Source of the DNA: an uncultured Synergistales bacterium
GTDB lineage: Bacteria > Synergistota > Synergistia > Synergistales > Aminobacteriaceae
DNA length: 34,798 nucleotides
Assembly (NCBI GenBank): GCA_905233525.1
Contig: CAJOEW010000007.1
Coordinates: forward strand, 1 to 34,798
Direction: 5' to 3'
Shown one piece after another: positions 1 to 34,798 of this stretch. The position numbers were made by a program, and so were the translations under genes. Position 1 is the stretch's first letter. Every line of letters begins with the position of its first letter. A model generated the notes under the pieces. The model searched no databases. It saw only the letters and a program-made list of their open reading frames with translations, and was not told the origin of the DNA.

Positions 1-1
1 T

Positions 2-247
2 GTGATAGCTAACAGTGAAAATATACCTGATGAAATAATCGCAGCTTACCAGGAACAAGGCGCTAAACCTTTATATCTCGACAGACACCAGCGCGAAATT
101 TTAAATAATATGGGCTGTATAGCGATCGAAGCTCCGATAATGTCCATAGTTGAAAGCAAAAATGAAGGCCAGGTAGCAAGACACGATCCGCAAAAATTAG
201 CCGCCGTTATTTTTAAACTCATTAACGAAATTAAAGGCGAAGCTTAA
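2..247 (+). CDS. yvcK: YvcK-type gluconeogenesis factor (CofD-like/UPF0052), C-terminal fragment
   Basis: Only the last 81 residues are present. The frame is open to the window edge and the GTG at position 2 is probably an internal valine, so the gene starts outside the window. The tail matches the end of the YvcK/CofD-like family: an N-S-E-N-I-P-(D/E)-E stretch, then an alternating strand region, then ARHDPQKLAAVIFKLI, where R-H-D-P-x-K-L-A is the family's characteristic end. YvcK proteins bind UDP-sugars and influence cell-wall precursor flow and growth on gluconeogenic carbon sources. The stop is followed 7 bases later by an arm of the clpB leader hairpin, and no ordinary terminator separates the two genes. 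Identification rests on the short tail only. Confidence 0.72.
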   Translation: MIANSENIPDEIIAAYQEQGAKPLYLDRHQREILNNMGCIAIEAPIMSIVESKNEGQVARHDPQKLAAVIFKLINEIKGEA

Positions 248-254
248 AAAATTT

Positions 255-349
255 TTCACATTCCTGAAAATTACGTATTGATAAAAAAATTAAGACTCCT
301 AAAATTTTTGGTCATAATTAGTCAATATATAAACAGGAAGTGAATTTTT
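255..349 (+). promoter_or_regulatory. clpB promoter inside a hairpin whose 3' arm is the clpB Shine-Dalgarno
   Basis: Left arm 255-266 (TTCACATTCCTG) pairs with right arm 334-344 (CAGGAAGTGAA): 11 base pairs with one bulged A. The right arm contains the clpB SD (AGGAAG, 335-340) and is followed at once by TTTTT (345-349). The 67-base loop holds a plausible promoter: TTAAGA 290-295, 17-base spacer, CATAAT 313-318, giving a leader of about 29 nt. Transcripts from that promoter would lack the left arm. Read-through from yvcK would contain both arms and could hide the SD or terminate. The arms are read directly from the sequence; the promoter hexamers are weak and the function is inferred. Confidence 0.5.
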
Positions 350-353
350 GATC

Positions 354-2951
354 ATGGATATAAATAAATTAACGCGTAAGAGTCAGGAAGCATTAGAACA
401 GGCTCAGGCTTTAGCGTCAGAATATAATCACCAGCAAGTGGACGTAGAACATTTATTATTTTCGCTCTTGAATGATGATAACGGCCTTATCGTTCAACTT
501 TTGAAGCGCATGAATATAAATTATGATGTTCTTAAAAAAAGCGTTAACGATGAAATTTCAAGATTACCAAGAGTTACAGGCGGCGGAACTGAACAAGGCA
601 AAGTATATATTACACAGCGTTTAAACAGAGTTTTAAACACAGCCGAAGAACGAGCCAAACTCTTAAAAGATGAATACGTTTCAGTTGAGCATTTATTCCT
701 GGCGATTTTGAACGATGATAAAAATAATTTGCTTGAGCGTTCAGGCGTGACAGAGGATAAATTTTTAAAAGCTCTTAATGAAATCAGAGGCTCGCAGCGT
801 GTTCAAAGTGCAGATCCTGAAGCAACATATGAAGCTCTCGAAAAATACGGCCGTGATCTTGTTGAAGCTGCTAAAAATAATAAGCTCGATCCGGTTATCG
901 GACGTGATGAAGAAATTAGGCGCGTGATCAGGATTTTATCGCGTAAAACTAAAAATAATCCGGTTTTGATTGGCGATCCTGGTGTTGGAAAAACGGCCAT
1001 AGTCGAAGGATTAGCTCAAAGGATCGTGCGCGGTGATGTTCCTGAAGGTTTAAAAGATCGTACGGTTTTCGCGCTTGATATGGGTTCGTTGATCGCAGGT
1101 GCAAAATTCCGCGGTGAGTTTGAAGAACGCTTAAAGGCCGTGTTAAATGAGATTAAGAACAGCGACGGACGAATAATATTATTTATTGATGAGCTTCATA
1201 CGATCGTAGGAGCCGGTGCTGCAGAAGGAGCTGTTGACGCTGGAAATATGTTAAAGCCAATGCTCGCGCGCGGTGAACTGCATTGTATAGGCGCTACGAC
1301 TGTTGACGAATATAGAAAATATATTGAGAAGGACGCGGCTTTAGCAAGAAGATTCCAGCCTGTCGACGTTGAACAGCCGACTGTTGAGGATACAATTTCG
1401 ATATTGCGCGGAATACGTGAGAAATTACAAGTACATCACGGCGTTGTGATTCGTGATAATGCTTTAGTTTCTGCGGCGGTGTTATCGAACAGATATATAA
1501 CGAACAGATTTTTACCGGATAAAGCGATTGATTTGGTTGATGAAGCCTGCGCAATGTTAAGAACTGAAATTGATTCGCAGCCTTCGGAATTAGATACTAT
1601 ATCGCGCCGTGTAATGCAGTTAGAAATTGAAGAGACAGCTTTAAAACGCGAAAATGATGACGCTTCAAAAGAACGTTTGAAAATTTTGCAGAAAGAATTA
1701 CAGGACGCACGCACGGAAGCAGATACGTTAAAAGCTCAATACGAATCCGAAAAGAAATCAATATCAGGTATCCGCGAGATCAGAGGCCGGATTGAAAATA
1801 TTAAGGCTGAGATCGAAAAAGCAGAACGCAATTATGATTTAAACCGCGCTGCAGAATTACGTTACGGAGAATTGCGCGAGCTTGAAGAAAAATTAAAGGA
1901 CTATGAAAAAATTAAAGCCGCTGAAAATCCTAATGCTAAAAAATTATTGCGCGAGGAAGTTACAGAAGATGAGATCGCTGACATTGTGAGCCGCTGGACT
2001 GGAATTCCTGTAACAAGACTGCTTGAAGGTGAACGCGAAAAATTATTAAAGCTTGATGAAATTTTACACAAGCGCGTTATCGGTCAAGATGAGGCTGTTA
2101 AATTAGTGGCTGACGCAGTTTTAAGAGCTAGAAGCGGAATCAGAGATCCTAAAAAACCGATCGGATCGTTTATATTTTTAGGGCCTACAGGCGTTGGAAA
2201 AACAGAGCTTGCAAAAACTTTAGCCGAAGCCTTATTTGACAGTGAAGACAATATGATCCGGATCGATATGAGCGAGTACATGGAAAAATATTCTGTGTCG
2301 CGTTTAATAGGTGCTGCACCAGGTTATATCGGTTATGACGAAGGCGGACAATTAACGGAAGCAGTGAGGCGCAGACCGTACAGTGTAATTTTATTTGACG
2401 AGATCGAAAAAGCTCATCCGGATGTTTTTAATATATTGCTTCAAGTTTTGGACGATGGACGAATAACAGACAGTCACGGACGTTTAATTGATTTCAAAAA
2501 TACCGTTATAATCATGACGAGTAATATAGGCTCAGAATTTTTATTGAACGGCATAACACCGGACGGCGCAATTTCATTAAGCACTCGTGAAGAAGTTATG
2601 AGCGTATTAAGATCGTCATTCAGGCCGGAATTTCTTAATAGAATCGACGATATAGTTTTCTTTAAGCCGTTGACGATCGAAGAAGTTCAAAACATCGTGA
2701 GAATTTTATTAGCGCATTTATCAGACAGATTAGCTGACCGCCAGATTGAATTAAATTTCAGCGACGAAGCGATCGAATTTATAGCGAAAGCCGGATATGA
2801 TTCAGTATATGGCGCGCGGCCTTTGAAACGTTATATTACTCACAACGTTGAAACACAATTGGCACGTGCTTTAATTTCAGGCGGTATTCATGAGAAAACT
2901 AAAGTGAACGTAATTTTGAAGAATAACATGTTAAATTTCAGCTTCGAATAA
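354..2951 (+). CDS. clpB: ATP-dependent disaggregase ClpB
   Basis: Hsp100 chaperone that, with DnaK/DnaJ, threads aggregated proteins through a hexameric ring. About 865 residues, the normal ClpB length. Order of domains: N-terminal Clp repeat domain (about 1-145), first AAA+ module with Walker A GDPGVGKT at residues 207-214 and Walker B LFIDELHT, the long coiled-coil middle domain (about 400-530) that separates ClpB from ClpA/ClpC, second AAA+ module with GPTGVGKT at 610-617, and the C-terminal D2-small domain with GARPLKR. I chose ATG 354 rather than TTG 348 because AGGAAG ends 13 nt before it, the spacing common in this window. No CIRCE (HrcA) inverted repeat is visible upstream. A standard terminator follows the gene. 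Confidence 0.97.
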
Positions 2952-2977
2952 TTTTTTATTTATCTTGCAAAAACATG

Positions 2978-3007
2978 GCCTCTCTTAATTTAACAGGGAG
3001 GCTTTTT
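2978..3007 (+). terminator. Intrinsic terminator of clpB
   Basis: GCCTCTCT (2978-2985) pairs with AGGGAGGC (2995-3002), one G-T pair, 9-base loop, followed by TTTTT and a further AT-rich stretch. It lies 26 bases after the clpB stop. Confidence 0.85.
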
Positions 3008-3090
3008 AATTTTATAACTTTCAAAAAAAATTTCGCCTCAAAACATTCATCGCATTATTCTATCAATTTACGCGCCTTAAATTCATTTAC

Positions 3091-3131
3091 TTGACGTTAT
3101 ATTTGTTTATGCAATAATATTTTAACGTTAA
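3091..3131 (+). promoter_or_regulatory. Promoter of the type III glutamine synthetase gene, with a palindrome near the start site
   Basis: TTGACG (3091-3096), 18-base spacer, TAATAT (3115-3120). A perfect 10-bp palindrome TTAACGTTAA (3122-3131) lies immediately downstream, at about +1 to +10. Its core TAACGT (3123-3128) is the reverse complement of ACGTTA (3094-3099) overlapping the -35. This could be an operator that answers to nitrogen status; that is inference. Confidence 0.5.
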
Positions 3132-3185
3132 GCGGATTTTTTTTAATTATATATGCTTAATTTCGAAAGGAGTTTTTTTATAAAC

Positions 3186-5306
3186 ATGCCGCAAGAATTT
3201 AAAAATGTTCATGAAATTTTCGGATCGTTAGTGTTCAATAAAAGAGCGATGAAGGAAAAATTAAATCCTGATATTTACGAACAATTGATCGAAGCTATGG
3301 AAGGCCGTCAGCGTTTAAGCCCTGCAGCAGCCGATATAATTGCTAACGCCATGAAAGATTGGGCAATTTCAAAAGGTGCTACACATTGGGCGCATTGGTT
3401 CCAGCCTCAAACAGAATCTACAGCAGAAAAACATCAGGCTTTCACAATGTCAGACGGCGAAGGAAATCCGATAGAAATTTTCAGAGGCAAGAATTTATCA
3501 CAGGGAGAGCCTGACGCTTCAAGTTTTCCATCAGCCGGAAGCCGTTCAACGTTTGAAGCCCGCGGTTATTCAGCATGGGACATAAGCAGCCCTGCATTTA
3601 TAATCAAGAGCAATAAGGGCGGTACGCTTTGTATTCCGTCAGTGTTTTTATCATTTGACGGCACATCGCTTGATTTAAAAACGCCGTTATTAAGAGCTTT
3701 GGATGCTATCGAAAGCAGAGCCTTAAAATTATTGCGTACGTTCGGACAGCGCGGAGTCAAATACGTAAAAATGACCGTCGGCGCAGAACAGGAATATTTT
3801 TTACTCGACAGACCAAGAGCGCAATTAAGACCTGATATAAGATTTTGCGGACGTACTTTAATCGGTGCACAGCCTGCTAAAGATCAAAAACAGGATCATC
3901 ATTATTTCGGCGCAATTTCATCACGAGTATTAACTTACATGGAAGACGTAGAGCGCGATTTAGCTAGACTCGGCGTTTCAATTCTTGCACGTCATAATGA
4001 AGTAGCGCGCTGCCAGTTTGAATTTGCTCATTTATTTTCAGACGCTAATACAGCATGCGACCAGAATCAAATTTTAATGGAAGTCATGAGAAAATTAGCG
4101 CGCCAGCATAATTTAAGGCTGTTATTTCATGAGAAACCTTTTAACGGTATGAACGGCTCCGGAAAACATACAAATATTTCTCTCGTTGACAGTGAAGGCA
4201 GAAATTTATTAAAACCTTCAACAACTCACAGGCGCAACGTAATATTTTTAACGTTCTTATCAGCTGCTATATTAGGCGTATCAAAATATCACAGTTTATT
4301 ACAGTTCTCGATCGCCAATCATGGAAATTTATTCAGACTTGGAGGCCATGAAGCACCGCCGTCGATTATAAGCATGTATTTAGGAGCGTCATTAACTGAT
4401 CTTTTACGCAGGCTTGATGATCATGACGCTTCGTTACCAGCCAGCGGAATAATGGACACAGGCTTAACAAAACTGCCTTCGATAATTCAATTTGACAGCG
4501 ACCGCAACAGAACATCACCGATCGCATTTACCGGAGATAAATTTGAGTTCAGAGCGCCGGGATCTTCTCAGTCGATTGCATTACCTGTAACGATGTTTGC
4601 AGCTTTATGGGCATGGGGAATCGATCAGCTTATCGGAATGATTGAAGCCCGCGCTGTTAATGGTGTTGATCCGATTGACGCTGCTATGGACGCTGTAAAA
4701 GAAGCTGTTAAGCTCGGCGGTAATGTCTTATTTGAAGGCGACGCTTATTCAAAAGAATGGCAGGACGAAGCAAAACGCCGCGGATTGATTGAAGCTGAAA
4801 CAATGCCCGAAAAAATTGACCTGTTATTAAAACCTGAAAATAAGGCCATGCTCGAATCGTTAGGCGTGTATAAATCTCATGAGCTTGAAAATTTGCATGA
4901 TATCCGTATGAATGCATTCGCTACAGGTTTAGAAGTTGAGGCGGCCGTTTTATATGACATGTTATGGGAGGGTGTGTTGCCTGCGATCTCAAAACAGTTA
5001 ATACTCGAAAATAATTCTATGCGTGCATTCGATAATTATGATTTCGGCGACACAACACCATGGAAAAATTATATTAACGGTCTTGGAGGCGCTAAGAACT
5101 CTTTAATTACTGACGCGAATAATTTACACGAGCTTAAATCAAAATTATCAAATATGGGCGCTCGCGAACGTGCAGATTTTATAATAAGCGAGATTATCCC
5201 GTTAATGAACACGATAAGGAGTAAATGCGACGCTGCAGAATTAACAATAGCCGCAGATATTTGGCCGTATCCGATTTACAGGAATTTATTATCATTGTCA
5301 GCATAA
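3186..5306 (+). CDS. glnA: Glutamine synthetase type III (GSIII/GlnN)
   Basis: Makes glutamine from glutamate, ammonia and ATP in the cytoplasm. The product is about 706 residues, the size of the GSIII class (around 700) and much longer than GSI (around 450). Diagnostic pieces are VGAEQEYFLLDR (metal and glutamate binding), NGSGKHTNISL (ATP/ammonium-site region), GHEAPPSIISMYLG, and the R-A-P-G-S-S-Q region. ATG 3186 is preferred because AAAGGAG (3166-3172) lies 13 nt upstream. The earlier in-frame ATG at 3153 has no SD and would put the real SD inside the gene. It has its own promoter and stands between clpB and a secreted unknown. GSIII occurs in Bacteroidetes, some Firmicutes, cyanobacteria and Synergistetes, among others. 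Confidence 0.95.
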   Translation: MPQEFKNVHEIFGSLVFNKRAMKEKLNPDIYEQLIEAMEGRQRLSPAAADIIANAMKDWAISKGATHWAHWFQPQTESTAEKHQAFTMSDGEGNPIEIFRGKNLSQGEPDASSFPSAGSRSTFEARGYSAWDISSPAFIIKSNKGGTLCIPSVFLSFDGTSLDLKTPLLRALDAIESRALKLLRTFGQRGVKYVKMTVGAEQEYFLLDRPRAQLRPDIRFCGRTLIGAQPAKDQKQDHHYFGAISSRVLTYMEDVERDLARLGVSILARHNEVARCQFEFAHLFSDANTACDQNQILMEVMRKLARQHNLRLLFHEKPFNGMNGSGKHTNISLVDSEGRNLLKPSTTHRRNVIFLTFLSAAILGVSKYHSLLQFSIANHGNLFRLGGHEAPPSIISMYLGASLTDLLRRLDDHDASLPASGIMDTGLTKLPSIIQFDSDRNRTSPIAFTGDKFEFRAPGSSQSIALPVTMFAALWAWGIDQLIGMIEARAVNGVDPIDAAMDAVKEAVKLGGNVLFEGDAYSKEWQDEAKRRGLIEAETMPEKIDLLLKPENKAMLESLGVYKSHELENLHDIRMNAFATGLEVEAAVLYDMLWEGVLPAISKQLILENNSMRAFDNYDFGDTTPWKNYINGLGGAKNSLITDANNLHELKSKLSNMGARERADFIISEIIPLMNTIRSKCDAAELTIAADIWPYPIYRNLLSLSA

Positions 5307-5320
5307 GATTTTAAAATAAT

Positions 5321-5382
5321 TTGACCTCTTGAGCTTGTGTTATAATCGCTGAAAATTGCAATATAATCACGTTCGGGAGGTC
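5321..5382 (+). promoter_or_regulatory. Promoter enclosed by a Shine-Dalgarno/anti-SD hairpin, upstream of the secreted lysine-rich protein
   Basis: Extended -10 TGTTATAAT at 5338-5346; TTGACC at 5321-5326 is a possible -35 with a short 14-base spacer. Left arm GACCTCTTGAG (5323-5333) pairs with TTCGGGAGGTC (5372-5382): 8 Watson-Crick and 3 G-T pairs. The right arm contains the SD (GGGAGG) of the gene at 5393. The -10 is inside the 38-base loop and the left arm overlaps the -35. No other terminator lies between glnA (stop 5306) and this gene. The T-rich tail after the right arm is poor here (GTTTCTAAAA), so SD masking is more likely than termination at this site. Confidence 0.5.
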
Positions 5383-5392
5383 GTTTCTAAAA

Positions 5393-6190
5393 ATGAAAAA
5401 ATTAGTGCGGATTTTATTAGCTGTCATGATTTTGATATGCTTAACCGCAACAGTGAGCATGGCCGCCAAAAAAAAATATACAAGAATTTTAACGGTGCGT
5501 AATGCTCAAATTGTAAACGGCGGCAATAATAATATAATCGTTGTTCCAAAAGCTGCCAAAAAGAAAAAAAAGAAGTCCAAAAATATGCAGTCTGATGACG
5601 AATTCGCAATAGCAATAGGATCAAAAGCGAAATTTTCATGGTCAGAACAAGTCACCGGAGTAGACAGAATCCCTTCCAAAAAAAACGGACTCGCAAATAT
5701 GACATCGCCTATCAAGATAACGAGCAAGACCGATAAAATTTATTTGAGCTTAGGTGAAGAATTTGCGAATCTTTCAATGATATTTACGAGGATTCTTGAC
5801 GAGAGCGGCGATCAAGTTGCTGAATTCGATTATGCTGATGCTGCCACGGTAAAATTAACGCCTGAACCAAAAGATTATTACATCGAGTATAAAGTCCGTG
5901 CTGACTCGTTACCGAAAAAAGGCAAAAAAGGTTTTAAACTTGGAAATTTTGATATACCGATTGGCGGAGGGCTTTCGATTCCGATAGGTAATCCAGGCGA
6001 AAATGAGAAAGACAGCGATGAACGAACGTATAAATATTTTTATATTCTTCTAAGCATGAAATCAGACGCGAAATTTATAATACACGAGCCTGAAAAATCA
6101 AACGATATGATGAAAATGCTGCCTCTTGAATTACAGCCAACGACATTTGATTATAAAATCCAGTCTCATGATAAACCGCTAATCCAATAA
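5393..6190 (+). CDS. Secreted lysine-rich protein of unknown function
   Basis: 265 residues. It begins with a clear signal peptide: MKK, a hydrophobic run to about residue 20, then S-M-A-A with likely cleavage after AMA near residue 24. The mature part opens with lysine clusters (AKKKY, then PKAAKKKKKKSK at about 53-64). A moderately acidic beta-rich region follows, and a G-rich segment with DIPIGGGLSIPIG near residue 190. No cysteine pair, lipobox or transmembrane helix appears after the signal, so it is probably periplasmic or surface exposed. I do not recognise a family. It is monocistronic: own extended -10 promoter upstream and its own terminator downstream. SD GGGAGG lies 12 nt before ATG 5393. 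Confidence 0.8.
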   Translation: MKKLVRILLAVMILICLTATVSMAAKKKYTRILTVRNAQIVNGGNNNIIVVPKAAKKKKKKSKNMQSDDEFAIAIGSKAKFSWSEQVTGVDRIPSKKNGLANMTSPIKITSKTDKIYLSLGEEFANLSMIFTRILDESGDQVAEFDYADAATVKLTPEPKDYYIEYKVRADSLPKKGKKGFKLGNFDIPIGGGLSIPIGNPGENEKDSDERTYKYFYILLSMKSDAKFIIHEPEKSNDMMKMLPLELQPTTFDYKIQSHDKPLIQ

Positions 6191-6196
6191 AAAATT

Positions 6197-6230
6197 AAGC
6201 TCCTGTCAAAAAAAACGGCAGGAGTTTTTT
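6197..6230 (+). terminator. Intrinsic terminator of the secreted lysine-rich protein gene
   Basis: CTCCTGTC (6200-6207) pairs with GGCAGGAG (6217-6224) around an A-rich loop, with outer A-T pairs, followed by TTTTTT (6225-6230). Confidence 0.9.
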
Positions 6231-6334
6231 ATTATTCTTAAATATAAACTAAGTATATTTGCTGTTGAAAAAAAAAAAAAATAGCTATTCTAAAATTGCT
6301 GTATAAAGAATTTACAATATAGGAGGCATATTTT

Positions 6335-6769
6335 ATGCATATAGCTTCATTTGTAATCTCATTGCTTGCCGGTATATTTTCATTTCTTCAAGGCGGCTGT
6401 TCGGTCGTTGGTGCTGGAGTTGGTTCAGGTTTAAGCGAACATGTTGGAGGCGCTGAAGGTGCAAAAATGGCTGAAGAGGCTGAAGCTTTAGGTGCCGGCG
6501 GTGTTTTAGTTGCAGTAGCGGCTATTCTAGCAATTATCGGCGGATCATTTGCATTAGCTCGTAAGAAGGCCGGTTATATTTTATTAGTGCTCAGCACTGT
6601 ATTGGCGTTTATAGCATTGTCAGTCAGCAACGGAATTTTCAAAGATGCCGGCATTTGGGGAGCATGTTACGCACTCGCAGGAATATTCGCGTATGTATCA
6701 TATAACAAGAAGCAAAAATTACTCAATCCGCCCCAGAATCAAGACCAAAATAATACACAAGCTCAATAA
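6335..6769 (+). CDS. Small four-helix membrane protein, unknown function
   Basis: 144 residues. Hydrophobic stretches lie at about 4-20, 53-72, 78-98 and 106-122. A glycine/alanine/glutamate-rich loop (roughly 25-52, with GAGVGSGLSEHVGGAEGA) separates helix 1 from helix 2. The C-terminal tail is hydrophilic and Q/N-rich (NPPQNQDQNNTQAQ) and probably cytoplasmic. Size and layout resemble DUF4064-like small membrane proteins, but I cannot assign a family. SD AGGAGG is 8 nt before ATG 6335, shorter than at most genes here. TATAAA at 6302-6307 is a possible -10. A run of 13-14 A's (6268-6281) lies just upstream. The gene is closed by its own terminator. Confidence 0.75.
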   Translation: MHIASFVISLLAGIFSFLQGGCSVVGAGVGSGLSEHVGGAEGAKMAEEAEALGAGGVLVAVAAILAIIGGSFALARKKAGYILLVLSTVLAFIALSVSNGIFKDAGIWGACYALAGIFAYVSYNKKQKLLNPPQNQDQNNTQAQ

Positions 6770-6794
6770 TTTTTGTGAGCGTTTTTATGATTTT

Positions 6795-6830
6795 GCCATA
6801 TGTAAAAATTATGCATGTGGCATTTTTTTT
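6795..6830 (+). terminator. Intrinsic terminator of the small membrane protein gene
   Basis: GCCATATG (6795-6802) pairs with CATGTGGC (6814-6821), one G-T pair, followed by ATTTTTTTT. It lies 25 bases after the stop. Confidence 0.88.
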
Positions 6831-6863
6831 ATTTTCTCATATCTAAAAACTATAGAACTGCAC

Positions 6864-6893
6864 AAAAAAACCTCCCGAAAAAATTTCAGGAGG
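6864..6893 (-). terminator. Intrinsic terminator at the end of the flagellar operon
   Basis: On the minus strand, CCTCCTGAA (from 6893) pairs with TTCGGGAGG (to 6871), one G-T pair, followed by TTTTTTT (6870-6864). It lies 25 bases beyond the flgE stop. Confidence 0.9.
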
Positions 6894-6917
6894 CCGCATA
6901 AAAATTTATTCTAAAGA

Positions 6918-9119
6918 TTAACGCTTAAGATTTACAACTTCTTCAAGAACTTGGTCGCTTGTTGTGATTACTCGCGTATTAGCCTGGAATCCGCGCTGCG
7001 CTATGATCAAGTGTGTAAATTCTTCAGTTAAATCTACGTTAGACATCTCTAAATTCTGCGACATTATTTTACCTTTACCGTTAACCGTTGCAGGATCGAT
7101 ATTAGCCGTTCCAGAGTTAACAGACTGAGCAAAAATGTTATCGCCCATTTTTTCGAGTCCCTGTTCATTTGCAAACGTAGCAAGAGCCACTCTGTATAAC
7201 GCTATATTTTGGCCGTTGGTGTAGCTTCCTGTTACAGTTCCGTCAACGCCGATATTAAAACTTTCCATAACACCCATTGTATAACCGTCTTGATATACGG
7301 CCTTTGTTGTAGTGTCTGAAGCATATTGAGTCACGCCCATCATATCGTCGCCGTTACCGCTGAAATTCAATGTGATCGTGCTGTTGCCCTGACCGTTTAA
7401 ACTGAATGGAACATCGATATCAATATTAGCATTGCTCCCGTCATAATCTTTTCCGTGGCGTGAGGCATTACCGTCGCTTGATACAACGTTGCTTATATAG
7501 CCTGCTCCTGAAAATTCAACTTCACCGGCATGAGGAGTCGGGATAATGTCCGTTTGATTACCGTCTTCATCAAGTATAAATGCTTCCCAGCGCCAACGGT
7601 TTTCAGTCAATTTTTTGAAATTAACTTCAAGCGTATGTTTCTTGCCGTTATCATCATAAATTGTCGTTTTAGTCGAATGATATCCGCCCATGCCGATACG
7701 TCCGACGCTTTCTGTACTGCTGAAATTACTAGGTGTTGCCGGATTAGCTTCACGCTCAAAAATTAAATAAGTGCTATGGCCGCTGACTGATGTGTCTTCT
7801 GCTCCGCGTAATCTCATTGTTGTTCCATCAAGAGCTGTTCCTGCGATCGGTAATGTGTCGCCCTGAATAGCATCAGCACGCGCAAAAGTTCCGTCAGCAT
7901 TGAAATATACTTCTGATGTCATTCTTCCCATTGTTCCGTCGGCATTTTGATACCACATTGTTAAAGTAGTATTTGTTTCGGATAATGATGAGTTCTCGCC
8001 TCTTGATACAACGCTTTCATCAAATTCAGCTAATATCGGAATATTATTTACATTCGCGCTTGGATCCGAGATTGAGAAATAGCTGTAATTCATTCGCGAT
8101 TTTATATTAAACTCAAATGCGACTTCCGAGCCGTTATAAAGTTTTAATACTCCTGTGCTGTCATCGTATTCAATATTTAAACGAGCCGGTGCAGCTATGT
8201 CTTGAGGGCCTAAATTAACAGTCCAGTCATCATCGCCGCCTTCGCCCTGTGATTCAGCTCCGTTGTTTGTTGCTCTCACGACCTGTAATATTGGCAGCAT
8301 TGTACTTGTATCAATACCGGTCATATTAAAATAAATTACGTCCGTGTTAATGTTATCGGCGATCGTTATTTCAAGATAGCTGAAGCCGTTTTCGTCGCCT
8401 GCGTCTGTGCCTTGAATGTTCGATAAAGATTTTACGGAGACATTACAATCAAAGCCTGCAATATTTACAGCGCCTTGTCCTGCCGTTTCATCTCCGTTAC
8501 TGTTTGGCCAGCCTGCATAAGCGTTAAACGGTATGTCAGGGAATCCATAAGGCAAATAAGCATCTGACTCGCTGTTTAAATTACATTGATACCTGACTTC
8601 ACTGGTAGCGCGAGCTTCAAGTTTACGTCCGATCGGTACATTTACGTTTGAAAGTTCGCTTGAAAGTGTCTGGCTTGAAGCGTCTAAAGGATCCGTCTCG
8701 TATGCATAGCCTTGAAGATAATAGCCTGAACCGGACATAACCAGATCACTATTTGAGTCACGGACGGTAGCACCTGAACGGCTGAAATAATTCTGTTCAC
8801 CGCTCTTATAAACAAAGAAGCCGCTGCCCTGAATCATCATATCTGACGCGCTGCCGGTATATGAAGCTGCACCCTGTGTAAAAATAGTCTCAATAGCTGA
8901 AACGCTGACACCAAGTCCAACCTGTGCAGGGTCAATTCCTCCGAGTGTGTCGCCTGCTCCTGACGCGCTCTTTTGAGTCTGGTACATTAAGTCCGAAAAT
9001 ATAGTGAAATCCTTTTTAAATCCTACAGTGTTGACGTTAGCAATATTATTTCCTGTTACATCGAGCATCGTTTGATGTGCACGCACTCCTGTAACCGCCG
9101 TCATCAATGATCTGAGCAT
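6918..9119 (-). CDS. flgE: Flagellar hook protein FlgE
   Basis: Structural protein of the flagellar hook, the flexible joint outside the cell, exported by the flagellar type III system. The N-terminus is typical: MLRSLMTAVTGVRAHQTMLD, then TGNNIANVNTVGFKKD, the conserved rod/hook motif. Near residue 90 is MIQGSGFFVY. The C-terminus carries LEMSNVDLTEEFTHLIIAQR and GFQANTRVITTSDQ, the paired amphipathic helix of rod/hook proteins. At 733 residues it is far longer than the roughly 400 of enteric FlgE. The extra length lies in the surface-exposed middle (about 130-620), rich in Gly, Asn, Ser and Thr. SD AGGAGG is 13 nt from ATG 9119. It is the last gene of the operon; a 71-bp AT-rich gap before it may hold an extra promoter (TTGTCA and TATAAT-like boxes, poor spacing). 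Confidence 0.97.
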   Translation of the reverse strand: MLRSLMTAVTGVRAHQTMLDVTGNNIANVNTVGFKKDFTIFSDLMYQTQKSASGAGDTLGGIDPAQVGLGVSVSAIETIFTQGAASYTGSASDMMIQGSGFFVYKSGEQNYFSRSGATVRDSNSDLVMSGSGYYLQGYAYETDPLDASSQTLSSELSNVNVPIGRKLEARATSEVRYQCNLNSESDAYLPYGFPDIPFNAYAGWPNSNGDETAGQGAVNIAGFDCNVSVKSLSNIQGTDAGDENGFSYLEITIADNINTDVIYFNMTGIDTSTMLPILQVVRATNNGAESQGEGGDDDWTVNLGPQDIAAPARLNIEYDDSTGVLKLYNGSEVAFEFNIKSRMNYSYFSISDPSANVNNIPILAEFDESVVSRGENSSLSETNTTLTMWYQNADGTMGRMTSEVYFNADGTFARADAIQGDTLPIAGTALDGTTMRLRGAEDTSVSGHSTYLIFEREANPATPSNFSSTESVGRIGMGGYHSTKTTIYDDNGKKHTLEVNFKKLTENRWRWEAFILDEDGNQTDIIPTPHAGEVEFSGAGYISNVVSSDGNASRHGKDYDGSNANIDIDVPFSLNGQGNSTITLNFSGNGDDMMGVTQYASDTTTKAVYQDGYTMGVMESFNIGVDGTVTGSYTNGQNIALYRVALATFANEQGLEKMGDNIFAQSVNSGTANIDPATVNGKGKIMSQNLEMSNVDLTEEFTHLIIAQRGFQANTRVITTSDQVLEEVVNLKR

Positions 9120-9190
9120 TTGTTATCATCTACCTCCTGCGTCTGTTATGCACAATTATAATATTATTATCGTGTATACTTGACAAAATT

Positions 9191-9625
9191 TTAAACTTCG
9201 CTTACGCCTTCAACTTCACTCAATGATACTTCGCCTTCGGTAGTGTCAAGAATAGCCTCACCGCTCTGATCAAACCAGACAGCATTAACAATCGCCGCAA
9301 CTTGTTTAGCGTCATCGCCTGTACCTTTTGTGAATGCAACAGCTTTGCCGATATAACTGACAGCAGAAAATTTATTAGCTTCGGCCATGGATTCGAGAGT
9401 TTTATTCATGTTCTGCATTTGTTCAAGGCTTGAGAATGTCGCCATCTGTGAAATAAATTCGCGGTCTTCCATGGGATTTAACGGATCCTGATTCGATAAT
9501 TCAGCGATCAATAATTTTAAAAAAGCGTCCTTACCGAGCTGATCATTTGTTGCCTGTGTAACTGCATTCGCCTGGCTGGTAGTTGCTGCCGATGATGTAA
9601 CGTTAGTAATATCTGTAACTGCCAT
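9191..9625 (-). CDS. flgD: Flagellar hook-capping scaffold protein FlgD
   Basis: FlgD caps the growing hook and guides FlgE assembly, then is discarded. 144 residues. The conserved FlgD signature is clear: LGKDAFLKLLIAELSNQDPL, NPMEDREFISQMATFSSLEQ, MQNMNKTLE. The remainder ends in an acidic tail. Enteric FlgD is about 230 residues with a Fn3/tudor-like C-terminal domain. This one has only the N-terminal scaffold plus a short beta segment, as in several other phyla. It lies 19 bp after fliK, directly before flgE, the usual hook order. SD AGGAGG lies 10 nt before ATG 9625. Confidence 0.95.
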   Translation of the reverse strand: MAVTDITNVTSSAATTSQANAVTQATNDQLGKDAFLKLLIAELSNQDPLNPMEDREFISQMATFSSLEQMQNMNKTLESMAEANKFSAVSYIGKAVAFTKGTGDDAKQVAAIVNAVWFDQSGEAILDTTEGEVSLSEVEGVSEV

Positions 9626-9644
9626 AATAAAATTTCCTCCTTTG

Positions 9645-11285
9645 CTATGCGACCCAGTATAATAAGCCGTCTTGTAAATCTATTCTAAATTCTTCCGAGC
9701 CGCCGTCTTCGATTTCTTCAAGATTAAAATTTCTGCGGCTGTTGTTGTTATTATAAGCGTCGTGCTGATTTTGCTGCTGCGCGTTATCTTGTTGAACGTC
9801 TACAGAAAATTCAGCGACCTGCACTCCCTGTTGAGATAAATTCATACGTAATTGAGTCAACTGGCTTTGAACGAGCTGCCTAATTTGTTCGCTTGCTACT
9901 TTTATTGTCGCCTCTACACCCGATGATGTTGAGCTTAATTCAACACTGACACGGCCTAACGCAGGAGGATCGATAATAACATTAGCTTTTTGTATACCGT
10001 CAGCACGAATGAATCTGACTACGTTAACGAGGCCGTCTCTTACAATTCCGCTTTGAGTGAAATTATATCCAGTGCGTAAATTTAACGGCGTTGTATTTTC
10101 AGCTGTTGATACTTTACGGTTATCAAGCACGCCCTCAAAAAACGATTGAAAATTATTATGATGTTCAGCGCGTGTTGTATTAGTATTTGCTGAATACGAT
10201 CTTGAATTTTCCGAAGGCATTCCAACGCGTGAATTATTATTACGCTGATTTCTGGACTGGTTATTATTTTCGCCTGACCATGAAAAATTTTTTGATTGGC
10301 CTTGCTGATCTTGTGAGCCGTCATTATTTTCCGAGCTGTTTTGATTTTGATGTTCATCAGCGCGAGATTCTAAAAGCTTGCTAAAATCATTCACAGGCTC
10401 TTCAATTTCACTATCATTTGAATTTATTTCATGTGTGTTTTGCTGCTCAGGTTTGATTAAATTTGTTTCAGAAAATATTTTATGATCGCTGTGCTTTGAA
10501 TTTTTCGCTAAGATATTATCCGGTTGAGCTTCAATATTTTCGAGCGGCTGATCATTTTCCTGCGGCTTATTCTCAGCAATAACGGCGGCCATAAATTGAA
10601 TTAATTGATCGTCTTGAATTTCGGAGTCAGTGTTAATAATTTTTTCAGGCTCTTCATCATCATCATTTTCGGACGCGTCAATTTTTTCAGAATCAGAATC
10701 GGACTCGCTATCGATAACAGGCTTTAAATTTTGATCTGACTTCTTCGGCGTGAAAGTCTTTATATAAATTTCAGCTAAAGCCCTCAAATCTTCGTCAGGT
10801 ATTTCAACGCCTAATTCTTTAGCTATTTCTTTCATGGCGTTAAAAATTTCTTCAAGCTCATTCTCATCAACGGCTTCAAAATTTGTATCAAGCTCAAGTT
10901 CAGGATCAAGCTCGACCGCAAATTCCGGCATTAAATCAATTTCGCCTGGTATGACCTGTTGTGAAGCGAGCTTAATATTTTGCGGACGTGAAGCCAATAA
11001 ATCTAACATCGTTTGAGGTAAAGCCGACTTTGAAAAATCAAACGCTTTAGAAATTTCATCGGCCTGCACATCATTTTTTACGGTTGTTTTTGAATTTTGA
11101 TCGTTAATTAAACTCTTGGCCTGGCTGTTATTTTGTGTTTTAGTAAGCTCGTTATCAACCAAGCTGTCAAAAACTCCTGCACGATTATTATTTATATTAT
11201 TTGAGTTGTTTTCATGCTTGGAATTTTTTGACGGCTGCTTTTGGATTTGAGTTTGCTGCGGAATAAATGCAAATACTTCAGACAT
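9645..11285 (-). CDS. fliK: Flagellar hook-length control protein FliK
   Basis: FliK is an exported molecular ruler that measures the hook and switches export specificity. 546 residues. The first 400 or so are low complexity: Asn/Gln/Ser-rich, with acidic blocks such as ELDPELELD and the DSESDSDSEK region. The C-terminal hook domain (about 410-510) is recognisable: NVVRFIRADGIQKANVII, DPPALGRVSVELSSTSSG, and QLTQLRMNLSQQGVQVAEFS, where L-x-P-x-x-L-G-x-(V/L)-x-V is the family core. Length and low conservation of the N-terminal part are normal for this family. It sits between the MotE-like gene (1-bp gap) and flgD, and its SD GGAGG is 8 nt from ATG 11285. Confidence 0.9.
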   Translation of the reverse strand: MSEVFAFIPQQTQIQKQPSKNSKHENNSNNINNNRAGVFDSLVDNELTKTQNNSQAKSLINDQNSKTTVKNDVQADEISKAFDFSKSALPQTMLDLLASRPQNIKLASQQVIPGEIDLMPEFAVELDPELELDTNFEAVDENELEEIFNAMKEIAKELGVEIPDEDLRALAEIYIKTFTPKKSDQNLKPVIDSESDSDSEKIDASENDDDEEPEKIINTDSEIQDDQLIQFMAAVIAENKPQENDQPLENIEAQPDNILAKNSKHSDHKIFSETNLIKPEQQNTHEINSNDSEIEEPVNDFSKLLESRADEHQNQNSSENNDGSQDQQGQSKNFSWSGENNNQSRNQRNNNSRVGMPSENSRSYSANTNTTRAEHHNNFQSFFEGVLDNRKVSTAENTTPLNLRTGYNFTQSGIVRDGLVNVVRFIRADGIQKANVIIDPPALGRVSVELSSTSSGVEATIKVASEQIRQLVQSQLTQLRMNLSQQGVQVAEFSVDVQQDNAQQQNQHDAYNNNNSRRNFNLEEIEDGGSEEFRIDLQDGLLYWVA

Positions 11286-11286
11286 T

Positions 11287-11973
11287 TTAAAAACCTCCCT
11301 GATTTCTACCGCGCGACATCAATTCTGTAAGGCGTGAGGCTTTTTGAGGTCTGATCGTGCTCATGATTGAAGCTCTTACATCGTTCGGCAGTCTTAATAA
11401 TAATTCTACAGCAAGATTATCACGCAATTGATTTACAATCGCAGCAGCTTTTCTCGGCGACATATCCTGATAAGTTCTTGCAACCTGATTCATTAACTCG
11501 CGTTCACTGGCTGTAGCTCCGTTGCCTTCTGCGTCGTTTAATGCTGATTCGCGTTCTTCGATTTTCATTTCACGAAGCTTTAAATCACGCGAGAGTGTTA
11601 TTAAATTTTTTTCGCGCTCGTCGTATTTAAATTCGGCATCTTCATCATTTTGAGCTATAGCACGTTCTCGAGCGTCTAAACGTCTCTGCCATTCGTCAAG
11701 CTCAAGAGTTCTGCGCGACTCTACACTCATTGCATAACGTTCAGGGACACCGAAAAATTTTGCAAGCCTGTCGCCCACATACGGAATATTCGGAACTATG
11801 CTCCAAAATATCGGTCTTCCGTCCCATATGCCGCTCAAATGTAAACCAACTCCAATTCCAAGAGCGAGCAATATTATCCAGAACAGGAACGTGAAAAAAC
11901 CGCGCTTCTTTTTTTTCTGTTTCTTAGGTGCTGTTACGATCGGTTGTATATCTTCTGTACGTTCGTCAGCCAT
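11287..11973 (-). CDS. MotE/FlbB-like flagellar membrane coiled-coil protein
   Basis: 228 residues. A cytoplasmic Lys-rich N-terminus (KKQKKKKRG) is followed by one transmembrane helix (about 26-46), then a charged coiled coil (about 95-145, with R-E-K and E-E-R-E heptads). The C-terminal domain (about 165-222) has MSPRKAAAIVNQLRDN, AVELLLRLP and the T-x-x-R-P-Q-K-A-S-R-L-T-E-L-M end. That end resembles the MgtE intracellular/FliG-middle type helical domain. This architecture is that of MotE in alphaproteobacteria and FlbB in spirochaetes, which help stator or periplasmic motor parts assemble. The start overlaps the stop of the upstream gene (TAATG), so the two are probably translationally coupled. 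Confidence 0.75.
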   Translation of the reverse strand: MADERTEDIQPIVTAPKKQKKKKRGFFTFLFWIILLALGIGVGLHLSGIWDGRPIFWSIVPNIPYVGDRLAKFFGVPERYAMSVESRRTLELDEWQRRLDARERAIAQNDEDAEFKYDEREKNLITLSRDLKLREMKIEERESALNDAEGNGATASERELMNQVARTYQDMSPRKAAAIVNQLRDNLAVELLLRLPNDVRASIMSTIRPQKASRLTELMSRGRNQGGF

Positions 11974-12536
11974 TAACCTGCACTCCTTAATTTACGGTAA
12001 ATAGACATTATATTTTTTACATAACGCTTTGATACGTCGGGTATATTTCCAGAGTCAACACGATTAGGCCCTGCGTTATATGCTGCCAATGCTTTTTCGA
12101 CATCGCCTCTATATTTGTCGGTCAGATCTGAAATATATCTTATGCCGCCTTCTAAATTTTGGACGGGATCATTTGGATCGACTCCTAATGCTGCGGCAGT
12201 CTTTGGCATCAACTGCATTAAACCGATCGCGCCTTTGTTTGATACTGCGTCAACGTTCCAGCCTGATTCAACTTGTATCATCGCGCGGATCAATTCCTGA
12301 TCGATATTATATTTATCCGCGTATTTGTCTATTATGTCTTTTAATTCGTGATAGCTTGTCTGATTTGATATTGCTCTGGTTTTTACAGGTCTGTTCATGT
12401 TATCAAGTACTTCTGTAAATTTCGTGCGTGAAGACTCTTGATTATCCATGTTATGCAAATGAAGAGCCGTTTGTGCTTTAATTTCTTCGATACGGCTCAA
12501 AACTTTCTGTACACTTGTTAGATCATAGATCGGCAT
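11973..12536 (-). CDS. Flagellar-operon lytic transglycosylase (SLT, GH23-like)
   Basis: Cleaves the glycan strands of peptidoglycan, here probably to let the flagellar rod pass. 187 residues. The catalytic domain (about 62-185) has the Slt70-type motifs IQVESGWN with catalytic Glu at 90, KGAIGLMQLMPKTA, and AAYNAGPNRV. No signal peptide is visible: the first 60 residues are hydrophilic and helical. Export through the flagellar type III system, as with FlgJ-type muramidases, would fit its place between fliJ and the MotE-like gene. SD GGAGG is 12 nt from ATG 12536; the upstream fliJ stop is 2 bp away. Confidence 0.88.
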   Translation of the reverse strand: MPIYDLTSVQKVLSRIEEIKAQTALHLHNMDNQESSRTKFTEVLDNMNRPVKTRAISNQTSYHELKDIIDKYADKYNIDQELIRAMIQVESGWNVDAVSNKGAIGLMQLMPKTAAALGVDPNDPVQNLEGGIRYISDLTDKYRGDVEKALAAYNAGPNRVDSGNIPDVSKRYVKNIMSIYRKLRSAG

Positions 12537-12538
12537 TA

Positions 12539-13003
12539 TTACGATCGTCCTCCCTGATTGATTCTGACGCGTGAAAATTGCATCGTCGCAACGTCGTCGA
12601 GTTCGTTTTGTTCGATTCCTAAACGTTCTTTAAAATCGGCTTCCTTCAATTTTCCGATATACGTTTCCATGATTTTCACATCGCGGTGTTTTTCAACGAG
12701 TCTTGCTTCAGTTCCGGCTATACGTGTTCTAACGTCATTTAAATTATTATTTCCGCGTTGTATGTCCGTGTCGATTGCTGATATAAACTGGCGCTGAAAC
12801 CATAATTCATTACTTGATAAAGCGCGTTCGCCCGGTTTGCTGAAATCCATGATCGCTTGAGCTTTTTCGTTAGCGAGTTCGTCAAGATGTTCTAATACTT
12901 TACGTTCTTCGTTACGCTCTGAAGCTAATAAAGCCTGTTCATCTCTGCGCAAGTCCTCACGAATTTTTAGGATCCTGTTGAATTTTACGATTCTCTGTTG
13001 CAA
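12539..13003 (-). CDS. fliJ: Flagellar export chaperone FliJ
   Basis: FliJ is the coiled-coil stalk that couples the FliI ATPase to the export gate and escorts substrates. 154 residues, almost entirely charged helix. The start QQRIVKFNRILKIREDLRR matches the family pattern in which an R-x-x-(F)-x-(R/L)-x-x-L-x-x-R-E segment opens the first helix. Assignment depends on this, on length and on operon position, because FliJ conservation is weak. The start is TTG 13003, placed by the family N-terminus; no good SD precedes it. It is the first gene of the operon: fliI and fliH, its usual neighbours, are not here. Confidence 0.8.
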   Translation of the reverse strand: MQQRIVKFNRILKIREDLRRDEQALLASERNEERKVLEHLDELANEKAQAIMDFSKPGERALSSNELWFQRQFISAIDTDIQRGNNNLNDVRTRIAGTEARLVEKHRDVKIMETYIGKLKEADFKERLGIEQNELDDVATMQFSRVRINQGGRS

Positions 13004-13373
13004 TTAGACGGCGTTACAGGTATTTTTTATTACATGCCTGCAACGTTTTACACCTGCCTTTCATAAATTTTTAAATTATTTATACACAGCCGCTTTGACG
13101 AAATATCACGATCATTTTTTAATGGCGCGTCTAAAAAATTTTCAGTGTTAACGATCGTGCAGAACATGATTATTATTATTATCGGTCTTGTATATTTTTC
13201 ATAGATCATATTTCTGGATAAAAAGCAATTCCGCCGCGGCATGATATGTATTTATATTTTCTTTAACGGCTCAATGAGCAATATTACTTCATTTGTTTGT
13301 ACACCAGCTTATTCAAGATAAAAAAATTTCGTTTGCTATAATACCAAAAATTATAGGAGGTGTTGAAAATTAA
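13004..13373. other. 370-bp divergent intergenic region between fliJ and the hydrolase gene
   Basis: No convincing gene. An open frame on the minus strand (13048-13242) has no SD and a composition unlike the neighbours. The left part (13015-13060) has repeated TGTAA/GCAGG elements on the minus strand and CAGGT...ACCTG inverted repeats just upstream of fliJ, which could be a regulator site. CCGATAA on the minus strand at 13179-13185 resembles a sigma-28 -10 but no -35 accompanies it. A short (ATT)n run is at 13169-13181. The right end carries the promoter of the rightward gene. Confidence 0.6.
13334..13342 (+). promoter_or_regulatory. Extended -10 promoter of the isochorismatase-like gene
   Basis: TGCTATAAT, an extended -10 with a perfect TATAAT. 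No good -35 is seen at 17 bp. The expected start site near 13349 would leave a leader of about 25 nt, beginning just before the SD AGGAGG (13355-13360). Confidence 0.6.
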
Positions 13374-13943
13374 ATGAGCAAATTTTTAAATGCCCAGTCA
13401 AGTTTTTTAATCATGATAGATCTTCAAGAGAAATTACTGCCTGCGATTTTCAACAATACACAAATTATTTCAAACTCTACAAAACTTTTAACGGCTGCAA
13501 ATGTCTTAAACATTCCTTTAATCGTCAGCCAGCAATACACTAAAGGTATAGGCGATACTGTACCGGAATTAAAAAAATTATTGCCTGAGAATCAAAATAT
13601 CCTTGAGAAAACAGAATTTTCATGCTGCCAAAATGAAAAATTTTCGGACGCATTTTTAAACATGAAATTTGATTCAGGCTCGCGCGACACTGCTGTATTA
13701 TTCGGTGTTGAAAGTCATATATGTGTTTTGGGCACGGCTATTGATTTAATTGAGAAATATAATTTAAACGTCGCTATCGCTGTTGACTCATGCGGAAGCC
13801 GTACAGAAGACAATCATAAATACGCAATCGAAGCCGCAAGAGATTTAGGCTGCTTTGTTATTCCGACAGAGACAATTATTTATCACATGCTCGGGAAAGC
13901 GGGTACACCTGAATTTAAAAAATTACTGCCGCTGTTTAAATAA
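13374..13943 (+). CDS. Isochorismatase-family cysteine hydrolase (YcaC-like)
   Basis: 189 residues, the usual size for this alpha/beta fold of amide/imine hydrolases. The catalytic triad is present: Asp16 in LIMIDLQEKL, Lys79 in ILEKTEFSC, and Cys117 in GVESHICVLGTAIDL, which also has the family's cis-peptide region before the cysteine. Substrate cannot be read from sequence; relatives include YcaC, nicotinamidase and N-carbamoylsarcosine amidase. It lacks the metal-binding D-x-H of nicotinamidase, so that activity is unlikely. It is the first gene of a rightward run of closely spaced genes, 9 bp before the glycosyltransferase gene, and has its own promoter. SD AGGAGG lies 13 nt from ATG. Confidence 0.88.
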   Translation: MSKFLNAQSSFLIMIDLQEKLLPAIFNNTQIISNSTKLLTAANVLNIPLIVSQQYTKGIGDTVPELKKLLPENQNILEKTEFSCCQNEKFSDAFLNMKFDSGSRDTAVLFGVESHICVLGTAIDLIEKYNLNVAIAVDSCGSRTEDNHKYAIEAARDLGCFVIPTETIIYHMLGKAGTPEFKKLLPLFK

Positions 13944-13952
13944 AAAAATACT

Positions 13953-15548
13953 TTGCGTAAATGGCTCTATAGAAATAAGCTCGCTGTAATTTTTACGGTG
14001 CTGCTGTTTTATTTTTACTTTCGCGGGATTGGTGATCACGGCCTTATAGATCCGATCGAAGGTGTTAATGCTTCTGTCGAGACTCATATGCTTGCGACAG
14101 GAAATTATTTTGTGCCAAAAGTCGGAGACGAATTAACAGCCGGAAAATCTTTATTAACATGGTGGCTTGCGTCATTAGCTTTAAAAATTTTCGGCTGGGG
14201 AGAATTTGGCGTACGTTTTTGGTCAGCGATGGCCGGCGTTGGAATGGTTATAGCTGCGGCTTCATCAGCAAGACATTCAATAAACGAGTCAATCCGAAAA
14301 TCCTGGCTTGCTGCTACGATCTGTGCAAGTACTGTTATTTGTTTTACGTCCTCGCAAATTGCTTCATCTCATGCTTTGTACGGATGTTTAACGGGTTTTG
14401 CGCTCATGTACACGTTAAAAGGCATGGACAATAAAAATTATTTCATGCTTGCACATTTATTTATTGTTTTAGCTTTTATGGCTCATGGTGCAGGCGGTTT
14501 TGTATTTCCGTTTATGGCCGTGATAATTTTTGGAGTGTTTAACGGTGAAAATGATTTTCTGATAAATTTTTTCACATGGCCTCCGGCGGCTTTAATCTCA
14601 ATTTTCGGAATATGTTTATATATTTTGGCCTTAATGTTCGGTAACGGCTGGATATTACATTTTATGCGCTGTGAAAATCTGGGATTAGATCTAAACGGAA
14701 TATTTGGATATATATTATTTGCTTTCGCGTCGTTCATGCCATGGCACGGATTTTTTTTCAATGCGTTAAACGAAGTTTATTCACAAGAATTTTCAGCAAC
14801 GAGAAAAAATAATCCGCGTATATTGATTTTAATTTGGGTGTTTATATTTGCTTTAGCCGGTGTTGTTTCAGGCGATATATTATCTTTATCGGCATGCGCT
14901 CCTGCTTTAGCTGCATTAACAGGCGATAAGATTGACGAATGGTTTTATCAAAAAAATCTGACCGATATAAAAATTTCAGTCGCTTTGAATCTTGTAATAA
15001 CATTGCCTTCGATCGCTTTATTGCTTCCGATAGCTATAAATAAATTTTCTGTTATGGGTGCTGCTTCGATGTCGTTAATACCATGCGGATTATTTGCGGT
15101 GTTGTTTATATTTGCGAGCTGGTATTACACGAAGACTCAGCAAATTGCCAAATGGGTTCGTAACGTTCCTATATCGGCGCTGTTATGTTTGATGCCGTTA
15201 GCCGGAGTTTTTGATTTAGCGTCAGAAAAATTATCTATCAGGGACGCAGGCTTAAGACTCCGCAGCGAGATACAAGGCAATAATATAATTGTGCAATACG
15301 CGGTAAATCATCCGTCAGTATATTTTTACACTTTGAGAAATTCAAGCCTGTTTCTATCAAGCTTCACACCAGGACTTCAAGACAGCAAATATATTATAAA
15401 TTCATTCAATGATCTTAACCGTTTATGGATCGCTTCTGAACGAGTATTTATTATTATGGACATAGAAAATAAATTACCTGCGAAATTATCCGGCACAATT
15501 TACCCTTTGCTTGATGAGGGCGGCGTGTCATTATTAAGCAATAAATAA
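13953..15548 (+). CDS. Integral membrane glycosyltransferase, PMT/ArnT-like
   Basis: 531 residues with about 10-12 transmembrane helices. Helix 1 (about 10-25) is followed by GDHGLIDPIEGVNASVETHM, which corresponds to the first periplasmic loop of the GT-C family, where an acidic residue (D/E) is catalytic and the pattern is D-(E/P)-x-x-(Y/N)-A-E. Next come GNYFVPKVGDELTAGKSLLTWW and LKIFGWGEFGVRFWSA, matching the Y-x-x-K-P-P-L-x-x-W and S-x-x-R-L-P-x-x regions. Such enzymes move a sugar from a polyprenyl carrier to lipid A, protein or another lipid. The start TTG 13953 has no SD and follows the upstream stop by 9 bp, so translation is probably coupled. Acceptor unknown. Confidence 0.82.
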   Translation: MRKWLYRNKLAVIFTVLLFYFYFRGIGDHGLIDPIEGVNASVETHMLATGNYFVPKVGDELTAGKSLLTWWLASLALKIFGWGEFGVRFWSAMAGVGMVIAAASSARHSINESIRKSWLAATICASTVICFTSSQIASSHALYGCLTGFALMYTLKGMDNKNYFMLAHLFIVLAFMAHGAGGFVFPFMAVIIFGVFNGENDFLINFFTWPPAALISIFGICLYILALMFGNGWILHFMRCENLGLDLNGIFGYILFAFASFMPWHGFFFNALNEVYSQEFSATRKNNPRILILIWVFIFALAGVVSGDILSLSACAPALAALTGDKIDEWFYQKNLTDIKISVALNLVITLPSIALLLPIAINKFSVMGAASMSLIPCGLFAVLFIFASWYYTKTQQIAKWVRNVPISALLCLMPLAGVFDLASEKLSIRDAGLRLRSEIQGNNIIVQYAVNHPSVYFYTLRNSSLFLSSFTPGLQDSKYIINSFNDLNRLWIASERVFIIMDIENKLPAKLSGTIYPLLDEGGVSLLSNK

Positions 15549-15578
15549 ATTTTCACAAACAGGAGGATTTTTTCAGAC

Positions 15579-16280
15579 ATGCGTAAAATTTTTTCAAGTC
15601 TAATTTTTTTGATGCTCTTATCACCGTTAAATATGGCTTATGCTCAAATCGAGGCCGATCTGGAAGTTCATAAGATAATCGGCGGTTTATATGCTTTGTC
15701 AGCCGCAGCCGGTATCGAAGGAAATTTAAAGAGCGGTACAAAAAGTTTAAATAAATATTTTTTAAGCGATTTATCAGGCGTTAGAACGACAAGCGTAAAT
15801 CAGGATTTATGGATCGGCGTGCCTGTTGATAAACGCTCTACAGCAAGAAAATTTTTACGCGCTCATGCTGCTGAACTCGGAATAAAAGCAACTCCAGGCG
15901 GCCAGTCATGGATCGGAGATGAATATGCATGGTTAAACGCTTCTGAAATTTTAAGCTCGTTACAGGCCGCAAAAGGTTCAGGAAATGACAGCAGCAAAAT
16001 ATTTTTCACGGCTGATAATGATTTTTGGTGGCTGGCGAATCCGAATATAAATAAAGAGCTTTTACAGACGTTTATAAAAAAATATCCGGCTTCAAGCGCT
16101 CCGGTTTTAAATGCTCCTTCGGACGTTCAATATAAAAGCATTTATGACCAAGTCAAGCCGTCTTCAGTTGAAAAACCTAAAGACATACATTTAGGTACAG
16201 AAAGAAAAGGCAGTTATGATATGGAGATCGGCGACGTAATGTTCACTCCGATTCCGAATGTAACGCGCTATGATTATTAA
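15579..16280 (+). CDS. Secreted protein of unknown function
   Basis: 233 residues with a clear signal peptide (MRKIFSSLIFLMLLSPLNMAYA, cleavage after AYA near residue 22). The mature chain has no transmembrane segment and one region with conserved-looking aromatic residues: W-I-G-V-P-V-D-K-R, then G-G-Q-S-W-I-G-D-E-Y-A-W-L-N. It ends with PIPNVTRYDY. I do not recognise a family. It lies between a PMT-like glycosyltransferase and galE with short gaps (30 and 34 bp), so it may take part in the same surface-glycan or envelope process. SD AGGAGG is 12 nt from ATG 15579. Confidence 0.78.
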   Translation: MRKIFSSLIFLMLLSPLNMAYAQIEADLEVHKIIGGLYALSAAAGIEGNLKSGTKSLNKYFLSDLSGVRTTSVNQDLWIGVPVDKRSTARKFLRAHAAELGIKATPGGQSWIGDEYAWLNASEILSSLQAAKGSGNDSSKIFFTADNDFWWLANPNINKELLQTFIKKYPASSAPVLNAPSDVQYKSIYDQVKPSSVEKPKDIHLGTERKGSYDMEIGDVMFTPIPNVTRYDY

Positions 16281-16314
16281 AAGAAAAATTTTTAACAGGA
16301 GGTAATTTTTTAAT

Positions 16315-17304
16315 ATGTCAGTTTTAATTTGCGGCGGAGCTGGTTATATCGGCTCGCATAATGTGAAAGTCTTTATGAATCACGGAGAAGATGTCGTTGT
16401 AATTGATAATCTTGTTACAGGTCATCGCGCTTCTGTTCCTGATAACGTGAAATTTTATGAGGGTGATATCCGCGACGGTAAAGTGCTCGATAAAATTTTT
16501 ACAGAAAATAAAATCGAAGCCGTTATACATTTTTGCGCGTGTTCACTTGTCGGCGAGAGCGTTGAGAAGCCGTTAAAATATTTCGATAACAACGTGTGGG
16601 GAATGGTCAGCCTTTTAGAAGCCATGCAACGCAATCATATCGATAAAATTATTTTCTCTTCGTCAGCAGCAACATACGGCGAGCCTGAACGTATACCCAT
16701 TCTTGAGACCGATCCTACAAATCCGACAAATCCTTACGGCGAAAGTAAATTGATCATGGAAAAAATGATGAAATGGGTAAATCACAGCGATAAAATCAAT
16801 TATGTTTCACTTCGTTATTTCAATGTTGCAGGAGCTTACAAAGACGGCTCAATCGGTGAAGATCATAGATATGAAACTCACTTAATACCGTTAATTTTGC
16901 AGGTACCGTTAGGAAAACGCGAGCATATAACAGTTTACGGAGATGATTACGACACGAAAGACGGAACTTGTATACGCGATTATGTTCATGTTTGTGATAT
17001 TGCTGAGGCTCATGTTCTTGCATTGAATTATTTACGCAATGGAGGCAAGAGCGATATTTTTAATTTAGGAAGCGGCGATGGATATTCAGTCATGGAAATG
17101 ATCAACGCAGCCAGAAAAGTTACAGGCCATGCTATTCCGGTAGAAATAGGAGCAAGAAGAGCCGGCGATCCTGCAAGATTGGTAGCTGACAGCGCAAAAG
17201 CACGTAAAATTTTAAATTGGTCGCCTGAATATGTAACGATGGAAGATATTATCGCTACTGCCTGGAAATGGCACACAGCACACCCTCAAGGATATAAGGA
17301 CTAA
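16315..17304 (+). CDS. galE: UDP-glucose 4-epimerase GalE
   Basis: Interconverts UDP-glucose and UDP-galactose (some relatives also the N-acetyl forms), supplying sugars for surface glycans. 329 residues, the normal length. NAD-binding glycine motif GGAGYIGSHN at residues 5-14, then VVVIDNLVTGHRASVP. The short-chain dehydrogenase catalytic set is present: S-S-A-A-T-Y-G-E with the catalytic Ser/Thr, then NPYGESKLIMEKM with Tyr-x-x-x-Lys. GTCIRDYVHVCDIAEAHVLA and LNLGSGDGYSV-like F-N-L-G-S-G-D-G are typical. SD AGGAGG is 12 nt from ATG 16315. The diguanylate-cyclase-like gene follows after 5 bp. Confidence 0.96.
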   Translation: MSVLICGGAGYIGSHNVKVFMNHGEDVVVIDNLVTGHRASVPDNVKFYEGDIRDGKVLDKIFTENKIEAVIHFCACSLVGESVEKPLKYFDNNVWGMVSLLEAMQRNHIDKIIFSSSAATYGEPERIPILETDPTNPTNPYGESKLIMEKMMKWVNHSDKINYVSLRYFNVAGAYKDGSIGEDHRYETHLIPLILQVPLGKREHITVYGDDYDTKDGTCIRDYVHVCDIAEAHVLALNYLRNGGKSDIFNLGSGDGYSVMEMINAARKVTGHAIPVEIGARRAGDPARLVADSAKARKILNWSPEYVTMEDIIATAWKWHTAHPQGYKD

Positions 17305-17309
17305 AAAAA

Positions 17310-18527
17310 ATGCAGGTCTGGGAAAGAGTTTTAGATAGTATACCTGGCTTATTATGCTGCGTTGTTGATCTGGACGGAATTTTATTATACGCAACTCAAG
17401 GATATAAAGCGATCGCAGCAAGATTATTCGGTCATAAATGCGACATTAGCCAGCCTTATCCTCCCGGCCTGACTGATTTTGATGATGATCTTGCAGAAGC
17501 GATTAACACAGCTTTTTCAAGACATACAACAGCGCTTGAAGTTAAAGAGAATAATAAATCATGGATAATTACAATCGCGCCGTTAAAGCTTGAAAATCAA
17601 GAATCGGCCGGCGTTATTATCCGTATAACTCCAGGAACGGAAATAATTTATAAAGAGCCTGAACCTCAACAAGAACCTGAACAGGCTCCGCAAATTCAAG
17701 AGAATACAATTAAGGAAAAGACAATAAGCGAGCCGGATATTTTAAATTTGATTCCTATGCCTGCAATTTTCGCAAGCGATGATGGAATTTGTTTAGGCGT
17801 TAATAAATTTTCTGAAAGCATTCTAAAAGCTGGCGATCCGATTCAAAATATAATCGATAAAAATTACGGCCATGACTTGAAAAATTTAATTATTAAGCGT
17901 TCAGGCGTGATCGAATGCAAAATCCCTGACATAATACCAGGTGAATACAGACTCGTAAAAATCCATGCCGAAAACTCTGAGCTTAACGGAAAAAATACGG
18001 CGCTTTTAATTTTCGAAGACATAACAGAATTACAACGCGCGCGCGATCAGATTCACAGGCTCATGAAAATGGACACGTCAACAGGTTTTTTAAATCGTCA
18101 GGGCTTGGAACATTTCATCTTGCAAAATATAAGACGGGCGCTTGATAAAAAAATCGTTTTCAGCGTTATCGCAATAGAATTAAGCGGACTCAAAAAAATT
18201 AACGCTGATAAAGGCTATTCTTACGGAGATAAAATAATAAACTCTTTCGCTGAAACTTTACGGAAAGTCATAAAACATAATGACTATATAGCAGGACGCT
18301 GGGGAGGTAATGACTTCATGTTAATAGCTGAATGTCCTCAAACGTCCGCAAAAATTATCGCCGCTGACATTTCAGAAGAGTTCATACCGCCTGAAGATGA
18401 TATTAAATTATTTTTCGGTACCGCTGAATTTGAGACAGAACGCGGAATTGGAGTCCGTGATCTCGTTGCTGCTGCATGGGATAATTTAAACGAAATTAAA
18501 AAAAATTTAGCCGATGAAAAATCCTGA
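17310..18527 (+). CDS. PAS-PAS-GGDEF protein with a degenerate cyclase site
   Basis: 405 residues, cytoplasmic, no membrane helix. PAS-like sensor 1 at about 1-110, a Pro/Glu/Gln-rich linker (about 112-150), PAS-like sensor 2 at about 150-240, then a GGDEF fold (about 250-400). The signature loop reads GGNDF at 332-336, so the catalytic third position is Asn. The first metal motif is IELSG instead of the usual (F/I)-D-(L/I)-D, and the inhibitory site before the loop is K-H-N-D rather than R-x-x-D. Cyclase activity is therefore doubtful; it may act as a GTP/c-di-GMP binding or scaffold protein. It lies 5 bp after galE and overlaps rsmA by 14 bp. Confidence 0.82.
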   Translation: MQVWERVLDSIPGLLCCVVDLDGILLYATQGYKAIAARLFGHKCDISQPYPPGLTDFDDDLAEAINTAFSRHTTALEVKENNKSWIITIAPLKLENQESAGVIIRITPGTEIIYKEPEPQQEPEQAPQIQENTIKEKTISEPDILNLIPMPAIFASDDGICLGVNKFSESILKAGDPIQNIIDKNYGHDLKNLIIKRSGVIECKIPDIIPGEYRLVKIHAENSELNGKNTALLIFEDITELQRARDQIHRLMKMDTSTGFLNRQGLEHFILQNIRRALDKKIVFSVIAIELSGLKKINADKGYSYGDKIINSFAETLRKVIKHNDYIAGRWGGNDFMLIAECPQTSAKIIAADISEEFIPPEDDIKLFFGTAEFETERGIGVRDLVAAAWDNLNEIKKNLADEKS

Positions 18528-19308
18528 CGATTTCCGCGCGCTTAAAAGATACGGTCAAAATTTCCTGATCGATAAAAATATTTTAAGGCTGATTATCTCA
18601 AAGGCCGAACTTAAAATTTCAGATACAGTACTTGAGATCGGCGCAGGCCATGGAATTTTAACACGTGCACTGCTTGAAAACGGAGTAAATTTTTTGCACG
18701 CAGTCGAACTTGATACAAGACTTGAGAATGAATTATTAAAAATTCAGGATCGTTATAATAATTTTAAAATTCATTTCGATGACGCTGTAAAATTCGATTA
18801 TGAAAATTTAAAGCCGTTCCCAAATAAAATTATTGCTAATATCCCGTATAACATTACAACTCCGTTAATATGGCACTTGCTCGAATATGCTGAACACGGT
18901 TTTAATTATCAGCTCTATATGTTACAAAAAGAAGCCGCCGAAAGATTGACAGCTAAACCTAAAACAAAAGCCCGTTATCCTTTAGGAATTACGATCGAAA
19001 TTATGGGCAGCGCTAAAATTATTCACGATGTGCCGCCGGAATGTTTCAGACCTGTTCCAAAAGTGCAGTCGGCTATAACTGAGATCAGGCTCGATAAAAA
19101 TCTTACGCTCGTTAAAAATCCCTTATGGAGCAAATTATTACACACAGGCTTTCAACACAGACGCAAAAATATTTTAAACAACTTGCGCGGCTTCATGAAC
19201 ATTGACGAGAATTTATTATTATCAGCTTCAATACAGCCTAACGCACGCGCTGAAGAATTAACGAGTGAACAATGGATAAAGCTTTTTAATTTTATTGCAG
19301 ATAAATAA
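18514..19308 (+). CDS. rsmA: 16S rRNA (adenine1518-N6/adenine1519-N6)-dimethyltransferase RsmA (KsgA)
   Basis: Dimethylates two adjacent adenines in the 3' hairpin of 16S rRNA late in 30S assembly, using S-adenosylmethionine. 264 residues, the normal size. KRYGQNFLIDKNI near the N-terminus, motif I VLEIGAGHGILTRALL (SAM binding), acidic VELDTRLE, and the N-(I/L)-P-Y catalytic motif NIPYNITTPLI (motif IV). PPECFRPVPKVQSAI is the family's conserved P-x-x-F-x-P-x-P-x-V-x-S region. ATG 18514 lies inside the end of the preceding gene (14-bp overlap), implying coupled translation. There is no classical terminator after it; the structure at 19331-19388 may serve. Confidence 0.96.
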   Translation: MKNPDDFRALKRYGQNFLIDKNILRLIISKAELKISDTVLEIGAGHGILTRALLENGVNFLHAVELDTRLENELLKIQDRYNNFKIHFDDAVKFDYENLKPFPNKIIANIPYNITTPLIWHLLEYAEHGFNYQLYMLQKEAAERLTAKPKTKARYPLGITIEIMGSAKIIHDVPPECFRPVPKVQSAITEIRLDKNLTLVKNPLWSKLLHTGFQHRRKNILNNLRGFMNIDENLLLSASIQPNARAEELTSEQWIKLFNFIADK

Positions 19309-19330
19309 ATCAAATATTCTGATACAAAAT

Positions 19331-19388
19331 AATTAACCTTCCTGCGAAAATGTTATACTAGCCCAAAAACGCAGGGAGGTAATTTTTT
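19331..19388 (+). promoter_or_regulatory. Promoter inside a terminator-like hairpin whose 3' arm is the glycerate kinase SD
   Basis: Left arm 19331-19346 (AATTAACCTTCCTGCG) pairs with right arm 19370-19384 (CGCAGGGAGGTAATT): 15 base pairs with one bulged A and one G-T pair, followed by TTTT (19385-19388). The right arm includes the SD GGGAGG (19374-19379). The 23-base loop holds an extended -10, TGTTATACT (19351-19359). TTAACC (19333-19338) in the left arm is a possible -35. Initiation near 19366 gives RNA with no left arm and a free SD. Transcription coming through from rsmA would form the full hairpin. This is the strongest of three such structures in the window. Confidence 0.6.
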
Positions 19389-19392
19389 CAGC

Positions 19393-20652
19393 ATGAGCAA
19401 TTTAAAAGATGACGCTATCGAAATTATTAACAACGCTATAAAATCCGTATTACCTGAAGGCGCAGTTAAAGAAGCTCTCAATCGCGAAGAATTTAAACAA
19501 CGTATCCAAAAGGGAAAAATAATTATCGCTTCAATCGGTAAGGCTGCATGGAGAATGGCGAAAGCTGCTTCTGAAATTTTAGGCAGTAATTTTACAGGTG
19601 CTGTCGTTACAAAATATGATCACTCAATGGGCGATATTAACGGACTTGAAATATTTGAAGCCGGCCATCCTGTGCTTGATAGTAATACGATAAAAGGCAC
19701 GAAGGCATTATTAAAACACGTTGAAAATTTATCAGCAGATGACACCGTTTTATTTTTGGTATCAGGCGGCGGCTCTGCACTGTTTGAATTACCGGCTGAA
19801 GGCGTTAGCTTAACGGATATGATGAGCGTAACAAATCAGCTTTTAGCCTGCGGAGCTGACATCGTAGAAATTAACACAATCAGAAAACATTTATCAGCAG
19901 TAAAAGGCGGACGCTTTGCAAAATTATGTGAACCGGCTCAAGTTTATATGGTCGTATTGTCTGACGTGTTGGGCGATCGTCTTGACAGCATTGCCTCTGG
20001 TCCTGCATGGCCTGATCGTTCAACGAGTGAAGACGCTTTAAATATCGTTAAAAAATATTCGCTTGACGTTAAACCGGATTTAATGAAAGTGTTATCACAA
20101 GAAACTCCTAAGGATCTCGACAATGTAACGGCTGTAATTACTGGAAGCGTTACGGCGTTGTGTGAAGCTTTTAAAAAATTAGCTCAAGATAAAGGCTACA
20201 CACCATTATTATTAACGACAACAATGACATGTGAAGCACGCGAGGCAGGATCATTTTTAGGATCGATCGCTGCTGAAATTAAAAATTCAAATAATCCGAT
20301 CAAAGCTCCATGCGCAATAATAGCAGGCGGTGAAACAGTTGTACACTTAACAGGTAAAGGTTTGGGAGGCCGTAATCAAGAGCTTGCTTTATCAGCGGCG
20401 CATGTTATTTCAGGTTTGGAAGGTGTCTTAATCGCTTCGCTTGGTTCTGACGGTACAGACGGCCCAACAGATGCAGCAGGAGGTATTGTTGACGGTGAAA
20501 CGGAATCAAAATTAAATGAAGCCGGCATAAATATCAGCGATGTGTTGAAAAATAATGACGCTTATAACGCACTCAAAAAGGTTGACGCGCTTTTAATGAC
20601 AGGTCCGACAGGCACAAATGTTAATGACGCAGCGATAATCTTAATAAAATAA
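19393..20652 (+). CDS. Glycerate 2-kinase (GckA/TtuD, MOFRL type)
   Basis: Phosphorylates D-glycerate, most likely to 2-phosphoglycerate, feeding it into lower glycolysis. 419 residues, the usual length for the class-II glycerate kinase family (DUF4147 plus MOFRL). Motifs: IIASIGKAAWRMAKAA near residue 45, GHPVLDSNTIKGTKALL, FLVSGGGSALFELPAEG, then the MOFRL domain with GGETVVHLTGKGLGGRNQEL and ASLGSDGTDGPTDAAGG. Natural substrates in this family include glycerate and, in some, hydroxypyruvate-derived intermediates. It has its own promoter, is monocistronic, and ends in a strong terminator shared with the convergent ACT-domain gene. SD GGGAGG is 13 nt from ATG. Confidence 0.92.
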   Translation: MSNLKDDAIEIINNAIKSVLPEGAVKEALNREEFKQRIQKGKIIIASIGKAAWRMAKAASEILGSNFTGAVVTKYDHSMGDINGLEIFEAGHPVLDSNTIKGTKALLKHVENLSADDTVLFLVSGGGSALFELPAEGVSLTDMMSVTNQLLACGADIVEINTIRKHLSAVKGGRFAKLCEPAQVYMVVLSDVLGDRLDSIASGPAWPDRSTSEDALNIVKKYSLDVKPDLMKVLSQETPKDLDNVTAVITGSVTALCEAFKKLAQDKGYTPLLLTTTMTCEAREAGSFLGSIAAEIKNSNNPIKAPCAIIAGGETVVHLTGKGLGGRNQELALSAAHVISGLEGVLIASLGSDGTDGPTDAAGGIVDGETESKLNEAGINISDVLKNNDAYNALKKVDALLMTGPTGTNVNDAAIILIK

Positions 20653-20660
20653 TTAGTTTC

Positions 20661-20704
20661 AAAAAAATTTCCCTCGCCGGCTTAAAATCTGGTGAGGGTT
20701 TTTT
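20661..20704. terminator. Bidirectional terminator between glycerate kinase and the ACT-domain gene
   Basis: CCCTCGCCGG (20671-20680) pairs with CTGGTGAGGG (20689-20698): 10 pairs, two of them G-T. TTTTTT follows on the plus side; A-rich sequence (20661-20667) gives U's on the minus side, so both converging genes can use it. Confidence 0.93.
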
Positions 20705-20717
20705 ATGCGCAAATATT

Positions 20718-20987
20718 TTAAATTGTGTACATGGCCTCAAAAATTTCTTCACGCTGAATCTTTACGGATAAATTCATTTCTTCGCCGAGCTGTTCTAATG
20801 AATTCTTAATATCTGCAAATTCCACTGAAGCCCTTTCAATATCAACATACATAACCATCGTAAAATTACCTTTGATGATCGTCTGTGATATGTCAAGAAC
20901 GTTTATATTCAGATCCGCAAGCCTGACACATACCGCCGCAATTATTCCAACACGATCCTGACCTATTACCGTTATGATAGCATTCAT
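20718..20987 (-). CDS. ACT-domain protein (UPF0237 family)
   Basis: 89 residues made of one ACT domain, a small ligand-binding fold that usually senses amino acids. The start NAIITVIGQDRVGIIAAVC and the following LADLNINVLDISQTI carry the typical G-x-D-(R/K)-x-G-(I/L)-(V/I) and N-I-x-x-(I/L)-(D/E)-x-x-Q pattern, and GNFTMVMYVDI is the third strand. Length and motifs match the UPF0237 (YjgC-like) group, for which the target is generally unknown. It is divergent from murJ. Start ATG 20987 has an SD (GGAGGG, 21006-21001) 13 nt away. Confidence 0.85.
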   Translation of the reverse strand: MNAIITVIGQDRVGIIAAVCVRLADLNINVLDISQTIIKGNFTMVMYVDIERASVEFADIKNSLEQLGEEMNLSVKIQREEIFEAMYTI

Positions 20988-21036
20988 GTTTAAAAAAATT
21001 CCCTCCGATGCTTGAAATAAAATTGACCGCGTGAAA

Positions 21037-21045
21037 ATATATCAC
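21037..21045 (-). promoter_or_regulatory. Possible promoter/operator between the ACT-domain gene and murJ
   Basis: On the minus strand TGATATATT reads as an extended -10 for the ACT-domain gene. It overlaps a dyad GTGA-N7-TCAC (21031-21045), which could be a regulator site shared with the divergent murJ. No clear -35 for either gene; TTGACC at 21023-21028 has no well-spaced -10. Confidence 0.35.
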
Positions 21046-21074
21046 ACAAAAATTTTCATAGGAGGCCGATTTAT

Positions 21075-22619
21075 TTGCAGAATAAGCCAAAAAATAACAA
21101 CATGATCAAAAATGCCGTCTTTATGATGGCTGGAACAATGTTAAGCAGAATTTTAGGACTCGCACGCGAAATCGTTACGGCTGCATTTTTTGGAGCTTCA
21201 AGAAATATGGACGCGTTTAATATTGCTTATACGCTTGCAAATTTAGCACGTCAGTTACTAGCGGAAGGAGCATTATCAGCGGCGTTTGTTCCGGTTTTTT
21301 CACAGGCTCTCGAAAAAAATCGCACTCACGCAATTAAATTAGCACGCGGTTGTATGACTGTACTTTTAATTTTATCGTCAGCCGTCGTATTAGCTGGTAT
21401 ATGGCAAGCTCCTGCACTCGTTAAATTTATGGCTCCTGGCTTTGATATTGATACTCAAAATTTAGCAATTGGTCTTACGCGCTTGATGTTCCCTTTTTTG
21501 ATTTTCATATCGCTTGAAGCGTTAACAATGGGTGAATTAAATTCGCTTGGATCGTTTTTTGTGCCGGCGTTATCTCCAGCTTTCAGCAATTTAGTTTTTA
21601 TAATATCGGCTCCGTTCTTCGTGGCTTATTATGGTGTTTACGGATTAGCTTTATCTGTTTTGAGCGGAGGCGCGGCGCATTTTATAACTCAATGGATATG
21701 GGGAATCAGGCTGCACGCATTTTTATATCCGGCTAAACCAAATTTAAAAGATCCTGATTTACGGCGCGTCATGAAATTATTTTTGCCATATGCCGCCGGA
21801 TTGTCATTAAATCAGGTTAATCCGGTTATAAGCAGAATGTTAGGATCGTTTTTGCAGGAAGGAAGCATATCAGTTTTAAATTACTCAAACAGAATATTAC
21901 AATTACCGCTCGGATTATTTGTTATAGCGATCTCACAGGCCGTATTACCGCAATTATCAAAGGCCAAGGCACCAGATGATTTTATAGAAATTTTAAGGCA
22001 GGCAATAAATTTCTCGTTGTTCGTAGTTTTGCCGGCAAGTTTAGGAGTAATTTTAATCTCTGATCAATTCGTTCATTTAATTTTTGTCCGCGGTGAGTTT
22101 AATTTATGGGCATGGAACGCTACGTCATCATGTTTAATTTTCAGTATGTTAGGACTTCCCGGAATGGCCTGCTCTACGGTTGTAATGCGCGCGTTATATG
22201 CAATGTCGATGTCAAAAGCCGCGTTTAACGTTACTTTATTCAGCGTCGTGTCAACGGCTTTATTCTCGTTAATTTTAATATATCCCATGGGTTATAACGG
22301 CCTCGCTCTTGCTCCCGGAATAGCTTTTACGTTATCGAGCCTGTTAGGATTATATTATGTGCGTAAAAAATTGGCGATGAGTTTAAAAATAATTTCGTTG
22401 CGCCGAATTTGTGAATATATTATTGCATTGTCTGTTATATTTATTTCGGTGAGTATATTTAAATTTTTATGGCCGTACGATCCTGCAGGTAAATTATTTA
22501 TAAGGGTATCATGGTGTGCAGGCGTTATAATTTTCAGCGCTGTAACATATTCGATCACGACTTTATTATTAAAATTTAATGAATGGCAATGGCTTAAAAC
22601 AGCGTTCACAAAAAAATAA
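21075..22619 (+). CDS. murJ: Lipid II flippase MurJ
   Basis: Flips lipid-linked peptidoglycan precursor across the inner membrane. 514 residues and about 14 hydrophobic helices, the MurJ/MviN layout. The N-terminal signature is strong: MLSRILGLAREIVTAAFFGA, with the functionally important arginines, then DAFNIAYTLANLARQLLAEG, ALSAAFVPVF and, later, NYSNRILQLPLGLFVIAISQ. The start is TTG 21075, chosen because AGGAGG lies 9 nt upstream and family proteins begin just before M-x-K-N. It is divergent from the ACT-domain gene and convergent with a DapA-family gene, with a shared terminator between. Confidence 0.95.
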   Translation: MQNKPKNNNMIKNAVFMMAGTMLSRILGLAREIVTAAFFGASRNMDAFNIAYTLANLARQLLAEGALSAAFVPVFSQALEKNRTHAIKLARGCMTVLLILSSAVVLAGIWQAPALVKFMAPGFDIDTQNLAIGLTRLMFPFLIFISLEALTMGELNSLGSFFVPALSPAFSNLVFIISAPFFVAYYGVYGLALSVLSGGAAHFITQWIWGIRLHAFLYPAKPNLKDPDLRRVMKLFLPYAAGLSLNQVNPVISRMLGSFLQEGSISVLNYSNRILQLPLGLFVIAISQAVLPQLSKAKAPDDFIEILRQAINFSLFVVLPASLGVILISDQFVHLIFVRGEFNLWAWNATSSCLIFSMLGLPGMACSTVVMRALYAMSMSKAAFNVTLFSVVSTALFSLILIYPMGYNGLALAPGIAFTLSSLLGLYYVRKKLAMSLKIISLRRICEYIIALSVIFISVSIFKFLWPYDPAGKLFIRVSWCAGVIIFSAVTYSITTLLLKFNEWQWLKTAFTKK

Positions 22620-22628
22620 TCAGCTATC

Positions 22629-22673
22629 AAAAAAAATACCTCCCAGCAAAAACGCTAAGGAGGTTTAATTTTA
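22629..22673. terminator. Bidirectional terminator between murJ and the DapA-family gene
   Basis: ACCTCC (22638-22643) pairs with GGAGGT (22659-22664), with an inner AGC/GCT pair set. Runs of A on the left (22629-22636) and T-rich sequence on the right serve the two converging genes. Confidence 0.88.
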
Positions 22674-22689
22674 TCTTAGTGAATGAATT

Positions 22690-23580
22690 TTAAAGCAGTC
22701 CGATCTCTTGTAAAACGGCTTTTAATTTTGCGCGCTGATCATCGTTAAGAGGCTGTATAGGTTCCATGCATTTGCCGACGTTGAAGCCTAACATGTTTAA
22801 ACCTTCTTTGATGACTACCGGGAATGTTCCCATATTGCTGGCGATTCTCAAAGCAGCGAGTTTAAATTGTGCCTCAAGAGCTTCTGCGTATTTACCGGCT
22901 TTGAAATTCTCGTAAATGTCAACAGCAATGCGAGGCGCAATATTTCCGCAGCTTGTTATGGCTCCTGCAGCTCCGTACCATAAACCGGCATATATTAAAG
23001 TGTCACGTCCCATTAAAACATCAAAATCAGGGTTATCGCGCGTGAGTCTGATATATTCTTCAGCGTTGGTCATGTCGCCGGTACTGTCTTTTATTGCGAT
23101 GATGTTCGGAACTTTCGCAAGCTCTTTGATCGTTGCTGGCTCGACTGTTACATTTGTTTTGGGCTTGTTGTTATAAATTACGATCGGCAATGACGTAGCG
23201 TCAGCAACTTTTTTATAATATATCTCTAATTCTTTTTGAGTCTGGCTCACAAATAAAGGTGTTAAGACGCTCAAAGCATCAACTTTACAATCTTCGGCTA
23301 TCTTAGCTAATTCGATTGCGCCCTGCGGTGTAATGTTATTGGCTCCTGCGTAAATGTCCATTTTGCCTTTTACATGAGCTACCGTGAATTCTAATACGTG
23401 TCTGTAAAATCCGTTATCAAACGCGTAAAATTCTCCTGACGTTCCAAACGGGAATACGCCTTTAATTCCGTTGTCCATGAAATAATTTAATAATTTGGTG
23501 TATGAGGCTTCGTTAAAATTTCCGTTCTCATCGACCGGCGTTACAACAGGAATAACTATACCTGACGGCTTGAATGACAT
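22690..23580 (-). CDS. DapA/NanA-family class I aldolase (lyase), substrate uncertain
   Basis: 296 residues, a TIM-barrel Schiff-base enzyme like dihydrodipicolinate synthase and N-acetylneuraminate lyase. GIVIPVVTPVDENGNFN at the start, the G-T-S-G-E pocket (46-50, GTSGEFYAF), Tyr136 in IVIYNNKPKTNV and the catalytic Lys164 in IIAIKDSTGDM. The usual Y-N-x-P-x-R-T of DapA is replaced by Y-N-N-K-P-K-T, and FYAF follows GTSGE, so true DapA function is not certain; an aldolase of 2-oxo sugar acids or similar is possible. ATG 23580 is preferred: GGAGG is 10 nt upstream, and the longer frame to 23652 would contain that SD. It has its own promoter. Confidence 0.85.
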   Translation of the reverse strand: MSFKPSGIVIPVVTPVDENGNFNEASYTKLLNYFMDNGIKGVFPFGTSGEFYAFDNGFYRHVLEFTVAHVKGKMDIYAGANNITPQGAIELAKIAEDCKVDALSVLTPLFVSQTQKELEIYYKKVADATSLPIVIYNNKPKTNVTVEPATIKELAKVPNIIAIKDSTGDMTNAEEYIRLTRDNPDFDVLMGRDTLIYAGLWYGAAGAITSCGNIAPRIAVDIYENFKAGKYAEALEAQFKLAALRIASNMGTFPVVIKEGLNMLGFNVGKCMEPIQPLNDDQRAKLKAVLQEIGLL

Positions 23581-23623
23581 CTTGAAAAATCCTCCCTCTT
23601 GAAATTTAAATAAGCTTAAAAAA

Positions 23624-23652
23624 ATGTTATCAGCGTGTATTAACAGGCGCAA
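23624..23652 (-). promoter_or_regulatory. Likely promoter of the DapA-family gene
   Basis: Minus strand: TTGCGC (23652-23647), 17-base spacer, TAACAT (23629-23624), with TG one base before the -10 box, so it reads TGATAACAT. It lies in the 146-bp divergent region shared with the coiled-coil protein gene. Confidence 0.45.
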
Positions 23653-23673
23653 GAAATTATCCGGCGTTCATTA

Positions 23674-23682
23674 TGTTATAAT
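23674..23682 (+). promoter_or_regulatory. Extended -10 promoter of the coiled-coil/TPR gene
   Basis: TGTTATAAT, identical to the extended -10 at 5338-5346. No good -35 at 17 bp (TTATCC at 23657-23662 is 14 bp away). The predicted leader is about 38 nt and contains SD AGGAGG (23710-23715). Confidence 0.62.
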
Positions 23683-23726
23683 CTGCGAAATCTTTAAGAC
23701 TGCGTAAATAGGAGGATCTTTTTTAA

Positions 23727-24980
23727 ATGCTCAGAAAAATTTTTGCAATAACGCTGATCATTTCCATTCTAGCTCCGTCTGTTCTAACAGCTCAGGAAAA
23801 TGAAAGCACATCCGAAAATCAGGAACAGCCGCAGGAAATTGCCGAAGTTCAGGAAAATGTTGACGCTGCCGCCGAAAAACAAGCAGCTTTAACAGAACTT
23901 GAAAACACATTGGCAGGCCGTGAAGCTGATTTATCAAAACGCGAAGCCGAATTTAATTCACGTTATAACGCATTGGCAGCTAAAGTCCGTGAAGTTAATA
24001 ATACTTCCGCGGTTTTATTAGGCCGTGAAACTCAAGTTAATAAGCGCGAAATGGATTTAATGGCTCGTGAAGCAGAATTGGCACGCCGTGAAATGGCATT
24101 TGCTCAAGAGAGTCAGAAGTTCACAGAGGCTTCAATGGCTTTAACAGAACGTGAGGCTGATATTGCACGCCGAGAAAATGATTTAGCGAAACGCGAGGCA
24201 GAATTATTAGACAAAACAGCTTTAAAAAGTTCAGCCGATCAATTAACAGAACGCGAGGCAGCTCTTGCTAAACGTGAAGCAGATTTGACAGAACGTGAAG
24301 AGCGCGGCAACCGTTTTGAATTTTTAGCTAAACAATTCACAGAGACGGAAGCCGATTTAAAATCACGCATTGAAAAAATTTCAGAGCGCGAATCCGTCGT
24401 AAACGATCAGGAAGCAAAATTAAACACCCAAACCGCACAAATCAGCACTCATGAAAATGAGATCGCTAAACGTGAAAACGAATTGAACGCCCTTAAATCA
24501 GAGCTTGACTCAAAAAATAAAGAGTTAGCCTCAAAAGCTGAAGAGCTTACAAAACGCGAGTCCGATGTATTCAACCGTGAAGCAGAAGTAACAAAAAAAG
24601 ACGCTGATATGAATGACATGCAGGAATTATTAAAATCGTTCCCGGCATTTGATCCTGATAACTCAACTGAAGCGGCCGTAATAGTCACTTATCCGATATC
24701 AGCTCAGGAACGCAAGGATCTTATTGCAATGCAGAGAAGCGCCTTTCAAAAATACAACTCAAAACAAATTACGCGCGCTTTTGAAGATTATGTAAAGGCA
24801 GCAGAAGCTCAACCAGGTGTAAATTATTTAGCGGCATATTGGGCAGCGTTATCAGCCAGTAGATTAAATAATCATCGTGATGACGCTTTAAAATGGCTTA
24901 ACAGGGCGCTTGAGATCAATCCGAGATATAAGCCTGCTCAAGAATTAAAGAAGCGTCTAGAAGGCACTCGCCGCCGTTAA
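23727..24980 (+). CDS. Secreted long coiled-coil protein with C-terminal TPR
   Basis: 417 residues. Signal peptide at 1-22 (ends LTAQ). A Gln/Glu-rich spacer (about 23-50) leads to a very regular coiled coil at about 50-300 in which Arg-Glu recurs every seven residues (READLSKREAEF, LTEREADIARRENDLAKREA, and many more). The C-terminal part (about 325-417) is TPR-like, with FQKYNSKQITRAFEDYVKAA and ALKWLNRALEINPRYKPAQE. A 250-residue coil could be over 30 nm long, so a periplasmic spacer or tether is plausible. No cell-wall or membrane anchor except the signal is seen. No family assigned. It has its own promoter and terminator. SD AGGAGG is 11 nt from ATG. Confidence 0.85.
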   Translation: MLRKIFAITLIISILAPSVLTAQENESTSENQEQPQEIAEVQENVDAAAEKQAALTELENTLAGREADLSKREAEFNSRYNALAAKVREVNNTSAVLLGRETQVNKREMDLMAREAELARREMAFAQESQKFTEASMALTEREADIARRENDLAKREAELLDKTALKSSADQLTEREAALAKREADLTEREERGNRFEFLAKQFTETEADLKSRIEKISERESVVNDQEAKLNTQTAQISTHENEIAKRENELNALKSELDSKNKELASKAEELTKRESDVFNREAEVTKKDADMNDMQELLKSFPAFDPDNSTEAAVIVTYPISAQERKDLIAMQRSAFQKYNSKQITRAFEDYVKAAEAQPGVNYLAAYWAALSASRLNNHRDDALKWLNRALEINPRYKPAQELKKRLEGTRRR

Positions 24981-25002
24981 TTATTTATAACAATTTGGCA
25001 AT

Positions 25003-25044
25003 TTTCCCCCAGTGCGTTTTTGATTGGGGGAATATATTTTTTTT
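25003..25044 (+). terminator. Strong terminator hairpin directly upstream of the dnaJ ribosome-binding site
   Basis: TTCCCCCA (25004-25011) pairs with TGGGGGAA (25025-25032) and a run of T's follows at 25037-25044. Only 6 bases separate the T run from the dnaJ SD (25051-25056). It ends the coiled-coil gene and may also act as an attenuator for dnaJ. Confidence 0.9.
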
Positions 25045-25068
25045 ATTCATAGGAGGTTTTTTAGAGTT

Positions 25069-26214
25069 TTGGAAGATCTTTACGAGTTATTAGAAGTTAA
25101 CCGCGACGCTACACAGGACGAGATCAAAAAATCTTACAGAAAATTAGCTCACAAATACCACCCAGATGCAAATCCAGGTAATAAAGAAGCAGAAGAGAAA
25201 TTTAAAAAAATTAACGCCGCTTATTCTGTTTTAAGTGATCCAAATAAACGCGCTCAATATGATCATTACGGCACAACAGGAAATAACGGAGGCTTTGACG
25301 CAGGCGGAATTGATTTAAATGACATATTCGGCGATCTGTTTTCAAGTTTTGCCGGCGGTTTTGGTGGAGGTTTCAGTCGTTCGCAAGGCCGTGCACGTTC
25401 ACATGTAAGAAGAGGCAGCGATTTAGAATTGATCGTAAATATTTCACTTCTTGACGCTGCAAAAGGCATTACACGCGATTTTGAGATCATGCGATGGGAA
25501 ATTTGCGAGACCTGCCACGGAACAGGAGCTAAAGAAGGTTCAAAGCCTGAAACTTGCAAAACCTGTAACGGTTCCGGCCAAGTGAGACAAACTCAGCGCA
25601 CAGTTTTTGGACAATTCATAACTGAAACAACGTGCCCTGATTGCGGAGGTACAGGAGAAACGGTTAAAGATAAATGTTTAAATTGCGACGGTGCCGGAAG
25701 AATTCACAGGAAGCACGAAATTAAAGACGTGAAAATCCCTGCAGGTGTCAGCCGTGGAATGCGTTTACGTTTGAGCGGCCAAGGTGATGCAGGAATCCAC
25801 GGAGGCGAGTCAGGCGATTTATATCTTGTTATAAATGTCCAGCCTGATGAAAATTTTGAACGCGATGGAAATGATTTACATACTCGTTTAATTTTGACAT
25901 ATCCGCAGGCAGTTTTAGGCGCTGAAATTGAAATTAAAACACTGACGGGCGAGACCGAAAAAATCACAGTGCCTTCAGGAACTTCACAGGGCGAGATCTT
26001 AAAAATTAAAAACCAGGGAATGCCCAAGCTCGGTAATATAAATTCAAAAGGAGATTTATTAGTTCACGTGTTTATAGACGTTCCAAAAGAATTAACGGAA
26101 AAACAGCGCGAGCTTATAAAAAATTTAGCCGCTGAAATGAGCAGTCCTGTTAATGAAAATTCAGGGAGTAATTTCGGCTCGTTCTTCAAAAATATTTTCA
26201 CAGGCAAAAAATAA
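25069..26214 (+). CDS. dnaJ: Chaperone DnaJ
   Basis: J-protein that hands unfolded substrates to DnaK and stimulates its ATPase. About 381 residues. J domain with the HPD motif at 31-33 in KYHPDANPG, a Gly/Phe-rich region (about 75-115), four zinc-finger repeats of C-x-x-C-x-G-x-G between about 146 and 210 ([32 protein letters not shown]), and the C-terminal substrate domain ending near NIFTGKK. Start is TTG 25069: AGGAGG (25051-25056) lies 12 nt upstream and the protein then begins [14 protein letters not shown], as in the family. An upstream in-frame start (25024) would place the SD inside the gene. grpE and dnaK are not adjacent. Confidence 0.96.
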
Positions 26215-26234
26215 TTTTATGGAGTGATAAAAAA

Positions 26235-27035
26235 ATGTCAGCAATTTCTATAGATATTGATAGCATTATATCAAGTTTGGGCGGTCTTGTTGTTGCTGTA
26301 GTTATAATTTTCTTCGTACTGTCATCAGCAATTAAGATCGTTCCGGAATATAAGCGCATTGTTTTATTCAGGTTAGGCCGTTTAGTAGGATCGCGCGGTC
26401 CAGGAATTGTTTTTATTGCTCCGTTCATTGATAAGGCTGTCAGTGTTGACTTGAGAATTTTAACGCTCGATGTTCCTGTTCAGGAAGTCATAACAAAAGA
26501 TAACGTAGCCATAAAAGTAAATGCCGTTGTTTATTTCAGAGTGCTTGAGCCTTCAAAATCAGTTGTAGAGGTTGAAAATTATGTGATCGCCACAAGCCAG
26601 TTAGCACAGACGACATTAAGATCGGTTGTAGGATCGGTTGAGCTTGACGAAGTTTTATCATCGCGCGAAAAAATAAATCAAGAGCTTCAAAAAATTATCG
26701 ACGACCGCACAGATCCATGGGGAATAAAGGTCAGCGCCGTCGAGGTAAAAGAGCTTGAATTACCTGAAGGAATGAAACGCGCCATGGCAAGACAAGCTGA
26801 AGCAGAACGCGAACGCAGAGCAAAAATAATTTCAGCAGAAGGCGAATTGCAGGCAGCTTCAAAATTATCAGAGGCAGCGCGCGCAATGGAAGTATCGCCG
26901 GTTACATTGCAGTTAAGATATTTGCAGACAATACGGGAAATTTCAGGCGAACGCAATACAACGACGTTCTTTCCGATTCCGGTTGATTTAATTCAGCCGT
27001 TCTTGAAAAATTTAATGAACACTCAGGAGAAATAA
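26235..27035 (+). CDS. SPFH/Band-7 (slipin/stomatin-like) membrane protein
   Basis: 266 residues: one N-terminal membrane helix (about 12-32), then the SPFH domain. Slipin signatures are [60 protein letters not shown], and the Glu/Arg-rich coiled helix [20 protein letters not shown] ending with [11 protein letters not shown]. Such proteins form oligomeric membrane microdomains and often pair with an NfeD-type protease; none is adjacent. It lies 20 bp after dnaJ and 7 bp before alaS. Weak GGAG SD, 10 nt from ATG. Confidence 0.9.
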
Positions 27036-27042
27036 TAATCAC

Positions 27043-29685
27043 ATGAAAAAATTAACAGCGTTTGAAATTCGAGAACTATTTATAAAATTTTGGGAATCTA
27101 AAGGCGCAAAACATTTACAGAGCTTTTCGCTTGTGCCTGATGATCCTTCGTTATTGTTCACGATCGCCGGTATGGTGCCGTTGAAGCCGTATTATTTAGG
27201 AATCAAAGAACCTGAATATCCGCGTGTAGTGACTTGTCAAAAATGCGTCCGCACAAATGATATTGAAAACGTAGGACGTACAGCAAGACATCATACATTT
27301 TTTGAAATGCTCGGTAATTTCACATGGGGAAGCTACTTCAAACACGAGGCTATAACATGGGCGTGGGAGTTCTTAACGAAATATATTGAGCTTGATCCGA
27401 ATAGATTATATGCAACGATTTATAAAGACGATGAAGAAGCTTATAACGTCTGGCGCAATGATGTCGGATTACCTGATGAAAAAATTTTCAGGTTCGGCCA
27501 AGATGATAATTACTGGTTTATGGGTGAAACTGGGCCGTGCGGTCCCTGCTCTGAAATTTATTACGACCGCGGCGAAAAATATTCATGCGGTAAAAAAACA
27601 TGCGGAGTAGGCTGCGATTGCGATCGTTATATGGAAATTTGGAATCTCGTTTTTACTCAGTTCGATCGCCAAAAAGACGGAAGCTTGCCATTATTGCCTC
27701 ATAAAAATATCGATACAGGCATGGGCTTGGAACGTTTAGCCAGCGTTATTCAGGAAGTCGATACGAATTATGAAACGGATTTATTTACGCCGTTAATTGA
27801 TTACACTTGCAGCAAGACCGGAATAAAATACGGAACTGATCCTAAAAATGACATGGCCGCGCGCGTTATAGCTGATCATATTCGTGCAGTAGCTTTTATG
27901 CTCGCTGATGGTGTATTGCCTTCAAACGATGGACCAGGCTACGTTTTAAGAAGGTTGTTGCGCCGCGCTGTACGTTTTGGAAAATTGTTAGGCTTTGAAA
28001 AAAATTTCCTGTGCGAATATCTGCCGATCTTAATAAAAATCATGGGAGATCCTTACCGTGAATTGATCGATCAGCGCCCTGTAATCGAAAATATTATCAA
28101 CATCGAAGAAGAAAAATTTAATAATACGCTTCGTCAAGGTACTGAATTATTTGAGAGCGAATGCAGAAAATTAAAGGCTCAAGGCAAAAATATTATCAGC
28201 GGCGAAATAATTTTCACGTTATATGATACTTACGGATTTCCGCCTGAATTAACACGTGAAATGGCTGAAGAGCAAAATTTAAAACTGGACGAGGACGGAT
28301 TTAAAAAATCAATGGAACTTCAAAGAGAACGCGCCAGATCGTCCAGCAAACAGAAAAAAAGCGCATTGACCGGAGATGTTTATAACGATATCGAAAATGA
28401 ATCCGGTAAAACAGAATTTACAGGCTATGAAAATTATAAAGATACCGGAAAAATTTTAGCGCTCTTAAATTCTGAAGGCCGCCATGAAAAAATTACGGCT
28501 GCAGGAGAATTTGAGATCGTGCTTGATAGAACACCGTTTTATGCTGAACGCGGCGGCGAAGTCGGTGATACAGGTATCATGAGAATTAACGGCCATGAAA
28601 TAAAAATTATTAACACCGTTCCTCACGGAAATATAATCGTACACACAGCTAAACTTGAAAATAATATTACAATTTCGACCGGCGGTATTGTTGAATGTGA
28701 AGTCGATAACGAACGCAGAAAAGCTATTCGCCGCAATCATACAGCCACGCATTTATTACACGAAGCATTAGGACAAATTTTAGGCCGCCATGTTCGTCAA
28801 GCCGGTTCACTTGTTACGGATGAATTTTTGAGATTTGATTTTACACATCATTCGCCGGTTACTGATGATGAAATTATTCAGGCTGAAAAAATCGTGAACG
28901 AACAAATTTTATTAAACACAGAATTAAAAATAAATTCATACACTCGCGACGAAGCCCAAAATTTAGGAGCTAAAGCCTTATTCGAAGAAAAATACGGTGA
29001 AATTGTTCGTGTCGTAGATGTGCCAGGCTTTTCAATGGAATTATGCGGCGGCTTGCATGTCACAAGAACGGGCGATATCGGAAGCTTTAAAATTTTGCGT
29101 GAAGAAAGTATAGGATCAGGCACCCGCAGGATTTTAGCATTAACCGGTATGAATGTTATAAACATGCTGCAAAAATTATCGAGCCTGAAAAATTCATTAA
29201 CGGCATTATTAGCGACTGACGAAGAAAATTTACAGGAGCGCGCAAAATCACTCGTAAATGAAATTAAAACAATGCGCACAGAAATTCAGAACGCGAAATT
29301 AAAAGAGCTGCTCTCAAATTCTGAAAAGTTCTTACAGCACGAGGATATTAACGGAATTTCTATCGAAACTGGAAGATTTCCGGATGTAAAACCTGAAATG
29401 CTGCGTGATATTGGAGATAAAGCGCGTTCAAAGGCTGAAGCCTGCGTTGTAATTTTAGCCTCATTAAATTCTGAAAATGCCTGCCAGCTCGTAATAATGG
29501 CTAATGAAAAAGCCGTATCAAAAGGAATTGATTCAGGTTTACTCGTAAAAGAAGCCTGCGTAATTCTCGGAGGTAAAGGCGGCGGACGTAAGAACACAGC
29601 TCAAGGCGGCGGACGTAACGGAGAAAATTTAGACAGCGCATTAAATAAAATTCATGACATCATCAGGAAGAGTACTGGCGCTTGA
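27043..29685 (+). CDS. alaS: Alanine-tRNA ligase
   Basis: Charges tRNA-Ala and edits mis-charged Ser/Gly. 880 residues, the normal length. Catalytic class II core at about 1-350 (FTIAGMVPLKPYYLG, MLGNFTWGSYFKHEAI, GMGLERLASV), tRNA-recognition region, editing domain with zinc ligands His566 and His570 in NHTATHLLHEAL and Cys668/His672 in CGGLHVTRTGDIGSF, and the C-Ala domain (GGKGGGRKNTAQGGG). Extra cysteines in the catalytic region (CGKKTCGVGCDC near residue 183) suggest an additional metal-binding insertion. It lies 7 bp after the SPFH gene; AGGAG is 13 nt from ATG. It overlaps ruvX by 32 bp. Confidence 0.98.
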   Translation: MKKLTAFEIRELFIKFWESKGAKHLQSFSLVPDDPSLLFTIAGMVPLKPYYLGIKEPEYPRVVTCQKCVRTNDIENVGRTARHHTFFEMLGNFTWGSYFKHEAITWAWEFLTKYIELDPNRLYATIYKDDEEAYNVWRNDVGLPDEKIFRFGQDDNYWFMGETGPCGPCSEIYYDRGEKYSCGKKTCGVGCDCDRYMEIWNLVFTQFDRQKDGSLPLLPHKNIDTGMGLERLASVIQEVDTNYETDLFTPLIDYTCSKTGIKYGTDPKNDMAARVIADHIRAVAFMLADGVLPSNDGPGYVLRRLLRRAVRFGKLLGFEKNFLCEYLPILIKIMGDPYRELIDQRPVIENIINIEEEKFNNTLRQGTELFESECRKLKAQGKNIISGEIIFTLYDTYGFPPELTREMAEEQNLKLDEDGFKKSMELQRERARSSSKQKKSALTGDVYNDIENESGKTEFTGYENYKDTGKILALLNSEGRHEKITAAGEFEIVLDRTPFYAERGGEVGDTGIMRINGHEIKIINTVPHGNIIVHTAKLENNITISTGGIVECEVDNERRKAIRRNHTATHLLHEALGQILGRHVRQAGSLVTDEFLRFDFTHHSPVTDDEIIQAEKIVNEQILLNTELKINSYTRDEAQNLGAKALFEEKYGEIVRVVDVPGFSMELCGGLHVTRTGDIGSFKILREESIGSGTRRILALTGMNVINMLQKLSSLKNSLTALLATDEENLQERAKSLVNEIKTMRTEIQNAKLKELLSNSEKFLQHEDINGISIETGRFPDVKPEMLRDIGDKARSKAEACVVILASLNSENACQLVIMANEKAVSKGIDSGLLVKEACVILGGKGGGRKNTAQGGGRNGENLDSALNKIHDIIRKSTGA

Positions 29686-30076
29686 TATCGGATCGGTAAG
29701 AGTTGGAGCAGCTGTCAGTGATTTTAACCGTATCATTGCTCAAGGTTTAGGCGTATGGAATTTTGAGACATGGCGGGAAGAATTTGACGCTAGTTTAAAA
29801 AAATATGATCCTGCAATAATCGTAATAGGCTTACCAGTTCGGACTGACGGCACTCACGGCGATGCATGTATAAACGTGAAAGCAATTATGAAAAAATTAA
29901 GCGCTGAATATCCTGAACGCGAATTTGAATTATATGACGAACGCTTCACAACGAGAATAGCTCAGGACGTTTTGATCTCAGCCGATATATCAAGACGGTC
30001 GCGAAAAAAACATGTTGATAAACTTGCAGCCGTGATAATTTTAGAAAGCTGGTTAGAATCCCGCCGGCAATATTAA
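29654..30076 (+). CDS. ruvX: Putative pre-16S rRNA nuclease / Holliday junction resolvase-like RuvX (YqgF)
   Basis: 140 residues, YqgF fold. Members trim the 5' end of 16S rRNA precursor and belong to the RNase H-like fold. Motifs: VLALDIGSVRVGAAVSDFN (first catalytic Asp), IIVIGLPVRTDGTHGDA, the F-E-L-Y-D-E-R-F-T-T-R strand, and the H-V-D-K-L-A-A-V-I-I-L-E-S-W-L end. ATG 29654 lies inside the end of alaS (32-bp overlap) and has no SD within the usual distance, so translation probably depends on alaS. A terminator follows. Confidence 0.93.
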   Translation: MTSSGRVLALDIGSVRVGAAVSDFNRIIAQGLGVWNFETWREEFDASLKKYDPAIIVIGLPVRTDGTHGDACINVKAIMKKLSAEYPEREFELYDERFTTRIAQDVLISADISRRSRKKHVDKLAAVIILESWLESRRQY

Positions 30077-30086
30077 AATTAAAACA

Positions 30087-30124
30087 CCCTCCCGATTTTT
30101 TTGATCAGGAGGGCAATTTTTTTT
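30087..30124. terminator. Bidirectional terminator between ruvX and pssA
   Basis: CCCTCC (30087-30092) pairs with GGAGGG (30108-30113), with inner GAT/ATC pairs, followed by T's at 30117-30124. A-rich sequence on the left (30075-30084) could serve the minus strand. Confidence 0.88.
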
Positions 30125-30145
30125 CGTAATCAAATTTTACGCGGC

Positions 30146-30895
30146 TTAATGCGATTTTTCTGAGTAAGCTTCATTACGCGCTTCAGGTCTCAACAGCCAT
30201 TCTCCCCAATCAAAATGTATGAGACCTCCCAAAATATACGCCGTGAATACAAATAAAGGTGCTGCACTCTTGAGAAATATAAACGACAGCGCCAATAATG
30301 AGAACGACGCAAAACATTTAACTTTATCCGCACTCTTGTTCGTAAGTTTTTTTAAATTCGCATAAGGAATACTTGAGATCATTAACAATCCTGTCAAGAA
30401 TAATATTAACGCCGTTATAAGCCCTGGTAATTTAACACCTGCAATTATAAACGATGCTACAAATAATCCGCCGGCAGGACATGGTAAACCTTGAAACGGT
30501 CCCGGAACATGAACAACATTAAAACGCGCAAGCCTCAAAGCTACACACAACGCAAAAAAACTCGCAGCTATAACACCGATTAAATATAAGCCTCTCAATT
30601 CAGAATGATATAACAATACAGCCGGAGCAACTCCAAAACTTACAAGATCGGCCAAGCTGTCAAATTCAAGTCCGAATTGAGATCCGCCGCCTAACATTCT
30701 CGCGATCTTACCGTCAAGGCCATCAAATATCACTGCAAAAAATATTAACCACGCCGCCGGCAATACATGATTATTTAATACAAGCATGATCGAAAATAAT
30801 CCGCATAATAAATTCCCGCTCGTTACCATGTTTGGCGCGATCTGTTTAAATTCTAATTGTTTCCTGTTAAAACGCTCATGTTTCAAAAATTTCAC
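30146..30895 (-). CDS. pssA: CDP-diacylglycerol-serine O-phosphatidyltransferase
   Basis: Makes phosphatidylserine from CDP-diacylglycerol and serine in the inner membrane. About 249 residues with several helices. The CDP-alcohol transferase motif D-G-x-x-D-(x)-x-A-R-x(8)-G-x(3)-D-x(3)-D is present: DGLDGKIARMLGGG then QFGLEFDSLADLVSFG at about residues 58-87. Start GTG 30895 is preferred: it overlaps the psd stop as GTGA, and AGGAG lies 10 nt upstream. Earlier TTG 30916 would place this SD inside the gene. With psd it gives phosphatidylethanolamine synthesis. Confidence 0.93.
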   Translation of the reverse strand: MKFLKHERFNRKQLEFKQIAPNMVTSGNLLCGLFSIMLVLNNHVLPAAWLIFFAVIFDGLDGKIARMLGGGSQFGLEFDSLADLVSFGVAPAVLLYHSELRGLYLIGVIAASFFALCVALRLARFNVVHVPGPFQGLPCPAGGLFVASFIIAGVKLPGLITALILFLTGLLMISSIPYANLKKLTNKSADKVKCFASFSLLALSFIFLKSAAPLFVFTAYILGGLIHFDWGEWLLRPEARNEAYSEKSH

Positions 30896-31512
30896 TGGCT
30901 TATCACTCCTATACAAGTTAATCCGGCTTTTACTCTATCACCGGTTTTAATTTTTACAACAACGTCCAGAGGCAAATACACATCGACGCGCGAACCAAGT
31001 TTAATCATTCCTAGCCGCTGTCCTGTCTCTAACACGTCGCCTGATTTTAACCTGCATACTATACGTCTTGCAACCAGTCCCGCAATTTGAACGACAAGCA
31101 CAGCTCCCCATTGAGTCGTTAAACCTATTAAATTACGCTCGTTAATTTCAGAAGCTTTTTCAGCAAACGCAGCGATCTTTTTTCCAGGGACATATTCCAG
31201 ATAATTTACAATTCCTGTGCATGGCGCTCTATTAACATGAACGCTAAAGACATTCATAAAAATTCCAATCTTGATCGATCTTCCTGCAAAAGGGTGATCG
31301 ACTTCAGAGATCTCTACGATTTTTCCATCAGCAGGCGAATAAAAATTACCGTCTTTATAATCTGCGTTACGTTCAGGATCTCTGAAGAACCATATTACAA
31401 ACAAACATAAAGCTAAAATTACCAGCGCAGGTACATACGAGATAAAGGCTGATAATACGGCGCATATAATCAAAAATATTACCGGTTTAATTCCGTCGCG
31501 AGCTATTCTCAT
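30892..31512 (-). CDS. psd: Phosphatidylserine decarboxylase (short, archaeal-type Psd)
   Basis: Decarboxylates phosphatidylserine to phosphatidylethanolamine. 206 residues, of the short Psd class. Two N-terminal helices (about 10-42), then FFRDPERN, GNFYSPADGKIVEI, SVHVNRAPCTG and MIKLGSRVDVYLP. The proenzyme self-cleaves between Gly173 and Ser174 to create the pyruvoyl cofactor. It is 8 bp after gyrA and overlaps pssA by 4 bp (GTGA), so the two phospholipid genes are coupled. No good SD before ATG 31512; coupling to gyrA is likely. Confidence 0.93.
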   Translation of the reverse strand: MRIARDGIKPVIFLIICAVLSAFISYVPALVILALCLFVIWFFRDPERNADYKDGNFYSPADGKIVEISEVDHPFAGRSIKIGIFMNVFSVHVNRAPCTGIVNYLEYVPGKKIAAFAEKASEINERNLIGLTTQWGAVLVVQIAGLVARRIVCRLKSGDVLETGQRLGMIKLGSRVDVYLPLDVVVKIKTGDRVKAGLTCIGVISQ

Positions 31513-31520
31513 TTTTTTAT

Positions 31521-34049
31521 TTAATCTGTTGTTTTATTATCATCGAACGGAATTTGAAGGCTTGTATTTTCGTTATTGTCTTCTTCTTCGTCATTGCGGA
31601 ATATACTGCAGTCTGCAACGCTGTCGCCATCGTCAAGCCTTAATAAAATATTGCCGACTGAATGACGCTTCATAACTGTTACGGTATTTACAGGGAATCT
31701 TAACATTCTTCCGCGCGCTGTTATTGCTACAAGCTCATCTCCATCACGTACAGCCATGGCCGCAGCGAGTTTACCTGTTTTTTCTGTAAGCTCCATTATT
31801 CTGATACCGCCCGTAAATCTGTGATGAGGTATGAACATGTCAAAAGGAACTCGCTTACCGATTCCGTATTCACTCAGAGCTAATATAGTACTTGTATCAT
31901 CAACAACATCGCAGCTTATTACTTTATGGCCTTCATGTAATGTAATGGCTGTTACTCCGCGTGCAGTTCTTCCAACCGAGCGGAATTCGTTTTCATTAAC
32001 TCGTAATGCTTGAGCGTCTGATGTTAAGATCAATAAATCGTCATTACCGTTTGTTAATCTGACTTGAGCAATTTCATCGCCTTCATCAAGCGTCATTACA
32101 AGTTTAGCGCGTTTTGTTTTAGCAAGCTCTGAAAAATCAAGCCTCTTAGCAACTCCTCCACGCGTTACGAAAAATGCAAACTTGCGATCAGTACGGTCTC
32201 CAGCGTCAAGCGCCACTATATATTCATTCTCATGCAAAGGAAGCACGCGCGAGATCGGTCTGCCTTTTCCTGTTTTAGTTTCCGGAATTTCATAGCCTTT
32301 CACGGTCATTATACGGCCTTTGTTTGTGAAGAAATATAAATTCTTATGAGTATTTGTCACGCACAAAGAGTCTATACTATCGTCAGCTTGAATATTAGCG
32401 CCTCTTTTACCTTTACCGCCGCGAGCCTGTAACCTGTAAACTTCGATCGGCTGGCGTTTAATGAAACCGTCTTTTGATAACGTAATGACTATATCGCTTT
32501 CAGGTATCATATCTTCGTCGATTATTTCCTGATAATTTTCGACGATTGAAGTCCTGCGATCATCTCCAAAACGTTCGCTCAAGTCTTTTAATTCATCGCG
32601 TATAACCAGATCCAACAAATGGCCGTCAGAAAGAATATTTTTATATCCTTCGATATCTGACAATAATTTTTTTTGTTCGTTGTCTAATTTTCCGCGCTCA
32701 AGTCCTGTCAATCTTTGAAGCCTCATATCGAGAATAGCTTGAGCTTGTGATTCTGAAAACTGTAATTTTTCTTGTAAGGCGCTTTTAGCTTCATTCATTG
32801 AGCTCGACGAACGGACAATTTTTATTACGTCTTCAATATTTCCGAGAGCCTTTAATAATCCTGATACGACATGTTCACGCGATTGAGAGTCTTTTAATCT
32901 TGATTCTGTTCTGCGTCTGACGACCTCGCGCCTGTAATTCAAGAATATGCTTAATAATTTTTTAAGCGGGAGAATCACAGGATGTTTATCAACGAGCGCA
33001 AGATTTATAATTCCAAACGTAGACTGCAATTGAGTATGTTTATAAATTTGACGCGTTACCAAATCCGGATCGCTGTCTCGTGATAATTCAACTACGATTC
33101 TCATGCCTTCTCTGTTTGATTCGTCGCGTATATCTGAAATTCCTTCGATGATTTTATTTTGCGCAGCCTCTACCATGTTTTCGATCATGAGCGTTTTATT
33201 TACGGCGTATGGAATCTCAGTGATAACAAGCAAAATTTTTCCGCGTTTACCTTCTTCGATATGGCTTTTACCTCTGATTGTGATCTTGCCCCGTCCAGTG
33301 TTATAAGCCTCGTAAATTCCTTCACGTCCTAAAATTTCACCGCCTGTAGGAAAATCCGGAGCAGGTAATAATTTCATAATATCTTTCAAGTCAGCGTCTT
33401 CAGGTTCAATATTATTATCAATAAGCCAGCTGAAAACGTTCACGACCTCGCGTAAATTATGAGGCGGCATATTTGTGGCCATACCTACAGCGATTCCGGT
33501 TGAGCCGTTTACGATTAAATTAGGCATTATCGAAGGCAATGACACAGGCTCTTTTAACGACTCATCAAAATTTGGTGTCCAGTCCACTGTATTTTCGTCA
33601 ATATTCGATAACATTAACTCACCGGCGCGGCTTAATCTTGCTTCAGTGTAACGCATGGCCGCGGCTGAATCTCCGTCAATCGATCCAAAATTTCCCTGAC
33701 CGTCAACGAGCGGATATCTTAAATTCCAGTTCTGAGCAAGCCTCACCATCGTGTCATATATTGCTGAATCTCCGTGCGGATGATATTTACCCATTGTTTC
33801 ACCGACGATACGAGCAGATTTTTTATACGCTGTATTATGTTTCAAGCCTAATTCAGACATTGCGTATAAAACTCTACGCTGAACAGGTTTTAAACCGTCG
33901 CGCGCGTCAGGTAAAGCTCTTCCGACGATAACGCTCATAGCATAATTTAAATAACTATCTTTAATTTCACCGACCAGAGGAAGATTTAAAATTTTCCCGT
34001 TGTTATGTTCTTCTAAAAATGAGTTTGTGATGTTTTTTTCGTCTGACAA
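31521..34049 (-). CDS. gyrA: DNA gyrase subunit A
   Basis: Cuts and rejoins DNA during negative supercoiling, with GyrB. About 842 residues. Breakage domain: [36 protein letters not shown], then the catalytic Tyr134 in [12 protein letters not shown]. The positions matching E. coli Ser83 and Asp87 are Ser95 and Asp99, the quinolone-sensitive residues. The C-terminal beta-pinwheel starts near residue 530 and contains a GyrA-box-like QARGGKG, which favours GyrA over ParC. Start is TTG 34049, 13 nt after AGGAG; the longer frame to 34103 has no SD and puts this SD inside. psd and pssA follow in one operon. Confidence 0.96.
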
Positions 34050-34057
34050 AGTAATAA

Positions 34058-34118
34058 CTGTTCTCCTCTCAAATTTTGAATGACTTCGCCGTAATTTTAA
34101 CACATACAGGAATAACAG
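34058..34118 (-). promoter_or_regulatory. gyrA promoter and SD-pairing inverted repeat (weaker case)
   Basis: Minus strand: extended -10 TGTTAAAAT (34102-34094). Flanking it, CTGTTATTCCT (34118-34108) can pair with AGGAGAACAG (34067-34058): CTGTT/AACAG and TCCT/AGGA with a small internal loop. The right arm is the gyrA SD. Weaker than the three plus-strand examples and a separate terminator already isolates this gene, so it could be chance. Confidence 0.35.
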
Positions 34119-34169
34119 AGGGTTAATTTAATGAAATTATTGCTCTTTAGATTACATTCATTTTCCGGT

Positions 34170-34208
34170 TAATAAAAATAAAAGACCTCCTGAAAGATTC
34201 AAGAGGCC
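34170..34208 (-). terminator. Intrinsic terminator downstream of the DctM gene
   Basis: Minus strand: GGCCTCTTGAA (from 34208) pairs with TTCAGGAGGTC (to 34184) with two mismatches, then TTTTATTTTTATT. It lies about 40 bases after the DctM stop. Confidence 0.85.
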
Positions 34209-34247
34209 AAAAAATTTCTCAATATCTAAATTATTTTACCGTTTAAA

Positions 34248-34682
34248 TTATTTTATCCAGCCTGTTAAATCCGGGAATAACGTAAACGCGAAACACATGA
34301 CTATGAATAAAATTAACGGTGTCCATAATTTTTTGGATATTTCGCCGACAGATAATTTTGAGATCGGCAGCATCGTAAATAATGCAAGTCCTACAGGCGG
34401 CGTTACTAATCCGATACTCTGAATTCCAACCATACCGACTAACAAATGATAAGGCTCAACACCTAATTTAAACGCTACTGGCAAAACGATCGGCACTAAC
34501 ATGTAGCAGGCTGTTCCGGAATCCATGAACATACCTAACAGGAATAACGCGACCATAATCATACATGTAACAGCCGTTGCGCCTGCACCTGATTTTTCAA
34601 TTAGGCCGGCTATAACTGTAGCAGCGTCAAGAGCTTCAAGACATGAGCTTAAAATATTCGCGGCAAATAAAACTACTAACAA
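34248..34682 (-). CDS. dctM: TRAP transporter large permease (DctM), C-terminal part
   Basis: Membrane subunit of a tripartite ATP-independent transporter for organic acids such as dicarboxylates or sialic acid. 144 residues from the first possible start in this frame, but this is only the C-terminal third of a protein of around 420 or more. Typical pieces are LLGMFMDSGTACYMLVPI, LPVAFKLGVEPYHLLVGMVG and IGLVTPPVGLALFTML, the T-P-P-V-G-x-x-L motif. The frame hits an in-frame TAA just upstream at about 34719-34721, yet homologous-looking sequence continues in other frames to the window edge. It is therefore a frameshifted gene or a sequencing error at a contig end. The TTG at 34682 is not a credible start. 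Confidence 0.82.
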   Translation of the reverse strand: MLVVLFAANILSSCLEALDAATVIAGLIEKSGAGATAVTCMIMVALFLLGMFMDSGTACYMLVPIVLPVAFKLGVEPYHLLVGMVGIQSIGLVTPPVGLALFTMLPISKLSVGEISKKLWTPLILFIVMCFAFTLFPDLTGWIK

Positions 34683-34798
34683 CGGTACAGCGACTTCTAA
34701 GCCGTTACAGAAGACTTATAAAAAGCTATAAGCATTTCGCCTTTATATTAACTTTTATGCTCCCTTCCTCGTTCAACGCGTCCGCTTTCACGATGTTT
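34683..34798 (-). other. Out-of-frame upstream part of the DctM gene
   Basis: Minus strand reading gives three consecutive pieces in three frames: N-I-V-K-A-D-A-L-N-E-E-G-S-I-K-V-N-I-K-A (34797-34738), then MLIAFYKSSVTA (about 34736-34701), then GLEVAVPLL, which joins the frame of the preceding entry. One missing base near 34732-34740 and another near 34700-34703 would restore a continuous protein. Confidence 0.6.

What the first reader, a model, noticed from the sequence alone, without database searches (positions are those of the whole stretch)
19331..19388. Terminator-like hairpin built from the next gene's SD, with that gene's promoter in the loop (rsmA / glycerate kinase)
AATTAACCTTCCTGCG upstream of the promoter pairs with CGCAGGGAGGTAATT, which contains the SD, over 15 bp with one bulge and one G-T pair, and T's follow. 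The extended -10 TGTTATACT is in the 23-base loop. RNA read through from rsmA would have both arms, so it could terminate or hide the SD; RNA started at the internal promoter would lack the left arm. One 58-bp stretch could thus act as terminator, promoter and ribosome-binding site, and stop read-through transcripts from producing glycerate kinase. I know of no named element with this layout; that is a statement about my knowledge, not a database result.
Basis: partly seen in the sequence, partly recalled or inferred. Interest (0 to 1): 0.78.

Follow-up and report, generated by a model that had tools for sequence, protein, structure and literature searches.

The report
Hairpin hiding a start signal
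In a rumen bacterium, RNA that runs on from one gene into the next should fold back and hide the next gene's ribosome-binding site, while RNA started at that gene's own promoter cannot; this layout is known from phage T4, but here it seems to recur at several genes of one bacterial genome.

Summary
In detail: 15 base pairs with one bulge and one G-U pair, a 23-nt loop holding TGTTATACT, and the SD of a glycerate 2-kinase gene (gck) in the 3' arm. Predicted RNA from rsmA must spend 13.5-14 kcal/mol to open the SD; RNA from the internal promoter 2.9-5.2. In the loci read, the rsmA-gck junction exists in no other genome of the 43-species genus (rumen Synergistaceae), and none of 30 other gck leaders has the pairing, so conservation does not support it. 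Unexpectedly, in half of this genome strong SD-pairing arms are in excess upstream of co-directional promoter-bearing genes (5 seen, 0.6 expected, permutation p about 0.0005; 3 against 0.5 without the window, p 0.016), including ilvC and, more weakly, lepA. No excess appears at divergent or closely packed genes or in the congeners sampled. Best reading: a lineage-specific read-through insulator that hides the SD and probably also terminates transcription in part.

The parts
18514..19308 (+). rsmA (16S rRNA adenine dimethyltransferase), upstream gene whose read-through RNA would carry both arms
   Evidence: Pfam RrnaAD E 3.6e-53
19331..19346 (+). left (anti-SD) arm AATTAACCTTCCTGCG; lies upstream of the expected start site
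   Evidence: sequence, fold
19351..19359 (+). extended -10 TGTTATACT in the loop; expected start about 19365-19367
   Evidence: sequence; extended -10 present in 20 of 31 distinct gck leaders of the genus; start site not mapped
19370..19384 (+). right arm CGCAGGGAGGTAATT, contains the SD GGGAGG (19374-19379)
   Evidence: sequence, fold
19383..19388 (+). T run after / at the base of the stem
   Evidence: sequence
19393..20652 (+). glycerate 2-kinase (DUF4147 + MOFRL)
   Evidence: Pfam; NCBIfam glycerate 2-kinase models below cut-off; orthologs in 38 other genomes of the genus
5323..5392 (+). second example in the window: left arm TTGACCTCTTGAGCTTGTGT, TGTTATAAT at the arm/loop border, right arm CACGTTCGGGAGGTCGT with the SD, before an orphan gene at 5393
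   Evidence: pairing -21.4; gene found only in this genome of the genus

Best explanation
The stretch is a read-through insulator. RNA polymerase that runs past the rsmA stop makes an RNA with both arms; it folds into a strong hairpin that hides the gck SD, and the hairpin followed by U's probably also makes some polymerase stop. RNA started at the extended -10 inside the loop begins near 19366, lacks the left arm, leaves the SD much easier to open and is translated. gck is thus expressed from its own promoter and kept independent of the rsmA operon. Shown: the sequence, the pairing, its predicted energy, its rarity, and the absence of the arm in relatives. Inferred: the start site, the effect on translation, termination, and any benefit.
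For: z -3.5 fold. Cost of opening the SD 13.5-14 against 2.9-5.2 kcal/mol for read-through and own-promoter RNA. Strong SD-pairing arms are in excess only upstream of co-directional genes with a gap, where read-through RNA exists (5 against 0.6; 4 against 0.6 without gck; 3 against 0.5 without the window), not upstream of divergent genes or in short gaps. Genes with such arms more often have an extended -10 (5 of 7 against 24 of 88, Fisher p 0.026) and, gck apart, none of the six gaps holds a conventional short-loop terminator (overall 45 of 107 do; p 0.04). The same layout is experimentally established in phage T4.
Against: No conservation: the junction was found only in this genome and no congener's gck, ilvC or lepA leader has the arm. 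The start site is only a motif, without a clear -35. The SD to ATG distance (13 nt) is on the long side. Counts are small, and one of the seven top cases (L118 4812) is probably a miscalled start inside coding sequence.
Confidence: 0.55

Rival explanations
1. It is simply the intrinsic terminator of the rsmA operon, which in a compact 84-nt gap happens to lie over the next gene's promoter and SD; hiding of the SD is a side effect.
For: No other terminator-like hairpin in the gap. 3' ends of terminator-like hairpins in this genome are spread over the whole gap and only a minority end in the SD zone. Tail AATTTTTTC.
Against: Loop of 21-23 nt, whereas most terminators found away from the SD have loops of 3-12 nt; T-rich spacers after the SD are background.
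Confidence: 0.25
2. Chance or neutral: an anti-SD stretch that arose without effect in this one genome.
For: Absent from all relatives. Congeners sampled show no excess (2 of 165 at -18 or better), but the difference from this genome is not significant (Fisher p 0.12).
Against: Permutation p about 0.0005 for the genome sample, and the excess is confined to the gene class in which read-through RNA exists.
Confidence: 0.15
3. The arms are two half-sites of a DNA-binding regulator around the gck promoter, acting as DNA and not RNA.
For: Inverted repeat around a promoter.
Against: The arms differ by a bulge and a G-T pair, which RNA tolerates better than a DNA half-site; no such repeat around the gck promoter in any congener; the other members share layout but not sequence.
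Confidence: 0.05

Closest known systems
Phage T4 gene e (lysozyme), soc and I-TevI; T4 segB and phage Aeh1 mobE: hairpin with a late promoter inside
   Same: Long upstream-initiated RNAs fold so that the SD is hidden; RNAs from a promoter immediately upstream lack the 5' arm and are translated (PMC2988022, PMC3014915). For gene e the long RNA gives about 100-fold less protein.
   Different: Here a bacterial chromosomal metabolic gene, an ordinary extended -10 instead of a phage late promoter, a U-run after the stem, no timing switch known, no conservation in relatives, no experiment.
IS10 / IS50 transposase leaders protected from outside transcription (own knowledge; no open paper was found in the library)
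   Same: RNA entering from outside pairs an upstream arm with the transposase SD; RNA from the element's own promoter lacks the arm.
   Different: There the arm belongs to the element's inverted end; here no mobile element is involved.
Intrinsic (Rho-independent) terminator
   Same: G+C-rich stem followed by T's, at the end of an operon.
   Different: Long loop that holds the next promoter; 3' arm is the next gene's SD.

Membership tests
T4 gene e / I-TevI type promoter-in-hairpin SD hiding | SD paired in upstream-initiated RNA | tested here: met
   P(unpaired) 0.0005 and 13.5-14 kcal/mol to open, prediction only
T4 gene e / I-TevI type promoter-in-hairpin SD hiding | own promoter placed so that its RNA lacks the 5' arm | tested here: inconclusive
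   Extended -10 in the loop; motif common in gck leaders of the genus; start site not mapped, no -35
T4 gene e / I-TevI type promoter-in-hairpin SD hiding | reduced translation of the long RNA | not testable with these tools
   needs a reporter
T4 gene e / I-TevI type promoter-in-hairpin SD hiding | arm kept in close relatives (reported for gene e of several T4-like phages; not strictly defining) | tested here: not met
   0 of 30 other distinct gck leaders; junction found only here
Intrinsic terminator | strong G+C-rich stem | tested here: met
Intrinsic terminator | short loop (3-8 nt) | tested here: not met
   23 nt; scanner does not report it
Intrinsic terminator | U-tract right after the stem | tested here: inconclusive
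   4 T after the full stem, AATTTTTTC if the stem is shorter; T-rich spacers are background
Rfam RNA family | match at gathering score | tested here: not met
   no match near threshold

The most novel reading that the evidence does not exclude
This species has recently and repeatedly added anti-SD arms just upstream of promoters (gck, ilvC, lepA, an orphan gene and others). The SD and the T-rich spacer behind it are a ready-made 3' half of a terminator, so one short upstream arm makes read-through RNA terminate or stay silent without touching the gene's own RNA: a genome-wide layer of read-through insulation that evolves by adding one arm.
Probability: 0.25. Interest if true: 0.68.

Novelty: new member of a known kind. 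Interest (0 to 1): 0.42.

Why it matters
If true, a control layout known from phage T4 and IS elements is also used by a bacterium at ordinary metabolic genes, and it shows a cheap way for genes packed end to end to stay independent. It would also mean that annotation by operon and read-through RNA-seq overstates the expression of such genes, since the RNA is there but cannot be translated.

Tried and rejected
Conservation at rsmA-gck: no orthologous junction found in the genus. An apparent rsmA-like C-terminus upstream of gck in one relative (L004) belongs to an asparagine-synthase-like gene. Shared sequence among the examples: none seen, they share layout only. Pattern CCTCC-N20-50-GGAGG across the genus: forward exceeds the reversed control in nearly all genomes, but divergent gene pairs also give this, so I do not rely on it. 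Rfam: nothing. E. coli control (29 gaps): no strong case, too few to conclude. The library search did not return an open paper on IS10/IS50.

Full report
What is there. The window is contig 7 of a 1.64 Mb, 66-contig genome. The closest named relatives are uncultured Synergistaceae, mostly from ruminant gut. rsmA (18514-19308) is followed after 84 nt by a gene for a glycerate 2-kinase of the DUF4147/MOFRL type (19393-20652). In the gap, AATTAACCTTCCTGCG (19331-19346) pairs with CGCAGGGAGGTAATT (19370-19384): 15 pairs, one bulged A, one G-U, 23-nt loop. The loop holds TGTTATACT (19351-19359); the right arm holds the SD GGGAGG (19374-19379); T's follow. The fold is -20 kcal/mol, z -3.5.

What the two RNAs would do. 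RNA that includes the rsmA end keeps the SD paired (P unpaired 0.0005; 13.5-14 kcal/mol to open it), for every upstream start tried from 19100 to 19320. RNA started at 19365-19367 needs only 2.9-5.2 kcal/mol. These are predictions. The start site rests on the extended -10; of 31 distinct gck leaders in the genus, 20 carry TGnTAnnnT at 15-75 nt upstream of the start, so a promoter of this type close to the gene is usual.

Conservation. All 43 genomes of the genus have rsmA, 39 have gck, but in none of the gck or rsmA loci I could read (30 of each, this genome's included) are the two adjacent except in this one, and no gck leader there pairs an upstream stretch with its SD better than -13.7 (here -21.2). 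The element is therefore young or recently assembled by rearrangement.

Is it one of several? In 825 kb of this genome (half of it) I called genes and asked how well the 70 nt upstream of each SD pair with the SD region, compared with arms and SDs of different genes paired at random. In 107 co-directional gaps of 60-200 nt there are 5 at -18 kcal/mol or better against 0.6 expected (p 0.00045) and 4 at -20 against 0.15. Without gck it is 4 against 0.6 (p 0.0026); without the whole window 3 against 0.5 (p 0.016). Divergent genes and short gaps show no excess. The better examples are the gene at window 5393 (-21.4), ilvC (L103 794, -22.7), L099 14660 (-20.2), an M50/RseP-like protease gene (L122 4317, -19.6) and lepA (L102 9239, -16.2) (ilvC, RseP-like and lepA are named from the translated sequence by my own reading, not by a family search). 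They share the layout and not the sequence. Five of the seven at -16 or better have an extended -10 in the region (24 of 88 among genes without pairing; p 0.026), and apart from gck none of their gaps has a conventional short-loop terminator (45 of 107 do overall; p 0.04). These two p values are from small numbers and not corrected for the number of questions asked.

The same question in relatives. In 165 comparable gaps of six congeners there are 2 cases at -18, about what chance gives in each genome; the difference from this genome is suggestive and not significant (p 0.12). For ilvC and lepA I compared leaders across the genus: the ilvC promoter (TGCTAAAAT or close variants) and SD are kept in nearly all, but the anti-SD arm exists only here, even against the nearest genome with 96% identical IlvC. 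For about a third of the lepA loci the start could not be read. So the arms look like additions of this lineage.

Mechanism. The best reading is insulation: read-through RNA from the upstream operon is silent for the downstream gene, because its SD is hidden and because the hairpin with U's may terminate. Half of promoter-bearing genes here have a T-rich stretch right behind the SD, so an SD plus spacer already looks like the second half of a terminator; one upstream arm completes it, and because that arm lies upstream of the start site the gene's own RNA is unaffected. Termination is the weaker half of the claim: the loop is long, and the T's would be there anyway. A plain terminator of rsmA that happens to cover the SD is the main rival.

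Known relatives. Phage T4 gene e, soc and I-TevI, T4 segB and Aeh1 mobE have it: long early RNAs hide the ribosome-binding site, and a late promoter immediately upstream makes RNAs without the 5' arm (PMC2988022; PMC3014915). IS10 and IS50 protect their transposase from outside transcription in a like way (own knowledge). So the kind is known; a bacterial chromosomal example at metabolic genes, apparently multiplied in one lineage, is the new part.

Limits. MAG contigs, simple gene calling, half a genome, no expression data.

Noticed in passing
window 5323-5392: A second hairpin of the same layout (TTGACCTCTTGAGCTTGTG / TTATAAT / CACGTTCGGGAGGTC) before an orphan 265-aa gene that has no Pfam or NCBIfam match and no homolog in the 43 genomes of the genus.
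   Followed up: partly
window 20660-20700: A conventional short-loop terminator (CCCTCGCCGGCTTAAAATCTGGTGAGGGTTTTTT) follows gck, so gck looks like a single-gene transcription unit.
   Followed up: no
G020 (whole genome): CCTCC-N20-50-GGAGG occurs 569 times (reversed control 178) in one congener against about 5-130 in all others; probably an abundant interspersed repeat with inverted arms.
   Followed up: no
L103 1-800: ilvC of this genome has a 14-bp anti-SD arm right before its conserved promoter TGCTAAAAT, absent from the leader of the 96% identical ortholog in G033.
   Followed up: partly
window 3153-5306: Glutamine synthetase type III (GSIII_N, Gln-synt_C, Gln-synt_C-ter), scoring far below the NCBIfam cut-offs for the type I and type III glutamine synthetase models.
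   Followed up: no
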